DNA from: a virus
Strand: one strand, 5' to 3'
DNA length: 53,015 nt
IMG/VR virus record: IMGVR_UViG_3300040806_000113
Location: 1 to 53,015 of that record
Positions 1-53,015 of this stretch are shown piece by piece (the stretch's first letter is position 1; the number at the start of each line of letters is the position of its first letter). The notes under the pieces are model-generated. The model had not been told where the DNA came from and ran no database searches. It was given only the letters and a program-made list of their open reading frames with translations. Made by a program: the position numbers and the translations under genes.

Positions 1-190
1 ACGGGGGAACGATGTCTGGGTCGTACTTATCGTAGCCTTGAATCGAACGATAACCACCCTCGATAGATGGTTCGTAATTACGAAGGATACGAGCCGACCC
101 CGGAGCATTGATACCATGCTGCAACGGGGACATGTTCGTGATGAGGCCACCTTTAAATTCGATGGCGTATGTTTGCCAACGGTCAGGCAT
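1..190 (-). CDS. Tail tubular protein B, N-terminal fragment (second copy)
   Basis: This is the first 63 codons of the gene that is complete at 50295-52463. It starts with ATG at 190-188 and runs off the left edge. The two substitutions from the complete copy (128 and 140) are both at third codon positions. It should not be counted as a separate gene: it is the same locus seen again because the circle was opened here. Confidence 0.9.
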   Translation of the reverse strand, partial: MPDRWQTYAIEFKGGLITNMSPLQHGINAPGSARILRNYEPSIEGGYRSIQGYDKYDPDIVPP

Positions 191-742
191 GGGCTTACGA
201 TGCCCTCATGTAGATGTTTTCGTTGACCGTTACTGTTCTCATCTGTTTGATACCCTCGTCGAACTTGCGTTGTGAAACCGATGCCATCTCTAGGTTGTCA
301 CGGAACATGTAGGCATAGTACATAGCCCCATCGATGATTACGTGACGAAACCGCTCTGGAATTGTCGGGACATCTGTATTGAGGATGAGGTCAACAGGGT
401 CCATGAAGTATTCGAAGTCTACCTGATAGGCTTTGTCTGGCATAGGAACTACGCCCCACTCACCATTTTGGGTACGGAACACACGCTCTGGAACCGCGCC
501 TAGAGCCGTGTTGGTTTCGTCCTCTTGGTCGATGAACCGGTCCACGTACTCGTCATAGCTAATCTGAGTAAGGTGTTCGGCTCTGCCTAAACCTAGAGTT
601 GTATCCCTGCGAACCCGATAGGTATCAAAATCAACGTACTTTGCTTGAGACGGAATAGGGTATCTGGTAACCCCTGCAGTTAAGGTTTGCTGATATGTGT
701 TGTGATTGAAGGGCCAGCCAAAGTGTGCCTGATTGATATGGC
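1..742. repeat. Left copy of terminal overlap (closes the circle)
   Basis: Aligns base for base, without gaps, to 52274-53015. I count 14 substitutions, at 128, 140, 213, 300, 327, 366, 375, 444, 450, 465, 570, 582, 621 and 684. It covers the start of tail tubular B and most of tail tubular A. A true phage terminal repeat would be identical within one molecule, so a closing overlap between two close strains is the better reading. Confidence 0.9.
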
Positions 743-875
743 GAATAGAAGAGTTTACAGCTTCTTTGATTGCGCTGTAAAACCCCGTAGCTGACGCAAA
801 GTTCGCAGAGGTTAGCTGCGTCTCATTTAGGCGTTTGGCAACATCGTTGGTTAAGCTGAGATAATCATAGGCCAT
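195..875 (-). CDS. Tail tubular protein A (T7 gp11-like)
   Basis: A 226-residue protein with the order and sequence style of podoviral tail tubular A proteins, which form the ring joining portal to nozzle in the virion. Visible signs are the N-terminal stretch of short helices (MAYDYLSLTNDVAKRL), the FGWPFN and TRYPIP segments typical of this family, and its position directly upstream of tail tubular B in the minus-strand late operon. It overlaps nothing and ends five bases before the B start. Its C-terminal 182 residues are repeated at 52468-53015 with only synonymous changes. Family call is from recognition, not a search. Confidence 0.8.
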   Translation of the reverse strand: MAYDYLSLTNDVAKRLNETQLTSANFASATGFYSAIKEAVNSSIRHINQAHFGWPFNHNTYQQTLTAGVTRYPIPSQAKYVDFDTYRVRRDTTLGLGRAEHLTQISYDEYVDRFIDQEDETNTALGAVPERVFRTQNGEWGVVPMPDKAYQVDFEYFMDPVDLILNTDVPTIPERFRHVIIDGAMYYAYMFRDNLEMASVSQRKFDEGIKQMRTVTVNENIYMRAS

Positions 876-877
876 AG

Positions 878-1225
878 TTACCGGGTCCTTACTTTGAGGT
901 TAACGGAGCGAATAGCTGTGCTGCCTGTGGAGTCTGTCATCGTGCAGTAAAACGTGTAATTTCGGGTGTTTACTCCGCTGCCGATATTGATGGTAGCAAC
1001 CGTGTCGGTCTGTGTTTGGGACACATTTTGAATGCTGTCCGTGGTTGCTCCGCCTGATGCGGTAGTTAGGTCCTGACCCGAAGCCAAAACTGTACGGGTG
1101 GAATAGTCGTCGGTTTCCACAGACCAGACGACTGTGGAGATGGTTGCGGCACCAAGAAAGCGCGACCAGTCCATGCTGTAGTCGAGCGTCTCTCCGGGGT
1201 CTTTGAAGGGCCATTTGTATGACAT
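878..1225 (-). CDS. Small virion-associated protein, beta-rich
   Basis: A 115-residue protein starting MSYKWPFKDPGETLDY. The rest is rich in Thr, Ser and Val with alternating hydrophobic residues, as in an Ig-like beta sandwich. The N-terminal 'WPFKDPGE' segment is one I associate with small phage structural proteins, but I cannot name a family. The start is supported by GGAG eight bases upstream. It sits between the tail tubular A gene and the LamG protein, so a role at the tail or its appendages is likely. Not a recognised enzyme. Confidence 0.65.
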   Translation of the reverse strand: MSYKWPFKDPGETLDYSMDWSRFLGAATISTVVWSVETDDYSTRTVLASGQDLTTASGGATTDSIQNVSQTQTDTVATINIGSGVNTRNYTFYCTMTDSTGSTAIRSVNLKVRTR

Positions 1226-1228
1226 AGA

Positions 1229-1336
1229 TTACTCCACGTAGACTGTTCTTGTAAAGCTGTTGCCGATACTTTCTACCGCAACAACCCGTGTTTCTTGGGG
1301 AACGTTGATTGTTCGTTCGTAAGTTGTAAGTGGCAT
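1229..1336 (-). CDS. 35-residue conserved-looking small protein
   Basis: ATG at 1336-1334 gives MPLTTYERTINVPQETRVVA and a further 15 residues before TAA at 1231-1229. It fills the only gap between the LamG gene and the 115-residue gene exactly, with the same tight spacing as its neighbours, which is the main reason to accept it. The upstream base context has only a moderate ribosome site. Alternating charged and hydrophobic residues suggest a few beta strands. Function unknown; likely a minor virion or assembly protein from its position. Confidence 0.6.
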   Translation of the reverse strand: MPLTTYERTINVPQETRVVAVESIGNSFTRTVYVE

Positions 1337-1338
1337 TT

Positions 1339-2673
1339 TTAAGCTGCCCTGTCTATCACTGAGGTACGCCGTCTATCATATAGTTCGCGAACCGCGTTGA
1401 AATCGAAGTGTACTCCGGTATAAGTTCCGGTTCCGACAGTAAAGGTTCCTTGTACACCCGAAATTCCAGCGGTAGTGTGAAGCGTTAAGCTTCCAACGGC
1501 ACCTGCGGCTGCTACCCCTGTCGCTATTCTTTCGGTTGGTTGGTCTTCTACTGTGTTTACAAAACCAACAGCTTCAACACCTGTAAGTGTTAGATTGGCT
1601 GCACCTGTTGCTGTAACAATAATTACATTAGATGCTTCATTCGTAATAGTAGTAGAGCCATTTGTACCATCAAAATGAAGTAGTGCTTCTGTGCTTCCAT
1701 CTAAAGAGTATGCTTCTGTCTCAGGTGTAAAACTTGCGGCAGAAAGACCTGTTGGTGTAGATGCTCTAAATTCGTCTATGTATCCTGTAAATTCTTCAGA
1801 GCCATTTTCTTTAGCCCCAATTACATAGGTATGAGCATTGTATCCTGCACCTGCTTGCTGACCTCTTTGATATCCATCTACAAATACTTCGGTAAAGGCA
1901 AACCTTCTTTGTAGTCGTATATGATGCCAAGTATTGTTACTTAATTGTCCACTAACTGACCTAGTTATAGAATTATCTTTTATTACTTGAAGATTACCAC
2001 TACTAATACGTAAAGCAAAACCAGAGTTAGAGTTTTGTCCATCCCAAAGATGAGCAGTTTGACTTGTTAGCGTTGAAGAGTAAACCCAAAAATCTACAGC
2101 CCACTCTGAACTTGTTAACAGACTTGAAGTGTAACTTGTTGTTACAAAATCACCTGTTCCATCTAGTAGTAAACTAGCAGTGCCGAACTTCTTTTCTGCT
2201 GTAGAAAGCTGTGCATCACCACTTGCTGTAAAAGGTTTAAGAGAATTAAATTCTGCTTCTACCCCAGTAAGAACTTCAGCTAAATTAACCTGTACGGTTC
2301 CTGCGGTGCCTGTTGCACTCACACTGCCCAAAGCTTCAGTCGGCTTTTCTTCTACAGTGTTTACAGAGCCTGTAGCTTGTACTCCTGTTATTGGAGTATT
2401 AATGTTTTCTTTTACGGTGTTAACTGTACCTGTCGCTGACACGCCTACAACAGATACCTTAGTAAATATGTTTACGGTTCCTATTGAACCTGTAGCACTA
2501 ACACCTGTAGGAATACGTTCTGTAACATCTACTTCGAACCCGCCTGCAACTACGAGGGCTATCGCACCAGTCGCAGAAACTCCAGCTATGCTTGCTGTGA
2601 TATCTACTTCGCCGTATCGGGATGTGCCATATATGCCTACCCCGTACCGCGCTGACTGTGCTATGATAGCCAT
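1339..2673 (-). CDS. LamG-domain appendage protein with GVSATG repeats
   Basis: A 444-residue secreted-type virion protein, probably part of the host-recognition apparatus. Residues about 1-140 carry five imperfect repeats of the form (A/T/V)GVSATGxxxTV. Residues about 145-345 form a LamG/concanavalin-like jelly roll: STAEKKFGTASLLLDGTGDF near the start, EWAVDFWVYS, WHHIRLQR, and ALLHFDG at the end. The GV(E/Q/A) repeats then resume up to the basic C-terminus. The LamG segment therefore interrupts the repeat tract. Its coding DNA (roughly 1620-2250) is visibly richer in A+T than the flanks, consistent with domain acquisition. Carbohydrate binding is inferred from the fold. Confidence 0.75.
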   Translation of the reverse strand: MAIIAQSARYGVGIYGTSRYGEVDITASIAGVSATGAIALVVAGGFEVDVTERIPTGVSATGSIGTVNIFTKVSVVGVSATGTVNTVKENINTPITGVQATGSVNTVEEKPTEALGSVSATGTAGTVQVNLAEVLTGVEAEFNSLKPFTASGDAQLSTAEKKFGTASLLLDGTGDFVTTSYTSSLLTSSEWAVDFWVYSSTLTSQTAHLWDGQNSNSGFALRISSGNLQVIKDNSITRSVSGQLSNNTWHHIRLQRRFAFTEVFVDGYQRGQQAGAGYNAHTYVIGAKENGSEEFTGYIDEFRASTPTGLSAASFTPETEAYSLDGSTEALLHFDGTNGSTTITNEASNVIIVTATGAANLTLTGVEAVGFVNTVEDQPTERIATGVAAAGAVGSLTLHTTAGISGVQGTFTVGTGTYTGVHFDFNAVRELYDRRRTSVIDRAA

Positions 2674-2683
2674 AGCCGTCTAC

Positions 2684-3121
2684 CTACGCAATGCGAATTA
2701 CGGCGTTGCTTGCATCCGCAGCAGGGAATTCAATAGTCAAGTCACCGGCAGTTGCACTAACAGTTCCGCCGAAGTCGATTACACAGATTGCTTTGTTTGC
2801 CTGTGCTGTGTTATAGATAATACAACCATCTGCGGATACGGTAACGTCTGCGAACACTTCGTCTGTAAAGTCGACGATTGCGGTGGAGCCGTCCAGAGAG
2901 ATAGTTGCACCGTCAAGAACCTGACCACCTGTTGTGTAGTTGGTTCCGCTGGCTTCGTCGCTGTTGCCGGTTACATCTGAATAGTTGGTTGTGCTGGCAT
3001 TGTAGGTGCCACTGGGGGATGCTTTAATTAGAGCAAGTTTCAAGGAATCGGTATCCAAATCATGGACACCACCAAGAACCTCTTGCTTGAAGCTATTACA
3101 CATTGCAGTTGTAATTGCCAT
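2684..3121 (-). CDS. Phage virion structural protein (145 aa)
   Basis: Begins MAITTAMCNSFKQEVLGGVH followed by 'LDTDSLKLALIKAS', then a Thr/Ser-rich beta region with 'TGNSDEASGTNY' and ends in 'FPAADASNAVIRIA'. This pattern is familiar from small tail or appendage proteins of many marine and enteric phages, where it is usually just called a structural protein. It lies in the run of appendage genes between 1.3 and 4.5 kb. No enzymatic motif. Confidence 0.65.
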   Translation of the reverse strand: MAITTAMCNSFKQEVLGGVHDLDTDSLKLALIKASPSGTYNASTTNYSDVTGNSDEASGTNYTTGGQVLDGATISLDGSTAIVDFTDEVFADVTVSADGCIIYNTAQANKAICVIDFGGTVSATAGDLTIEFPAADASNAVIRIA

Positions 3122-3133
3122 GATTTGTGTCTC

Positions 3134-3472
3134 CTAAAGTGAGGTTTCGAAATATTCTTCTAATGCGATTGAGATATTTACCGCGCTATTTGCGCTGGCT
3201 AATCCGCGAACCTTATCGCCGGGGTGCAGATATAAAGGATAGTCTGTAATTTGAAGCAGGGAATTAGGCTGAAGAACCACAGCTTCTGCCAAAGTGTGAT
3301 ACGTTGTAGTAGATACTTCGTACCAGTCTAAACTAAAAGTAACGGCACTGGTAGATGCGTTGTTTATATATATGCTATTAACATCACTCGTAAACCGTGT
3401 AGGAACCGTGTAGATATCCGCGTTACTTGTGGTAAGTACAGTTGCAAGAGTGCGTTTTTTACGTTCAGCCAT
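3134..3472 (-). CDS. Small virion protein, beta-rich (112 aa)
   Basis: Starts MAERKKRTLATVLTTSNADI, followed by 'YTVPTRFTSDVNSIYINNAS', 'TLAEAVVLQPNSLLQITDYPLYLHPGDKVRG' split over a loop, and a C-terminal 'EYFETSL'. Proteins of this size and strand pattern (short basic N-terminus and jelly-roll-like core) are common next to marine phage tail genes. The ATG overlaps the TAA of the upstream 255-residue gene, suggesting coupled translation. Function beyond a virion component is unknown. Confidence 0.6.
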   Translation of the reverse strand: MAERKKRTLATVLTTSNADIYTVPTRFTSDVNSIYINNASTSAVTFSLDWYEVSTTTYHTLAEAVVLQPNSLLQITDYPLYLHPGDKVRGLASANSAVNISIALEEYFETSL

Positions 3473-4239
3473 TATAATAAGTTATTGTCCACAAGGACAC
3501 CCTGAAATGAAGCACCGATTAGATTGTTTGAATTAGAACAGAATGCACGGCACTCTATATCTGTCTTCTCTGGAAAGCGTAGTGGGTACTCATACTTAGT
3601 AATAAGCTGGTTACTTTGTAGTGTGTTAATAAACTGTTTACGAAATACGCCGCCAAACTCACGAACTGAAAGAGATACTACAGCGTAATTATTAGCTAGA
3701 CTAATAGCAGCAGTAAAGTTAAGGTCATCTAAGAATAGACTTCTACCAGCAGGTACAGTGTACAAAGCCATCTGCGTTTGATTGCCGTTAGATAAGTTAG
3801 CGTAGATAGTGCCACCACCTGTTGTCTGAATAAGGATTGTACCAGCGGCAGTGCCAGCAGAACCAGCAGTCAGTACGAAGGCACGGTATACACGTAGCCA
3901 ACCACTAGCATCGCCAACTTGTACTTCTGTCGTACCGTTCAGTGTTACATCAACACTCTGGAATACATAGTTCTCATCTAAACCTTGCACCCTAACTGTA
4001 CGTGCGCCTGTACCAGCAGAAGTATCCGCTGCATCGTCACTAACTATGTAAGCTGTAAACGCCGCTGTAGGCCACGGATAATTACCACCCTGCGTCCATA
4101 TAGTTTCTTCTGTACCATTAATATCTGAGTTAAACCCGAACTTATATAGAGACTCATGCCCGAAGACATCTCCACGAGATACCTGTAGGTCAAAGGGTGT
4201 ACCTTCAAGAATAACTTCTGGGTAGCTAGTAATACCCAT
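3472..4239 (-). CDS. Virion structural protein (255 aa)
   Basis: Begins MGITSYPEVILEGTPFDLQV and contains 'GHESLYKFGFNSDIN', 'TIWTQGGNYPWP', 'RTVRVQGLDENYVFQSVDVTLNG' and a C-terminal beta region. I recognise this organisation (a 'HKFG' segment, an 'IW..gg.YPWP' segment, then repeated strand pairs) from appendage proteins of marine podo- and myoviruses annotated only as structural. It is encoded between a basic 86-residue protein and the 112-residue protein. The DNA here is somewhat A+T-richer than the capsid genes. Confidence 0.65.
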   Translation of the reverse strand: MGITSYPEVILEGTPFDLQVSRGDVFGHESLYKFGFNSDINGTEETIWTQGGNYPWPTAAFTAYIVSDDAADTSAGTGARTVRVQGLDENYVFQSVDVTLNGTTEVQVGDASGWLRVYRAFVLTAGSAGTAAGTILIQTTGGGTIYANLSNGNQTQMALYTVPAGRSLFLDDLNFTAAISLANNYAVVSLSVREFGGVFRKQFINTLQSNQLITKYEYPLRFPEKTDIECRAFCSNSNNLIGASFQGVLVDNNLL

Positions 4240-4240
4240 G

Positions 4241-4501
4241 CTACTTTACCCTTCTGTAAGGCTTCGTTTTAGCCTGTATCTTTTTAGGTTGTTTGGCGAC
4301 TTGCTTACCAGCTCTAGTTGCTCTTCTTTTAGCAGCAGTGGTTTTCGCATACTCTTCCTTCGATAACGCCTTGATTGCTTTTGCCGGTAGATAACGTTCT
4401 CCGGTTGCTTTGGGTCCCTGTGTGGATGGCTTTCCACTTGCGGTTCTCCACTTTTGATTTGTCCAAGCCTTCAAACTACGTTGTGGTTTGCGAAGTGCCA
4501 T
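4241..4501 (-). CDS. Basic phage protein, ERYLPAKAI type (86 aa)
   Basis: Starts MALRKPQRSLKAWTNQKWRT and continues through 'SGKPSTQGPKATGERYLPAK' to a lysine-rich tail. I know this 'KWRTxSGKpS.....GERYLP' pattern from small marine phage proteins of unknown function. I place the start at ATG 4501-4499, which overlaps the TAA of the upstream 39-residue gene (TAATG), rather than at a non-ATG codon 12 bases earlier. Strongly basic, so nucleic-acid or virion contact is possible. Confidence 0.7.
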   Translation of the reverse strand: MALRKPQRSLKAWTNQKWRTASGKPSTQGPKATGERYLPAKAIKALSKEEYAKTTAAKRRATRAGKQVAKQPKKIQAKTKPYRRVK

Positions 4502-4620
4502 TACTTGTCCCAATTAAACACGTCGCGGTGCTTCTTCCAGAACCAATTGCCTACACGAGTAAAAGGCTTGCCAGTATTTAGCAAACCCAATGCAAGGTAC
4601 TTAATAAAAATCGATGTCAT
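4501..4620 (-). CDS. 39-residue small protein
   Basis: ATG at 4620-4618 lies inside the last codons of the 61-residue gene, in another frame, and the frame runs to TAA at 4503-4501. Its product starts MTSIFIKYLALGLLNTGKPF and ends WFWKKHRDVFNWDK. It has a hydrophobic N-terminus, which may touch a membrane, and an aromatic, basic C-terminus. The stop is shared with the next ATG (TAATG), the normal coupling seen across this operon. Real gene likely, function unknown. Confidence 0.5.
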   Translation of the reverse strand: MTSIFIKYLALGLLNTGKPFTRVGNWFWKKHRDVFNWDK

Positions 4621-4786
4621 CCTCGATTTCTTCCATTGCATCAAGCTTTTGATTTGCGTCAACCCACTCTCCCAAAGCAGCGTTAAGCCGTTCGAGATTG
4701 TCTGTACAATGTTTAAAAGTGTATTCCGCATTCTTCTTCTGTGCCTCGTATTTATGTCTTAGGGCTTCTATAGCTAACTGACGCAT
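4601..4786 (-). CDS. 61-residue helical protein, first gene after a consensus promoter
   Basis: MRQLAIEALRHKYEAQKKNA opens a single long amphipathic helix and the protein ends in an acidic tail (EIEDDIDFY). AGGAGAA lies seven bases before the ATG, and the perfect consensus promoter at 4805-4833 starts transcription just upstream, so this is the first gene of a strongly transcribed unit leading into the appendage genes. Related small helical proteins occur in marine phages without known function. Confidence 0.65.
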   Translation of the reverse strand: MRQLAIEALRHKYEAQKKNAEYTFKHCTDNLERLNAALGEWVDANQKLDAMEEIEDDIDFY

Positions 4787-4804
4787 GGGTTCTCCTCTTG
4801 ACTT

Positions 4805-4833
4805 ATTATAGAAGATAAACCTGTCTGTGTCAA
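4805..4833 (-). promoter_or_regulatory. Perfect sigma70 promoter for the appendage genes
   Basis: On the minus strand TTGACA (4833-4828) is followed by a 17-base spacer and TATAAT (4810-4805). Both boxes match the bacterial consensus exactly. It lies in the last bases of the 149-residue gene and its start would fall about 12 bases before the ATG at 4786, leaving room for AGGAGAA. Confidence 0.85.
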
Positions 4834-5279
4834 ATGTTTTGTATGACTACCCATAGTATAGGTAAAATTAAAGAGATAAAAAGGACGATTAATCCCAGCA
4901 TACATAAATTATAAATTAACTCGTCGCGTTTCTGGGCGGCTAAAATCTCCGCTTCTTTTTGTTTCTTACGCAATTCGCCTTGTATTCGTATGATTTCCTG
5001 CCACGCATTCATACCGTGCTGCCCGATAACGAAATTGCGAAGTTCGTTTTCCATCTGTTCAGCCTTTTTCTTGGCTGCGAACGTCTCTAGGGCTTCTTCC
5101 TCTACACTGCCAAATCTACGTCCTTTGGCTTTGCTGTGACTAGTCTTCACGGCGGAGATGGCGTTCATCCAGCGACCTAAATCACCGGACATCGACTCAA
5201 TTTCTTTGCCTACCTGTATGCCTTTTTTGATTGTATTGTAGGCTGTGGTTGCAACAGTGATAGCGGTAATTGGGTCCAT
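4830..5279 (-). CDS. Membrane-anchored helical phage protein (149 aa)
   Basis: Begins MDPITAITVATTAYNTIKKG, a short hydrophobic helix, followed by 'IESMSGDLGRWMNAISAV'. A long charged helix (about 65-120) precedes a C-terminal membrane segment (LCMLGLIVLFISLILPILWV). I recognise the N-terminal 'DP.t....t..t....I..g.....e....gdl..w..ai' pattern from tail-region proteins of T4-like marine phages, function unknown. It lies next to the lysis genes and has GAGGAAG before its ATG. A spanin-like or lysis-accessory role is possible from the membrane anchor and position, but that is inference. Confidence 0.65.
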   Translation of the reverse strand: MDPITAITVATTAYNTIKKGIQVGKEIESMSGDLGRWMNAISAVKTSHSKAKGRRFGSVEEEALETFAAKKKAEQMENELRNFVIGQHGMNAWQEIIRIQGELRKKQKEAEILAAQKRDELIYNLCMLGLIVLFISLILPILWVVIQNI

Positions 5280-5286
5280 AGCTTCC

Positions 5287-5466
5287 TCATTTTGGTGTTG
5301 GTTTGCATACCGCTGTTATTTTAATTCGTCTGCTATCTCCTACGGGGACTGGTCGTTGGTTAGACAACCGTTCTGCAAAGTATAGGCATTTGTCAATATC
5401 TGCGAACCGCTGGGTCTGGTCGATGAGAGTTGCACCCATGTAAACAGTGAGAACGAACTCAATCAT
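5287..5466 (-). CDS. 59-residue small phage protein
   Basis: ATG at 5466-5464 overlaps the TGA of the upstream 62-residue gene (ATGA) and the frame ends with TGA at 5289-5287. The product starts MIEFVLTVYMGATLIDQTQR; the middle holds 'DIDKCLYFAERLSNQ' and the C-terminus 'ITAVCKPTPK'. The hydrophobic start followed by 'F.di.kCl.fA..l..Q' and a final Cys is a pattern I know from small marine phage proteins. Possibly exported or membrane-tethered (Cys 27 and Cys 54 could pair). It fills an otherwise empty 180-base gap exactly. Confidence 0.7.
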   Translation of the reverse strand: MIEFVLTVYMGATLIDQTQRFADIDKCLYFAERLSNQRPVPVGDSRRIKITAVCKPTPK

Positions 5467-5651
5467 TGGTCCTGCAACAACAACAGTTCTAGTCTTTGGA
5501 TAGCCATCTTCATGTCTTGGATAGCGTCCTTGTCTGCGTGACTAACTTGCATATTGCTAACAGTGATAGTTAAGTCGTGGGTTGTTTTCAGGTTCCAACC
5601 AGCAAGGCCAATCATAATAGCCATCAAACCCGTAATAATTTGCTTTTCCAT
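5463..5651 (-). CDS. Small inner-membrane protein, spanin-like (62 aa)
   Basis: MEKQIITGLMAIMIGLAGWN is an N-terminal membrane anchor (residues about 5-20), followed by an extended segment and a C-terminal coiled coil (KDAIQDMKMAIQRLELLLLQ). This anchor-plus-periplasmic-helix layout, a few genes downstream of the endolysin and holins, suggests an i-spanin or a lysis regulator. No lipoprotein partner (o-spanin lipobox) is obvious next door, so the assignment is tentative. Confidence 0.55.
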   Translation of the reverse strand: MEKQIITGLMAIMIGLAGWNLKTTHDLTITVSNMQVSHADKDAIQDMKMAIQRLELLLLQDQ

Positions 5652-6013
5652 CAGTCGCGATACCCGCCACCCGCCTTCTTATAGGCTGCGGCTAACATCT
5701 GTGCTTTACGGGCTGACCACTGACCGGGTTTGCCACCCTTGCCACCGGCCTTAATCTGTTCGAAAAGTCGCTTTCTCAAGGTTGGCTTAGTGTAGTTGCC
5801 AGCTTCATTAACTCGACTCTTGCTCTTCGCTTTAGACTTCGACGGTTTGCTAGTTTTTGCAACTTTCCCGCCTTTCTTGAGTTCTTGCTTTTTCTCCACG
5901 CCGCTAAGTTTTCCGGCGTTGGCTGTTGCGTAGAAGACTTGCTCACCCTTTTTACCCCCGTAGGTTTGTTTCATGTTAGACATGATTTTCTTACCTTTAG
6001 TTGTTAGGGGCAT
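5651..6013 (-). CDS. Basic phage protein with GQWSARKAQ motif (120 aa)
   Basis: Starts MPLTTKGKKIMSNMKQTYGG, a common opening of small phage proteins ('KG.kIm..M...YG.kKGe.vFYA..N.gkl.g'). A Lys/Ser linker follows and the protein ends 'GKGGKPGQWSARKAQMLAAA' plus a Gly-Tyr tail. That last motif recalls a short domain of unknown function (DUF5872-like, recalled and unchecked). I chose ATG 6013-6011, which overlaps the upstream TGA by one base. Two known phage modules are thus joined here by a lysine-rich linker. Function unknown, nucleic-acid contact plausible from the charge. Confidence 0.65.
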   Translation of the reverse strand: MPLTTKGKKIMSNMKQTYGGKKGEQVFYATANAGKLSGVEKKQELKKGGKVAKTSKPSKSKAKSKSRVNEAGNYTKPTLRKRLFEQIKAGGKGGKPGQWSARKAQMLAAAYKKAGGGYRD

Positions 6014-6207
6014 CAGTCTTTTTTCCAATCTTCGTAAGCTTTTTTAACACTCATACCCAGTTCTTCGTACCAAGATTTTTCAGCACTATCCGCAGCTTTT
6101 CGGCCCTTATTAGAACTCATCCCTAATTGTTCCCAAAGAGATGTGTCAGGCTTTTGGGTTTGGTCCCAAACTTTAGCCTTGCCTTTAACAACCACAGCTT
6201 TTCCCAC
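6013..6207 (-). CDS. 64-residue protein of the lysis region, GTG start
   Basis: The frame opens with GTG at 6207-6205, six or seven bases after GGGAGAA, which overlaps the end of the endolysin gene. The product contains two copies of a similar motif: 'DTSLWEQLGMSSNKGRKAAD' and 'EKSWYEELGMSVKKAYEDWK', i.e. a duplicated W(E/Y)E(Q/E)LGMS helix. Function unknown. Confidence 0.6.
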   Translation of the reverse strand: MGKAVVVKGKAKVWDQTQKPDTSLWEQLGMSSNKGRKAADSAEKSWYEELGMSVKKAYEDWKKD

Positions 6208-6208
6208 T

Positions 6209-6694
6209 TTAAAATTCTCCCGCTTTCATAGCGTCTGAAAGTTTAACAGCCCGTCTACCGACCTGCCGTGCCCACCGCGAATCCATCATCTCTATCGCGG
6301 CAATATCAAACCGACCTTCGTGGATAGCGTTCCACATATTCTTGAACTTACACAGCCGGGGGACACCCATATTGAATGCCATGTCCATGAGAATTAATTG
6401 GCGAACAGAGTCGAGGTTTTCTACGCACGGGTGAACTTTACAGAGTTCGTTCTCTACGATGCGAATGTCGTTGAGGGCAAGATACCGTGCATCAGCTTCG
6501 GTAATACCGTGGTCATAGACTATGCCCATATTGGGGATGTCCATGTAATCTAGTTCTTCTTTGGTGATTCCCCGGTCTTTGAGATTGCGACCGATACCTA
6601 TAGTATCGATGCCCAAGCTATCTTCGTAAACAGTCAGGACCATACCTTCGTGTTCGATAAGTTTATCTAGGAAATGCGAAGTATTGTATTTCAT
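6209..6694 (-). CDS. Endolysin, T4-type lysozyme (GH24)
   Basis: A 161-residue muramidase that would hydrolyse the MurNAc-GlcNAc bond of peptidoglycan at lysis. The T4 lysozyme Glu-Asp-Thr triad is recognisable as E16 (IEHEG), D25 (YEDSLG) and T31 (DTIGIG), with the spacing of the family. The C-terminal half has 'LILMDMAFNMGVPRLCKFKN' and 'SRWARQVGRRAVKLSDAMKAGEF', matching the family's second lobe. No signal peptide or SAR segment is visible, so release should depend on the holins encoded immediately upstream. It overlaps the 79-residue membrane gene by four bases. Confidence 0.92.
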   Translation of the reverse strand: MKYNTSHFLDKLIEHEGMVLTVYEDSLGIDTIGIGRNLKDRGITKEELDYMDIPNMGIVYDHGITEADARYLALNDIRIVENELCKVHPCVENLDSVRQLILMDMAFNMGVPRLCKFKNMWNAIHEGRFDIAAIEMMDSRWARQVGRRAVKLSDAMKAGEF

Positions 6695-6930
6695 TTCCGT
6701 GACTCCGTAATACGATGGTTAGACTGACCGGGATTTTTTCCCTCGTGGTTCATCCACACAGCGAACGCTCCGGTCATTGCGCCAGTTACAACAGATACTA
6801 AACCAGCCTGTGCTGCACTGGGTTCTGGTAAGGACATAAACCACTCGACGACACGCCAACTCATCAGCGTCATTACGAGCATCATAAATCTTGGTAGGAG
6901 TTTCCATTCAAGTATCTTTTCTGCAGCCAT
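6691..6930 (-). CDS. Putative holin with two membrane segments (79 aa)
   Basis: Residues about 13-32 (RFMMLVMTLMSWRVVEWFM) and about 42-60 (GLVSVVTGAMTGAFAVWM) are membrane segments, followed by a charged tail. It has the length, topology and position (directly before the endolysin, one-base overlap with the upstream gene) of a class II holin. The family is not certain. Together with the 127-residue 3TM protein it gives this phage two holin candidates; one may be an antiholin. Confidence 0.7.
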   Translation of the reverse strand: MAAEKILEWKLLPRFMMLVMTLMSWRVVEWFMSLPEPSAAQAGLVSVVTGAMTGAFAVWMNHEGKNPGQSNHRITESRK

Positions 6931-7313
6931 TATTTTTTACCGAAGAATTTAGTTGCCGAACGAACTCCAAAAGAAGCCGCAACGATAACTCCAAGTGAGT
7001 ATTGATACCATTCAGGCATTTCGTTGAGTCGTGCGAATCCATTTGCTACCACGTCTTCCATACCGGGAACGAAAGCTAAAATTAGCGGGATACTAAATAA
7101 GATAGTGAGCCACTCGTCTTTCCACGAGGACTGACTACCTTTAGCCATCTCCAAATCCCAATCAATCTCTCCGGTAGCTTTCTTTTGCATGACAACAGCT
7201 TCAGCTTGTGCCATAGCTACCTTCGTTGCAGACTGGGCTTTCTTTTCTTCTACTTTGCCGCTCAACCAAGTGCTGGCTAAGTCGGCTACGGGTCCAATTA
7301 ATAAGTTTAGCAT
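6930..7313 (-). CDS. Putative holin, 3TM type (127 aa)
   Basis: An N-terminal hydrophobic helix (MLNLLIGPVADLASTWL), a charged helix rich in Ala, Gln and Lys, then 'SWKDEWLTILFSIPLILAFV' and 'YQYSLGVIVAASFGVRSATK' membrane segments. This resembles the three-TM holin family found in alphaproteobacterial phages and gene transfer agents ('dE.lt.....p.....p').  It precedes the second holin candidate and the endolysin in one operon, supporting a lysis role. Confidence 0.7.
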   Translation of the reverse strand: MLNLLIGPVADLASTWLSGKVEEKKAQSATKVAMAQAEAVVMQKKATGEIDWDLEMAKGSQSSWKDEWLTILFSIPLILAFVPGMEDVVANGFARLNEMPEWYQYSLGVIVAASFGVRSATKFFGKK

Positions 7314-7314
7314 G

Positions 7315-7593
7315 TTACCACTTTACCTTATCTGCCCAATATGCTGCGGATAACTTACCACGTTTTATGTTCGCAGCGTGACGGGCCTTGAAACTTGCAC
7401 GTTTCTTTTTCATCCGCTCTGACTCACCGGCTTTGGGTTTACCAGCAGTCTTGGCACCCTGTTCGCCAAATCTAATCATCTTGATAGTGTCGCCTTCTTT
7501 GGCAAGAACTACGTGACTTTTAGTAGGATGTTTTGGGGTTCGCTTTGGTTTGTTATATCCTGCGAACGTTTCTCCACGATATTCAATGGTCAT
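7315..7593 (-). CDS. Basic protein, first gene of the lysis operon (92 aa)
   Basis: Start chosen at ATG 7593-7591 (MTIEYRGETFAGYNKPKRTP), about 20 bases from the predicted transcription start of the 7621-7649 promoter and preceded by GGGGG. It contains 'SHVVLAKEGDTIKMIRFGEQ', 'KPKAGESERMKKKRASFKAR', and ends 'KLSAAYWADKVKW'. I recognise this pattern (VL..G.....IRFG.QG..T.G....ges......r..fkaRH..ni..gk.Sa.yWA..vkW) from small conserved proteins of many marine phages, where function is unknown. Confidence 0.75.
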   Translation of the reverse strand: MTIEYRGETFAGYNKPKRTPKHPTKSHVVLAKEGDTIKMIRFGEQGAKTAGKPKAGESERMKKKRASFKARHAANIKRGKLSAAYWADKVKW

Positions 7594-7620
7594 AGGGTTT
7601 ACCCCCGGCAAAGGTTATTG

Positions 7621-7649
7621 CTTATATCATAAAACAAAAAAGATGTCAA
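7621..7649 (-). promoter_or_regulatory. Sigma70 promoter for the lysis genes
   Basis: Minus strand TTGACA (7649-7644), 17-base spacer, TATAAG (7626-7621), five of six -10 matches. It follows a hairpin directly, so it restarts transcription after partial termination behind the capsid genes. The spacer carries a T-rich run that doubles as the hairpin's downstream U tract. Confidence 0.8.
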
Positions 7650-7671
7650 GGGGGCAAGTTGCCCTGCCCCC
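7650..7671 (-). terminator. Hairpin after the capsid gene block
   Basis: GGGGGCA (7650-7656) can pair with TGCCCCC (7665-7671) around an eight-base loop. In the minus-strand transcript it lies 10 bases after the stop of the 148-residue gene and is followed by TTGACATCTTTTTTG. The U run begins about nine bases late, so termination may be partial. It would separate capsid from lysis expression. Confidence 0.55.
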
Positions 7672-7681
7672 CGACGGTAGA

Positions 7682-8128
7682 TTATGTGTTGTCGTTGTAT
7701 GTGACAAGCATGTTATCTTCGACGTTGTTACAGTCGCAAATAACAGCCCATACATTGACTTTTGAGTTACAAACAGCAGTTGCACTCAAGAGGTCGATGG
7801 TGTCTGCTGCAGCGTACAGATGTGGAACGTTAGTTGCCAAAGCAGCTTTTTGTCCCGCAGCAGTTTGTACAACAGCAGCAACGTAACGGTCTGGGTCAGC
7901 ACCGTCGCCAAGCGACAATGTACCTGTACCAGTACCTACGGTTAGGATTTCGTATCCTGCTGACAGTACAATTGAACCTGCAGGAACTGAAAGCACCTCG
8001 ATGGTGTCTGTTGCAGCAAGGGTGCTGAAGTCAGAATCTGTCAAGTCAACAACTTGACTCAGGACTTTGACATTTGGACCCTTTGCACTGTAGCCAGTAG
8101 TACCAGCGTTTGCAATTTGAAAAGGCAT
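7682..8128 (-). CDS. Virion protein next to capsid, possible head decoration (148 aa)
   Basis: Starts MPFQIANAGTTGYSAKGPNV and has 'DLTDSDFSTLAATDTIEVLS', 'GSIVLSAGYEILTVGTGTGT', 'GDGADPDRYVAAV', then a Cys-containing C-terminus (WAVICDCNNVED). The beta-rich sequence 'vp.Gs.vl.aG.e..t.g....t..lGdgadpd.yv.a' is common in small virion proteins of marine podoviruses. It is the gene directly after the major capsid protein and before the terminator, which suits an abundant decoration protein. That role is inferred from position. Confidence 0.6.
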   Translation of the reverse strand: MPFQIANAGTTGYSAKGPNVKVLSQVVDLTDSDFSTLAATDTIEVLSVPAGSIVLSAGYEILTVGTGTGTLSLGDGADPDRYVAAVVQTAAGQKAALATNVPHLYAAADTIDLLSATAVCNSKVNVWAVICDCNNVEDNMLVTYNDNT

Positions 8129-8141
8129 ATCTCAGTCCCCC

Positions 8142-9122
8142 TTACGCTACTGTATCTACAACACCGCGAACGAGTGCTTCTGGGCGAAGGACTTTACGTC
8201 CAAACACATGAAGACCACGAACGATGTCGGAGAAGGTTTCAGTTGACCGAACTACTTCGGTTTTTGCAATGTGAGATGCAGTTGCAACGGCTGACATGTG
8301 ACCAGCCAAAACAACAGACTCACCATCTGCTGCAGCAACACCAGAGATGCTGATTGCATCTGTGCCGCCTGCTACCAGAGCAGTTGACTTGTAGCAGTTA
8401 AAGCCAGCAATCTGACCCTGCATTACAAGACCGTTCCGCAATGGTGAAGTGCCGTCGCCAGTTACCTGAACTTCTGCAAACTTTGCACCGGCTGAGAACA
8501 GCTTGGCGTAGAAAGCAGGAGAAGCAACGAACCAACGGTTCTCTTCTGGAACAGACTGCTCGTCAAGTTCTTTTGCCATTTCGAGCATCAGGTTGACAGC
8601 GTTGTCTGGAGCAGTGTGAACTGCAATTGGTGTACCAGCAGTACCCAGAGCAGTGTTGGTGTTCAACAGACCACCAGCAAGTGATGCGTCGTCAGCACCG
8701 GCAAGGCCAGCACCGTTAGCAATTGCTTGCAGAACGTTGAAGTCGTACTTGCGCTTCAAAGAGTATGCACCTGAAGAAGTAGCCAGTGCCTCAAAGTTAA
8801 CATGAGACTGACGCTCTTCGATGTCATCTATTTTGAACGCAAATGCGTTTGCTTGGTCAACAACCATAGTTGTCTGGTCGTCAGCCAAGTCTTGTGGGTT
8901 AACCACAGAGCCACGTGAGTAGGCACTTACTGTGATTGTAGGTTCTTTAATGATACGTACTGTATCGCCAAAGTTCTCAATTTCGCCAGCGTAATCAGTA
9001 TTCGTGATGTCTTCAGCAACCGAAGCGCGACGAAAAAACTTGAGGACTTTCTGGCTAAAGATTTCCGGTGTAAAGTTACCGGAAGGCAGGTTATTGTAAC
9101 CTGCAGCGCGATTAAAAGCCAT
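8142..9122 (-). CDS. Major capsid protein
   Basis: A 326-residue protein that should form the icosahedral head. 'FTPEIFSQKVLKFFRRASVA' opens it, followed by 'DTVRIIKEPTITVSAYSRGS', a loop, and 'DQTTMVVDQANAFAFKIDDI', the N-arm, E-loop and beta arrangement of podoviral HK97-fold capsid proteins. 'LMLEMAKELDEQSVPEENRW' and 'FFVASPAF'-like segments follow in the core. It is placed directly downstream of the scaffold gene, the classical order. Codon use is the most regular in the window, as expected of a highly expressed gene. Confidence 0.85.
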   Translation of the reverse strand: MAFNRAAGYNNLPSGNFTPEIFSQKVLKFFRRASVAEDITNTDYAGEIENFGDTVRIIKEPTITVSAYSRGSVVNPQDLADDQTTMVVDQANAFAFKIDDIEERQSHVNFEALATSSGAYSLKRKYDFNVLQAIANGAGLAGADDASLAGGLLNTNTALGTAGTPIAVHTAPDNAVNLMLEMAKELDEQSVPEENRWFVASPAFYAKLFSAGAKFAEVQVTGDGTSPLRNGLVMQGQIAGFNCYKSTALVAGGTDAISISGVAAADGESVVLAGHMSAVATASHIAKTEVVRSTETFSDIVRGLHVFGRKVLRPEALVRGVVDTVA

Positions 9123-9151
9123 CTGCTTTTCCTTCCATTTTGAGGTTTATT

Positions 9152-10063
9152 CTAAGAGTTGAAGTCGATTCGCCCTTCAGACCGTGCCGCGTCCAATTCG
9201 CTTTCCAGCTTTTCGAACTCGTGCGCTTTCATCTTGGCGATTTGTGAAGCTTTCCAAATCCGTTTACCGTCTGTAGTTTCAGCCTTGATTTCCCGTGCTG
9301 GGGTTTTTGTTACGGCTTCTGCTGCAGATGCAGACTTGGTTTTCTTCTTGGTAGTCGTTAAGCCTGTGTCGGCTTTGTAGAGGTCTATGACCCGTGCCGC
9401 CCATTTCACATCGGTACTGTTCTTGTAGATACCTTCTGCAATAGAGCTTGGCTGCTCTTCTAGCCATGAAAGGAACTGCTGGTCCGTTTTGATTTCATTA
9501 AAGTCGGGGTGCAATCTGAGAAGCTGCTCGTAGGCGTTTTTCTTCTCTAGGGCTTGTTCCCGTTCTTTAATCGAACCTAGTTCTTCACGTAGTTTTGCAA
9601 CCTGTGTTTCGGTCTGCATGCTTGAAACTGTTTGAACAACTTCGAAGACATCTGGATAGCGTTCCTTGAACTCTTCCAGTTCCTCTTGTGTTCGCGGTGG
9701 AGTTACGCCTCGTGGCATTTCCGCCGCATGGTTCGTCATTGTCTGGCGAAGGTTTTCGATTTCACTTTTGAACTCGTTTACCTTGTCGTCATAATGACGT
9801 TTCAAGTCGTCATACCGCTTTTTGTAGTCGTGGTCGTCCGAAGCTTCCTTCTTTTGTTCCACGAAACTATCGCCCGCTTGCTTTTGCTGAGTAGCCGCTT
9901 CTTTTTCTGCAGGGTCAGCATCTTCTTGGGCTTCTACACCCGCCTCATCTTCTTCGTCTTGGTAAACTTCATCGCGGTACTTTCCACGATATAAGTTTTC
10001 GTTGTTGACGGTTCCAAAAGAGTCGTTTGCTTTGTTGGCACGGTGGCCTCTTGCTTTTGCCAT
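9152..10063 (-). CDS. Scaffolding protein
   Basis: A 303-residue, highly charged protein starting MAKARGHRANKANDSFGTVN, with an acidic N-terminal part (DEEDEAGVEAQEDADPAEKE), long coiled coil (about 75-190: DYKKRYDDLKRHYDDKVNEF and onward) and a basic C-terminus. The segment 'LLRLHPDFNEIKTDQQFLSW' followed by 'QPSSIAEGIYKNSTDVKWAA' is typical of podoviral scaffolds. It lies immediately before the capsid gene, where it would guide procapsid assembly and then leave the head. Confidence 0.82.
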   Translation of the reverse strand: MAKARGHRANKANDSFGTVNNENLYRGKYRDEVYQDEEDEAGVEAQEDADPAEKEAATQQKQAGDSFVEQKKEASDDHDYKKRYDDLKRHYDDKVNEFKSEIENLRQTMTNHAAEMPRGVTPPRTQEELEEFKERYPDVFEVVQTVSSMQTETQVAKLREELGSIKEREQALEKKNAYEQLLRLHPDFNEIKTDQQFLSWLEEQPSSIAEGIYKNSTDVKWAARVIDLYKADTGLTTTKKKTKSASAAEAVTKTPAREIKAETTDGKRIWKASQIAKMKAHEFEKLESELDAARSEGRIDFNS

Positions 10064-10153
10064 TTTATTTACCTCACTTGCGGGGCCACATGGCTGTGGG
10101 TAGCCGCTCCGGTTGTGCTGGGGCCACGGGTTCGTGGGTAGCCAGCGGATTCT

Positions 10154-11911
10154 TTAGGCTAGGAAACCACCTCGCGCTGCTTGGACAGGCTGCTGTCCGT
10201 TCTGTGCAATGCGCTGTTCGGTTTTCCGAATGCCTCGTTTATTAATCTTTTCTAGGCGGTCTTCGCCTATAATCTTTACTAGGTGTGGGGCGATAGTCAC
10301 TTCACCACTCGACACCGCAATGTCAATCAGGTTTGAATGCCGCTCAAAGTCTTCCGTTGAAAGACCCCTGCGAACCGCTTCCTTTTGGGCATCCATAATC
10401 ATTTTACGGATGTCTTTCTCGCCTGCATACTCTACAGCGGCGGCATTTATGATATAAGTACCCTCTTTAGCCTTCATAGGGCGGTCGTCAGCGACTTTAG
10501 CCCCGTCCGTGACCTGTGATGGCGGAGCGTCTATAAAACCGCTCTGTGAGGCTTGTACCCCTGCTGGCGGGGTTCCGAAGGCGTAGGCGTTTCTGTTTTG
10601 CGGTCTGCCGTGGGTAATCATGCCTCCGCGAGCATCACCGCCCCCGTAGCCATCACCTACAGAACCATCTGCATTGCCTGCACCATCGCTGGTTCCGCCG
10701 CCGGGACCATCATTACTATTGTCGTTACTGTTGTCATTATTGTTATCACCCCAATCTGGTGCAGAAGGTGTAGCAGGTCCGGGACCAATTCCCGGTGGGG
10801 TTGATGGGCGACTTGGTTCTGATGGCGTATCAGGGGTAGAAGGTGTACTGGTGTCGTCATCATCATACGTGTTATAATAGTCGTAATTCATACCGGGCTT
10901 TGTCGAAGCAATGCCAGAGAAATCACCCCCCGGAGGAGTGGTGTCGCCATCACCGGCACTAACATCATAACCCTCATAGCTTTGCTGTTGCTCTTTAATG
11001 GCTTCTTCCAGAGTCATAGCCCCTGTGCGGGCTTTTTGTAAAGCTGCGTCTATTTGTGCGCGAGTGAGGCCAGAAGCGTTAGCTAGAGCGTTTGCATGTT
11101 TGGTACTGCCGTAGTACGATGTTTGTCCCGTGGCTGGGTTGTAAAAGTTTCCGCTAGATGTATAGAAGCCGCTTGGAAGTCCTGCGGTAACGCCATCTCC
11201 TTGGGTATCATAACCAATAGCCATCCAGCCAGCCTGTTTAAAAGTCTGGCCTGTTTCTTTACTCATGCTGTAGCTCCTAGGGACAAAACCCTTAGACAGA
11301 GCCTCTAGCCGAATAGCATCTTCTTGTGAAAGACCTCGCATATTTCCTGTATAGGTCAAGGAACCCGGCGCACGGGTAATTCCACCGGTTCCAAAATCTA
11401 TAGCAAAACCAGTTAGGGATGACCCAGACCCGATTGCTGCAGCGATTTTATTCATGTCGTCGTATTGAATTTCGTGAACCTTATCGGCTACAAAACCCAA
11501 AGGACCGGAAGGCCGCATACTTGCGTGACCAAAAGCATTGGTTACTGTGTCACCCGTTATAAAGGAACCCATTATTTTTCCGGGTATCCCGCCCAAAGCA
11601 CCTATTGCTGTTGCAAAAACAGACTTACCAGAAAAATTAAAATCTACGCGGTCTTTGGGCTTTTGATAGGAATAGCCAGATGTATAAGAAGATGGAACAC
11701 CGAACGTCATGCTGTACATGGGGTCGCCAGCTAGGTTCTTGTCGAAGACATCTGGGCGTGTGTCATCCCTACCATTATCAGAAGCTGTGCCTGTGTCCAC
11801 AGGGTCCACGTCAACCCCTGTCCACGTTCCCAAATCGTATAGGCCATAATACTGGCTACCATAATCAATATTACCAGACAGATACTGTTCTTTAGTTAGT
11901 GCTTCAGCCAT
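10154..11911 (-). CDS. Large virion protein with Asn/Asp/Gly-rich linker (585 aa)
   Basis: Between portal and scaffold. The N-terminal third is mixed; residues about 330-450 form a low-complexity linker of Asp, Thr, Pro, Ser and Asn runs (DDDDTSTPSTPDTPSEPSRP, then Asn-Asp repeats). The C-terminus has a compact domain: 'KEGTYIINAAAVEYAGEKDI', 'SNLIDIAVSSGEVTIAPHLV', 'KIIGEDRLEKINKRGIRKTE'. I recognise that C-terminal domain from several marine phage structural proteins, where it occurs after variable linkers, but it has no function that I can name. A head-associated or internal role is inferred from position. Confidence 0.65.
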   Translation of the reverse strand: MAEALTKEQYLSGNIDYGSQYYGLYDLGTWTGVDVDPVDTGTASDNGRDDTRPDVFDKNLAGDPMYSMTFGVPSSYTSGYSYQKPKDRVDFNFSGKSVFATAIGALGGIPGKIMGSFITGDTVTNAFGHASMRPSGPLGFVADKVHEIQYDDMNKIAAAIGSGSSLTGFAIDFGTGGITRAPGSLTYTGNMRGLSQEDAIRLEALSKGFVPRSYSMSKETGQTFKQAGWMAIGYDTQGDGVTAGLPSGFYTSSGNFYNPATGQTSYYGSTKHANALANASGLTRAQIDAALQKARTGAMTLEEAIKEQQQSYEGYDVSAGDGDTTPPGGDFSGIASTKPGMNYDYYNTYDDDDTSTPSTPDTPSEPSRPSTPPGIGPGPATPSAPDWGDNNNDNSNDNSNDGPGGGTSDGAGNADGSVGDGYGGGDARGGMITHGRPQNRNAYAFGTPPAGVQASQSGFIDAPPSQVTDGAKVADDRPMKAKEGTYIINAAAVEYAGEKDIRKMIMDAQKEAVRRGLSTEDFERHSNLIDIAVSSGEVTIAPHLVKIIGEDRLEKINKRGIRKTEQRIAQNGQQPVQAARGGFLA

Positions 11912-11931
11912 TTTTTACAATTGCCTCGTGG

Positions 11932-14058
11932 TTAACCTTCAGTTGAAGGAGGGTTTCCAGTAAAGCCGCTTTCCCCTGCAGTTGGCGCAGTTCCGACTCC
12001 GATTGTGCCGTTACCAGACCCCTGTAAGTCTGTTCCTTCAGGACTTGGAGATACGCCTCCAGCCCCTGCCATATCTGCGGCTGGGCCAGCAGCGGCCCCA
12101 CCAGCTTCGCCTGTTCCTTGCTGTACATTTGCCATCATTCCTTTTAACATCTGTGCGTAGAGTTGTGCTTGGTTGGCATCGTTGACTAGGCTGTCTGGGT
12201 CGATATCTTGGGAGATAGCTAGTTCCCGCATCAGGTTAGGTATCTTGATGAACGGTGCCAGCATCGGGTTCGCAACGGTTTGCAACAGGGATGTCAAGCG
12301 TTGTGTGCGAACCTCTTTTTGCATCACGGCTGCAACACCGCGAGGCTTGATTTCCAAGTCGCCTTGGATATCTTCGGCATCTTCATTGAACTGCATGTTC
12401 CATTGGAAATAGGCTTCGCCTAAGGGCTTCAAGAGCATGTCGTCGATGTTCTTGATGACAGTCTTCATGGAGAGACCAGCAGAACCCATCAACATAGAGA
12501 GACCAGCGGCGGTTCGTCCGGTTCCAGATACGCCTGTTTGACCGTGCATGATTGATGGGATGCCCGTCTCTTCATCAGCAAGCTGACGACTAATCTGGTA
12601 CATCTGCAGGTTTTCCCCCGCCGTGTTCGGAAACTTCAAGCCGTTAATGGCTGTTCCGGTAACACCAGACTGGCGACGGAAGATTTTGCCGGGGAAAATA
12701 TCCATGTTCTGTCCCGGTACGAGACTAGCTTCATCCACGTCAAAAACAAGGTTGCCAGCAAGAGCCAAGTTGTCGATAGCCATGCGAACATGACCGTTCA
12801 TCAACTTCTGAGCATCTTCCATATTTTCCGCTACACCAACGCCCCAAAGCTGATAAGGATTAACTTCGTAAGGGAACACTTGGAACGGAATACGGGCTGG
12901 TGTGAACGGGTTTAGGACACAGCGAATAACCATGTTTCCGCAAACCCAGACATTAACCTGTAGTTCGTCGAACTCTGACATCTCGTCAGCTTCAGGAAGA
13001 CCTGCTTCGTAGGCCATCTTGGAATCCAAGACACCCCAATACTCTAGAACCTCGTAACGGTTACCCTGATAATAGGGTTCTGTTTCATCTTCGCGAATAG
13101 TGTCTTCGTAATACTTGTCCTCGTAATTAGGACCTTTGGCAAGACACTCTTCAACAGCCTCTGAAATAAAGTGAGGACGCTTTATAAGCGCACGAAGCTG
13201 TTGGCGATTCATGCGGTGACGTTGAATAACATATTCGCAGTCTTCGATGCTAGTAGCAGATGGGTCAGGGTGGAAATCCCACACAGACACCATTTCAATC
13301 CGTGGAACGGTCTTTTCTTCTGGGTTGTAAAAGCGTTCGCCGTTTTCGTCGCGTTCCCATTTGTGAACACGCTTGAAGAAATTAAAGGGACCTTTTACGA
13401 TACCCGTACCCAAAAGGGCCGATTCAAACACAGCGTTACGCATAACGTTGACTGCGTTCGTGTCGGTTAGCTGGTCGTGAATAACTTTTTCCATTCGAAG
13501 GGCTGCTTCTTGGGCAGGGCTAATCTGAGGTTCGCCCATCCGTGCCGGACCCGCTGCCAAGGGAATACCCTCGTACTTCTTCTGAAGGCCACCAAGAAAG
13601 TCGCCGCCCGGTTTTGCTTGCAATGCACCCGGAGCCAGTTCGCGACCATCACCTTTAAACCCATAGGGGTCTTGAGGTTGCATCTGGTCCAAAGGGGTTT
13701 CCATGTGAGCAAACTCCGCGATACCTTCTGGTACGGGAGTGGCTTCCACAACAAGAGGAAACTTCTTGTTTGCGAACAGGATGTCGATGATTTGACCAAA
13801 CGCTGCAAGAACCTTTGTCTTGGTAATACGAACAAAGACCTTCGACCGTTCTGAATCACGGTATTGGGTCGTTGAATCGTAGATACCCCTGAAGTTCTTG
13901 TAGGCTTGGAGCCAACGCTGTTCGTGGGCGTATCGCCCGTTCTCAGCATCTTCGAACCGTGACTTTACATACGCAGCCAGCCCCGGCATTTGCTCTTCTG
14001 GGGCGTGAACCGAAACAGTAGTGTCGTCGGCTGGTTGGAGAAAGTTATCTTCTGACAT
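11932..14058 (-). CDS. Portal protein (head-tail connector)
   Basis: A 708-residue protein that would form the dodecameric DNA-passing ring at one head vertex. The N-terminal 'ENGRYAHEQRWLQAYKNFRG' and 'VFVRITKTKVLAAFGQIIDI' segments, the central 'MVSVWDFHPDPSATSIEDCE', and 'PFQVFPYEVNPYQLWGVGVA' with 'GMGRT'-like 'SGTGRTAAGLSMLMGSAGLS' identify the large podoviral portal family. A Gly/Ala-rich C-terminus is dispensable-looking. It lies downstream of TerL (separated only by the recombinase-like gene) and upstream of scaffold and capsid, matching the usual order. Confidence 0.88.
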   Translation of the reverse strand: MSEDNFLQPADDTTVSVHAPEEQMPGLAAYVKSRFEDAENGRYAHEQRWLQAYKNFRGIYDSTTQYRDSERSKVFVRITKTKVLAAFGQIIDILFANKKFPLVVEATPVPEGIAEFAHMETPLDQMQPQDPYGFKGDGRELAPGALQAKPGGDFLGGLQKKYEGIPLAAGPARMGEPQISPAQEAALRMEKVIHDQLTDTNAVNVMRNAVFESALLGTGIVKGPFNFFKRVHKWERDENGERFYNPEEKTVPRIEMVSVWDFHPDPSATSIEDCEYVIQRHRMNRQQLRALIKRPHFISEAVEECLAKGPNYEDKYYEDTIREDETEPYYQGNRYEVLEYWGVLDSKMAYEAGLPEADEMSEFDELQVNVWVCGNMVIRCVLNPFTPARIPFQVFPYEVNPYQLWGVGVAENMEDAQKLMNGHVRMAIDNLALAGNLVFDVDEASLVPGQNMDIFPGKIFRRQSGVTGTAINGLKFPNTAGENLQMYQISRQLADEETGIPSIMHGQTGVSGTGRTAAGLSMLMGSAGLSMKTVIKNIDDMLLKPLGEAYFQWNMQFNEDAEDIQGDLEIKPRGVAAVMQKEVRTQRLTSLLQTVANPMLAPFIKIPNLMRELAISQDIDPDSLVNDANQAQLYAQMLKGMMANVQQGTGEAGGAAAGPAADMAGAGGVSPSPEGTDLQGSGNGTIGVGTAPTAGESGFTGNPPSTEG

Positions 14059-14064
14059 CTGATT

Positions 14065-14271
14065 TTAGTAGTCGCGTTCTTCAGCCATTTTCATAACTGA
14101 GGGGTCCACTGCCGTTTTAGTCATTTTCTTCGGCATGTCCTCAGTCAGAACGCCTTGCTTTGCCATTGTGTTGAACTCAAGACCTTCACGATACAGCTTG
14201 GCTGCACCACCTTGGTCGTCAATTGACGTTTTGTCGGAGTTCATAATGTAAGCGGCACCCATCTTATCCAT
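14065..14271 (-). CDS. 68-residue protein upstream of portal
   Basis: MDKMGAAYIMNSDKTSIDDQ, then 'GGAAKLYREGLEFNTMAKQG', ending in a charged tail. It sits with tight spacing between the recombinase-like gene and the portal. Small soluble helical protein; I recognise no family. An assembly or chaperone role would be a guess from location. Confidence 0.6.
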   Translation of the reverse strand: MDKMGAAYIMNSDKTSIDDQGGAAKLYREGLEFNTMAKQGVLTEDMPKKMTKTAVDPSVMKMAEERDY

Positions 14272-14281
14272 GGTACTCTCC

Positions 14282-16345
14282 TTATCTAGATAAAAAGCCT
14301 TCGTCTCTTACAGGGGCGGCTTCAGGAACCCTGCTTGGTTCTGGGATAAATCCCGTATCTTCTCTGGCAATACGTGCCATGTCTGTTCGTGACGTTCCCT
14401 GCTCTACTTCGGGGGCTGGGATGAAGTCTTGTCCGGCGTAGGGGCCAGCGGGTTCGAGGGGCTGGTCTTCTGGGCGGAGTTCGCCGGAAGCTAGTTCGCT
14501 AGGAGCGAGCATCATCGGAACTGCAGCGGCGGGGGCAGCAGCAAGACCCAAAGCCCGTGCGCCTACCTCCATACCAACTTCTGCAGCAAACGCAGCAGGT
14601 TCTTGAACCGCTTGGCGAACCGTTTCTATAGCTAATGCGCCACCTACTACCTTGAGAGTTTTCTTGCCAAAGTTATTAATCAAATTATTGAAGTCGATAC
14701 CATTACGGTCTAAGAAACCTTTTGTAGTGTCGGATAAGTCATCAAATGTCTTTGGTTCGGGGGATGTGCTGGTTGGTTTTGAAACAGGAACCTCTTCGCG
14801 AACCGGAAGGTCAAAATAACCTTCGTATCCTGCGGTTTGGGTCGTGATGCGAGTTTCTGGCATCGGGATTTTGGATTGGATATCAAAACCGGCTTCTGCT
14901 GCAGATTTGCCATAAAACGATGACACTTGTGAAGAGAACTCTCTATCTACATCAGATACCTCTCCCGGAAATGCTTTTTGATAACCCGCCAGTTCTCCTG
15001 TAGAACCTTTTGATGCAGCCTTTAAACTACGTCCTTGTAGATATGCTGTTCGTTCTTGAGGTATACCTAGAGATAAAGCAACAGATGAATGTACATTACG
15101 AAGAAGAGGAGAGCCTGTTTTGCCCGGCCCATTTTCTGGATGAAGAGAGTCGTAAAACTTTTTGGTGGATTGGTCGTACATTATCTGAGGGACTTTTACA
15201 GTTCTCAGTATTTTATTTATGTCATCTGTTTTAACTTGTGCGCCTGTTGACTTAGTAAAAAACCTGTCTCCGGGTTTTTTGCCCTGTAGCAATTCTTGCA
15301 AAATAGAATCAGCAACGGGATTTAAAGGTATATTAACCGCACGACCTTTAGCACCCTGCACATCAGCTTCGATGTAAACTGCTCCGGTGTCTGGAAAATA
15401 CTTATCTAAAGTAAGATTTAATACAGCATTAGGTCGCAGACCCGTATTTAAATTGAACAGAATAGCCAATGCTGCAGGTCTAGTTTCAGGGTTATCTAAA
15501 AATTGGGACACCCCTTCAAACAGTCTTGCTTGTTTTTTAGGGTCAGAACTAATTGCTATTTGGGCTTCTGATTTGGGTGGTTCTGCTCTACCAAAGATAC
15601 GTTTGTTTAAGGCTGTATCGGGCTTCTCATCAGGTAGCAACTTGTATTCTGGTGTATCAGGACCTGTTTTTTCTTTAAGAAGAATGCCTACCTGTCTGAG
15701 ATTCTGCATCGCAGCCTTGATAGGCGCATTTTCGTCAAGGCTGGTAAATGTTTTAGATAAAAGAGTGCGACCTTCGGCATCTTTTTCAAACAATCGTAAA
15801 GCTGAACCGGGTTCATCAGCTATTTCTTTAAAATACTGGATAGTAGGCCCAACAAAGTCTTTACGCTTAGATTTTTCAGCGTAAGCTTGGGCAACTTCAC
15901 GGAGAGTAGCGGTTTTGGGGTCGAGGTCAGCCACGGGTTTCTTTGATTCACCTTTAAATTTAAGAGGACTAAGAGGGTCTTTATCTGTTAAACGATTAAT
16001 ATAAATGTCTTCGTCGTCTACATTAATCCACTTAGCAAGTTTTGGGTCTTGCTTAGATGTAGCTTTATACATATAGCCTGCTGTAGCTTCTTGACTATAT
16101 AGCCGTAAGATTTCTTCTTTTGAAACGCCTCTACTAGAAGGTCTTAACTCATCGCCTTGATAAATATCATAGACATCGCCACGCTTCCTTATTTCTTGAA
16201 TATTACCCTTTGTTTGCTTGCCACCAGACCCTTTTTCATTTTTCATAAACCCAATAACAATAAAAGGTTTATCTAAGTCGGCTTCTGTTATAGGCTTACT
16301 GGCAAGACTATTTTCTTTTACAAACTTTATATCGTCGTTTGCCAT
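14282..16345 (-). CDS. Tyrosine-recombinase-like protein with extra terminal regions (687 aa)
   Basis: Residues about 145-225 look like a SAM-like core-binding region and about 275-460 like a tyrosine recombinase catalytic domain: box I 'ALAILFNLNTGLRPNAVLNL' with R304, a beta hairpin 'GAKGRAVNIPL' with K333, box II 'SPLLRNVHSSVALSLGI' with R416, and a candidate nucleophile Y455 (ELAGYQKAF). The first box II His appears replaced (Pro 413) and the later His/Trp position reads as Arg 439 (YLQGRSL). It is fused to a 140-residue unknown N-terminal region and a 230-residue C-terminal tail with Ala-rich hydrophobic stretches. The gene lies between TerL and portal in the late operon, with A+T-richer DNA than its neighbours. 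It may be a diverged integrase or a virion or packaging protein that reuses the fold. Confidence 0.6.
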   Translation of the reverse strand: MANDDIKFVKENSLASKPITEADLDKPFIVIGFMKNEKGSGGKQTKGNIQEIRKRGDVYDIYQGDELRPSSRGVSKEEILRLYSQEATAGYMYKATSKQDPKLAKWINVDDEDIYINRLTDKDPLSPLKFKGESKKPVADLDPKTATLREVAQAYAEKSKRKDFVGPTIQYFKEIADEPGSALRLFEKDAEGRTLLSKTFTSLDENAPIKAAMQNLRQVGILLKEKTGPDTPEYKLLPDEKPDTALNKRIFGRAEPPKSEAQIAISSDPKKQARLFEGVSQFLDNPETRPAALAILFNLNTGLRPNAVLNLTLDKYFPDTGAVYIEADVQGAKGRAVNIPLNPVADSILQELLQGKKPGDRFFTKSTGAQVKTDDINKILRTVKVPQIMYDQSTKKFYDSLHPENGPGKTGSPLLRNVHSSVALSLGIPQERTAYLQGRSLKAASKGSTGELAGYQKAFPGEVSDVDREFSSQVSSFYGKSAAEAGFDIQSKIPMPETRITTQTAGYEGYFDLPVREEVPVSKPTSTSPEPKTFDDLSDTTKGFLDRNGIDFNNLINNFGKKTLKVVGGALAIETVRQAVQEPAAFAAEVGMEVGARALGLAAAPAAAVPMMLAPSELASGELRPEDQPLEPAGPYAGQDFIPAPEVEQGTSRTDMARIAREDTGFIPEPSRVPEAAPVRDEGFLSR

Positions 16346-16348
16346 AGG

Positions 16349-18115
16349 TTAATATCCAAAGGTAGCATCATAAGGTTTAAAGGTCTGGTCCTTTATCCCC
16401 TGAAGCGTTTTATGTATAGATTGATAACCAGATGTTCGCGTCATAACCATATATCGCAACGCATCATAGGCATGGTCCTCTGCTCGCGTGTCTACATCTT
16501 CGCTGTTAGTTTTGGAGAGTGGAATGCCTGATAGCTGTGCAATGATATGCTTACAAGTGGAAAAAATCCGCATACGGGGTTCTTTGGAGTACGGGTCGTC
16601 AGCAAGCCGCCTGTGTAGTTCCATTTTTCCTTGAAGACGGTTGCGGTCTGAGGGAGTCCACCTAACCCCGGACCTCATCATAGTTTCTGCGATAGAAGGT
16701 CCGAATCCGGTTTTGTTCCAGCAGGAAGAGTCCAAGACCGTGTAGTGTGGTGTAGGGTCTAACTCTTCACATTCTAATATTTTATCAGCTAATTGTTCTG
16801 CTGTCAAGTGTTTTACGTATAATTCGCGATAAACCCAAATATTGTTATCCCAGTCAATAGCACCCCACAGAACACACGACGGCGACGAGTAGCCGTAGTC
16901 GGCGGCTCGTATGCGGGGCCAGTTCGTGGGAAGGTCAAAATGTTCGACCACATGTCGTGTCCTCGAAAACTCTGGGAAGGCCGCTCCCTCTGCCACATCC
17001 CAATCCCCTTCGAGAAGTCGTCTACGCTCGACTTCTGGGAGTGACCGAAGCATGGCCTCGTACTGACCATCTGCCATCAGGAAGGGGTTATCTGTCAGCC
17101 GTGCTGGGATAAACTTGCGGTAGAACAGAGGCTGACCTGCTTTTGGGTGATTTTCAGGCCACACGAAAGTACGGCCTGTCTCTAGGTCCTTGGCCCCGAA
17201 CGCCTTGTTGGGTTCATGGGCATCAATGTACATTTTCTTAACCCACCAGCCGCCAACACCACCGGGGTTCGCTGTGCAGCGCATGGTCAGGTTTGTCTGT
17301 AACTCAGGGTCTGTAGAACGTAGACGGGAACGAAGATAGTCCCAAACGTAACTCGTTGGGTATTGGGTTATTTCATCTATGCCAATCCAGTTGAACGCCT
17401 GTCCCTGAAAACGGGTAACGTCTTTGTCCCTGTCGAGATAGGTGAACCACATGGTTGCACCAGACGGGAACACCCACGTTGACTTTGACTCACGGAAGAT
17501 GGCTCCGGGAAAAGCCTTGGGGTATAGCTGCTTCGACTTGTCGATGAGTTCGGTTAGCTCGTCTAACGTGCGGCGGAGAAGAAGTCCACGATGATTAGCA
17601 TTGTGACAATAGCGTAGGGGGTCAGCAAGTAGAGCAAACGACTTGCCTCCGCCAGCGGCTCCCCCATAGAGTACATCTTGTTCAGGGGCAGAAAGGAAAT
17701 CTTCTTGAGGCCCCTCGTTAGGTTTGAATATAATAGGCGTGTCATCAATTAGGTCCGTTACGGCTTTGGGTAGTACGTCTAAATCACCAGCGTCTATAAC
17801 GCGGGTCTTGTTGCCGTTCATGGCGTTTTCAATGTTCTTGGCAGCGGTAGTCAGGTCCTTGACCTTTTTGCGCTTGCGAGCAACACGGGTTTCTTCTCGC
17901 TGTTGTTGCTTCTTTGCATTCCGCAACTTCATCTGTACGGAACGCCGCGCACGTTCCCTGTCACTTATATTGTGCGTGGTTTTTGATTCACCGGGTCTTT
18001 TCTTAGGTCTTCCGACCTTGCCTAAGTCTTCTGGGTTCGGGGGGACTAGAACTCTTTTGCGTGGGGCCACTGTATACCTATGGCTTTTCTGAACTGGCTG
18101 ATGCTGAACGCCCAC
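16349..18115 (-). CDS. Terminase large subunit
   Basis: A 588-residue packaging motor: N-terminal ATPase and C-terminal RNase H-like nuclease that cuts concatemers. Visible are an adenine-binding 'EGPQEDFLSAPEQDVLYGGA', the Walker A-like 'GGAAGGGKSFALL' (near residue 155), Walker B 'FNWIGIDEIT', the coupling motif region 'TMRCTANPGGVGGWWVKK', and nuclease acidic residues in 'RIRAADYGYSS', 'HYTVLDSSCW' and 'DHAYDALRYMV'. A basic N-terminal extension of about 120 residues precedes the ATPase. It overlaps the upstream 65-residue gene and lies downstream of the small subunit. Confidence 0.93.
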   Translation of the reverse strand: MGVQHQPVQKSHRYTVAPRKRVLVPPNPEDLGKVGRPKKRPGESKTTHNISDRERARRSVQMKLRNAKKQQQREETRVARKRKKVKDLTTAAKNIENAMNGNKTRVIDAGDLDVLPKAVTDLIDDTPIIFKPNEGPQEDFLSAPEQDVLYGGAAGGGKSFALLADPLRYCHNANHRGLLLRRTLDELTELIDKSKQLYPKAFPGAIFRESKSTWVFPSGATMWFTYLDRDKDVTRFQGQAFNWIGIDEITQYPTSYVWDYLRSRLRSTDPELQTNLTMRCTANPGGVGGWWVKKMYIDAHEPNKAFGAKDLETGRTFVWPENHPKAGQPLFYRKFIPARLTDNPFLMADGQYEAMLRSLPEVERRRLLEGDWDVAEGAAFPEFSRTRHVVEHFDLPTNWPRIRAADYGYSSPSCVLWGAIDWDNNIWVYRELYVKHLTAEQLADKILECEELDPTPHYTVLDSSCWNKTGFGPSIAETMMRSGVRWTPSDRNRLQGKMELHRRLADDPYSKEPRMRIFSTCKHIIAQLSGIPLSKTNSEDVDTRAEDHAYDALRYMVMTRTSGYQSIHKTLQGIKDQTFKPYDATFGY

Positions 18116-18275
18116 GGCTTTCTTTTTTGTTTGCTTTGTCCCACATTTTTAATCCAGCAGCAATATCATCTTTATCATCTCCATATACACGAGAAAGATG
18201 ATTATAAGCTTGTTCTCTACTCATTTTAGTAAAATCAGTAAAGAAGTCTTTTGTGGCCTGATATGCAGATTCCAT
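18078..18275 (-). CDS. 65-residue protein overlapping TerL start
   Basis: The start is ATG 18275-18273 (MESAYQATKDFFTDFTKMSR), four bases after the TAA of the 121-residue gene, with AAGG just upstream. 'SREQAYNHLSRVYGDDKDDI' suggests a short helical bundle. It overlaps the terminase large subunit start by 38 bases in another frame, so translation may be coupled. Function unknown. Confidence 0.55.
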   Translation of the reverse strand: MESAYQATKDFFTDFTKMSREQAYNHLSRVYGDDKDDIAAGLKMWDKANKKESRGRSASASSEKP

Positions 18276-18279
18276 GACC

Positions 18280-18645
18280 TTAATCCTTATTGCCCATTGC
18301 TTTGCGACCACGGCAAGAAGACATCTTCTTCACACCGCCCTTTTTGGTGCCGTATGCGTAGCCGCGAACTTTGCCGCCCTTGGCTAGTGCGCCTTCTTTA
18401 TTTTGACCGCCCATATTTTCTACTTCTTTAGTAGTAGCACTGTTAAAGCGACGAACACGTTCTTTAATAAACTTATTTCTAGCTATACTGCCCATGCTGC
18501 CTAGCTTTGTGCGCTCTGCTTTTTTTTGTTCAGGACTCAAGGTTTTTATAAATGCCTTGTATTGTTCCATTACATCTTCTGACGGAGGCTTCATACCCTT
18601 GCTACTGTTTAATAGCTGGTCTCCAATGTTGTCAAACATTCCCAT
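18280..18645 (-). CDS. Basic small protein of the packaging region (121 aa)
   Basis: Starts MGMFDNIGDQLLNSSKGMKP, a helical N-terminal half (EDVMEQYKAFIKTLSPEQKK) and a Lys/Gly-rich C-terminus with 'AKGGKVRGYAYGTKKGGVKK'. The final motif (GGxxxGYAYGxxxxG) recurs in the 79-residue protein at 37359-37598 (GGKTKGYAYGSMV). Such basic 'RGYAYG' tails are common in small marine phage proteins of unknown function. Confidence 0.6.
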   Translation of the reverse strand: MGMFDNIGDQLLNSSKGMKPPSEDVMEQYKAFIKTLSPEQKKAERTKLGSMGSIARNKFIKERVRRFNSATTKEVENMGGQNKEGALAKGGKVRGYAYGTKKGGVKKMSSCRGRKAMGNKD

Positions 18646-18660
18646 AGTCTCGTTCCTTCT

Positions 18661-18828
18661 CTATATAGTATAGTTGGCTTTCCTGCCGCGAACCATGCCA
18701 CCAAAGGCTTTACCGTATCGTTCACGAACCGTTTTGGTTTGCAGTACCTTGTACCGCTCATATTCTTTATTCGTTAAGTTGCTGACGTTTTCCATCGCAA
18801 TCTTTAATATTTCTTTATCACTCCGCAT
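18661..18828 (-). CDS. 55-residue basic protein after TerS
   Basis: ATG at 18828-18826 lies within the last codons of the small terminase gene. The product is MRSDKEILKIAMENVSNLTN followed by 'KEYERYKVLQTKTVRERYGK' and a basic tail 'FGGMVRGRKANYTI'. Helical and basic. Overlap with TerS implies coupled translation. Function unknown; a packaging accessory role is suggested only by its place. Confidence 0.55.
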   Translation of the reverse strand: MRSDKEILKIAMENVSNLTNKEYERYKVLQTKTVRERYGKAFGGMVRGRKANYTI

Positions 18829-19222
18829 CGATAACCACTTCTTTCTTGGGTGGCAACAGGACAACCCCGTGGATTGCCTGTACGTTGTGGTTCATTGTTT
18901 CTTGTTTGGCTATGCCGACGCGGTTCAGGATACTTTCCGCTGCTTTCATCCGCAGTTCGTCCCCGCGTTCGATATCAGGGGCCGTTACGAGGCTTGCCAA
19001 CTTGTTCGCGGCTGACAAGGAGTGGCCCGCTAACATGACTTTGGTACGCTCTATAATCTCATCAGCCAACCGTTCCTTGAGCCACGTAACTGACTTAGGG
19101 GAATATCCCACGAGTTCGGCAGCAACGGTCATATTGCCGTTGTTTTCGAACAGAGCGTCTAGGAACTGCTCCTGCTTTTCAGTTAGGGCAGCTTTTTTAT
19201 TCGTTTGGGGTAGTAAATTCAT
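18818..19222 (-). CDS. Terminase small subunit
   Basis: A 134-residue protein: 'LTEKQEQFLDALFENNGNMT' followed by 'VAAELVGYSPKSVTWLKERL' is the N-terminal helix-turn-helix of small terminases that recognise the packaging start site. Helical oligomerisation segments follow (SLSAANKLASLVTAPDIERG, MKAAESILNRVGIAKQ). The position, five genes before the large subunit and near the start of the late operon, supports it. It would bind phage DNA, perhaps in the repeat-rich intergenic region just upstream, and hand it to TerL. Confidence 0.82.
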   Translation of the reverse strand: MNLLPQTNKKAALTEKQEQFLDALFENNGNMTVAAELVGYSPKSVTWLKERLADEIIERTKVMLAGHSLSAANKLASLVTAPDIERGDELRMKAAESILNRVGIAKQETMNHNVQAIHGVVLLPPKKEVVIDAE

Positions 19223-19228
19223 GGGGAT

Positions 19229-19429
19229 TTACGTTGGTGTACCTTTTGTATTTGTACACTTCCATTTTATGTTTAGTTCGAACAGGTTTGCACCCGTGGC
19301 GAACTCTGCCATTTCGTCAACACGACGCATACAGTCAGGTTTACTGGCGTAGGGACCTCGTGTGTCGCTCAACTCAACACATTCTTGGGGTGCTGCAGCT
19401 AAACATATTAGTAAGACAGCTTCGAACAT
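19229..19429 (-). CDS. Small secreted-type protein, first late gene (66 aa)
   Basis: The start is ATG 19429-19427, six bases after GGGAGA. MFEAVLLICLAAAPQECVEL looks like a short signal peptide or membrane anchor, followed by 'SKPDCMRRVDEMAEFA' and 'LNIKWKCTN': a small cysteine-containing extracytoplasmic protein. Cys residues 9, 17, 33 and 59 could form disulfides. It is the first gene after the minus-strand promoter at 19464-19492. A longer frame starting at 19642 would cross the promoter and is unlikely. Function unknown; superinfection exclusion or envelope action would be a guess. Confidence 0.6.
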   Translation of the reverse strand: MFEAVLLICLAAAPQECVELSDTRGPYASKPDCMRRVDEMAEFATGANLFELNIKWKCTNTKGTPT

Positions 19430-19463
19430 GGTGTTCTCCCGCGAACATGTGGCATACCCCTGT

Positions 19464-19492
19464 ATTATGGTGGGTTTTGGAACCGGTGTCAA
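19464..19492 (-). promoter_or_regulatory. Sigma70 promoter of the late operon
   Basis: Minus strand TTGACA (19492-19487), 17-base spacer, CATAAT (19469-19464; five of six). It lies about 30 bases upstream of the ribosome site of the 66-residue gene and would drive the terminase, portal and capsid genes. No other comparable promoter is seen before the one at 7.6 kb. Confidence 0.75.
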
Positions 19493-19543
19493 CCCGTTTT
19501 TCACGTGGTTTACTAAAAAATAACCAAAAATGAAAAAAAGGTG

Positions 19544-19572
19544 TTGACAAATGCGGAAAATGACGCTACCAT
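19544..19572 (+). promoter_or_regulatory. Plus-strand promoter in the control region
   Basis: TTGACA (19544-19549), 17-base spacer, TACCAT (19567-19572; four of six). It diverges from the late promoter with 51 bases between the -35 boxes. No plus-strand gene lies downstream before the opposing accessory genes, so it probably makes a short non-coding transcript. Confidence 0.6.
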
Positions 19573-19633
19573 AGGACCTAGTCCTGCCGGGGTAAACCCT
19601 ATACACACCCAAGCCCCCCGGTTTCCCCCCAAT

Positions 19634-19648
19634 GGTTCGCAAAGTTAC
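19634..19648 (+). repeat. 15-bp repeat GGTTCGCAAAGTTAC, copy 1
   Basis: Identical to 20147-20161 and 13 of 15 like 19717-19731 (GGTTCGCAAATTAAC). All three copies are in the same orientation in the control region; the third copy overlaps the stop codon of the 155-residue gene. Confidence 0.7.
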
Positions 19649-19655
19649 ATGAATG

Positions 19656-19692
19656 GTCCCCCTGTTGGTTCGCCCAGCGGGGGGTTTTTCTT
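19656..19692 (+). terminator. UUCG-capped terminator, plus strand
   Basis: CCCC-CTG pairs with CAG-(C)-GGGG, with inner GG/CC pairs closing a TTCG tetraloop, followed by TTTTTCTTT. One bulged C interrupts the stem. The direction fits the plus-strand promoter 85 bases upstream. Confidence 0.6.
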
Positions 19693-19716
19693 TGGGGCAA
19701 CTCCGGTTCCCCCAGA

Positions 19717-19731
19717 GGTTCGCAAATTAAC
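19717..19731 (+). repeat. 15-bp repeat, variant copy 2
   Basis: GGTTCGCAAATTAAC, two differences from the other two copies. It lies 25 bases after the plus-strand terminator. Confidence 0.6.
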
Positions 19732-20039
19732 CATATCGATAACCTAAAAAGTAGAAAAAATATGTCGGGTTTGCATAGCAAATGCAGGGGGGGTGGGGTG
19801 ACCCTTGCGTACCCGCGCACGAGCCATATTTTTATCTTGTTTGTCTCAATCACCGATACCCTAACCCCGCGAACATAAGCCAAACCCCGCGAACACATGG
19901 GAAACCCCATAGCGAACCCGCGCCCGCCCGCGCCCGTGTAGTTGATTTGTCATGCTTGTTTGTTGTGGGGTGGGCTGTCGGTCTGGTAAATGATAGCAAT
20001 CTCGCTGCAATTCCAAACCCAAAACCCCAAGGGATTACC

Positions 20040-20068
20040 GCCGGTTATCCCCTTTTAATATAACCGGC
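20040..20068. repeat. Perfect 9-bp inverted repeat
   Basis: GCCGGTTAT (20040-20048) and ATAACCGGC (20060-20068) with an 11-base A+T-containing centre. It lies directly beyond the minus-strand terminator. It could be an operator, a second hairpin or a terminase contact; the sequence alone does not decide. Confidence 0.6.
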
Positions 20069-20070
20069 AT

Positions 20071-20104
20071 AAAAAAACCCCCCCGCCGACTAGGGCAAGG
20101 GGGG
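20071..20104 (-). terminator. Terminator of the accessory block
   Basis: In the minus-strand transcript CCCCCC (20104-20099), two bulged bases, GCC (20096-20094), a six-base loop, then GGC (20087-20085) and GGGGGG (20084-20079), followed directly by seven T (20077-20071). It lies 54 bases after the stop of the 155-residue gene and ends the accessory transcript before the late promoter. Confidence 0.8.
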
Positions 20105-20146
20105 CAAGGCTGGAGCGGGTAAGGGAGGAAACAACCCCGCCCCATG

Positions 20147-20161
20147 GGTTCGCAAAGTTAC
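20147..20161 (+). repeat. 15-bp repeat, copy 3
   Basis: GGTTCGCAAAGTTAC, identical to 19634-19648. It covers the TAA (20160-20158) of the 155-residue gene, so copies 1 and 3 bracket most of the non-coding control region. Confidence 0.7.
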
Positions 20162-20625
20162 GCAGGGATACGGTAAATCTTCATGTATCTGCCTGCTTGA
20201 CGGCTGCCAAGGTGGTGAATCTGGACTGTGTAACCGTTCTTTTTCAAGGTGGTTAGCATTGCGTAAATGCTCTGTTTCTTACACTCAAGGTTACCAGCAA
20301 GCACCGGCACCGATTGATACCCGCGCTTTAGTTCCGCAACAAGCCGGTGATGCCGCGCTGCCATCCTATGCCAGTTGTTCGCGGGCTTTGCTGGCTGTTC
20401 GCGGCTGGTATCTTCCCCGCTGCGGTCTTCAAATATCCGCAACAGTTTTTCGGCCTTTTCCTTTTCGCGCTTGGCATAACTGGCTTCTAGTTCGGCAACG
20501 TAACCGCGCCAGATGCGGGTTGCCTCTTCTGTGGCCTTTTCCCGCTCATCGGCACGAATAGCAGACTCAGCGTCAACAAGGTCATTAGCAAGTGATGCAC
20601 GGATTGTTTCAATTGATTTGGTCAT
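20158..20625 (-). CDS. Putative DNA-binding protein with winged-helix C-terminus (155 aa)
   Basis: Start chosen at ATG 20625-20623 (MTKSIETIRASLANDLVDAE), preceded by AGAAAG; a longer frame from 20682 lacks a ribosome site. Residues about 1-75 are a long charged coiled coil. The C-terminal 70 residues ('HHRLVAELKRGYQSVPVLAG', 'NLECKKQSIYAMLTTLKKNG', 'YTVQIHHLGSRQAGRYMKIY') look like a helix-turn-helix with a beta wing. Last gene of the accessory block. A regulator of early or late promoters is plausible; the target is unknown. Confidence 0.6.
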   Translation of the reverse strand: MTKSIETIRASLANDLVDAESAIRADEREKATEEATRIWRGYVAELEASYAKREKEKAEKLLRIFEDRSGEDTSREQPAKPANNWHRMAARHHRLVAELKRGYQSVPVLAGNLECKKQSIYAMLTTLKKNGYTVQIHHLGSRQAGRYMKIYRIPA

Positions 20626-20662
20626 TTTGTGGTTCTTTCTGCCCCTCGGGGCGTTGGTTGGT

Positions 20663-20743
20663 TTAAGCAATAAAGACCGCATATATTATAGAGATTATCA
20701 ACAGTACGGTCAGGCTGCGATAAATTACATAAAGGGCTTCCAT
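20663..20743 (-). CDS. 26-residue hydrophobic peptide
   Basis: ATG 20743-20741 to TAA 20665-20663. It starts MEALYVIYRSLTVLLIISII and ends with six more mostly hydrophobic residues, a single membrane segment. The ATG lies three bases after the TGA of the 16-residue frame. Position directly behind the DUF932 gene in a chain of overlapping frames supports it as real; size prevents any family assignment. Confidence 0.4.
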   Translation of the reverse strand: MEALYVIYRSLTVLLIISIIYAVFIA

Positions 20744-20746
20744 GGT

Positions 20747-20797
20747 TCATATCCCAAACAAGATGCAAACAAGCATCACGATTTCAAGCAACGTCAT
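20747..20797 (-). CDS. 16-residue hydrophobic peptide
   Basis: ATG 20797-20795 overlaps the TGA of the DUF932 gene (ATGA). The product is MTLLEIVMLVCILFGI, almost entirely hydrophobic, ending with TGA at 20749-20747. Translational coupling is likely. It could be a membrane micro-protein, or simply a relay that carries ribosomes to the 26-residue frame. Confidence 0.35.
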   Translation of the reverse strand: MTLLEIVMLVCILFGI

Positions 20798-21816
20798 GCT
20801 GCCACCGACAACCAAGCGTCACTATTCAAGACGCTGGCAACCTGTTCATTTCGCTTGCGCTGCACATCATAGACCTTGGCCGTTTTCTTGCCGGTCTGGT
20901 ATTCCTTGCCGGTTTCAAGATTGGTGACGGTCTCATTCGTATGAGTTGCCCAGTGGGTTAGGGCATTATAGGCCGCCCACATTGTCCCGCCCAGTTCGGG
21001 CTTTTCCTTGTCGAACATGTAAAGAAGAGCGTTCATTAGGCGTTCGTTGACACCCTCAAGAACACCGGCTTTTACTGCTCGCCCAGTCTTTGCACAAATG
21101 GTTTCTTTCAGGATGTTCGCGAATTGCTCATCAGACAGCCGCGAACCCTGCCAAGCCCGCATTTGTTCGCGCTGGCTTGTCCACATATCAAGAGAGACGC
21201 CCGCCTTGGTTATCATGGCTTCAACACTCAGATTCTTGGTATGCTTTGCTTTTTGTTGATAGGATTTTTCCCCGCCGAAAACCAAGGTATTGCGGCACAA
21301 GTCACGATATGCGCCGCTGAATATCTGAAAACACCAAGATTTATCAACACTGTTAAAAATATCCATGCGGCACCTTACAAGGTCGCTGCTATCCCCTACG
21401 GTCGTTTGCAGGTCGTTAAAGTGAATAGTGCGATGCGCTCGAAGCCCGCCTTCATAGAGCCGGTCAACAACGGAAACATCACCAAGCGGCAAATCTGATT
21501 CGCCTAGTAAATGCGCCTGTTTTGCAAATAGCCGGTCGTGGGGTTCCAGTCTATAAGAGCGGCCTATTGGGGCAACGTCCAAAACATCACCGGTCGCCTT
21601 ATTTTGTAAAGCCGAATAGTTCGGCATGGCGACAGGTTCCTCAATCATGGTCGAACCCTCAACAGTCTGGCGTAAAGCTTCAATGGGGATTTTGCGAACC
21701 GCTCCAAGCTGGTTGAACAAATCGACGTTTGCAGGGTCGTTATGTTCAAACGTATAGGTGCCGCTACCGCGATTAACAAATCCGGTCGGGCTTTCATTAG
21801 GTACTAAATCAAACAT
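20794..21816 (-). CDS. DUF932 family phage protein (340 aa)
   Basis: The central and C-terminal parts match the phage/plasmid DUF932 family: 'RTIHFNDLQTTVGDSSDLVR', 'DKSWCFQIFSGAYRDLCRNT', 'HTKNLSVEAMITKAG', and the late 'TMWAAYNALTHWATHTNETV'. Members occur on plasmids and phages and have been linked to replication or recombination, but no biochemical activity is established that I can name. First gene after a moderate promoter at 21874-21902. It ends in an ATGA overlap with a 16-residue frame. Confidence 0.75.
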   Translation of the reverse strand: MFDLVPNESPTGFVNRGSGTYTFEHNDPANVDLFNQLGAVRKIPIEALRQTVEGSTMIEEPVAMPNYSALQNKATGDVLDVAPIGRSYRLEPHDRLFAKQAHLLGESDLPLGDVSVVDRLYEGGLRAHRTIHFNDLQTTVGDSSDLVRCRMDIFNSVDKSWCFQIFSGAYRDLCRNTLVFGGEKSYQQKAKHTKNLSVEAMITKAGVSLDMWTSQREQMRAWQGSRLSDEQFANILKETICAKTGRAVKAGVLEGVNERLMNALLYMFDKEKPELGGTMWAAYNALTHWATHTNETVTNLETGKEYQTGKKTAKVYDVQRKRNEQVASVLNSDAWLSVAA

Positions 21817-21873
21817 GGTTGGTTATTCCTTCTATTGGTTGTTGGCATGGTATTTGCTACCAGCCTTGATTTG

Positions 21874-21902
21874 TTTATGCCACCGCCCGCCGAATCGGTC
21901 AA
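21874..21902 (-). promoter_or_regulatory. Moderate sigma70 promoter for the DUF932 gene
   Basis: Minus strand TTGACC (21902-21897), 17-base spacer, CATAAA (21879-21874; four of six). It lies in the 228-bp gap between the cysteine-rich gene and DUF932; that gap otherwise holds only one copy of the 21-bp repeat (22027-22047) and no convincing gene. Confidence 0.5.
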
Positions 21903-22026
21903 CAATAAAAATAGATAAATAAAATGGATGCCGCCCCGCGACTCGCGACACCCTTTGCTAATACCGCACCCAGTCCCCCCGAACCACCAAGAACACTGCA
22001 GGTAACATACTAGCCCCAAGAAAAAG

Positions 22027-22047
22027 TTTAGCGTGGTTGATTTGTCA
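22027..22047 (+). repeat. 21-bp repeat, isolated copy downstream of the Cys-rich gene
   Basis: TTTAGCGTGG, TTG, ATTTGTCA: an exact match to the consensus of the array at 22839-23050. Its last three bases are the stop codon of the gene at 22045-22662, and the rest is non-coding, so coding constraint does not explain it. Confidence 0.75.
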
Positions 22048-22662
22048 TTTGACCGCTTCAACAATTTGGGTAACACCATTGCCCTTTGTATAGCAAAGCA
22101 GGCAATCGCGGCATTTTTGCCCAGTGCAGTTCTGTTCAATCCCTTTAAAATGCTTTTCTACATTGTTAAAAGTTCGGTCGAAAAACTCAGGCACGTTATC
22201 CATGACGCGATTGATTGTTGGGTTGCTGTAAATCAATATCATATTTTCAGGCTTTCTATTATGCCGGTAGTATTTCTGGACAATATCTTTTCGTTTAGTC
22301 CAAAGCGCAAAAGTACAATGCGGATTATATTCGGCAATGCGGTTTAAGTTTTCTAGATGCGTTTCATTTATTAATTCCCCATGGGCGGAAAAACGGAAAA
22401 AGGCATCTAGAATATTTGGCAACATATGGGCGGGGATTATTCCGCCTGATAAAATGTCGCTGTTATGCTGCCAAGCTGGCGCACAGTTTTTCCGCAACCC
22501 TTGCAACATTTCCATTGAATAGCATTTAGTGCAGATTAAATCTGTTTTGCCGCTGCTATACATCTTCTTGCAAAAATCATTTGTTAGCGTGTTAGTGCTG
22601 ATTGCGTGAAAGCCTGCAAGCTTGCCGGTCATCTTGGATATTTTTAAAACTGAATGGTTCAT
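22045..22662 (-). CDS. Cysteine-rich putative metal-cluster protein (205 aa)
   Basis: Starts MNHSVLKISKMTGKLAGFHA, then 'TNTLTNDFC' and C31, C44, C47 (ICTKCYS); the C-terminus has C179, C184, C187, C190 (CTGQKCRDCLLCY). Seven cysteines in two clusters look like an Fe-S or zinc site, and the layout (loop with 'ist..l.N.fC', then 'C..CY', then a core with 'LWTKR...' and a late cysteine cluster) recalls phage proteins of the gp88 kind and distant radical-SAM-like folds, though the canonical CxxxCxxC is absent. Enzymatic function unknown. Lies in the accessory block. Confidence 0.55.
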   Translation of the reverse strand: MNHSVLKISKMTGKLAGFHAISTNTLTNDFCKKMYSSGKTDLICTKCYSMEMLQGLRKNCAPAWQHNSDILSGGIIPAHMLPNILDAFFRFSAHGELINETHLENLNRIAEYNPHCTFALWTKRKDIVQKYYRHNRKPENMILIYSNPTINRVMDNVPEFFDRTFNNVEKHFKGIEQNCTGQKCRDCLLCYTKGNGVTQIVEAVK

Positions 22663-22702
22663 CGGTTCGGGTTCCTTCGTTTGGTTAATTGATTACCTAC
22701 CA

Positions 22703-22909
22703 TTAAGGATAGTAACCGGCATGGTCAAGCCCTTTTATTTGCTGCCCCTGTTTTTTTAGATAGCATTTCGGACAGGACAGCCCCGCCAGTTCGCGAACCA
22801 TCGCCGGTTCCCCGCAATCATCGCAACGATACGCAGGGTTTAGCGTGGTTGGTTTGTCACGTTTTAGCGTGGGCGATTTGTCAAAAGTTTGGCGTGTAGT
22901 GTTTGTCAT
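22703..22909 (-). CDS. Small zinc-ribbon protein (68 aa)
   Basis: MTNTTRQTFDKSPTLKRDKP opens a basic N-terminal part containing two DKxxTL units, then a Cys4 ribbon: 'YRCDDCGEPAMVRELAGLSC' and 'PKCY'. The zinc ribbon suggests nucleic-acid or protein binding. The N-terminal coding DNA contains three copies of the 21-bp repeat, and the ATG itself lies in one copy. It overlaps the upstream 85-residue gene by 29 bases. Confidence 0.6.
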   Translation of the reverse strand: MTNTTRQTFDKSPTLKRDKPTTLNPAYRCDDCGEPAMVRELAGLSCPKCYLKKQGQQIKGLDHAGYYP

Positions 22910-23050
22910 CGTTCAAGGCTCGCTTTAATGTGGCTAATTTGTCACGTTCTGCGTTTGTCACCGGTTCGCGGTTCCACTCTTTGTCACGGATTTGTCTTCT
23001 TAGCGTGAAGTATTTGTCAGCCGTGTTTGTCAGGCGTGGGTCATTTGCCG
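22839..23050 (+). repeat. Array of a 21-bp direct repeat (iteron-like)
   Basis: Consensus TTTAGCGTGG, three variable bases, ATTTGTCA. Clear copies start at 22839, 22863, 22888, 22924 and 22999; degenerate ones at 22940 and 23030. TTTGTCA alone occurs at 22853, 22877, 22902, 22938, 22954, 22980, 23013 and 23026. All point the same way. The array runs through two overlapping genes in different frames and matches non-coding copies at 22027 and 26668, which argues for a DNA-level role such as iterons, operators or a partition-like site. Confidence 0.75.
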
Positions 23051-23138
23051 CGTTGGGGTATCGTGGCGTGATTGCGCTTGTCGAAACATATGCTAATGTG
23101 TGGCGGCACTCCCAAGCGGTTCTCATCTTCTGCCTCAT
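22881..23138 (-). CDS. 85-residue basic protein containing repeat-encoded DKxxTL units
   Basis: Starts MRQKMRTAWECRHTLAYVST and has 'NDPRLTNTADKYFTLRRQIR', 'VTNAERDKLATLKRALNDDK'. The units DKYFTL, DKLATL and DKHYTP each correspond to a 21-bp DNA repeat. Helical and basic in the C-terminal half. It overlaps both neighbours by a few to 29 bases. It may be a real protein whose sequence was shaped by the DNA repeats, or a frame kept open by chance; the good ATGA junction with the upstream gene favours a gene. Confidence 0.5.
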   Translation of the reverse strand: MRQKMRTAWECRHTLAYVSTSAITPRYPNAANDPRLTNTADKYFTLRRQIRDKEWNREPVTNAERDKLATLKRALNDDKHYTPNF

Positions 23139-23308
23139 ATATAACTATAATTAAACTCAGCGTCTAAGCCATGCCATGCTTGTTCGTAGGCATAATCCCA
23201 GTTGCTATGATAACCAGTCTCAACATCGTGGTCTGCTTGTCTCTTAGCCCAGTGGTCTAGGCTAGGTTCGTGGTTGAGGGGCAATTCTTCTTGAAATCCG
23301 ATTGTCAT
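23135..23308 (-). CDS. 57-residue acidic protein
   Basis: ATG 23308-23306 overlaps the stop of the upstream gene and TGA 23137-23135 overlaps the next ATG. It starts MTIGFQEELPLNHEPSLDHW and includes 'GYHSNWDYAYEQAWHGLDAE'. Rich in Trp, Tyr, His and acidic residues. Similar short acidic aromatic proteins are common in phage accessory blocks. Function unknown. Confidence 0.6.
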   Translation of the reverse strand: MTIGFQEELPLNHEPSLDHWAKRQADHDVETGYHSNWDYAYEQAWHGLDAEFNYSYI

Positions 23309-23508
23309 ATGTACTTACTCCAGTAGTTGTCCCAAGCTTCACGCAACATATCAGCATATTCTCTGTCGTTGTGCAAGCCCAAGAAATCGCGGTGCGGTTC
23401 CATCTCTTGCATGAACTCCCCAAAGAACTCGCAGTTGCCTATCTTACTATTGGCAAGATACCAGAAGTCTTCTTCTAGCTGCATTGCCCAAGCCTTTACT
23501 TTACCCAT
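23305..23508 (-). CDS. 67-residue acidic aromatic protein
   Basis: ATG 23508-23506 (MGKVKAWAMQLEEDFWYLAN) is preceded by AAAGGA at good distance, so I prefer it over ATGs up to 57 bases upstream. The rest is 'GNCEFFGEFMQEMEPHRDFL' and 'EYADMLREAWDNYWSKYI'. Helical, acidic; no family recognised. Overlaps the upstream gene by eight bases and the next by four. Confidence 0.6.
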   Translation of the reverse strand: MGKVKAWAMQLEEDFWYLANSKIGNCEFFGEFMQEMEPHRDFLGLHNDREYADMLREAWDNYWSKYI

Positions 23509-23689
23509 GTTTTTTCCTTTCGGGTTGAAATACACGAATTTTTGAAATGCCTTCATATACTTCATCTAATTCTTTCCTGATACGCAACGCCGTTTCATAC
23601 ACCTCACCACCGTTACCGTCTTGGTTAGGTAAAAGACCAGCGTTACCGTAATCTATGATGTACTTTAAGATAAGTGAAATGTCGCTCAT
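23501..23689 (-). CDS. 62-residue protein of unknown function
   Basis: MSDISLILKYIIDYGNAGLL, then 'GGEVYETALRIRKELDEVYE' and a basic tail. Short helical protein in the accessory block. It begins immediately after the TAA of the upstream 64-residue gene. Nothing marks a function. Confidence 0.5.
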   Translation of the reverse strand: MSDISLILKYIIDYGNAGLLPNQDGNGGEVYETALRIRKELDEVYEGISKIRVFQPERKKHG

Positions 23690-23884
23690 TTAGAAATCCT
23701 CGACTTGTGTCTTGGCCTCTTCGAACTTGCAACGTGTCGTGTAGTAAGCCATCAGCATTGCAGCAAACTCAGGGAATGTTTCCCAATCAGGTCTGCCGTG
23801 TGTATCAAATATGTAATCAATTTCAGTGTCAAGTGGCACCAGTATGGCGTTGACTTGTTCCTTTGGTAGGTTAAGCGTTATCAT
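23690..23884 (-). CDS. 64-residue acidic protein
   Basis: MITLNLPKEQVNAILVPLDT followed by 'EIDYIFDTHGRPDWETFPEF' and 'MLMAYYTTRCKFEEAKTQVE'. It overlaps the zinc-finger gene upstream by four bases (ATGA). Two helices separated by a His-Gly-Arg-Pro turn. No family recognised. Confidence 0.55.
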   Translation of the reverse strand: MITLNLPKEQVNAILVPLDTEIDYIFDTHGRPDWETFPEFAAMLMAYYTTRCKFEEAKTQVEDF

Positions 23885-24222
23885 CTGTCGTCTCCATCGT
23901 AACCATGAAATTTAATGTATTCACGCACCTTATCTCTTGCGTCCTTAACGTGACCATATATGTCATCTAACATGCTGTCAACTATGTCGGCATCTTCTAA
24001 GATTTTAGCTACCTCATTTAAGAACAGCATCATGTCCAAGCTGGTAAATTCAGATAGAACGTGTAGGTCACCTTCCCCATCACAAACATCACACTTACCA
24101 TAGGTGCTAGTTATCCAGCCACCGTTCGCAAAGTCTGTGACCGGTTTGTCGTATTCGGCAATGCCGTCACCATCACAGGCGAGACAGGTTCTAGTCACCG
24201 AATGTCTGGTAGTATAGGTCAT
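23881..24222 (-). CDS. DnaJ-type zinc-finger protein (113 aa)
   Basis: The N-terminal half has two CxxCxGxG-like units: 'CLACDGDG' (residues about 13-20) and 'CDVCDGEG' (about 43-50), the two halves of one DnaJ-like zinc site. The C-terminal half is an acidic helix (MLFLNEVAKILEDADIVDSM, then 'DIYGHVKDARDKVREYI'). No J domain. It could bind unfolded protein or replication partners; note the DNA polymerase of this phage carries a similar finger. Overlaps the 201-residue gene by 32 bases. Confidence 0.65.
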   Translation of the reverse strand: MTYTTRHSVTRTCLACDGDGIAEYDKPVTDFANGGWITSTYGKCDVCDGEGDLHVLSEFTSLDMMLFLNEVAKILEDADIVDSMLDDIYGHVKDARDKVREYIKFHGYDGDDR

Positions 24223-24796
24223 TGTAAAGTTCCCTTCCTAACTCAATTAATCTTTCTTGGTCTTGCTGCAACCAACTAACGAAATGTTCAGCGGCACAAT
24301 CAACAGGGCGAATCGCGTGTTCAAAATCGTAAGCTAAGTGTCGCTCACATGCAACTAGGTAGTTTTTGAATGACGGTTTCTGTTTGCGATAACCCTCGCT
24401 ATCCCAGTCAAACGGCTTTCCATCTGCGTCCAAGACGTTACCATCCTTGTCTGCCCACAAATCGTAATCAAAGCAATCACCAATAACATCATTCCAGAAC
24501 CAATCTAGAGTTGCTTCTCCGAAAGCTTCTTCACGTTCTGTCTCAAAAACAAAGGTCGGCTCACCAGATGTAAACTCATCGTAGTTGTCTTTGTGGTGCT
24601 TGTCGAAGAAATCCGCCATGACAGGTCTGCAAAGTTCAGCTATCTTTTTATCGTGAAAGATTGCCCAGACATCTCGTTCATCATCTAGCTTGTTGTGCAT
24701 CGCTTCATCCCAGCCTAATAGGTCGGGACAACCGTTGCTATTAAATTCAGGAACAACGGCATTGTAATATTCAATTCCAGCTACAATCTTAGTCAT
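24191..24796 (-). CDS. Acidic 201-residue protein of unknown function
   Basis: Start at ATG 24796-24794 (MTKIVAGIEYYNAVVPEFNS), with GGGAG nine bases before; frames starting further upstream would overlap the previous gene heavily. The protein is markedly acidic and aromatic (DDERDVWAIFHDKKIAELCR, 'TLDWFWNDVIGDCFDYDLWA', 'GNVLDADGKPFDWDSEGY'). A strong net negative charge over 200 residues is seen in DNA-mimic anti-defence proteins, but it is not evidence by itself. Largest unknown gene of the accessory block after DUF932 and the cysteine-rich protein. Confidence 0.6.
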   Translation of the reverse strand: MTKIVAGIEYYNAVVPEFNSNGCPDLLGWDEAMHNKLDDERDVWAIFHDKKIAELCRPVMADFFDKHHKDNYDEFTSGEPTFVFETEREEAFGEATLDWFWNDVIGDCFDYDLWADKDGNVLDADGKPFDWDSEGYRKQKPSFKNYLVACERHLAYDFEHAIRPVDCAAEHFVSWLQQDQERLIELGRELYNDLYYQTFGD

Positions 24797-24986
24797 CTTT
24801 TTTCTCCCAATCACTAAGGCTTCCATGTTCCACCGCCCAAAGAACTTCGGCATCGTACCCATCGACTAGGGCTACTGCCTCTACCAGTGCTTTTATCTCA
24901 GCTTCATCAAAACCGTCAGCCTCGACAATCACTTCACGTTCAGTAGTAACGCGAACACGAACCTTATAACTACCTCTATTGCTCAT
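24789..24986 (-). CDS. 65-residue protein, paralogue of the 25211-25381 product
   Basis: 'YKVRVRVTTEREVIVEADGF' and 'LVEAVALVDGYDAEVLWAVE' align with the 56-residue protein two genes upstream (VKVEATTTREVIVHANTEYE, 'QGLVGGENTQVIWAKE'). The shared pattern is V.V..TT.REVIV.A, an acidic helix with EA, then LV.G....V.WA.E. A beta-helix-beta mini-fold is likely. Function unknown; the pair indicates an old duplication. Confidence 0.6.
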   Translation of the reverse strand: MSNRGSYKVRVRVTTEREVIVEADGFDEAEIKALVEAVALVDGYDAEVLWAVEHGSLSDWEKKDD

Positions 24987-25218
24987 AATATCTTCCCTGC
25001 CAATCTTTTATCTTGAACTTGTATGCCATAGCTTTCTTGCGACTGCAAACAATAATTCCACCAATCCAGACTTCGTTGTCTGCAACCTTCACGCGGCGCA
25101 GTCTTTCACCGTGTATCTTGTCGGCTGCATCTAGGGCAAACGAACTGGATGGATAGGGGTTGCTGACACTTGGTCGGGTGAACGGATGTTGGATTACATA
25201 CCATGAAGGATTAGCCAT
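24976..25218 (-). CDS. 80-residue basic protein
   Basis: MANPSWYVIQHPFTRPSVSN followed by 'SSFALDAADKIHGERLRRVK', 'NEVWIGGIIVCSRKKAMAYK' and a basic tail. It lies between the two paralogous small genes, overlapping both by a few bases. Mixed alpha/beta, no family recognised. Confidence 0.55.
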   Translation of the reverse strand: MANPSWYVIQHPFTRPSVSNPYPSSSFALDAADKIHGERLRRVKVADNEVWIGGIIVCSRKKAMAYKFKIKDWQGRYYEQ

Positions 25219-25381
25219 TCGCTATCTCCTTTGCCCATATAACTTGGGTGTTTTCTCCACCCACCAAGCCTTGCATTTCTATCTGTGCCAATATCCATGC
25301 CTCGTACTCTGTGTTAGCGTGGACAATAACTTCACGAGTTGTCGTTGCTTCTACCTTAACTTCCCAAGTTCGTTTAGTCAC
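25211..25381 (-). CDS. 56-residue protein with GTG start, paralogue of 24789-24986
   Basis: GTG 25381-25379 overlaps the TAA of the upstream gene (GTGACTAA) and TAA 25213-25211 overlaps the next start. After the start it reads TKRTWEVKVEATTTREVIVH and continues 'ANTEYEAWILAQIEMQGLVG'. The match with the 65-residue product further down supports it as a real gene although it is short and has a non-ATG start. Confidence 0.6.
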   Translation of the reverse strand: MTKRTWEVKVEATTTREVIVHANTEYEAWILAQIEMQGLVGGENTQVIWAKEIANG

Positions 25382-25628
25382 GGCTCATCTCCAATCCCAT
25401 CAGGTTCATAACGTCAATCGTTAGCTGGTCAATCAACTCATAGACATCGTTGACATCCCAATACTCGAACGGTTGCCAGTGGTTGTCACTGAGAAAGTTA
25501 TCTAGCTTTTCCTCGTTCCATGTATCCCAATCGCTGGGTAGTGGGGTGGCTAGAAAGTTTGCAGACATACGAGCAAATATCTCTGTGTGTTTAGCTGCAT
25601 ATTCTGCGTGGGTTAGTTTTGTAGCCAT
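25374..25628 (-). CDS. 84-residue acidic protein
   Basis: ATG 25628-25626 (MATKLTHAEYAAKHTEIFAR) has GGAGG eight bases upstream, the strongest ribosome site of this block, which decides the start. 'LATPLPSDWDTWNEEKLDNF' and 'FEYWDVNDVYELIDQLTIDV' follow. Acidic and helical. Function unknown. Confidence 0.6.
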   Translation of the reverse strand: MATKLTHAEYAAKHTEIFARMSANFLATPLPSDWDTWNEEKLDNFLSDNHWQPFEYWDVNDVYELIDQLTIDVMNLMGLEMSRD

Positions 25629-25638
25629 CGGTTTCCTC

Positions 25639-25860
25639 CTACTCTTCAATCAGGGATTGGGCAAGACGATGATAAGCATCATCCATCTTAACGATATCAT
25701 CGAACGTGGGATGGCAAAGTTCGCGATAGCTACATTGCAACTCATGCCACGCATTCTGTACTTCTTTCAAAGCCCCCTTTTGTTTTGGGGAAAGCTTCTT
25801 CCAAATTTCGAGGCGATTTTCTCTGGTTAGTTCCCATTCAGTCTTCTGTTTTCTAGCCAT
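25639..25860 (-). CDS. 73-residue helical protein, first gene after the 25.9 kb promoter
   Basis: ATG 25860-25858 (MARKQKTEWELTRENRLEIW) with GGAGA upstream. The rest is 'KLSPKQKGALKEVQNAWHEL' and 'CSYRELCHPTFDDIVKMDDA'. A longer frame would start upstream of the promoter and is rejected. Helical bundle; no family recognised. As the first gene of the accessory transcript it may be expressed early. Confidence 0.6.
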   Translation of the reverse strand: MARKQKTEWELTRENRLEIWKKLSPKQKGALKEVQNAWHELQCSYRELCHPTFDDIVKMDDAYHRLAQSLIEE

Positions 25861-25890
25861 TTCATTTCTCCATCGGCTGTTGATATATAA

Positions 25891-25919
25891 CCAATATCGG
25901 AAACAAAAAGGGGTGTCAA
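25891..25919 (-). promoter_or_regulatory. Sigma70 promoter of the accessory block
   Basis: Minus strand TTGACA (25919-25914), 17-base spacer, TATTGG (25896-25891; three of six). The spacer, with T run and GATAT at the same offset, resembles that of the 7621-7649 promoter. It follows a terminator within two bases, repeating the couplet design seen at 7.6 kb. Confidence 0.6.
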
Positions 25920-25920
25920 C

Positions 25921-25955
25921 AAAAAAAAACGAGGCCAGAAATAAATCTGACCTCG
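25921..25955 (-). terminator. Strong rho-independent terminator
   Basis: In the minus-strand transcript CGAGGTCAGA (25955-25946), a six-base loop, and TCTGGCCTCG (25939-25930) form a 10-bp stem with one G-T pair, followed by nine T (25929-25921). It lies 57 bases after the stop of the 86-residue gene and ends the small early transcript. Confidence 0.92.
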
Positions 25956-26011
25956 CTTCCCAACCAACCAAGGAAACAAAGGGTAACCACTCCCCCTGTT
26001 CAACCTTACTA

Positions 26012-26272
26012 CTAAACTACTTCGTAAGGTGTCCCTAGTTTTACCAAGACTTGACGGTTCTTGTCAAGCCACTTTTTACAATCATTTTCACTTTTTCCCA
26101 CGAACACGGAAATGTCCAGTAAGTAATCTACACAATCTTTTTTCTTCACCAGTTCGCGGTCAGTCTCTCCGATTCGAACAGATGAGACAGGTGCATTGAC
26201 AATCCACGAACCGTCTTTGCGTTGCCATACTTCGATGGTAGGTTTCTTAGTCTGTAGAGATGTTTGGGTCAT
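26012..26272 (-). CDS. 86-residue protein of the first early transcript
   Basis: Start at ATG 26272-26270 (MTQTSLQTKKPTIEVWQRKD), inside the end of the regulator gene. 'GSWIVNAPVSSVRIGETDRE' and 'CVDYLLDISVFVGKSENDCK' indicate a small alpha/beta protein. Basic. It precedes the strong terminator. An alternative ATG nine bases upstream is possible. Function unknown. Confidence 0.55.
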   Translation of the reverse strand: MTQTSLQTKKPTIEVWQRKDGSWIVNAPVSSVRIGETDRELVKKKDCVDYLLDISVFVGKSENDCKKWLDKNRQVLVKLGTPYEVV

Positions 26273-26456
26273 TATCTTCATCCAATGCTTCAACGTAAAG
26301 TTCAATTGCGTCACGAATTAAATCACCTGCACTGACTTGCTCCAAGCTTTTCTTTTGCAATCGTGCAGCGTGTCCTGCTACTTTTTCATATTGTTCAACA
26401 GACATCAACAAACTATATGTCTTTGTCGGTTCAGGTATCTTTGCTGGTCTTCCCAT
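26247..26456 (-). CDS. Putative ribbon-helix-helix regulator (69 aa)
   Basis: MGRPAKIPEPTKTYSLLMSV followed by 'EQYEKVAGHAARLQKKSLEQ' and 'SAGDLIRDAIELYVEALDED' has the basic strand, helix, turn and helix order of Arc/CopG regulators, with a conserved-looking 'GDLIRDAIELYV' second helix. Start at ATG 26456-26454. Encoded divergently from the replication operon, about 200 bases from its promoter, so a repressor of that promoter through the 21-bp repeat is an attractive guess. Target not shown by sequence. Confidence 0.6.
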   Translation of the reverse strand: MGRPAKIPEPTKTYSLLMSVEQYEKVAGHAARLQKKSLEQVSAGDLIRDAIELYVEALDEDNDPNISTD

Positions 26457-26580
26457 CAATAAGTTCCTTCTTTGCTAGTTTATCTAATTTAGATTTCTTT
26501 TTATTCGGAATAGTTTTATTCTTATATTTACTATCTCCTAATAGTTTAGCTATAGGGTTTATTTTAATTATTTTATTCAT
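26431..26580 (-). CDS. 49-residue lysine-rich protein
   Basis: From ATG 26580-26578 it reads MNKIIKINPIAKLLGDSKYK and then a run rich in Lys and Asn to the stop. The 'NP.AK.L.d...k......kk' pattern is seen in short phage proteins and faintly resembles ArfA-like ribosome-rescue peptides, but the link is weak. An upstream ATG (26610) lacks a ribosome site. Overlaps the regulator gene by 26 bases. Its DNA is very A+T-rich. Confidence 0.45.
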   Translation of the reverse strand: MNKIIKINPIAKLLGDSKYKNKTIPNKKKSKLDKLAKKELIDGKTSKDT

Positions 26581-26656
26581 AATAGGTTTACCTGTATGGT
26601 TACTGTTCATAATGCGTATCACGGCTGTCAAGTGTTCGTCAACTAAAAAAATGCTA

Positions 26657-26685
26657 TTGACACGATTTTTATTGTGGGGTATTTG
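26657..26685 (+). promoter_or_regulatory. Sigma70 promoter of the replication operon
   Basis: TTGACA (26657-26662), 17-base spacer, TATTTG (26680-26685; three of six). It lies 20 bases before the ATG of the primase, with AGGAGAA between. The -10 box is inside a copy of the 21-bp repeat, so a protein binding that repeat would block or modulate the promoter. Confidence 0.65.
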
Positions 26686-26688
26686 TCA
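26668..26688 (+). promoter_or_regulatory. 21-bp repeat copy over the replication promoter (operator candidate)
   Basis: TTTATTGTGG, GGT, ATTTGTCA: 16 of the 18 fixed consensus positions of the 22839-23050 array match, in the same orientation. It covers 26680-26685, the -10 box. Non-coding position and overlap with a promoter make it the best clue to what the repeat does. Confidence 0.65.
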
Positions 26689-26705
26689 GGGCATAGGAGA
26701 AGCCC

Positions 26706-27500
26706 ATGACAGCTTGGTTGAAAGATTATGTGAACGGTTTGTCAATAGCATCGGAAGGTCGTCTGCGGATGGACTGCCCAGCTTGCGGCAAGAAGAATAC
26801 GTTTAGTGTTTCGGATACAAATGGTGAACGCCTATGGTTTTGCTTTCATGCAGACTGCGGGGTTCGCGGGCGTACTGGTTTTAGAATCAGAAGTGACACA
26901 CCATACCATCCCCTGTTGCGAAAGACAACACCAGTTCGCGAACCACTTTGCGAACCGGAGTTCCAGCTTCCCGATACTATTGTCCCTGTGTCGCGCAGTG
27001 AAGAAGCCGTGCGATATTTGAAACAGGTCAATGCCTATGATGCGTACCTTGCGGGGCGTGTCGATATTCGTTATGACTTCAGAATGAACCGTGTTGTTTA
27101 CCTGATTAAAGATGGTAGACGAACCGTTGATGCTGCTGGTCGTAGTTTAGTTAATGCCAAACCAAAATGGTGGAGATATGGAAAATCAGGTAATCCTTTC
27201 GTCTGCGGAACTAACCGTGTCGGTGTTGTTCTGGAAGACTGTGCTAGTGCTTGCAGTGTATCTAGTTTTCTTTCGGGGGTAGCCCTCTTGGGAACCAACT
27301 TACAGGATAGCCACTTGTCAACCTTGAGACGTTATGATAGATTGCTCGTTGCATTAGACAAGGACGCTACAAAGAAAGCCCTCGAAATGGTTCGCAGAAT
27401 GCAGGCCATAAGGCCAACAAGTTTAGTTGTTTTAAACAAAGATGTGAAAGACATGACAGATGATGAACGAATCACAACCTTCAAGAAATACCTCTATTGA
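26706..27500 (+). CDS. DNA primase (T7 gp4 primase-like, separate protein)
   Basis: A 264-residue protein that would make RNA primers at the fork. A Cys-type zinc finger at residues about 21-50 (CPACGKKNTF and FCFHADCG) is followed by a TOPRIM domain with 'GVVLEDCASACSVSSFLSG' (Glu 178 region) and 'RLLVALDKDATKKALEMV' (DxD-like). The start has AGGAGAA eight bases upstream. It lacks the helicase half found in T7 gp4; the helicase is encoded next, overlapping by 41 bases. First gene of the plus-strand operon. Confidence 0.87.
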   Translation: MTAWLKDYVNGLSIASEGRLRMDCPACGKKNTFSVSDTNGERLWFCFHADCGVRGRTGFRIRSDTPYHPLLRKTTPVREPLCEPEFQLPDTIVPVSRSEEAVRYLKQVNAYDAYLAGRVDIRYDFRMNRVVYLIKDGRRTVDAAGRSLVNAKPKWWRYGKSGNPFVCGTNRVGVVLEDCASACSVSSFLSGVALLGTNLQDSHLSTLRRYDRLLVALDKDATKKALEMVRRMQAIRPTSLVVLNKDVKDMTDDERITTFKKYLY

Positions 27501-28701
27501 ACTACAGGTTCTGGGGTTTCTTTTAAATAACAATTTCTACAACAGGGTAAAGAACATTGTCACTCGTGATATGTTCGAGGGACGGTATGCCACCCTGTTC
27601 GATACAATTACCTATGCCCACAAGAATTACGGAACGAACCTATCTCGTGACCAGTTGGATTCCCTGTTCATGGACAGGAACCCTGCAATGCCTAACAGCG
27701 CAAAGCAAGAAGTGTTTGATATCATTACACAACTTAGCGAACACGTTAGTGAAGCAGGTGACCTAGAGTTAGACGTGACCAAGAACTTCTGGGTTCGTGA
27801 CCGTGCAAGGCAGATTGGTGAGAAGGCTATTGCCATCTTCACTGGTGAGTCCGAACACTTTGGTGAACTCAAGACCCTTATTGATATGGTCGAAGATGGT
27901 CGCATGTCCGACAAGACAACCTACAGTGAAATGGACAAAGACTTTGTTCAGCTAATGGAAGAAGAAGTTGGCGAACCAGACTTTCCATTCACTTGGGATT
28001 TAATGAGCGAACACCTTGGCGGTATGGACAGAGGTAACCTTGGAATTATATTTGCCCGCCCCGAAGTGGGTAAGACAACCTTCTGTGCCTTTGTTGCAGC
28101 TAGTTACGTCAAGCAAAAACATAAGGTAGTCTATTGGGCGAACGAGGAACCGGCAGAAAAGATTAAGCTAAGAATTATCCAAAGTTTCTTTGGCTTGACA
28201 CGAGAGGAAATGTCTGCGGGTGCGGATGCCTTGTCCCATCGTTACGCAGAAGAGATTGCACCATATCTTACCGTGATGGATTCGGTTGGCACATCGATGG
28301 AAGAACTGAACGAGTACGCCCAGCTAAACGAACCGGATGTAATGTTCTGTGACCAGTTAGACAAGTTCAAGGTATCTGGTGAGTTCAACCGTGGGGATGA
28401 ACGCCTAAAGGAAACATATGTCGTGGCTCGTGAGATTGCCAAGCGCAACAAACTACTGGTGTGGTCAGTTAGTCAGGCAAGCTTTGAGGCACATGACAGG
28501 CAGTTCATCGACTATGCTATGCTAGACGGTTCGCGAACCGGCAAGGCTGGTGAGGCAGATGTAATCATCGGTATCGGCAAGACCGGTACGTCAGAAGAAG
28601 AGAACACCACACGGCACATCTGCATTTCAAAGAACAAACTCAATGGTTGGCACGGTATGTTTACTAGCCACATTGATGTGCAGCGGGGGGTATATTACTA
28701 A
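27460..28701 (+). CDS. DnaB-like replicative helicase
   Basis: A 413-residue RecA-fold helicase. Walker A is 'ARPEVGKTTF' (about residues 199-208), followed by 'KVVYWANEEPAEKIKLRI', Walker B 'DVMFCDQLDKF' (D298), and the sensor/arginine-finger region 'LLVWSVSQASFEAHDRQFID'. The N-terminal 150 residues are a helical domain like the linker region of DnaB or T7 gp4 relatives. Start in the 3' end of the primase gene at one of two adjacent ATGs; overlap with the exonuclease gene is one base (TAATG). It should unwind DNA with the primase as partner. Confidence 0.87.
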   Translation: MMNESQPSRNTSIELQVLGFLLNNNFYNRVKNIVTRDMFEGRYATLFDTITYAHKNYGTNLSRDQLDSLFMDRNPAMPNSAKQEVFDIITQLSEHVSEAGDLELDVTKNFWVRDRARQIGEKAIAIFTGESEHFGELKTLIDMVEDGRMSDKTTYSEMDKDFVQLMEEEVGEPDFPFTWDLMSEHLGGMDRGNLGIIFARPEVGKTTFCAFVAASYVKQKHKVVYWANEEPAEKIKLRIIQSFFGLTREEMSAGADALSHRYAEEIAPYLTVMDSVGTSMEELNEYAQLNEPDVMFCDQLDKFKVSGEFNRGDERLKETYVVAREIAKRNKLLVWSVSQASFEAHDRQFIDYAMLDGSRTGKAGEADVIIGIGKTGTSEEENTTRHICISKNKLNGWHGMFTSHIDVQRGVYY

Positions 28702-29288
28702 TGAATGTCTTGACCTTCGACGTGGAAACAACCCACAAACCCAAAGCCAATGGTTCGACAACTGCCTTGCCATACTTCGGAAACTCTTTAGTTTCAAATG
28801 GTTACAAGTGGTTGGGTGAGCCACACGTTCACTATCACTGTTATTACCACAGTGTTCGCGAACCACATGAGTTCGCTTTCGAATTGTTCCAAGCTGCTCT
28901 TGACAAAGCCGACGTGGTTGTGGGACAAAACATAAAGTTTGATTTATCTTGGATTCGCGATTGCGGGTTCGTTTATGAGGGACATGTATATGATACAATG
29001 GTTGCAGAATATATTCTTGCCCGCTCCCAGAGGTGGCCTCTTTCACTTGCTGCTCTTGCAGAAAAGTATAGTGATGTGCAAAAAGAGAAAGACCTCGTTG
29101 CGCCGTATTTTAAGGAAGGCAAGACCTTCTACGACATACCTTGGGAAATAATAGAAACGTATGGAAAGGCTGATGTCATTTCCACAGAGCAAGTAGCCCT
29201 TGCACAACTCGAAGCCTTTGGCACTACATTTGAGGAACTATTCAATGAACAACCAAACACTCTTGCCCACTTTGCGTCTGTCGCTTGA
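28701..29288 (+). CDS. 3'-5' proofreading exonuclease (split from PolA)
   Basis: A 195-residue DEDDy exonuclease: ExoI 'LTFDVETTH' (D7, E9), ExoII 'VVVGQNIKFDLSWI', ExoIII 'YGKADVISTEQV'. In most family A phage polymerases this is the N-terminal domain; here it is a separate protein whose gene overlaps the polymerase gene by 44 bases. The two products presumably form one polymerase complex. Separation of exonuclease and polymerase is a known trait of some marine phage polymerases. Confidence 0.85.
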   Translation: MNVLTFDVETTHKPKANGSTTALPYFGNSLVSNGYKWLGEPHVHYHCYYHSVREPHEFAFELFQAALDKADVVVGQNIKFDLSWIRDCGFVYEGHVYDTMVAEYILARSQRWPLSLAALAEKYSDVQKEKDLVAPYFKEGKTFYDIPWEIIETYGKADVISTEQVALAQLEAFGTTFEELFNEQPNTLAHFASVA

Positions 29289-30792
29289 GATGACAGATGT
29301 GCTGTCCCGTATCGAACGGAACGGCATCAAGATTAATAGACAAACATTGTCTGACATTCGCCGCGAATACGAGGATGAACTGTTTACCCTCGAACGGCGG
29401 CTACAAGAACTGGCTGCGGAAGCTATGGGTGACACCCCCATCAACCTTGACAGTCCAGATGACCGTTCCAAGCTGTTCTATTCCTGTAAGGTAAAGGACA
29501 AGTCCCGCTGGGCTGGTCTGTTTAACTTGGGTCACGAAATTCGCGGTGCAGGACGCAAACCAAAACGCCGCACACGGATGAGCCGTGCCGACTTCAAACG
29601 CAACGTTGTGAACGAGACGGATGTACTGTTCAAGACCCGTGGTAGTCAATGTGCCGATTGCGGGGGCGTGGGGCGTTATACAGCCCGCAAGAAGGACGGA
29701 ACGCTAGGTAAGGCTATCAGAATCTGTAAGCCCTGTCAGGGGGCTGGTGTGCGCTATACATCGACAGGTCAAGTTGCGGGGTTCAAGTTAGTTCCTCGTG
29801 ACCCCTACGATGTGGCTGCTGCCGGTTTCAAAACAGATAAGGAAACTTTGGAAAGTATGTTCACATCCCTGCGGGGTGAGGCTCGTGAGTTCGCAGAAGC
29901 TTACATCCGGTACAGTGCTGTTCGAACTTACCTTCGTTCGTTTGTCGAGGGTATGGAAAACAACATGGATGGTGAGGGGTTTATCCACACGGAGTTCATG
30001 CAATGTGTTACGGCAACAGGTCGTCTATCGTCTCGCAACCCGAACTTCCAGAACATGCCACGAGGTACTACCTTTATTATCAGGCGGGCTGTTGAAAGCC
30101 GGTTCGAGGGTGGGTCAATCCTCGAAGGTGACTACGCCCAGCTAGAGTTTAGAGTGGCTGGTTTCCTTGCGGATGATGAGGGCATCAAGACTGATGTGGA
30201 TGCCGGAACAGATGTGCATAGCTATACTGCCAGTGTCATAGGGTGTTCGCGGCAAGATGCCAAGGCTCACACCTTCAAGCCACTCTATGGTGGTGTGTCG
30301 GGTACAGATGACCAGAAACGATATTACAATGCGTTCAAGGAAAAGTATAACAATGTTACCAAGTGGCATGAGTTCCTTCAGAAACATGCCGTAACAAAGA
30401 AGTACATCCAGCTTCCTTCGGGCAGGCAATACGCTTTTCCTCATGCAAGGTGGACTGATTGGGGTGCAGCAACAGACCGGACTGCAATCTGCAACTATCC
30501 TGTTCAGGGGTTTGCAACTGCTGACCTTCTGCCTATGTCCTTGATTATGCTGGACAAACGAGTTCGCGAACTGAACTTGCGTTCGGTTATCTGCAACACG
30601 GTTCACGATTCCATCGTCATGGATGTGTATCCCAGCGAGGAAAAAAAATGTATTGACGTGATGGCTGAATGTATGTTAGCTATCCCGTTGGAATCAAAGA
30701 ATAGGTATGGGATTACCTATGATATGCCAGTTGGTATCGAACTAAAAATGGGTAAAAACTGGCTTGACTTGGAAGAAGTACTTACTGTATAA
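29245..30792 (+). CDS. Family A DNA polymerase with DnaJ-like zinc insertion
   Basis: A 515-residue polymerase; start at ATG 29245, inside the exonuclease gene. A zinc finger at residues 136-172 (C136, C139, C161, C164; 'CADCGGVGRY' and 'CKPCQGAGVRY') is inserted before the palm, as reported for HMO-2011-type phages. Motif A is 'EGDYAQLEFRVAG' (D296). The O-helix 'RQDAKAHTFKPLYGG' has K340, F344 at the position equal to Pol I 762, and Y348. Motif C reads 'VHDSIVMDV', with Ser where most enzymes have Glu. Copies the phage genome with the split exonuclease, primase and helicase. Confidence 0.93.
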   Translation: MNNQTLLPTLRLSLEMTDVLSRIERNGIKINRQTLSDIRREYEDELFTLERRLQELAAEAMGDTPINLDSPDDRSKLFYSCKVKDKSRWAGLFNLGHEIRGAGRKPKRRTRMSRADFKRNVVNETDVLFKTRGSQCADCGGVGRYTARKKDGTLGKAIRICKPCQGAGVRYTSTGQVAGFKLVPRDPYDVAAAGFKTDKETLESMFTSLRGEAREFAEAYIRYSAVRTYLRSFVEGMENNMDGEGFIHTEFMQCVTATGRLSSRNPNFQNMPRGTTFIIRRAVESRFEGGSILEGDYAQLEFRVAGFLADDEGIKTDVDAGTDVHSYTASVIGCSRQDAKAHTFKPLYGGVSGTDDQKRYYNAFKEKYNNVTKWHEFLQKHAVTKKYIQLPSGRQYAFPHARWTDWGAATDRTAICNYPVQGFATADLLPMSLIMLDKRVRELNLRSVICNTVHDSIVMDVYPSEEKKCIDVMAECMLAIPLESKNRYGITYDMPVGIELKMGKNWLDLEEVLTV

Positions 30793-30793
30793 T
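30764..30793 (+). promoter_or_regulatory. Sigma70 promoter for the ssDNA-binding gene
   Basis: TTGACT (30764-30769), 18-base spacer, TATAAT (30788-30793), with a perfect -10 box that includes the stop codon of the polymerase gene. Transcription would begin about 30 bases before the ATG at 30830, which has AAGGAG upstream. Confidence 0.7.
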
Positions 30794-30829
30794 CCCTTTA
30801 CGCTTAACGCTCATCTAAGGAGAAACAAC

Positions 30830-31687
30830 ATGAGCAATGAACTACAAATGTTGAATGATGAAATGAACACCTTCCTGACTGCATTCGAGTCAGGTAACGA
30901 AGAAGCCCTCATGGAAATGAGTGGACAGGCTGACCCAAACAACAAGCCGAAGATTGGTCTGCCTAGACTAAATATTAATTACGATACAGAGACAGATGAT
31001 GGCACATTGCTAAGACGCGGTGCATGGCGCATCTGGAACGGTTCTGCACCTGTATATGCAGACAAGGTTTTTGTACGTCCCTTGCTGCGAACCTTCGAGT
31101 GGTCAGTGTGGAATCAAGAAGAAGGTAAGTTTTCTTGCAAGTCTGTGCAGAAGCGCAAACTAGCTGGGGACTTTCCTGACACACTAGGCGGTAACAAGTG
31201 TGGTCGTTTGTCTCGTCAAGAAGAAGAGGCACTAAGTCAAGATGACCCACGGGTTTTGTTGAGCCGCTCTGTTAGCTGCAATCAGGTAATCTACGGAATC
31301 ATCGATGCACCTGAAGCAGCATATGCAGATGGTACTGCAGCACCTGTAGAGCAGATGCCGTTCATGGCATACTTCAAGCGTTCTGGTTACCGTCCGGTCA
31401 ACGACTTCATTCAGAAGCAGCTTACAGACCGTAAGATTCTGATGCACAAGGCGTTGGTTGAGTTCACCACAGAGAAGCAGAAGAACGGCGGTGTTGTCTA
31501 CTGGACACCGAAGCTTGCCTTTGTAAAGGAAGTGTCTGGTACGGAAGACGGTGATAAGGCTTTGATGAAGGACTTTGCCGACACCGTGAATGCACACAAC
31601 GAGTCTGTGTTCGCAGAATACAAAGCTGCACAGAAAGCTACTGCTTCTTCTGATGACATTGACCTGTCACATCGTCTGGCTGGCTAG
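30830..31687 (+). CDS. Putative ssDNA-binding protein of the replication module (285 aa)
   Basis: Start at ATG 30830, nine bases after AAGGAG; own promoter upstream, suggesting an abundant product. The sequence has an acidic helical N-terminus (LQMLNDEMNTFLTAFESGNE), then a beta-rich core 'PKIGLPRLNINYDTETDDGT', 'LLRTFEWSVWNQEEGKFSCK', 'VEQMPFMAYFKRSGYRPVND', and an acidic region near the C-terminus (SSDDIDLSHRLAG). I recognise it as a conserved replication-module protein of marine podoviruses, positioned like T7 gp2.5. The ssDNA-binding role is inferred from position, own promoter and OB-like strand pattern. Confidence 0.55.
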   Translation: MSNELQMLNDEMNTFLTAFESGNEEALMEMSGQADPNNKPKIGLPRLNINYDTETDDGTLLRRGAWRIWNGSAPVYADKVFVRPLLRTFEWSVWNQEEGKFSCKSVQKRKLAGDFPDTLGGNKCGRLSRQEEEALSQDDPRVLLSRSVSCNQVIYGIIDAPEAAYADGTAAPVEQMPFMAYFKRSGYRPVNDFIQKQLTDRKILMHKALVEFTTEKQKNGGVVYWTPKLAFVKEVSGTEDGDKALMKDFADTVNAHNESVFAEYKAAQKATASSDDIDLSHRLAG

Positions 31688-31689
31688 TC

Positions 31690-32583
31690 ATGTTACAACT
31701 CGTAGAAGTCCAAGACTTCCTACAGAAAGCGGGGCGGGGGGAGATTGACTCCTCTCGCCTCGAACATCTGATAGAACAGTTTGGCGAGGATTGTAAAGCT
31801 GCTATGCGGAAACAGTTCTCTAGCCGTGGTGATTACCGGGTTCGTATGTCCGGTGTTGGTCGCCCCTTGTGTCAACAACAACTTGAGAAGCAGGGCAACA
31901 AACAAGACGTTGCCTACAATGATATTGTGCGGTTCGCAACCGGTGACCTCTTAGAAGCATTCGCCATTCTTGTGATGCGGGCTGCTGGCCTAGATGTCGT
32001 TGCGGAACAGAAGAAGTGTTCCCTCGAACTAGGTGGGCAAACCGTCAACGGAACCCTGGACATCATCTTGAACATCGATGGTGAAGAAGAAGTCTGGGAT
32101 ATCAAGACAGCAAGCCCGTGGTCGTTCGACAATAAGTTTTCTGGGCGCGGTGGCTATGATGTTATCAAAGAAGATGACCCATTTGGTTACGTTATGCAGG
32201 GACACCTGTATGGAGAGTCAGAGGGTAAACGCTTTGGTGGATGGATTGTAATCAACAAATCGACAGGCGAGTGGGATTTCGTAGAGGCACCCCGCGAACA
32301 GTCTGAAGACCGCAAAGCATATCTAGAGGATGCGAACAAACGTGTCGAGGCAATCGTCAATGATGCACCATTCAAAGTACCGTTCCAGTCTGTTCCTGAG
32401 ACAGTTACAATAGACAGACAGAAGGTAGAGACAGGCAACCGCCTGATGCCCAAGACTTGCACCTTCTGTTCCTTCAAGACAAAGTGCTGGAAGAATGCTG
32501 AACTAGCCCCGAAGATAACATCTAAGGCGCGGTTCAAACCCCACGTCTGGTACACAAAGCTTGTGAAGCGGGAACTAGACTGA
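31690..32583 (+). CDS. PD-(D/E)XK exonuclease (RecB/Cas4-like)
   Basis: A 297-residue nuclease. The motif 'VNGTLDIILNIDGEEEVWDI' followed by KTAS gives the acidic residue, D-I-K core of the PD-(D/E)XK fold; an upstream 'DLLEAFAILVMRAAGLDVVA' helix and downstream 'DPFGYVMQGHLYGE' (Gln/Tyr motif) complete it. The C-terminus has 'CTFCSFKTKCW', three cysteines recalling the Fe-S cluster of Cas4/AddB-like enzymes, but a fourth ligand is not obvious. Likely acts in recombination or host DNA degradation, like T7 gp6. Starts two bases after the upstream stop. Confidence 0.78.
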   Translation: MLQLVEVQDFLQKAGRGEIDSSRLEHLIEQFGEDCKAAMRKQFSSRGDYRVRMSGVGRPLCQQQLEKQGNKQDVAYNDIVRFATGDLLEAFAILVMRAAGLDVVAEQKKCSLELGGQTVNGTLDIILNIDGEEEVWDIKTASPWSFDNKFSGRGGYDVIKEDDPFGYVMQGHLYGESEGKRFGGWIVINKSTGEWDFVEAPREQSEDRKAYLEDANKRVEAIVNDAPFKVPFQSVPETVTIDRQKVETGNRLMPKTCTFCSFKTKCWKNAELAPKITSKARFKPHVWYTKLVKRELD

Positions 32584-32978
32584 TGCCTGTTTTGTACACA
32601 CGTGAGTACCCCCACGAACTGTTCGACTTGAATCCGCAGCTTTACTGTGTGTTCGTGGAGTCACATGAACGTCGTGGGGGTGGTCGTTCTACTGTCAGGG
32701 TTCGCAGCTTGGAAATATCCCTACCCCTTACTTTACGAGACAACTACTCGCCAGACGGTTCCTTGAAGTCAGACACAGAAGTACGTGACATAAAACTCAT
32801 AGAAGAGGAATTTCAGAACATTGCTCATCACTTGCGACAGGGGTTGGTAGTATGCCTACCGACAATGGAAATCTCAAAAGAAATATCGCAGCTAGAAAAA
32901 CGGTCCCCAAAAGTAGGACAGTATCTGTTAAAAAGGCTAGAAGGGGTGAAGGCGGGATTTCCGCTGCTAGGATTATGA
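32583..32978 (+). CDS. 131-residue protein before endonuclease I
   Basis: MPVLYTREYPHELFDLNPQL, then 'YCVFVESHERRGGGRSTVRV' and 'LEISLPLTLRDNYSPDGSLK' suggest a beta-rich N-terminal domain. The C-terminal half is helical (IEEEFQNIAHHLRQGLVVCL, 'ISQLEKRSPKVGQYLLKRLE'). It overlaps the nuclease gene before it by one base and ends in an ATGA overlap with the endonuclease gene. Function unknown; placement suggests replication or recombination. Confidence 0.55.
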   Translation: MPVLYTREYPHELFDLNPQLYCVFVESHERRGGGRSTVRVRSLEISLPLTLRDNYSPDGSLKSDTEVRDIKLIEEEFQNIAHHLRQGLVVCLPTMEISKEISQLEKRSPKVGQYLLKRLEGVKAGFPLLGL

Positions 32979-33349
32979 GACAAACACGTTACCGTTCACA
33001 GTTCGAGATTAACCTTGCTAGGTCACTGGCAGAGAAAAAGATTGCCTTCGAGTACGAACAGGCAAAGCTACAATACATACCCAAGCCGCGAACATATACG
33101 CCAGACTTCTATTTACCTGAACAAGATATCTACATAGAAGCGAAGGGTCATTTAGATAAGGGCGACAGGGTAAAGATGCAGCTAATCAAACAACAATACC
33201 CCGACTTGGATATTCGCTTTGTATTCGTTCGGGCCACGAACAAGATTTACAGAGGCAGCAAGACCAGTTATGCTGATTGGGCGAATCGTTATGGTTTCCC
33301 ATGGGCAGAAGGTAGTGTGCCAGAGGAGTGGTTTAAAAATGACGGATGA
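32975..33349 (+). CDS. Endonuclease I, Holliday junction resolvase (T7 gp3-like)
   Basis: The catalytic residues of T7 endonuclease I can be aligned: Glu in 'YRSQFEINLARSLAEKKIAF', Asp in 'YTPDFYLPEQ', Glu and Lys in 'IYIEAKGHLD'. 'YPDLDIRFVFVRATNKIYRG' and 'YADWANRYGFPWAEGSVPEE' match the rest of the family. It would cut branched DNA before packaging. I chose ATG 32975 (ATGA overlap, 124 residues). An earlier ATG at 32852 with AGGGG upstream would add 41 basic residues but overlap the previous gene by 127 bases; T7 gp3 has 149 residues, so both are possible. Confidence 0.88.
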   Translation: MRQTRYRSQFEINLARSLAEKKIAFEYEQAKLQYIPKPRTYTPDFYLPEQDIYIEAKGHLDKGDRVKMQLIKQQYPDLDIRFVFVRATNKIYRGSKTSYADWANRYGFPWAEGSVPEEWFKNDG

Positions 33350-33692
33350 TAGGGATTATGAGGTTGGTAGCTTGTTGCCTGACCGGTGGTACATTATCTT
33401 AAAAAGAAAGGATGATGAAAGCTTCAATATGACAGCCTACGATACAACTCCTTTACCTGACGATGAAGAATACATGGACGCAGGGTTCGTGGCACAACAA
33501 GGGATTGTTGAGATGCTAGAGAACGACTTCGACAGACTCATACAAGCAGGGTTAGCCCGCATATCTTTTATGGAAATGAAGGATACTATCCTACAGGAAC
33601 TAGAGGATGAGGGCGTGGAGTTCGAACCTCGTGACCGTATAACCAGTCGTGATGAAAACATAGTTAAAGTAGATTTTGGAACAAAGCAATGA
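33339..33692 (+). CDS. Acidic 117-residue protein
   Basis: Start at ATG 33339, ten bases after [26 protein letters not shown], then '[20 protein letters not shown]' and '[20 protein letters not shown]'. Acidic alpha/beta protein with no family recognised. It overlaps the endonuclease gene by 11 bases and MazG by four, so it belongs to the same transcript. Confidence 0.6.
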
Positions 33693-34009
33693 AGTTAGAT
33701 GAATTTCAAATGAGAGCAGAGGATACTGCTATCTATCCAAACGAGTATTCTGTTGTTTACCCTGCATTGGGTTTGGCAGGAGAAGCTGGTGAGGTAGCAG
33801 ACAAGGTAAAGAAGATTCTTCGTGACGGCGAACCTCATCTTTTCTACAAAGATGATATTGCAAAAGAACTAGGTGACGTGCTATGGTACGTTGCAATCTT
33901 GGCACGAGACTTGGGCTACAGCCTAGAAGAAGTGGCACAGATGAATCTAGACAAATTATATAACCGTAAAATTCGCAACGCTTTGCAAGGCAGCGGAGAC
34001 GACAGATGA
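33689..34009 (+). CDS. MazG-like nucleotide pyrophosphohydrolase
   Basis: A 106-residue single-domain MazG: '[20 protein letters not shown]' gives the first EAGE metal-binding set, and '[20 protein letters not shown]' the second E-x3-D set, on the four-helix scaffold. Cellular MazG hydrolyses NTPs or dNTPs to monophosphates; phage versions have been linked to dCTP/dUTP-type clean-up or, less securely, ppGpp control. It lies just before DUF3310 and the ribonucleotide reductase, supporting a nucleotide role. Confidence 0.85.
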
Positions 34010-34293
34010 GACACGAGGCATACATGAAGTGTATGGAAGATGAAAATGAACAGGCCGGTAAGATGGCCTATGGCGGTGTTGATATGGTCAACAGTCCGCC
34101 TCACTACAACGCAGCGGGAACAGAGTGCATAGATGCAATCCAAGCTGCAACCCTTGACGGGTTCGAATATTACCTGCAAGGAAACATAATGAAATACCTG
34201 TGGCGATATCGTTACAAGAATGGTAACGAGGATTTGAAGAAAGCGCAGTGGTATTTAAATAAACTATTAGAGGTTCGAGGAGAGAACAAATGA
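34006..34293 (+). CDS. DUF3310 (SaV-like) nucleotide-kinase-associated protein
   Basis: The C-terminal 65 residues carry the DUF3310 pattern: '[20 protein letters not shown]', '[20 protein letters not shown]', '[16 protein letters not shown]'. The N-terminal 25 residues are a charged helix. DUF3310 proteins are common in phages beside nucleotide metabolism genes and are helical metal-binding-like domains distantly related to the MazG superfamily; exact activity is unknown. Four-base overlap with MazG and with the reductase gene. Confidence 0.8.
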
Positions 34294-36218
34294 GTAACCA
34301 ACTACCAACACCGTATCAACAATTCATTCACAAGTCACGCTATGCTCGCTGGATAGATGGCGAACAGCGCAGAGAGAACTGGAGTGAGACTGTAGACCGC
34401 TACATATCTTTTATGCTCGAACAGGTAAAAGGTAAGTGCGGTGTAGAACTGCCTACGTCTGTTCGCGAAGAAATCGAGGAAGGTATCCTGTCCCTGAGGG
34501 TGATGCCATCGATGCGGGCAATGATGACTGCAGGCCCTGCCCTTGCACGAGATAATGTCTGCGGCTACAACTGTAGCTACATTCCTGTTGACAGCCCTCG
34601 TGCCTTTGATGAGTGCATGTACATCTTGATGTGCGGTACAGGTGTTGGTTTCTCTGTTGAACGTGAGAATGTAGATAAGCTGCCTGTGGTTAGCGACAAC
34701 TTCAATGATTCAGATACTGTGATTAAAGTAGGCGACAGCAAGCCCGGATGGGCAAAGGCACTTCGCGAACTTGTTGCGTTACTATACGCTGGTCAGGTTC
34801 CATCGTGGGACATGAGCGAGGTTCGTGAAGCTGGTGCGCGGCTAAAGGTTATGGGTGGACGTGCTAGTGGTCCACAACCTCTTGCTGACCTCTTTAACTT
34901 TGCTGTTGAGATATTCAAGAAGGCACGTGGTCGCAGACTGTTTCCGATTGAGTGCCACGACTTGATGTGTAAGATTGGCGAGATTGTTGTTGTAGGCGGT
35001 GTTCGCCGCAGCGCACTCATCAGCTTGTCGAACCTCAACGATGACCAGATGGCACATGCTAAGTCTGGCATGTGGTGGGAGACAGAGCCGCAGCGGGCGT
35101 TGGCGAACAATTCTGTGTCTTACAAGACAAAGCCTGAGATGGGTACGTTCATGCGTGAATGGCTTGCCCTGTACGACAGCAAGTCTGGTGAGCGTGGTAT
35201 GTTCAACCGTGAGGCTGCTGACAAGCAGGTTGCCCGCAACGGTCGTCGTGAAACAGGCCATATGTGGGGTACAAACCCCTGTTCTGAGATTATCTTGCGG
35301 GGCTACCAGTTTTGCAACCTGTCGGAAGTAGTGGTTCGCGAAATGGATTCCTTGGAAGACCTAAAGGCAAAGGTTCGAGTAGCTACCATTCTTGGAACCT
35401 TGCAGTCAACCCTAACTGATTTTAAATACTTGAGGAAGATATGGAAAGACAATACAGAGGAAGAGCGTTTGTTAGGCGTGTCCTTGACTGGTATCATGGA
35501 CCATCCCGTTTTATCCAAAAATACAGACAGCAAGCGTTGGCTCGAAGAGATGCGCGAAGTCGCAGTGGAGACAAACAAGGAGTTTGCGAACATGCTTGGA
35601 ATCCCACAGTCGGCTGCAATCACTTGTGTAAAGCCGTCGGGTACTGTGTCACAACTGGTGGACGCAGCGAGCGGGATACATGCAAGACACAACGACTACT
35701 TCATCAGAACCGTTCGCGGAGATAACAAAGACCCCCTGACACAGTTCCTGATTAATAGTGGTGTCCCTGCAGAGCGTGACGTTATGAAGCCGGACTCAAC
35801 AACCGTCTTTAGCTTCCCTATGAAGGCACCGGATGGTGCTGTTACCCGAACACAAACAACTGCCATTGAGCAGCTAGAGTTGTGGAAGACTTATGCTATC
35901 CACTGGTCCGAACACAAACCATCTATCACTGTGTCTGTCAAGGAACACGAATGGATGGACGTGGGGGCTTGGGTCTACGAGAACTTTGACGTTGCCTCTG
36001 GTGTGTCGTTCTTGCCGCACAGTGACCACACGTACCAACAGGCTCCATATCAGGACATCGAACCTGATGAGTACCTAGAATGGAAGCAGCGCATGGAAGT
36101 TGTCACGATTGACTGGGATAAGTTATCTGAGTTCGAAAAGGAAGATAACACCAGTGGTTCGCGGGAACTAGCCTGTACAGCAGGGGTCTGTGAAGTCGTG
36201 GACCTGAGTGCAGCATGA
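34290..36218 (+). CDS. nrdJ: Ribonucleotide reductase, class II monomeric (B12-dependent)
   Basis: A 642-residue reductase that would turn ribonucleotides into deoxyribonucleotides using adenosylcobalamin. The active site reads 'TNPCSEIIL' with N329, C331 and E333, the spacing of the N-C-E triad; C91 ('NVCGYNCSYIP') and the Cys of 'YQFCNLSEV' form the active-site disulfide pair, and the C-terminal 'CTAGVCEVV' is the shuttle pair. Length and the short N-terminus fit the monomeric triphosphate reductase type. No beta subunit gene is present, supporting class II. Such genes are common in marine podoviruses, and B12 must come from the host. Confidence 0.88.
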   Translation: MSNQLPTPYQQFIHKSRYARWIDGEQRRENWSETVDRYISFMLEQVKGKCGVELPTSVREEIEEGILSLRVMPSMRAMMTAGPALARDNVCGYNCSYIPVDSPRAFDECMYILMCGTGVGFSVERENVDKLPVVSDNFNDSDTVIKVGDSKPGWAKALRELVALLYAGQVPSWDMSEVREAGARLKVMGGRASGPQPLADLFNFAVEIFKKARGRRLFPIECHDLMCKIGEIVVVGGVRRSALISLSNLNDDQMAHAKSGMWWETEPQRALANNSVSYKTKPEMGTFMREWLALYDSKSGERGMFNREAADKQVARNGRRETGHMWGTNPCSEIILRGYQFCNLSEVVVREMDSLEDLKAKVRVATILGTLQSTLTDFKYLRKIWKDNTEEERLLGVSLTGIMDHPVLSKNTDSKRWLEEMREVAVETNKEFANMLGIPQSAAITCVKPSGTVSQLVDAASGIHARHNDYFIRTVRGDNKDPLTQFLINSGVPAERDVMKPDSTTVFSFPMKAPDGAVTRTQTTAIEQLELWKTYAIHWSEHKPSITVSVKEHEWMDVGAWVYENFDVASGVSFLPHSDHTYQQAPYQDIEPDEYLEWKQRMEVVTIDWDKLSEFEKEDNTSGSRELACTAGVCEVVDLSAA

Positions 36219-36373
36219 ACTGCTGGCATTGCAAAACTGAACTTATTTGGGATAGTGATGTTGACAGGGATGATGATTTGTACTACATTATGGTCACATT
36301 CCTGCACTGTCCCAAATGTGGTTCAGATGTAGAAGTTTGGTTACCTAACATTGAGGAGAATACCAGTGAGTGA
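36215..36373 (+). CDS. 52-residue zinc-ribbon protein
   Basis: ATG 36215-36217 overlaps the reductase TGA (ATGA); stop TGA 36371-36373. MNCWHCKTELIWDSDVDRDD and 'FLHCPKCGSDVEVWLP' give CxxC...CxxC, a compact zinc ribbon. Position directly behind the reductase suggests, without proof, a redox or regulatory partner. The coupled start and the clear ribbon make it a confident small gene. Confidence 0.75.
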   Translation: MNCWHCKTELIWDSDVDRDDDLYYIMVTFLHCPKCGSDVEVWLPNIEENTSE

Positions 36374-36590
36374 AGAACAAAAAGACATCATTACGATTGA
36401 TGGAACAGAGTACGATTTCGATACTTTGGAAGACAAGCAGAAGTACATCATCAACCAGATTCGTGATTTGAACGGTAAGATTGCACAGGCGCAGTTTGGC
36501 ATCGACCAGCTTCGAACAGCACAGTCTGCCTTTACGAACATGTTGGTTGAATCTGTTCAAGAGAAGAACGAAGAGGGAGAGGCAGCATGA
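36366..36590 (+). CDS. 74-residue helical protein with GTG start
   Basis: GTG 36366-36368 lies seven bases after GAGGAG and overlaps the upstream stop (GTGAGTGA). It reads VSEEQKDIITIDGTEYDFDT, then a coiled coil (KQKYIINQIRDLNGKIAQAQ, 'FGIDQLRTAQSAFTNMLVES'). The 'I.idg.ey.....s.e.k..i..i..l...i......' pattern is widespread in small phage proteins of unknown function. Confidence 0.7.
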   Translation: MSEEQKDIITIDGTEYDFDTLEDKQKYIINQIRDLNGKIAQAQFGIDQLRTAQSAFTNMLVESVQEKNEEGEAA

Positions 36591-37012
36591 CCTCGATGGA
36601 ACCGGCAGTCTGTGACCGCAAGAAGTTCGATATCGATTTATCCTACGGCAAGGTTCGCGAACAACAAGTTGCGAACATGCTTACAGATAAAAAGATTGAG
36701 GTTAAATCTGAACGTGGCATGTGGATGAAAACTGGCAACATAGCCATAGAGTACGAATCCTATGGCAAGCCCAGTGGCATAGAAGCAACTGAAGCAGACT
36801 ACTGGTTCCACAACCTTTGCATTGGTGACGACACTTTTGCAACCTTGGTGTTTGACGTGCCGTCCTTGAAACGCATCATAAATAATTTAGATTACAAAAA
36901 ATCCGTGAGCGGTGGAGACAACAACGCTTCACGGATGTACCTTCTGAATCTACAGAAGTTGTTTTCAACAGATGTAATTAAGGCGTATAAAGATGAGCAA
37001 CAAACATCCTAA
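36587..37012 (+). CDS. Putative PD-(D/E)XK-like small nuclease (141 aa)
   Basis: 'FDIDLSYGKVREQQVANMLT' opens the fold, followed by 'DKKIEVKSERGMWMKTGNIA' (E-x-K core), 'IEYESYGKPSGIEATEADYW' and a helical C-terminus. This D...EVKxE...GNxxIE...GKPSGI..T.ADYW pattern is familiar from small phage proteins classed with restriction-endonuclease-like folds. Nuclease activity is predicted, not shown. Second small nuclease of the plus-strand operon in addition to endonuclease I. Confidence 0.62.
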   Translation: MTSMEPAVCDRKKFDIDLSYGKVREQQVANMLTDKKIEVKSERGMWMKTGNIAIEYESYGKPSGIEATEADYWFHNLCIGDDTFATLVFDVPSLKRIINNLDYKKSVSGGDNNASRMYLLNLQKLFSTDVIKAYKDEQQTS

Positions 37013-37217
37013 AGCTGAACTCTTTAAACTCACGGCTCATCTAAATGACAAGGGCAATGTAGAGATGGATTTGGAGTGTGTAGACCCCGACCAGTTTGCT
37101 CGCCTAATGGAAAAAGACCTGCCACAGTATGAAGGAACCTTCAAGGTAGCAAGTCTTTTACGTTATTTAAAGTCTGTTGGTGATGAAATGATGGAGAAGT
37201 CTAGCCGCTATATCTAG
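36993..37217 (+). CDS. 74-residue acidic protein, last plus-strand gene
   Basis: MSNKHPKAELFKLTAHLNDK, 'NVEMDLECVDPDQFARLMEK' and 'TFKVASLLRYLKSVGDEMME'. Small alpha/beta protein without recognised family. It overlaps the nuclease-like gene by 20 bases and its TAG shares four bases with the TAG of the opposing gene at 37214-37369, so the plus and minus operons collide here without a spacer. Confidence 0.6.
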   Translation: MSNKHPKAELFKLTAHLNDKGNVEMDLECVDPDQFARLMEKDLPQYEGTFKVASLLRYLKSVGDEMMEKSSRYI

Positions 37218-37369
37218 TGCTTTTCTTGAACCTTAAACCTAGCCCGTAAACTAGACCCCTTGTGACGCTTATAGCCGTCCTTGGGGTTTTTCATTAGCTG
37301 GTATCCACTGCCCTTCTTCATCCAGTGATAGCCTTTAGGTGCAGGAACGGTTTTGATTTTAGTAGCCAT
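37214..37369 (-). CDS. 51-residue basic protein, last gene of the late operon
   Basis: ATG 37369-37367 overlaps the TAA of the upstream 79-residue gene. MATKIKTVPAPKGYHWMKKG continues 'SGYQLMKNPKDGYKRHKGSS' and a basic tail. 'P.pkGyHWMk.g.gy.Lm..p..Gy..H.gas..a.F.v...H' is a recurring small phage protein of unknown function. It converges with the plus-strand operon. Confidence 0.7.
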   Translation of the reverse strand: MATKIKTVPAPKGYHWMKKGSGYQLMKNPKDGYKRHKGSSLRARFKVQEKH

Positions 37370-37598
37370 TCTTCTTCTTGGCCTTTCCACCGTACATCAT
37401 ACCCATGCCCTTTTGCTGACGAGGTTGCATAGGATTGAACATGCTTGTCATGCTTGTCTCTGGGTTCATAGGGCTGCGAACCATTGAGCCATAGGCATAG
37501 CCCTTGGTCTTGCCGCCACGAGCCATGAAGCCCATCTTGTTGCGAACAGGCTTGGGTAGCTTGGCAAGTCCCTTATTGTCCTTCGGTATTGGTTTCAT
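37359..37598 (-). CDS. Basic GYAYG protein (79 aa)
   Basis: I place the start at ATG 37598-37596 (MKPIPKDNKGLAKLPKPVRN), six bases after AGGAG; the ATG at 37604 touches the ribosome site and is unlikely. It has 'KMGFMARGGKTKGYAYGSMV' and a Met/Pro/Gln-rich middle before a lysine-rich end. The GGxxxGYAYG motif is shared with the 121-residue protein near TerL. Probably a minor virion or DNA-associated protein. Confidence 0.65.
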   Translation of the reverse strand: MKPIPKDNKGLAKLPKPVRNKMGFMARGGKTKGYAYGSMVRSPMNPETSMTSMFNPMQPRQQKGMGMMYGGKAKKKNGY

Positions 37599-40500
37599 TT
37601 TCATCTCCTATTAAGGCAGGTAATTCACGTTGACCCATGCGGGCTAGTTCTGTTGTTGCGAACTCTACAAGAAGTCCGTTTAAGTTGTCTACATCTGTTC
37701 GTGTGACCAGTTCCGGGTATTTGAACATGTTGTTGATGATGCGGGCTGCTTCCTTGTTACCGGCTGCAAGCTGTAATACCTCAATGCCGGATTGTGCAGC
37801 CATACGTACTGCGAACTCCGAAGTGACGTATAGCGGGCTAACCATGCCACGGCTGATGTTGTACAAGCGGCTCAAACCTTCATTGACAGAGTACCCTTTG
37901 ACAACACCTTCTACGCTACGTGCTTGTGAAGTAGCGGCACGGTCTAGGAAGTCTGCAATGTCTGTTAGATAATTTACGTGGTCTGCACCTAGTATCATCT
38001 CCAACATTTCACGATGTTCCTGAACATCTGCCAGCATAACTTCTGGTGTTGTGAATTGACGAACCTTCATTTTGCCGCCATCCAAAGCAGTCATACGCAT
38101 ACCTTGTGATGGGGCTAATCCGCCACGATTCATAAACGCCTTTGATACAAGACCACTGACGGCCCTGTCAAACATAGCTTCTGCTTCGTCTGCAGATTTA
38201 CCTGTCTTGACAACTGCTGGGATAAATGTGTCGCGAAGAGTGTCGAACCTTGTCTCACTACCATTCAAGACAAACTGTTCGTAAAACTGGTCAGGTGTAA
38301 TATCTCCCGTGAACCGCTGCAAGGCGTTCAGGGAATCTGCATCCATCTTGATATTGTTGTCTGCGTTGCGACGAACTTGGCTCTCAACGTTTGCAAAATC
38401 ATCTGCGAACTCTTTGTACCGTTTGCGAACCGCTTTGTTCTCCCGAATGATGCGGCTGATGTCACGGGCTTCTGAATACATATCACCTAAGTTCACCAAA
38501 GGTACGTCGATGTTCTCACCGTTTTGACGAATGGTTACAGTTGTCAGGTCGTTCATCAAACCTTCATCTGCAAGGTTCTTGAAGCTATATCCGCCTTCTA
38601 ACACACTTGCAGGACCGTCTGTCTTTTCGAACACGGCAATAGCCCGCTCTGTCCAGTCAGCGTAGATTTGTTCGTTGACTAGGTTTTGAATAGCCGCGAA
38701 CTTTGCCTTGCCTTCTTCTGTATCCAGATTGAAGACAGTTTGTCCATCAACACGGTCACCCCAATCTGTTGCAAGGTTATCAATCATGCTGCGAATATCA
38801 GCTTGGTCTGCAGGCTTGTTGTTCAAAGCACCTGTGATTTTGTTGGTCAGGGGACGTATATAGCCGAACGGGTTGCTCTGTTCATTTATGTACCGATACC
38901 GTGTCATACTATTGGCATCGACTTCCCTTTTCTCTGGGCCTTGACGGGCATCGTCCAGTTTGCGAACCGTACTTCCCCTGCGGAGTCTATCACCAATCTC
39001 ACTGCGATATGTTTCGCGGGCTTTTGTCAATAGAGAGAAGGTTTCACCGTCTTGAGTACGGATTAAGTTATCCATGTTAGCCGCGAACATCTGGACTTCA
39101 CGCCCTAGTTCTGGCTTAGATTCGCGCACACCGTAGGCATAATCCCTAAAAGCACGTCGCATCTCGTCGACCTCATAGGCATTTGCCTGTGCAAAGGGAC
39201 GGAAGCTGGGCGAGATTCGCTGCATTTCGAGGGCAATTTCTAGGTCTGACATGTTTTCGACCAGTTCTTGACCGAACCCGTTAGCTACCAGTGTTTGTCT
39301 AATCTCACCCATGGTTTCTGCAGGAATGGTTCGTTTAACCATATCATCAAACGTCCGATAAGCTATGCGACCCATACGGCCTGCAAAGAACTGACCGCTG
39401 GGGCTAAAGAAGCGAGCCATGTCTGTTTCACCTGCTTTGCTCATCAGGTCGATAACAGCATCGTGCATATCAATAGGTGGTGCAGTCTTAGCGGCTTCGC
39501 GAACCGCATTGTATGCTGCCTTGCCTTTTGCATACATGCTTTCTAGATGAGCATCTAGGGCATCTTCCATAGCGCGAGATAAACCTGCAACATATCCCCG
39601 TCCCTTACCGCGACGAGACTTCAAGCTGCTAACTCTATCTGTCACACCAGCATAGATATCTGTAACGACCTCGCCTATTGTTTTACGTTCGTCAACAATC
39701 TGGCCTAAACGCTTCTTCAAGGCAACGTCTGCTTCCACTAGGTTGTCAAGGAATCCTTCAGGAACATCAATTGTTGGGTCTGATAAAACCTGTTTGCGGA
39801 TATCCCCCAAGATTTCTAGGGTACTTTCCGAACGGCGGTTCAAATCATCCTTGAACTTGGCGGTTGCATTGCGGGTGTTATCCAACATTGCTTGGATTGA
39901 TTCGCGGTCTGCAATACCATCAGTTACCCGGACAAACTCTTGGAAGTTGTCCAAGGCTAGTTCTGTTGCGCGAACCTGTGCATCAGCCTGCTTCATTAAT
40001 TCAACCATATAGGTTGCATCCATGTTCTTCAGCTTCTTTGCGTCAATCTTATTTATAGACATCGCATGAAGGGCTGCAAGAGGTCCCAAGTTCGAAGACT
40101 GTGCGAACGACATAGTAAACAGTTCTTTAGCCTTATCCCGTGACTCTTCAGGGAATTGGCTTACGATACGGTCTTGTAACTCGACGTAATCATCGACAGC
40201 CTTCAAGATTTTTTCACGGGCTGCAGGGCTAGAGGTGTTGTTCACCAAGTAAATAGAATAGTTGATTGCCTTGCGCTGTTCAGCAGTTAGCTTAATACCA
40301 GTCGCTGCTTCGTAATCTTTTAGGGTGTTGTCTGTAATATTGAAACCCTTGTATTTTCCAAAGGTCATAAAATCGGCTACGGCAGCAACGTTCGACCCAA
40401 CACCGCCCCGTGGTGCTGACAGGAATTTAGAGGCTTGTCCCCCGATAAAACGGGTAGTTGGTGCGCCTATAGTCATCATGCCTATCAAGCCGATTGCCTC

Positions 40501-42030
40501 TGCAGCCATAGGGTCCATACCATATGCAGAAGATAAATACGCCCGTCCAGCAAGCTGTCCTGCAGACAAGATTAAAGCATCCTCCACATTTTGCTTTAGG
40601 TATGGATATGCCTTGAGGGTGTACATAGATTGCATTTTGCGGTTGATTAGGTTTTGCCGCTTGCCTTCTAGCACCTTATATTCGGCACTGTTCTTGGCAA
40701 CACCTTTGCGAACCAGTGCGTCCATCTCAAGGTCGGTGTTCCGCAAGTCATCGTTCAAACGACCCATAGCTTGTGTGGTTCGCTGTTGGCTAACCCCAAT
40801 GCTAAGAGCCTTCAAGTTGATTTTGTTGCGTCCCTCTGCCTGATTGATAATCTGTGCAGCCTCGAACGGGTCGTCCACATCGTCAAGGATGCGGCCCATA
40901 GCTGTACCTTTGTAGGAGTCCTTCAGTTTCTGGAACTTGCGTAAGGTTCGCTCGCCTCTTAGCACACCCGGTCCTGCCATACCAACTACATTCTCAAGGA
41001 ACATAACCCCAAACTGTTCGGAACGAGGCAGTTCGTTGAATGCAAGGTCTATGAGGTTCGCGGCTGCTTCTTCTGTGATGAACTCTTTTGGCTGTAGTTC
41101 GCCATCGACCTCTATCATTGTTTGAGCGTTGTATTGGTCTAATGTAATTTCACCCGCATCTAGCCTGCGTTTAAATTCATCGTGAATGCTATCATTAAAC
41201 GCCATCTTCATTGTTGGGTTTGGAATTACAGAATTGATTGCCTTGTAGGTGGAGTCTAAAGCTTGTTGAATATCGTTACCTCTTGCACCCCATTCAGATG
41301 AAAAATCAGTTCCTTTTTCTTTTGCATCGAAAAGGGCACCTGCTGCGTTATATCCCATGATACCCATCATAGGGATGCCGGTTGCCACGAACTGTCCAGC
41401 TTCTGCAAGCCGCGTCTCTAAAGAATTATAGAAGTCCCCAGTTTCAAACCGGTCAACAAAGATTTGACGAACCGCTGGGTCAGGCACATACTGAGATACA
41501 AGATTATCAAGATTGACACGGTTCTGGGCGTAGCGTTCCGCAGCCGGAATCATCAAGGGGTCTTGGACCACTTGGGCTGCAACCACCTCGCCTTCACGAA
41601 CAAATGGGATGATAACATCTTCACCGGGAACCTGTGGCTGAGATGACTTTGCCCACGCAGAACGCAGAGCAAGCATAGCCTTCGGATTGCTGTTCGCAAA
41701 CTCCAAGACACGATTGTTAATCGTAATGTCCCCAACTTTCTCTACTTTACCAGCAAGAACATCTTCCCACGCAGCACCAGTCTGCTGGGCCTGTACGTCT
41801 TGGGCAGCAGCAGGGGCTAGAGTTTTAGTTTCGGTAACAGGAACGTCCAGAACAGGGTCGTTTACAGTGGTTGTTCGCGAAACAGGCTCGTCGAGCATCA
41901 CCTTGTTTTCTACAGGTGCAATGGAAATACGAGGAGGCTTGGTATCTGTAGCGGGAGCGTCACCTGATGTGTCGAACCCTATGATATCCCGTTCAGCAAC
42001 AGGCTTAACATTTTCTTGTGGCTCTGCCAT
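37573..42030 (-). CDS. Giant internal virion protein (1485 aa)
   Basis: The largest gene. The N-terminal 100 residues are proline- and acid-rich; from about 150 to 1450 the protein is almost all helical, with segments such as 'QYVPDPAVRQIFVDRFETGD', a glycine/methionine stretch (ATGIPMMGIMGYNAAGALFD) and a later hydrophobic helix pair (SAYGMDPMAAEAIGLIGMMT). Position after tail genes and the size match the internal core or ejection proteins of podoviruses (T7 gp16-like role). No lytic transglycosylase motif is obvious. It would be expelled with the DNA to form a channel through the envelope; that role is inferred. Confidence 0.65.
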   Translation of the reverse strand: MAEPQENVKPVAERDIIGFDTSGDAPATDTKPPRISIAPVENKVMLDEPVSRTTTVNDPVLDVPVTETKTLAPAAAQDVQAQQTGAAWEDVLAGKVEKVGDITINNRVLEFANSNPKAMLALRSAWAKSSQPQVPGEDVIIPFVREGEVVAAQVVQDPLMIPAAERYAQNRVNLDNLVSQYVPDPAVRQIFVDRFETGDFYNSLETRLAEAGQFVATGIPMMGIMGYNAAGALFDAKEKGTDFSSEWGARGNDIQQALDSTYKAINSVIPNPTMKMAFNDSIHDEFKRRLDAGEITLDQYNAQTMIEVDGELQPKEFITEEAAANLIDLAFNELPRSEQFGVMFLENVVGMAGPGVLRGERTLRKFQKLKDSYKGTAMGRILDDVDDPFEAAQIINQAEGRNKINLKALSIGVSQQRTTQAMGRLNDDLRNTDLEMDALVRKGVAKNSAEYKVLEGKRQNLINRKMQSMYTLKAYPYLKQNVEDALILSAGQLAGRAYLSSAYGMDPMAAEAIGLIGMMTIGAPTTRFIGGQASKFLSAPRGGVGSNVAAVADFMTFGKYKGFNITDNTLKDYEAATGIKLTAEQRKAINYSIYLVNNTSSPAAREKILKAVDDYVELQDRIVSQFPEESRDKAKELFTMSFAQSSNLGPLAALHAMSINKIDAKKLKNMDATYMVELMKQADAQVRATELALDNFQEFVRVTDGIADRESIQAMLDNTRNATAKFKDDLNRRSESTLEILGDIRKQVLSDPTIDVPEGFLDNLVEADVALKKRLGQIVDERKTIGEVVTDIYAGVTDRVSSLKSRRGKGRGYVAGLSRAMEDALDAHLESMYAKGKAAYNAVREAAKTAPPIDMHDAVIDLMSKAGETDMARFFSPSGQFFAGRMGRIAYRTFDDMVKRTIPAETMGEIRQTLVANGFGQELVENMSDLEIALEMQRISPSFRPFAQANAYEVDEMRRAFRDYAYGVRESKPELGREVQMFAANMDNLIRTQDGETFSLLTKARETYRSEIGDRLRRGSTVRKLDDARQGPEKREVDANSMTRYRYINEQSNPFGYIRPLTNKITGALNNKPADQADIRSMIDNLATDWGDRVDGQTVFNLDTEEGKAKFAAIQNLVNEQIYADWTERAIAVFEKTDGPASVLEGGYSFKNLADEGLMNDLTTVTIRQNGENIDVPLVNLGDMYSEARDISRIIRENKAVRKRYKEFADDFANVESQVRRNADNNIKMDADSLNALQRFTGDITPDQFYEQFVLNGSETRFDTLRDTFIPAVVKTGKSADEAEAMFDRAVSGLVSKAFMNRGGLAPSQGMRMTALDGGKMKVRQFTTPEVMLADVQEHREMLEMILGADHVNYLTDIADFLDRAATSQARSVEGVVKGYSVNEGLSRLYNISRGMVSPLYVTSEFAVRMAAQSGIEVLQLAAGNKEAARIINNMFKYPELVTRTDVDNLNGLLVEFATTELARMGQRELPALIGDENETNTEGQ

Positions 42031-42033
42031 TTA

Positions 42034-43929
42034 TTAAGCCCCCATTCCTATTGCTTTCAAAATCGCTTCCATAGATGCAGGTTTCGTACCCTGCTCATCA
42101 GTGAAGAAATTACCCTGTCCATCTGTATAGTATCCAGAGGGGTCTAATACAAGGCCCGTCTTAGGCTCTTCAGCGGCGGATGCTCCAACGGAAGGCTTGG
42201 GTGTTGTAGCTGCATAGTTCGCAGATTCGATACGGCGGATTACTCCGTCGGCTTTCAAAATACGGGCTTCTCGTTTCCCGAATTCTCCTGCTGGAACTTG
42301 AGCAACTTCGTAGAGGACCGCCAGTCTGGTGCTGTTGTTTTCAAAATCACTGATAACCTGACCTAGACCTGCAGTAGCTTGAGGTTTAGATACAAACAAT
42401 CCTGTCTGTCCTAGACGGCGTAGTTGAATTTCAAAGTCTTGGTTTGATAGACGACCTGATGGGTCAACAGCGCGAGCCATCTGTGCTGCAAGAGACAACT
42501 TCAAAGAGTCGATTACAGATAGGTTTTTGGCAGATTCAGGTGAAAGAAATCCAGAGCGCACTGCAACTTCTGTCAAGGTTGCTGCGTCTGTACCCTCTGC
42601 AGTTTCAAAACTTCCAAAGAACTGCTGTAACTGACCACCTTCACCAAAGATACCAAACCCTACGCTTTGCATAGCTGCTTTAAGACCTGTAGGAGTATTA
42701 TCCTTTTTAAGAAGTTCATCTAACTGTTGCAACTGGCGCAAAGCAGTTTGATTAGCCTCGTACTGGTCGATAACCTGCGAACGGTTCAAGCCATTAGATT
42801 TAAAGTAATCGTCGGCAGGCTTCATCTTAACACGACGTTTATTGAAACCTATTACGGGAACATTATCTTCCTTTAGCTTAATCAAAGGGGCATATGCTTG
42901 AATAGCTGCGCGACGGTCTCCGCCAAACTCTTCTTGAACATAGTTCGCGAACTGCTGGTTCATGGCTTGGTTACCACCCATAGTTCTTGCTAGGTCGCCA
43001 AATCCAAACTGTTCCATCTCTACTGCAGACAGAAGAGTTGAGTAGGCAGACTCCGCATCTTCAGCACGGGCCACATCTGAAAAGTTCGTTATGAATTTTT
43101 GAACACCTTCTTTATCGGCTCCGTATCCCAAGTTTGCTGATATGCGGCCTAGAGCATCTAGCTGGTTCGGGTCAGCGAACTCTACTACAGACTCTTTTCT
43201 CTTACCCTCTTCTGTTCTAAAAGAGAATATAAAGGCTTTGTCTGGGCTGCTGATATTGCCAACGTTTAATTCTTTTTCTATCAGTTTTGCGTGTGCATTT
43301 ACGGTTACTTGGTCGCTTGCCTTTGGCTGGTTCTCAGCCTGTGGGTCTAGTTCGTTTAAGAAATTAAATAGACTTTTATAGCTGTCTTGCGGATGGATGT
43401 ATTCAGATTCGATTTCTCCAGATACTGGATTTATCTTACGCTGCCCATCAATATAGTAATCCCCATATGTGAACACATCTGTTTTAAACGCTGCGAAATC
43501 CTGCGGATTCTGAAAAAAGTGTTCTCTCATGCGTTGCCGTTCTTCGGGTTTGCGAACAATATCGTTCATGGTTCGCAGCCAAGTACCACCTGCACGGAGT
43601 TTGTTGTCTGGGCGAATATCTTCTTCCCATTTTTTAAAGGGTTTAGGAAACTGAAGTTGATTATAGCCAAAACTAGAATCTACGTTATTCATCGTATTAG
43701 CTAGGGTTGTGAAATCCATGCCACCCCCCATACCGGAGGCTTTTATAAGTTGTGCAGCAACGCCTTTATCACCCTCTTTGGATTTAAGTATATCTACCCC
43801 AGAGGTAAACAATAGCTTATTTCTTTCTGCATCTGCTTCTGCGTTAGCTTTTCTTTGAGCAGCAGCTTCAGCATCCATCTCACGCTTGCCCTGCACCATG
43901 CCGTTAACAAATGAAAGTAAAGCAGTCAT
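42034..43929 (-). CDS. Internal virion protein (631 aa)
   Basis: MTALLSFVNGMVQGKREMDA followed by a charged helix (AEAAAQRKANAEADAERNKL) and a long helical body (for example 'LDALGRISANLGYGADKEGV', 'QTALRQLQQLDELLKKDNTP'), with a short C-terminal tail. Helical, no membrane segment except the weak N-terminus. It lies between the giant protein and two smaller virion genes in the late operon, matching the second internal core protein of podoviruses. Role by position. Confidence 0.6.
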   Translation of the reverse strand: MTALLSFVNGMVQGKREMDAEAAAQRKANAEADAERNKLLFTSGVDILKSKEGDKGVAAQLIKASGMGGGMDFTTLANTMNNVDSSFGYNQLQFPKPFKKWEEDIRPDNKLRAGGTWLRTMNDIVRKPEERQRMREHFFQNPQDFAAFKTDVFTYGDYYIDGQRKINPVSGEIESEYIHPQDSYKSLFNFLNELDPQAENQPKASDQVTVNAHAKLIEKELNVGNISSPDKAFIFSFRTEEGKRKESVVEFADPNQLDALGRISANLGYGADKEGVQKFITNFSDVARAEDAESAYSTLLSAVEMEQFGFGDLARTMGGNQAMNQQFANYVQEEFGGDRRAAIQAYAPLIKLKEDNVPVIGFNKRRVKMKPADDYFKSNGLNRSQVIDQYEANQTALRQLQQLDELLKKDNTPTGLKAAMQSVGFGIFGEGGQLQQFFGSFETAEGTDAATLTEVAVRSGFLSPESAKNLSVIDSLKLSLAAQMARAVDPSGRLSNQDFEIQLRRLGQTGLFVSKPQATAGLGQVISDFENNSTRLAVLYEVAQVPAGEFGKREARILKADGVIRRIESANYAATTPKPSVGASAAEEPKTGLVLDPSGYYTDGQGNFFTDEQGTKPASMEAILKAIGMGA

Positions 43930-44468
43930 TATTTAGTCTCCTTATTTTCATCATCGGTAAGAAAACCGCGCTCTTCTGGTTCGCGGGGCTTATTGCCTTC
44001 ACGGATAGTGGCGTTGACAGTTTCTTGAATGAAGGTAAACATGCTTGGATTGTTTTGCTTCATCATACGGAAGAAGGTTTCATCGTCCATTTCGTTTTCT
44101 TTATCCGCGTCGTCGTTCTCGAACAGGCGGTACGGAATGTTCTCTTCTTCTGCCATGTTCGCAAGGAAGATAGCCAAAGATGGTTTCATCAACATGCCCA
44201 TATCAGGAGTGAACAGCCCCTCTTGGAACCCTGTAAAAATAATGCCTTCGATGATAACTTCGATAGAGATACCGACCATCATCAGCTTTAGCAACTCTTG
44301 CTTTACTTTAGGCTTCTTGATTTTATTAATTGCTTTTTCTAGGGCAATGTCTGGGTCAACGTCTTGCGGTGGCTGTCCCCAAGGCCATTGAGAATTGTCC
44401 TGTGTTAAGGAATGTCCCGGAGGTGCTTCAGCGAACATGTCTCCAAGGCGAGGGTCTCTAATAGCCAT
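43929..44468 (-). CDS. Acidic virion-module protein (179 aa)
   Basis: MAIRDPRLGDMFAEAPPGHS, then a helix with an amphipathic, partly hydrophobic segment (KQELLKLMMVGISIEVIIEG) and an acidic region (NDDADKENEMDDETFFRMMK). One-base overlaps with both neighbours. It may be a small internal or head-tail protein; no family recognised. Confidence 0.55.
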   Translation of the reverse strand: MAIRDPRLGDMFAEAPPGHSLTQDNSQWPWGQPPQDVDPDIALEKAINKIKKPKVKQELLKLMMVGISIEVIIEGIIFTGFQEGLFTPDMGMLMKPSLAIFLANMAEEENIPYRLFENDDADKENEMDDETFFRMMKQNNPSMFTFIQETVNATIREGNKPREPEERGFLTDDENKETK

Positions 44469-44983
44469 TATCCCAGTTCCACTTCTTTAGCGGCAGTCCG
44501 AACAGGGGCTGCAGATGTAGGAGTAACCCGTCCTAAAGATGGTGAGCCAACGCCTAATGTCATCTGACCTTGCCGTTTTGTAAGATATTGTTTTGAAATT
44601 TCGTTTAGTTGCGGGTTGAAATTTGTACGACCGGCAGTTGCGCGGATAGCAGCCTGTATATCTGGGTTTCTTAAACCTACGGGGTTACGTGCTGCGGCTA
44701 GTGCTGCCGCTGCTGAAGAGGGTGCAGAACCAATGTCAGCAACCTTCATTTTGGATGCGCCCATAGGCCCGCCTTTTTCTTGAGAGTCTAAGTAGTATTT
44801 AGCACCGCTTTTTAGGAACTGACTCATACTTGCATCACTACCAAAAAAATCTGCGGCAGGGTCTAGGAATCCGCGAACCCCACCACTAAAACCAACTAAA
44901 TCTCCGCTTTCCCACTCTTCTGTACCCATTACAAAGTCCCAAGCAGGCTCTATAAAATCTACAATTGTGTCCCATAAACTCAT
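44468..44983 (-). CDS. Virion-module protein (171 aa)
   Basis: Starts MSLWDTIVDFIEPAWDFVMG, an amphipathic aromatic helix, then 'VRGFLDPAADFFGSDASMSQ' and an alanine-rich helical middle, ending with 'AAPVRTAAKEVELG'. Size, helicity and position between the two internal virion proteins suggest a small ejection protein or core adaptor. Not recognised further. Confidence 0.55.
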   Translation of the reverse strand: MSLWDTIVDFIEPAWDFVMGTEEWESGDLVGFSGGVRGFLDPAADFFGSDASMSQFLKSGAKYYLDSQEKGGPMGASKMKVADIGSAPSSAAAALAAARNPVGLRNPDIQAAIRATAGRTNFNPQLNEISKQYLTKRQGQMTLGVGSPSLGRVTPTSAAPVRTAAKEVELG

Positions 44984-44999
44984 ATCTAAATCCTATCTA

Positions 45000-46331
45000 T
45001 TAAGATGCGGCCCAGCGAATAAACCAATTGCCCAAGCCCTTCATCAACTCGTCTTTTTGTTCTTGGCTGTACATGTCCTTGGCGTTTGCATAGTTAAAAG
45101 CAATCCGGGCCAAATCATGTTCGCGGGCCAGCGCATTTTCACTTTTCTGAAAGTTCCAAGCTGCGTTGTCGCGGTAAGATTGCCAAAGGTTGTTCTGAGC
45201 GTTCGCAGTCATGTTGTAAGCATTTTGAGTGTTTATACGGTTGGTTTCGTTTTGGATAGCCGTGTTCGCAGTGTTGATTTCCCTGCGCCAAACGACATTC
45301 GACTGGTCAACCGCGAACTTCATCTGCGAGTTGAACTTGTCCCGCGAATCCTTCATGCTTGCATTGAACTGGTTCATTGCGTTAGCTTCGGATGTATTGA
45401 ACTGACGCATAGCAGCAACACGGTTCGCGTTCGCAGTATCCACCTGTGCGCCTAGTTCCGCAAAGAACTCTTCTACCTGCAGTTCATTCTTGGCGTTGAA
45501 CTGACGACGGGCATTCTCTTCAGCGGCATCCTTGAACAGCCCTTGAACCAAGCTTTGGTAAGTTAGGGTGTTTGCTTTTTGTTCGTTGTCAAGGTTCTTT
45601 AGGTCTACAGACAGGAATGCCTGTGCGTTTGTAACGGCAGCCGTCATGCGGGCATTCAAATTAGCCTTGTCCATCGCCGCGAACGTAGCAGCGTTAGCTA
45701 GGGCAGTTTGCTGCTTGTTGTTGAGGTTCGCTAACTGGATGGTTGCGTATTTGTTCGCATCTTGCTGGGCAATAGTAACCCCAGATTCCATCAGGGCCTG
45801 TGTCATTGCGGCCCCTGCCATCGAACTGGCACCCAATCCACGAGCCTGCATAATGGAACCAATTTTGCGAACCGCTGGAGCAGCCCAAGGGGGCATTGGC
45901 GCACCACTTTGCAGGGATGACATTAGCTGACCTAGCTGATACTGTGTGGTAGCCCGTGGGTCTAGCTGGTCTGTTGCTGCAGTAGCAATAGCCCCTGCAG
46001 AGGGGCCAGCTTGTACACCTGTCATATCAACGTAAGGGCCTGTGGGGGTTAGGGTTGCCCCCGTCATTGGTCCCAAGGCTGTTAAATCGGTTGTTACATC
46101 ATCTACCCCTGCGATTTGCCCGACCCCCGGAGCAACGCCAGTAGGGGCTGTGGTGGTTAAACCAGAGGTGTCGGCAGTGGTGGTTCCGGCAGTGGGGGCT
46201 GCACCCACAGTCTTACCGGAAGTGTCCATTATAGTGTCTGGAGTTTCCGAAATAAAGGTCGGGGTTACCGTTGGCATATCGCTAGTGTCTCCACCAGCCG
46301 TTTTTTCCATTTCTTTTTTTATATCCACCAT
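45000..46331 (-). CDS. Internal virion protein with coiled-coil body (443 aa)
   Basis: The N-terminal 150 residues are low-complexity Thr/Ala/Gly/Pro. From about 155 on there is 'GAPMPPWAAPAVRKIGSIMQ', 'ARGLGASSMAGAAMTQALME', then long helices rich in Asn, Gln and Ala (LANLNNKQQTALANAATFAA, 'ANRVAAMRQFNTSEANAMNQ'). The 'aRGlg.ss...a.a....s..piA..da.t...' segment occurs in marine phage internal proteins near tail fibres. It likely belongs to the ejected core. Confidence 0.65.
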   Translation of the reverse strand: MVDIKKEMEKTAGGDTSDMPTVTPTFISETPDTIMDTSGKTVGAAPTAGTTTADTSGLTTTAPTGVAPGVGQIAGVDDVTTDLTALGPMTGATLTPTGPYVDMTGVQAGPSAGAIATAATDQLDPRATTQYQLGQLMSSLQSGAPMPPWAAPAVRKIGSIMQARGLGASSMAGAAMTQALMESGVTIAQQDANKYATIQLANLNNKQQTALANAATFAAMDKANLNARMTAAVTNAQAFLSVDLKNLDNEQKANTLTYQSLVQGLFKDAAEENARRQFNAKNELQVEEFFAELGAQVDTANANRVAAMRQFNTSEANAMNQFNASMKDSRDKFNSQMKFAVDQSNVVWRREINTANTAIQNETNRINTQNAYNMTANAQNNLWQSYRDNAAWNFQKSENALAREHDLARIAFNYANAKDMYSQEQKDELMKGLGNWFIRWAAS

Positions 46332-46334
46332 ACC

Positions 46335-46559
46335 CTAGTCCCTTTGCAAAACCTTATCCAACTTATCCTCGACCCGATGCAAGGCTTCCATGACCTGCCG
46401 CATATCGTTGCGAACATCTTCACGAGTTGCGTACTCTTCGCGTGTCTTGTTAACCAAGATACTCAAGCGTTTCTGTTCACCGTTTTGTTCCTTTAGGAAC
46501 CACGCCAGACCAGCCACGAACAGGCCGATGAGCATATCGATGAGGCTGGTCATGTCCAC
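46335..46559 (-). CDS. Membrane-anchored coiled-coil protein (74 aa)
   Basis: Opens with GTG at 46559-46557 after AGGGG. 'MTSLIDMLIGLFVAGLAWFL' is a membrane segment, followed by a coiled coil (VRNDMRQVMEALHRVEDKLD). This anchor-plus-helix form resembles small holin-like or XhlA-like proteins and spanin-like helpers. Away from the lysis cassette, so function is uncertain. Confidence 0.55.
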   Translation of the reverse strand: MDMTSLIDMLIGLFVAGLAWFLKEQNGEQKRLSILVNKTREEYATREDVRNDMRQVMEALHRVEDKLDKVLQRD

Positions 46560-46569
46560 TGGTCAACCC

Positions 46570-46812
46570 CTACGCTGTGTAGGAGTTGCCAGCAGAGATA
46601 GCGGCATTGGCTGCTGTCATGTCTTCTGTAGTCCAGAAGTCTTTTGCAACCATGATTTCCAGATGCTCAACATTACGGTCTACGCAATCCTGCTTATCTG
46701 CTGCATCATCGTCTGCCATAGCTGTGCCAGCAATAATAGCATTGATGAGGTCAACGCTGTGACCCATTGCTGTGTAATGCTGTGCGATTTGTTCTGCTGT
46801 TAGTTCGTCCAT
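46570..46812 (-). CDS. 80-residue acidic phage protein
   Basis: MDELTAEQIAQHYTAMGHSV, then 'AIIAGTAMADDDAADKQDCV' and 'VEHLEIMVAKDFWTTEDMTA'. The 'RNVEHLEIMv.kdfW..eD.t..n.Ai..g..y' ending is one I know from small proteins next to marine phage tail fibre genes. It is directly downstream of the long fibre. Possibly a fibre assembly factor; unproven. Confidence 0.6.
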   Translation of the reverse strand: MDELTAEQIAQHYTAMGHSVDLINAIIAGTAMADDDAADKQDCVDRNVEHLEIMVAKDFWTTEDMTAANAAISAGNSYTA

Positions 46813-46829
46813 TTTAATCTCCTTGTAAA

Positions 46830-49800
46830 TTAGGACTCAAGTGCGGCTATACGAGCCTCTAGTGCTTCTATTCTTGCTGTTAATGCTGTGATTGTTTCTT
46901 GCTGTTCTTGGATGGCTTTGATGCACAGCGACACCATATTGCCGTAAGCTAATGCGTCTGGTTCGCCATCATCGTTATACTGCACAAACTCTGTAAGTCC
47001 AGCATCGTGGACTTCTTCAGCAATAAAGCCGCCAAATGTAATGCCACTTTCAGATTCTTTTTTGCTCCTGTATATAACAGACCGCAGTTTTAGTACGTCG
47101 GCAAGACCGTGTTCAGCGTCTTGAACATCTGTTTTGTACTTCAAAGAAGATGTTGCTCTGTACAAGTTTCCCGAAGAGTCAACATACACATTAGCCGTTG
47201 CCGCACCAGTAACGCTGTATACCTCTAAGCAAAACAAGCCAGAACCATTCATCCGCATCCGTGGATTACCATCGCCATCCGACAGCACGATGTAGTTGCT
47301 GGCTGTGCGGATGTCTAGGCCGCCTTGATTGCCCGAATATGAGCCAAGGATGGTGTTTTTAGAACCTGTTGTTATAGCCGCACCAGAAGCACCATTTGGG
47401 CCAGAAGGCCCGATAAATGTGTTATAATTGCCAGTAGTATAATATCCGCTCTGCAAACCAATGAATGTATTCCCAATACCAGTAGTATTACTAAACCCCG
47501 CCTGATAACCCAGTGCCGTGTTGTAGCCAGCGGTGGTGCTGGAGTTTAAGGTTTGATGACCAATAGACGTATTGTACGAACCAGTTGTGTTTGTATACAA
47601 AGCACCATAACCAAGTGCGTTATTGTGAGCGCCAGTGGTAGTTAAATATAAAGATTCACTTCCAACGGCATTGTTGTAATTGGCTGTCGTATTTGAACGT
47701 AAAGCACCATTACCGATTGCAACAGTTTTGGCTCCAGCAGTATTACTGCGCCCAGCCTCAAAACCCACAGCCGTGTTCCAGGATGCGGTGGTGTTGTTAA
47801 AAAGTGAATAAGAACCAAGTGCTGTATTGCCAATCCCCGATGTATTGGCGCCTAGTGCTTCTACGCCAAATGCCGCATTGTAATACCCAGAAGTATTACT
47901 ATCCAGCACCAATGCCCCGACACCAGTGTTAGCGGCAGATATATTATTAACACCTGTCCTATACCCCATAAACGTGTTGTAGTCTGAAGCCGTTGTTCCG
48001 CTATATCCAGCTTCGTACCCGACAGCGGTGCTGTAGTTGGCGGTGGTGTTGGCGTAGAGTGCATAACTACCATAAGAAGTATTGTATGCACCTGTAGTAT
48101 TTAACCTTGAAGCAAGATAACCCATTGCGGTGTTATCAACACCAGTTGTGTTAGCGTCTAACGAAAGATAGCCTAGTGCGTTGTTTCTTGTTCCTGTTGT
48201 ATTTGATTGCAAAGCAGCATAACCCACAGCAGTGTTGTTATTAGCGGTGGTGTTGGCTGTTAATGCACTATGACCAATAGCAGTGTTGTTAGCACCTGTA
48301 GTATTTGACTTTAACGAGTTGTAACCTAGCGCAGAATTATTATAACCAGTTGTGTTTAGCTGACCAGATGTAAAACCAATGTGAGCGTTCTGTTCGCCAG
48401 TCGTATTACTATACCCAGCCTGATAACCCACTGCTGTGTTGCCAGATGCGGTGGTGTTTTGATTTAAAGCTTGCATACCTACAGCAGTGTTATAGCTGCC
48501 TGTAGTCGATGAAAATAAAGCACCTTCGCCAACTGATGTAATATTTATACCTATTGTATTGCTATACAAATTAGCTTTACCCACAGCAACATTTGCTGAC
48601 CCAGTGGTATTACTATACCCAGCCTGATACCCAACGGCAGTGTTGTTGCTTGCGGTGGTGTTGGATAAAAGTGCAGAACCTCCAACTGCTATATTATTAA
48701 GTCCTGTGGTGTTATCTCTTAATGTAGATACTCCAACAGCCACATTTTCGTAACCTGTAGTATTATTAGCCAAAGAACCCCAACCAACTGAAGTCAATGA
48801 GAAACCTGTTGTGTTATCAAGAAGCGACTGATAGCCGATTGAGGTATTGTTTGCACCCGTAGTATTACTATAAGCCGCCTGATACCCCACCGCAGTGTTG
48901 TTAGCTGCAGTGGTGTTGTTTCTTAATGCAGCACTGCCTACCGCCACATTGTAATTACCAGTGGTGTTGTATTGCAGTGTTGAACCAGAGCCATACCCGC
49001 CACCTATCGCGGTGTTTTCTGTGCCAGTTGTATTAGAGTATAAAACAAAATAACCAAGAGCAGTGTTGCCATTGCCCGTAGTGTTTGAATATAAGGATTG
49101 AGTACCAATTGCGGTTGCACCTTCGCCAGTAGTATTGCTATACCCAGCCTCATAACCCACTGCTGTGTTGTTGTCGGCGGTGGTGTTGGAGAGCAGTGCA
49201 CCAGTTCCCATTGCTGTGTTGTATGACCCAGTTGTGTTTGTGTACAATGCTGGTATGGTTTCAGAGCCACCAAATGCGCTGTTACCTTGCCCTGTAGTGT
49301 TCAAACCTAACACATAATCACCAAAGGCACTATTATTAACACCAGTTGTATTATTTTGTGCGGCTCTGTTACCAACAGCGGTATTGCCAACAGCGGTATT
49401 TGCATACAGAGCCTGATACCCCACAGCAGTGTTGTTGCTTGCGGTGTTCGCTGTAAGTGCATCTGCACCAATCGCTGTATTTGACGCACCAGACACATTG
49501 CTGTCCAGCGCAGTATCACCCAACGCCACATTGTTTGTGCCAACAGGATAGTTACCATCCAGCTTAATTGTGCCGCCGTCTACACTGACATTGCCAGCTA
49601 CTGTGAGGCCGTCTGTGACTGCTGTGCCTGTTACGTCAATGCCTGTGGCGGTGGTTTCTAGTTTGTTAGAACCACCATAAAATAAAATTGCTGGCCCGCT
49701 TTCTTCTAAATATAGATAATTTTCTGTTCCTGCTACATTTTGAATGCGGACCTGATTGCTAGCTCTAATGTTTAAATCGCCAGTACCAGTATCATCAATG

Positions 49801-50279
49801 TAGCTGTTATTCCCATCATGGTAAATCTGCAAGTCAGACCCAGCACCAAAGATAGCCTTGTCGTTGTCGCCGAAGGTCAGGTCAGTTGAAGACAACGCAA
49901 CGACCCCTGTACCGTCTGGTGCAAGGGTGATGTTACCGTTTGTGTCGGTGCTTGAGATGGTGTTACCGTCTACACTGATGTTACCGATGTATGCAGCCCC
50001 GTCGAGATACATATCCTTGAACTGCAAGGCAGCGGTTCCAATATCCAACGTGTTCGTGGTCTTCGGCTTGATTTCTGTGGCACTTGCAATGAAATCTTGA
50101 ACCGGACCAAGCACGGTAATCGGCGCACCTTCTGCTGCCGTGCCATCGTGGGTGTGGCCCGTTGATTCGTTAAACGCAGATTCTACCGCATCGAACTCAC
50201 CGTCGAGGTCCGAAGCGTTGATGATGTTGCCATCTGCAATGTTATTACCTGTGTCGTTTCGTGTGTAACCTTGTCCCAT
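46830..50279 (-). CDS. Long tail fibre with 17-residue repeats and S74 chaperone
   Basis: A 1149-residue receptor-binding fibre. The N-terminal 60 residues (MGQGYTRNDTGNNIADGNII, 'SAFNESTGHTHDG') form the virion-attachment part. Residues about 245-965 are some 40 units of 17 residues, type NTTGxxNTAxGxxALxx, which should form a trimeric beta structure. The C-terminal 108 residues are an intramolecular chaperone of the endosialidase/S74 type: 'SSLKYKTDVQDAEHGLADVL' with the self-cleavage Ser at its start, 'GFIAEEVHDAG', and a final coiled coil. It should fold the trimer and be removed. It binds the host surface. Confidence 0.9.
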   Translation of the reverse strand: MGQGYTRNDTGNNIADGNIINASDLDGEFDAVESAFNESTGHTHDGTAAEGAPITVLGPVQDFIASATEIKPKTTNTLDIGTAALQFKDMYLDGAAYIGNISVDGNTISSTDTNGNITLAPDGTGVVALSSTDLTFGDNDKAIFGAGSDLQIYHDGNNSYIDDTGTGDLNIRASNQVRIQNVAGTENYLYLEESGPAILFYGGSNKLETTATGIDVTGTAVTDGLTVAGNVSVDGGTIKLDGNYPVGTNNVALGDTALDSNVSGASNTAIGADALTANTASNNTAVGYQALYANTAVGNTAVGNRAAQNNTTGVNNSAFGDYVLGLNTTGQGNSAFGGSETIPALYTNTTGSYNTAMGTGALLSNTTADNNTAVGYEAGYSNTTGEGATAIGTQSLYSNTTGNGNTALGYFVLYSNTTGTENTAIGGGYGSGSTLQYNTTGNYNVAVGSAALRNNTTAANNTAVGYQAAYSNTTGANNTSIGYQSLLDNTTGFSLTSVGWGSLANNTTGYENVAVGVSTLRDNTTGLNNIAVGGSALLSNTTASNNTAVGYQAGYSNTTGSANVAVGKANLYSNTIGINITSVGEGALFSSTTGSYNTAVGMQALNQNTTASGNTAVGYQAGYSNTTGEQNAHIGFTSGQLNTTGYNNSALGYNSLKSNTTGANNTAIGHSALTANTTANNNTAVGYAALQSNTTGTRNNALGYLSLDANTTGVDNTAMGYLASRLNTTGAYNTSYGSYALYANTTANYSTAVGYEAGYSGTTASDYNTFMGYRTGVNNISAANTGVGALVLDSNTSGYYNAAFGVEALGANTSGIGNTALGSYSLFNNTTASWNTAVGFEAGRSNTAGAKTVAIGNGALRSNTTANYNNAVGSESLYLTTTGAHNNALGYGALYTNTTGSYNTSIGHQTLNSSTTAGYNTALGYQAGFSNTTGIGNTFIGLQSGYYTTGNYNTFIGPSGPNGASGAAITTGSKNTILGSYSGNQGGLDIRTASNYIVLSDGDGNPRMRMNGSGLFCLEVYSVTGAATANVYVDSSGNLYRATSSLKYKTDVQDAEHGLADVLKLRSVIYRSKKESESGITFGGFIAEEVHDAGLTEFVQYNDDGEPDALAYGNMVSLCIKAIQEQQETITALTARIEALEARIAALES
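47380..49545 (-). repeat. 51-bp periodic repeat tract inside the fibre gene
   Basis: Encodes about 40 tandem 17-residue units. Units with NTTA(x)NNTAVGYxAGYS recur every few units among NTTG units, giving a higher-order period. Such tracts expand and contract by recombination. Confidence 0.8.
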
Positions 50280-50294
50280 AGTGGTATCCTTCTA

Positions 50295-52463
50295 TTACCT
50301 ACGCCCGTAAGTGCCGTATTCGAGCGTTAGAGCATCTAAAGAGTGTGGTGGGTTTGTTGAATTGGTTCGGAACTGTATCGAAACAACATACCCAGAGCCT
50401 ACTGTTTGGTTTTCAAAGAGGCGTTGTATCGTTCCGCCGTATGAGCCTGTTCCAAAAATGGAAGTTCCGTAAAAGGCCGGGGCAGTAGCCCCCGACGTGT
50501 TGTTAAATGAAAATGGGTTTGGTTGAATAATCCCAGCTTCGTCAAAATCAAATAATAGGTTTACTTCTGATGAGTAACTTCCCTGCGGGTCTGTGTACAA
50601 GAACATTTTGTAGATTGTCTTGCGAATGCGGGGGTCGTTGATTGGGATGTAAGGAGTGGCAAATGTCGAGTAGATGTCGCTCTCATCCAAGCTGTTCCCC
50701 GATTCCATCTGATAAACGTATCCGGTTGTGTTCGCGAACACGATGGTTTCAATTCCTTCGTAGAGATTGCTACTGGCAACGTACGCCTTGAATCCCCGCA
50801 ACTCTGCCCAGTTGATTCCCTGCTCCACCTGCGAACCGATGATACCCTGTGATGCGTCTGCCGAAAAGTTCGTGTTGTACCCAAACAGCCTGTACTGGCT
50901 CTTCGGTCTGATTACCACGCTACTAAACGAGGTGTTACGGTTCACAAAGTTGGTTACGTCATCTTGTATCGGCTTCGATACAACGGCAAGGTTGAAGTCC
51001 CCTACCCTGTCGGTTGCAGACAAACTTCGTATTCCGTCTGGTCCCAAGTAAAGTACGTCCCCGCCAATCTCTTGAATTGTGTCGGTTTTGGTACAGCCGG
51101 TATCCAGAGTAATAGGCTGAAGCTGGAAATCTCCAATCGTATTGCCTACCAGTCGCTTGATAGACCTCTCACTAAATATTATAAGCTGTTCTCTGAAAAT
51201 AATCAAGCCCGTAATTGCACTTCCGACATTTATTGTTCCTGCGCCACTTGCTGCAGAGAAGTCGTCGAAGGTATAAGGGGCTGTAAACAGCAGGTTCGAA
51301 CCCTTTGCAAAGAAAAGCTGGTTCTTGAAGTTTGCTACGTGGCCTGCGCCGTTACCGTCCGTAGGAATACTGTCGAGGGCGGTAAAGAACGTTCCGTCGT
51401 ACACAAATGGTACGTTGGCCCCATCGACCCCTACCATGTAGTCGGTTCCGCTGTAGTTGAAGTTCACGAACCGGTGTTTGTCCATGCCGGTGCGGTCTAC
51501 AGAAAGGAACGTCAAGGCTGCGTTATTTGCAGGGCTGCTGTTCAGGGCAGGGTCGATAGCAAAGGTTGCAGAGCCACTGGTAACCGTTGGGGTAGCTGTC
51601 AAGGTGTAGATTAGGTCTACGCCTGCAATCGTAAAGGTGTCGCCGACCTGTGGTGTTCCTGTGATGCCATCTACGACCAAGCTAGTACCGGTTTGCGAAC
51701 CGCCGTCTACCAAGACAGTACCATAGTTGGGTGTGTTTACCTTTGTCCACCCCGAACCCGTTGATTTAAACAGGTCCGAACCCCGTGCTGCAATCACTGC
51801 GCTTTCGAAGGTGTGTACCCCTTGAATGATTCCAGAGCCAGATACAAAGGTTAGGGCATCTTGGTCTGACGGGTTGACAACCATCGTTTGGTCTAGGGTC
51901 AAGGTAGCCCGTTTGTTCACAGAACTAAAAGAGACACCGCCAGATGCAATCGTGTAGCGGAACGACAGAACGGCATCATCTGCAGGTGCTACTGTGATTG
52001 CCGGAGTGATGGTCAGGGTAGATGCCGTACCTACGAGAGCGGTTGCGGCACTCACTGTGTAGACTGTGGTATCCCCAGCAATAGTAAATGTGTCGTTTGC
52101 AGATGGAGCAACATCCAAGCCATCTACGTCGAGGCTCGTTCCTGTCTGTGCCGCGCCATCTACAGCCCCGCCAGCAAGAGAAAACACGTCGGTTGCGGCA
52201 GGTTCGGTGTAGATGTTGCCGACAATCAGGGTTGTGCCGCTCTGTCCGTTGCCGTGAACCAGTGGCGCACCGTACGGGGGAACGATGTCTGGGTCGTACT
52301 TATCGTAGCCTTGAATCGAACGATAACCACCCTCGATAGATGGTTCGTAATTACGAAGGATACGAGCCGACCCCGGAGCATTGATACCATGCTGCAACGG
52401 AGACATGTTCGTAATGAGGCCACCTTTAAATTCGATGGCGTATGTTTGCCAACGGTCAGGCAT
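50295..52463 (-). CDS. Tail tubular protein B with repeated modules (722 aa)
   Basis: The nozzle-type tail protein that follows tail tubular A. The N-terminus MPDRWQTYAIEFKGGLITNM with 'GINAPGSARILRNYEPSIEG' and the C-terminal part ('KHRFVNFNYSGTDYMVGVDG', 'FRNQLFFA'-like 'FKNQLFFAKGSNLLF', 'RRPK'-like 'RPKSQYRLFGYNT', 'SQVEQGINWAELRGFKAYVA') match this family. Between them, residues about 100-168 and 250-320 are two copies of a module 'VDGxxQTGTSLxVDG.....P...DTFTIAG', with a shorter third copy at 66-99. The modules make this protein longer than a minimal family member and may decorate the tail. Confidence 0.82.
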   Translation of the reverse strand: MPDRWQTYAIEFKGGLITNMSPLQHGINAPGSARILRNYEPSIEGGYRSIQGYDKYDPDIVPPYGAPLVHGNGQSGTTLIVGNIYTEPAATDVFSLAGGAVDGAAQTGTSLDVDGLDVAPSANDTFTIAGDTTVYTVSAATALVGTASTLTITPAITVAPADDAVLSFRYTIASGGVSFSSVNKRATLTLDQTMVVNPSDQDALTFVSGSGIIQGVHTFESAVIAARGSDLFKSTGSGWTKVNTPNYGTVLVDGGSQTGTSLVVDGITGTPQVGDTFTIAGVDLIYTLTATPTVTSGSATFAIDPALNSSPANNAALTFLSVDRTGMDKHRFVNFNYSGTDYMVGVDGANVPFVYDGTFFTALDSIPTDGNGAGHVANFKNQLFFAKGSNLLFTAPYTFDDFSAASGAGTINVGSAITGLIIFREQLIIFSERSIKRLVGNTIGDFQLQPITLDTGCTKTDTIQEIGGDVLYLGPDGIRSLSATDRVGDFNLAVVSKPIQDDVTNFVNRNTSFSSVVIRPKSQYRLFGYNTNFSADASQGIIGSQVEQGINWAELRGFKAYVASSNLYEGIETIVFANTTGYVYQMESGNSLDESDIYSTFATPYIPINDPRIRKTIYKMFLYTDPQGSYSSEVNLLFDFDEAGIIQPNPFSFNNTSGATAPAFYGTSIFGTGSYGGTIQRLFENQTVGSGYVVSIQFRTNSTNPPHSLDALTLEYGTYGRR

Positions 52464-53015
52464 GGGCTTACGATGCCCTCATGTAAATGTTTTCGTTGAC
52501 CGTTACTGTTCTCATCTGTTTGATACCCTCGTCGAACTTGCGTTGTGAAACCGATGCCATCTCTAGGTTGTCGCGGAACATGTAGGCATAGTACATAGCA
52601 CCATCGATGATTACGTGACGAAACCGCTCTGGAATTGTTGGGACATCCGTATTGAGGATGAGGTCAACAGGGTCCATGAAGTATTCGAAGTCTACCTGAT
52701 AGGCTTTGTCTGGCATGGGAACCACGCCCCACTCACCGTTTTGGGTACGGAACACACGCTCTGGAACCGCGCCTAGAGCCGTGTTGGTTTCGTCCTCTTG
52801 GTCGATGAACCGGTCCACGTACTCGTCATAGCTAATCTGAGTCAGGTGTTCGGCCCTGCCTAAACCTAGAGTTGTATCCCTGCGAACCCGATATGTATCA
52901 AAATCAACGTACTTTGCTTGAGACGGAATAGGGTATCTGGTAACCCCTGCAGTTAAAGTTTGCTGATATGTGTTGTGATTGAAGGGCCAGCCAAAGTGTG
53001 CCTGATTGATATGGC
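52274..53015. repeat. Right copy of terminal overlap
   Basis: Second copy of 1-742 (14 mismatches, about 98.1 percent identity, no gaps). The genome unit is 52,273 bp when one copy is removed. Confidence 0.9.
52468..53015 (-). CDS. Tail tubular protein A, C-terminal fragment (second copy)
   Basis: The same gene as 195-875, here without its first 44 codons because the window ends. The encoded 182 residues are identical to the complete copy; all 12 substitutions lie at third codon positions. No internal start should be assigned. Confidence 0.9.
   Translation of the reverse strand, partial: HINQAHFGWPFNHNTYQQTLTAGVTRYPIPSQAKYVDFDTYRVRRDTTLGLGRAEHLTQISYDEYVDRFIDQEDETNTALGAVPERVFRTQNGEWGVVPMPDKAYQVDFEYFMDPVDLILNTDVPTIPERFRHVIIDGAMYYAYMFRDNLEMASVSQRKFDEGIKQMRTVTVNENIYMRAS

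Follow-up and report, generated by a model that had tools for sequence, protein, structure and literature searches.

The direct repeats of Rep-type plasmid iterons and of the lambda ori are about 20 bp long, and origin repeats can lie inside genes. The stoperators of cluster A mycobacteriophages (L5/TipsytheTRex repressor) are asymmetric, keep one orientation relative to transcription and lie in part within promoters; they are 13–14 bp long, number 20–30 per genome, occupy mostly short intergenic gaps and have a known monomeric repressor (PMC9283540; PMC6550527). The HMO-2011-type phages are a dominant and widely distributed marine group (PMC9038755). Neither gene-control sites nor a replication origin of this group were described in the papers searched, and no paper on the repeat element reported here was found among them.

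The sites of this element resembled stoperators in their asymmetry, uniform orientation, presence in a promoter and divergence of specificity among related phages. However, they were 21 bp long, numbered 3–8 in a single region and were largely intragenic. With Rep-plasmid iterons and the lambda ori they shared direct repeats of ~20 bp at 22–25 bp spacing, but no initiator gene was found among the window proteins scanned, and a promoter site and, in some clades, dispersed sites were present.

The repeat array and the phage that carries it

The window, that is, the whole stretch of DNA analysed, is a virus record of 53,015 nt. Because its 742-base ends (1–742 and 52274–53015) matched, with 14 mismatches over 742 bases, the map is essentially closed (circular) at ~52.3 kb. 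The mismatches suggest that it was assembled from slightly different strains. The window encoded a TOPRIM primase, DnaB, and a family A polymerase in split form that has a DnaJ-like zinc region (29200–30792; DNA_pol_A, with a weak DnaJ_CXXCXGXG match, E 0.015). All three are common to HMO-2011-type phages (PMC9038755). The closest cultured match of the polymerase was Pelagibacter phage HTVC033P (48%). On account of this match and of the gene set, including a PolA with a partial DnaJ CXXCXGXG region, the window is classified from its predicted genes as an HMO-2011-type podovirus. From a divergent promoter region at ~26.65 kb, the small early genes, DUF932, TerS, TerL and the head genes followed leftward, and the primase, helicase and polymerase rightward.

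The original prediction described a unidirectional array of a 21-bp repeat across two overlapping genes. The array is real: seven copies with up to three mismatches to the consensus TTTAGCGTGGNNNATTTGTCA were found in the window, all on the + strand (Table 1), far above the chance mean of 0.07, and none of 100 shuffles reached seven. A recount of TTTGTCA within 22839–23050 reproduced exactly the eight one-strand occurrences reported before (starts at 22853, 22877, 22902, 22938, 22954, 22980, 23013, and 23026; spacings of 24, 25, 36, 16, 26, 33, and 13), with none on the − strand, and both overlapping ORFs were present as described. Over the whole window TTTGTCA alone was not enriched (16 vs. 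12 expected); the enrichment is local and lies in the long motif. A position weight matrix (PWM) scan of the window added one weak copy at 23030. Site C was intergenic and overlay the spacer and −10 of a likely primase promoter of the form TTGACA-17-TATTTG; it was retained in the closest relatives only and was absent from most relatives.

Table 1. Repeat sites and neighboring features in the window.
Feature	Start	End	Strand	Remark
Tyrosine-recombinase-like protein, hypervariable	14282	16345	−	Between TerL and portal; weak candidate reader
Winged-helix protein	20158	20682	−	Candidate reader, argued against
DUF932/TIGR03299-type protein	20794	21816	−	Downstream of site A
Hairpin	21926	21953	−	Loop GCGAG..GGGGC; between site A and DUF932 promoter
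Site A, perfect copy	22027	22047	+	Upstream of DUF932; overlaps gene X stop codon
Gene X, GP88 family	22045	22662	−	Only gene between array and site A
Small zinc-ribbon-like protein	22703	22909	−	N-terminus encoded by array
Array copy 1, 1 mismatch	22839	22859	+	Motif scan
Array copy 2, perfect	22863	22883	+	Motif scan
Small ORF	22881	23138	−	3′ half is array
Array copy 3, 3 mismatches	22888	22908	+	Motif scan
Array copy 4, 2 mismatches	22924	22944	+	Motif scan
Half-site TTTGTCA	22954	22960	+	Word search
Half-site TTTGTCA	22980	22986	+	Word search
Array copy 5, 2 mismatches	22999	23019	+	Motif scan
Half-site TTTGTCA	23026	23032	+	Overlaps weak copy starting at 23030 (PWM)
Ribbon-helix-helix-like (RHH) protein	26247	26459	−	Candidate reader, excluded by L337/L338
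Site C, degenerate copy	26668	26688	+	Spacer and −10 of likely primase promoter

Conservation in relatives and constraint on the DNA

An exact motif scan of viral contigs yielded 45 stretches and the helicase relatives 80 loci; the contigs compared were all metagenomic, and some were short and possibly chimeric. Among 80 non-redundant sites, two blocks, TTTAGCGTGG and ATTTGTCA, held the information, and the flanks were near background. With a matrix that had been trained on the sites themselves, 29 non-redundant relatives that cover the stretch from DUF932 to primase gave 136 sites scoring ≥14, every one of them on the same strand and inside that stretch; the 356 kb outside it contained no such site. 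A plain mismatch pattern applied to 17 whole relative records found sites in 17 of 17, all on one strand and confined to one region, and the reversed-pattern control gave no matches in these records.

Most relatives had site A ~200 bp upstream of DUF932, often doubled at 24 bp, and its distance to the downstream promoter-like sequence varied by several bp. The array, a cluster of two to six sites mostly 22–25 bp from their neighbors, lay 0.81–1.13 kb beyond site A, and some clades possessed further sites scattered along the early operon. Unlike the window, HMO-2011 and HTVC033P (whole records) and the CRP phages (early regions) carried no array of this motif; neither HTVC033P nor HMO-2011 contained a match, and the other cultured HMO-2011-type phages gave weak single matches only. 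In GTDB genomes the motif of the window (class I) gave 44 scattered single matches, none in arrays. Since this was about chance level, the motif is no ordinary host site, and a host chromosomal factor with this motif was rejected; one with looser sites may exist. A physical genome end near the array was also rejected, as contig ends scatter.

Most full copies in the window read DKxxTL, and five of them shared one codon frame, as a repeat driven by the protein would. However, the copy at 22888 also read TNxxRQ in the overlapping ORF, and DKxxTP; the half-sites used other frames, and the site A copy overlapped the TGA stop of gene X, with the rest non-coding. The sites of relatives were spread over non-coding DNA and each of the three codon frames, with readings as DKxxTL, as TNxxRQ and, at a start codon, as MTN. 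In the ACG block, A and C were invariant across 123 non-redundant sites and G was present in 107; ACG made up 12% of the Thr codons in the large genes of the window. Because sites occupied three frames and non-coding DNA, the constraint acts on the DNA, with the DKxxTL repeat as its by-product. The original prediction had already held, from copies in different frames and in non-coding DNA, that a protein repeat explains the array only in part. Both refutation tests named with the prediction were run and neither went against it: relatives kept the DNA motif beyond the amino acids, also at the non-coding site. With the rare codons fixed in addition, the probability of chance or a DKxxTL-driven repeat is negligible, and this explanation is refuted.

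Switching of motif class and candidate readers

Relatives without the window motif had the same gene order, and the two places were taken by different motifs, again unidirectional. The classes were assigned by motif inspection: class I′ was TGACAAACNNNNNGACGCTA(A/T), and class II was (A/T)AATATTGTCAGC and variants, on the gene strand and in the orientation opposite to class I. A clean four-copy tandem of class II with a 15-bp period was observed in L254 (G029; contig positions 13381–13436), whereas arrays elsewhere were looser.

In near-identical pairs the array and site A switched class together; the flanking genes were 96–100% identical and gene X in between was kept. Both places differed between L337 (class I) and L338 (class II; only 12 kb of sequence) within conserved flanks, with identities of 100% for RHH and helicase, 98% for primase, 97% for polymerase, and 96% for p26012, gene X and DUF932. 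They switched likewise between L265 (I) and both L236 and L246 (II), and between L258 (I′) and L259 (II). Since two separated sites switched together, these comparisons imply one sequence-specific, trans-acting reader that would serve both. Between G021 (I) and G018/G020 (II), early and replication genes were mostly 90–100% identical (helicase and polymerase 99–100%, primase 79–87%).

The reader did not appear to be either of the proteins proposed as binders in the original prediction. The RHH protein was rejected, being 100% identical in L337 and L338 despite their different classes. The winged-helix protein was rejected because L265 and L236 shared an identical DNA-binding domain and its recognition helices differed among class I phages. 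TerS, DUF932, primase, helicase and polymerase were rejected as well, being common to both sides of class switches. Iterons, a repressor array or a partition-like site had been suggested and are possible. The DNA-level role in this suggestion is supported by the motif kept in relatives, and its named proteins, which did not track class, are not. No ParA/ParM ATPase of the ParABS/ParR partition type was found among the window proteins scanned, a subset of the ORFs. The DUF932 alleles were mosaic (43% identity between L010 and L012, with primase at 91–96%), and a fold search with the DUF932 and RHH proteins gave no usable match.

Sites of the pac type, recognised by TerS, would equally be polar, clustered and unique in genome location. 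However, TerS was 99% identical across classes (L258/L259 and L236/L265), so that specificity did not follow it, and the array lay >3 kb from TerS; packaging sites are highly improbable.

The tyrosine-recombinase-like protein was 687 aa in the window and had weak integrase profile matches (1e-7). It was present in every relative with a TerL–portal region (531–811 aa, with an Ala/Gly-rich hydrophobic C-terminus), and many of its forms were <30% identical while TerL and portal were >74% identical. In a nearest-neighbor class test on 34 loci it matched the class in 30, a result reached in 2 of 500 shuffles, compared with 14 of 500 for TerL and no better than shuffles for DUF932, TerS and the winged-helix protein; the shuffles ignore relatedness, and therefore these counts are not probabilities. 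The protein was also replaced between G021 and G018/G020. Blind class predictions, readable only at loci whose contig reached site A, held for L225, L232, L233, and L197 and failed for L243. The array might therefore consist of recognition sites at which this protein recombines the genome or marks it for packaging. However, the protein of L243 (class II) was 76–79% identical to those of the class I-like L265 and L232, and the same class I motif was found alongside proteins only ~21–30% alike; because of this, the protein is considered a lead and not the reader. It also switched between the same-class phages L231 and L243, so the association may reflect background hypervariability, and no inverted core site was seen. 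Recognition by this protein is quite unlikely.

A broader reading is a two-locus DNA mark whose specificity is swapped wholesale among near-identical phages, with a trans reader outside the early region, possibly the recombinase-like protein. That would amount to a new phage identity system for early genes, replication or packaging, which we consider unlikely. Should the classes prove to mark out compatibility groups, these lytic-looking marine phages would have a counterpart to immunity or incompatibility groups.

Possible regulatory array or replication iterons

We favored an operator/stoperator-like array, with replication iterons second. The repeats may be a polar array of candidate binding sites for one trans factor that regulates the early left-hand genes, a reading held tentatively and put somewhat short of even. 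We infer both the protein binding and the transcriptional effect, from the observed sites, their polarity and places, the DNA constraint and the class switching. One sequence-specific factor would bind the cluster at 22839–23050, the satellite site A at 22027 and, in the closest relatives, site C at 26668. The bound sites, around gene X and the control regions of DUF932 and primase, would hold back transcription across the early/late boundary or set its timing. The reasons for favoring this array were the promoter covered by site C, the position of site A ahead of the conserved hairpin and the DUF932 promoter, and the dispersed sites of some clades. Also in its favor, the sites were confined to the DUF932–primase region and, within the leftward early region, uniformly oriented to transcription (136:0), as stoperators are. 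Against it, the candidate readers from RHH to polymerase were shared across switches, leaving none of them as a cognate repressor that tracks class (a reader encoded elsewhere may exist), the spacing from site A to the promoter varied, and most relatives lacked site C, whose orientation differs relative to its own promoter. The sites were not spread genome-wide in intergenic gaps. The reversed orientation of class II relative to the genes is not predicted by a transcription-polarity mechanism without a changed reader.

The 22–25 bp spacings of the cluster fit iterons equally well, and the 21-bp units fall within the ~17–22 bp of tandem direct iteron repeats. On that reading the cluster would be the origin and site A, an outlying same-strand site, a second iteron locus, and an initiator would load the phage DnaB helicase. 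The site of one relative reads TGACAAATTGCCCACGCTAAA, which we take to resemble the F-plasmid iteron. The cumulative GC-skew minimum, at ~26.5 kb, lay 3.6 kb off, but it coincided with the divergent gene boundary and not with the array. No match to a Rep initiator family was found among the window proteins scanned (part of the ORFs), and the primase, helicase and polymerase were nearly identical across the L337/L338 switch (97–100%) and, except for the primase, between G021 and G018/G020. Dispersed extra sites and the promoter site C are also atypical of iterons. Iterons are somewhat unlikely, but their fit to the spacing makes them a rival to be taken seriously.

The polarity could also reflect sense-strand RNA, with an RNA-level element in the early leftward transcripts, and a structured hairpin adjoins site A. 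However, site C is upstream of the likely leftward start and therefore absent from the leftward transcript, and the orientation of class II is reversed; such an element is very unlikely. The hairpin had a covarying stem in 17 relatives/loci, with stems checked individually, and nothing in Rfam matched it above threshold. A T-run followed the stem in only some relatives, and therefore it is not simply a terminator.

Class pairs that differ in little else in the early region make it possible to find the cognate DNA-binding factor by comparison, and the element provides a precise, conserved DNA target for tests in a dominant marine phage group.

The gene X slot was occupied in relatives by a GP88-type protein of two kinds or by a DUF7178 protein. 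Homology to the window broke from the start codon of gene X (22658) to site A (22047–22051), and the ORF was cleanly exchanged for other, unrelated genes from the start codon to site A and the stop. This exchange would need no more than ordinary homologous recombination within the conserved flanks. Gene X of the window shared 62% identity with gp02 of Roseobacter phage CRP-5, which belongs to a different family. A strong intrinsic terminator at 25924–25961 (−), with a 16-bp stem and a T-run and with a TTGACA box directly after it, formed the divide between the RHH operon and the following early operon. The small genes at 18078–18864 (−), in the TerS–TerL interval, formed another cassette that differed among close relatives.
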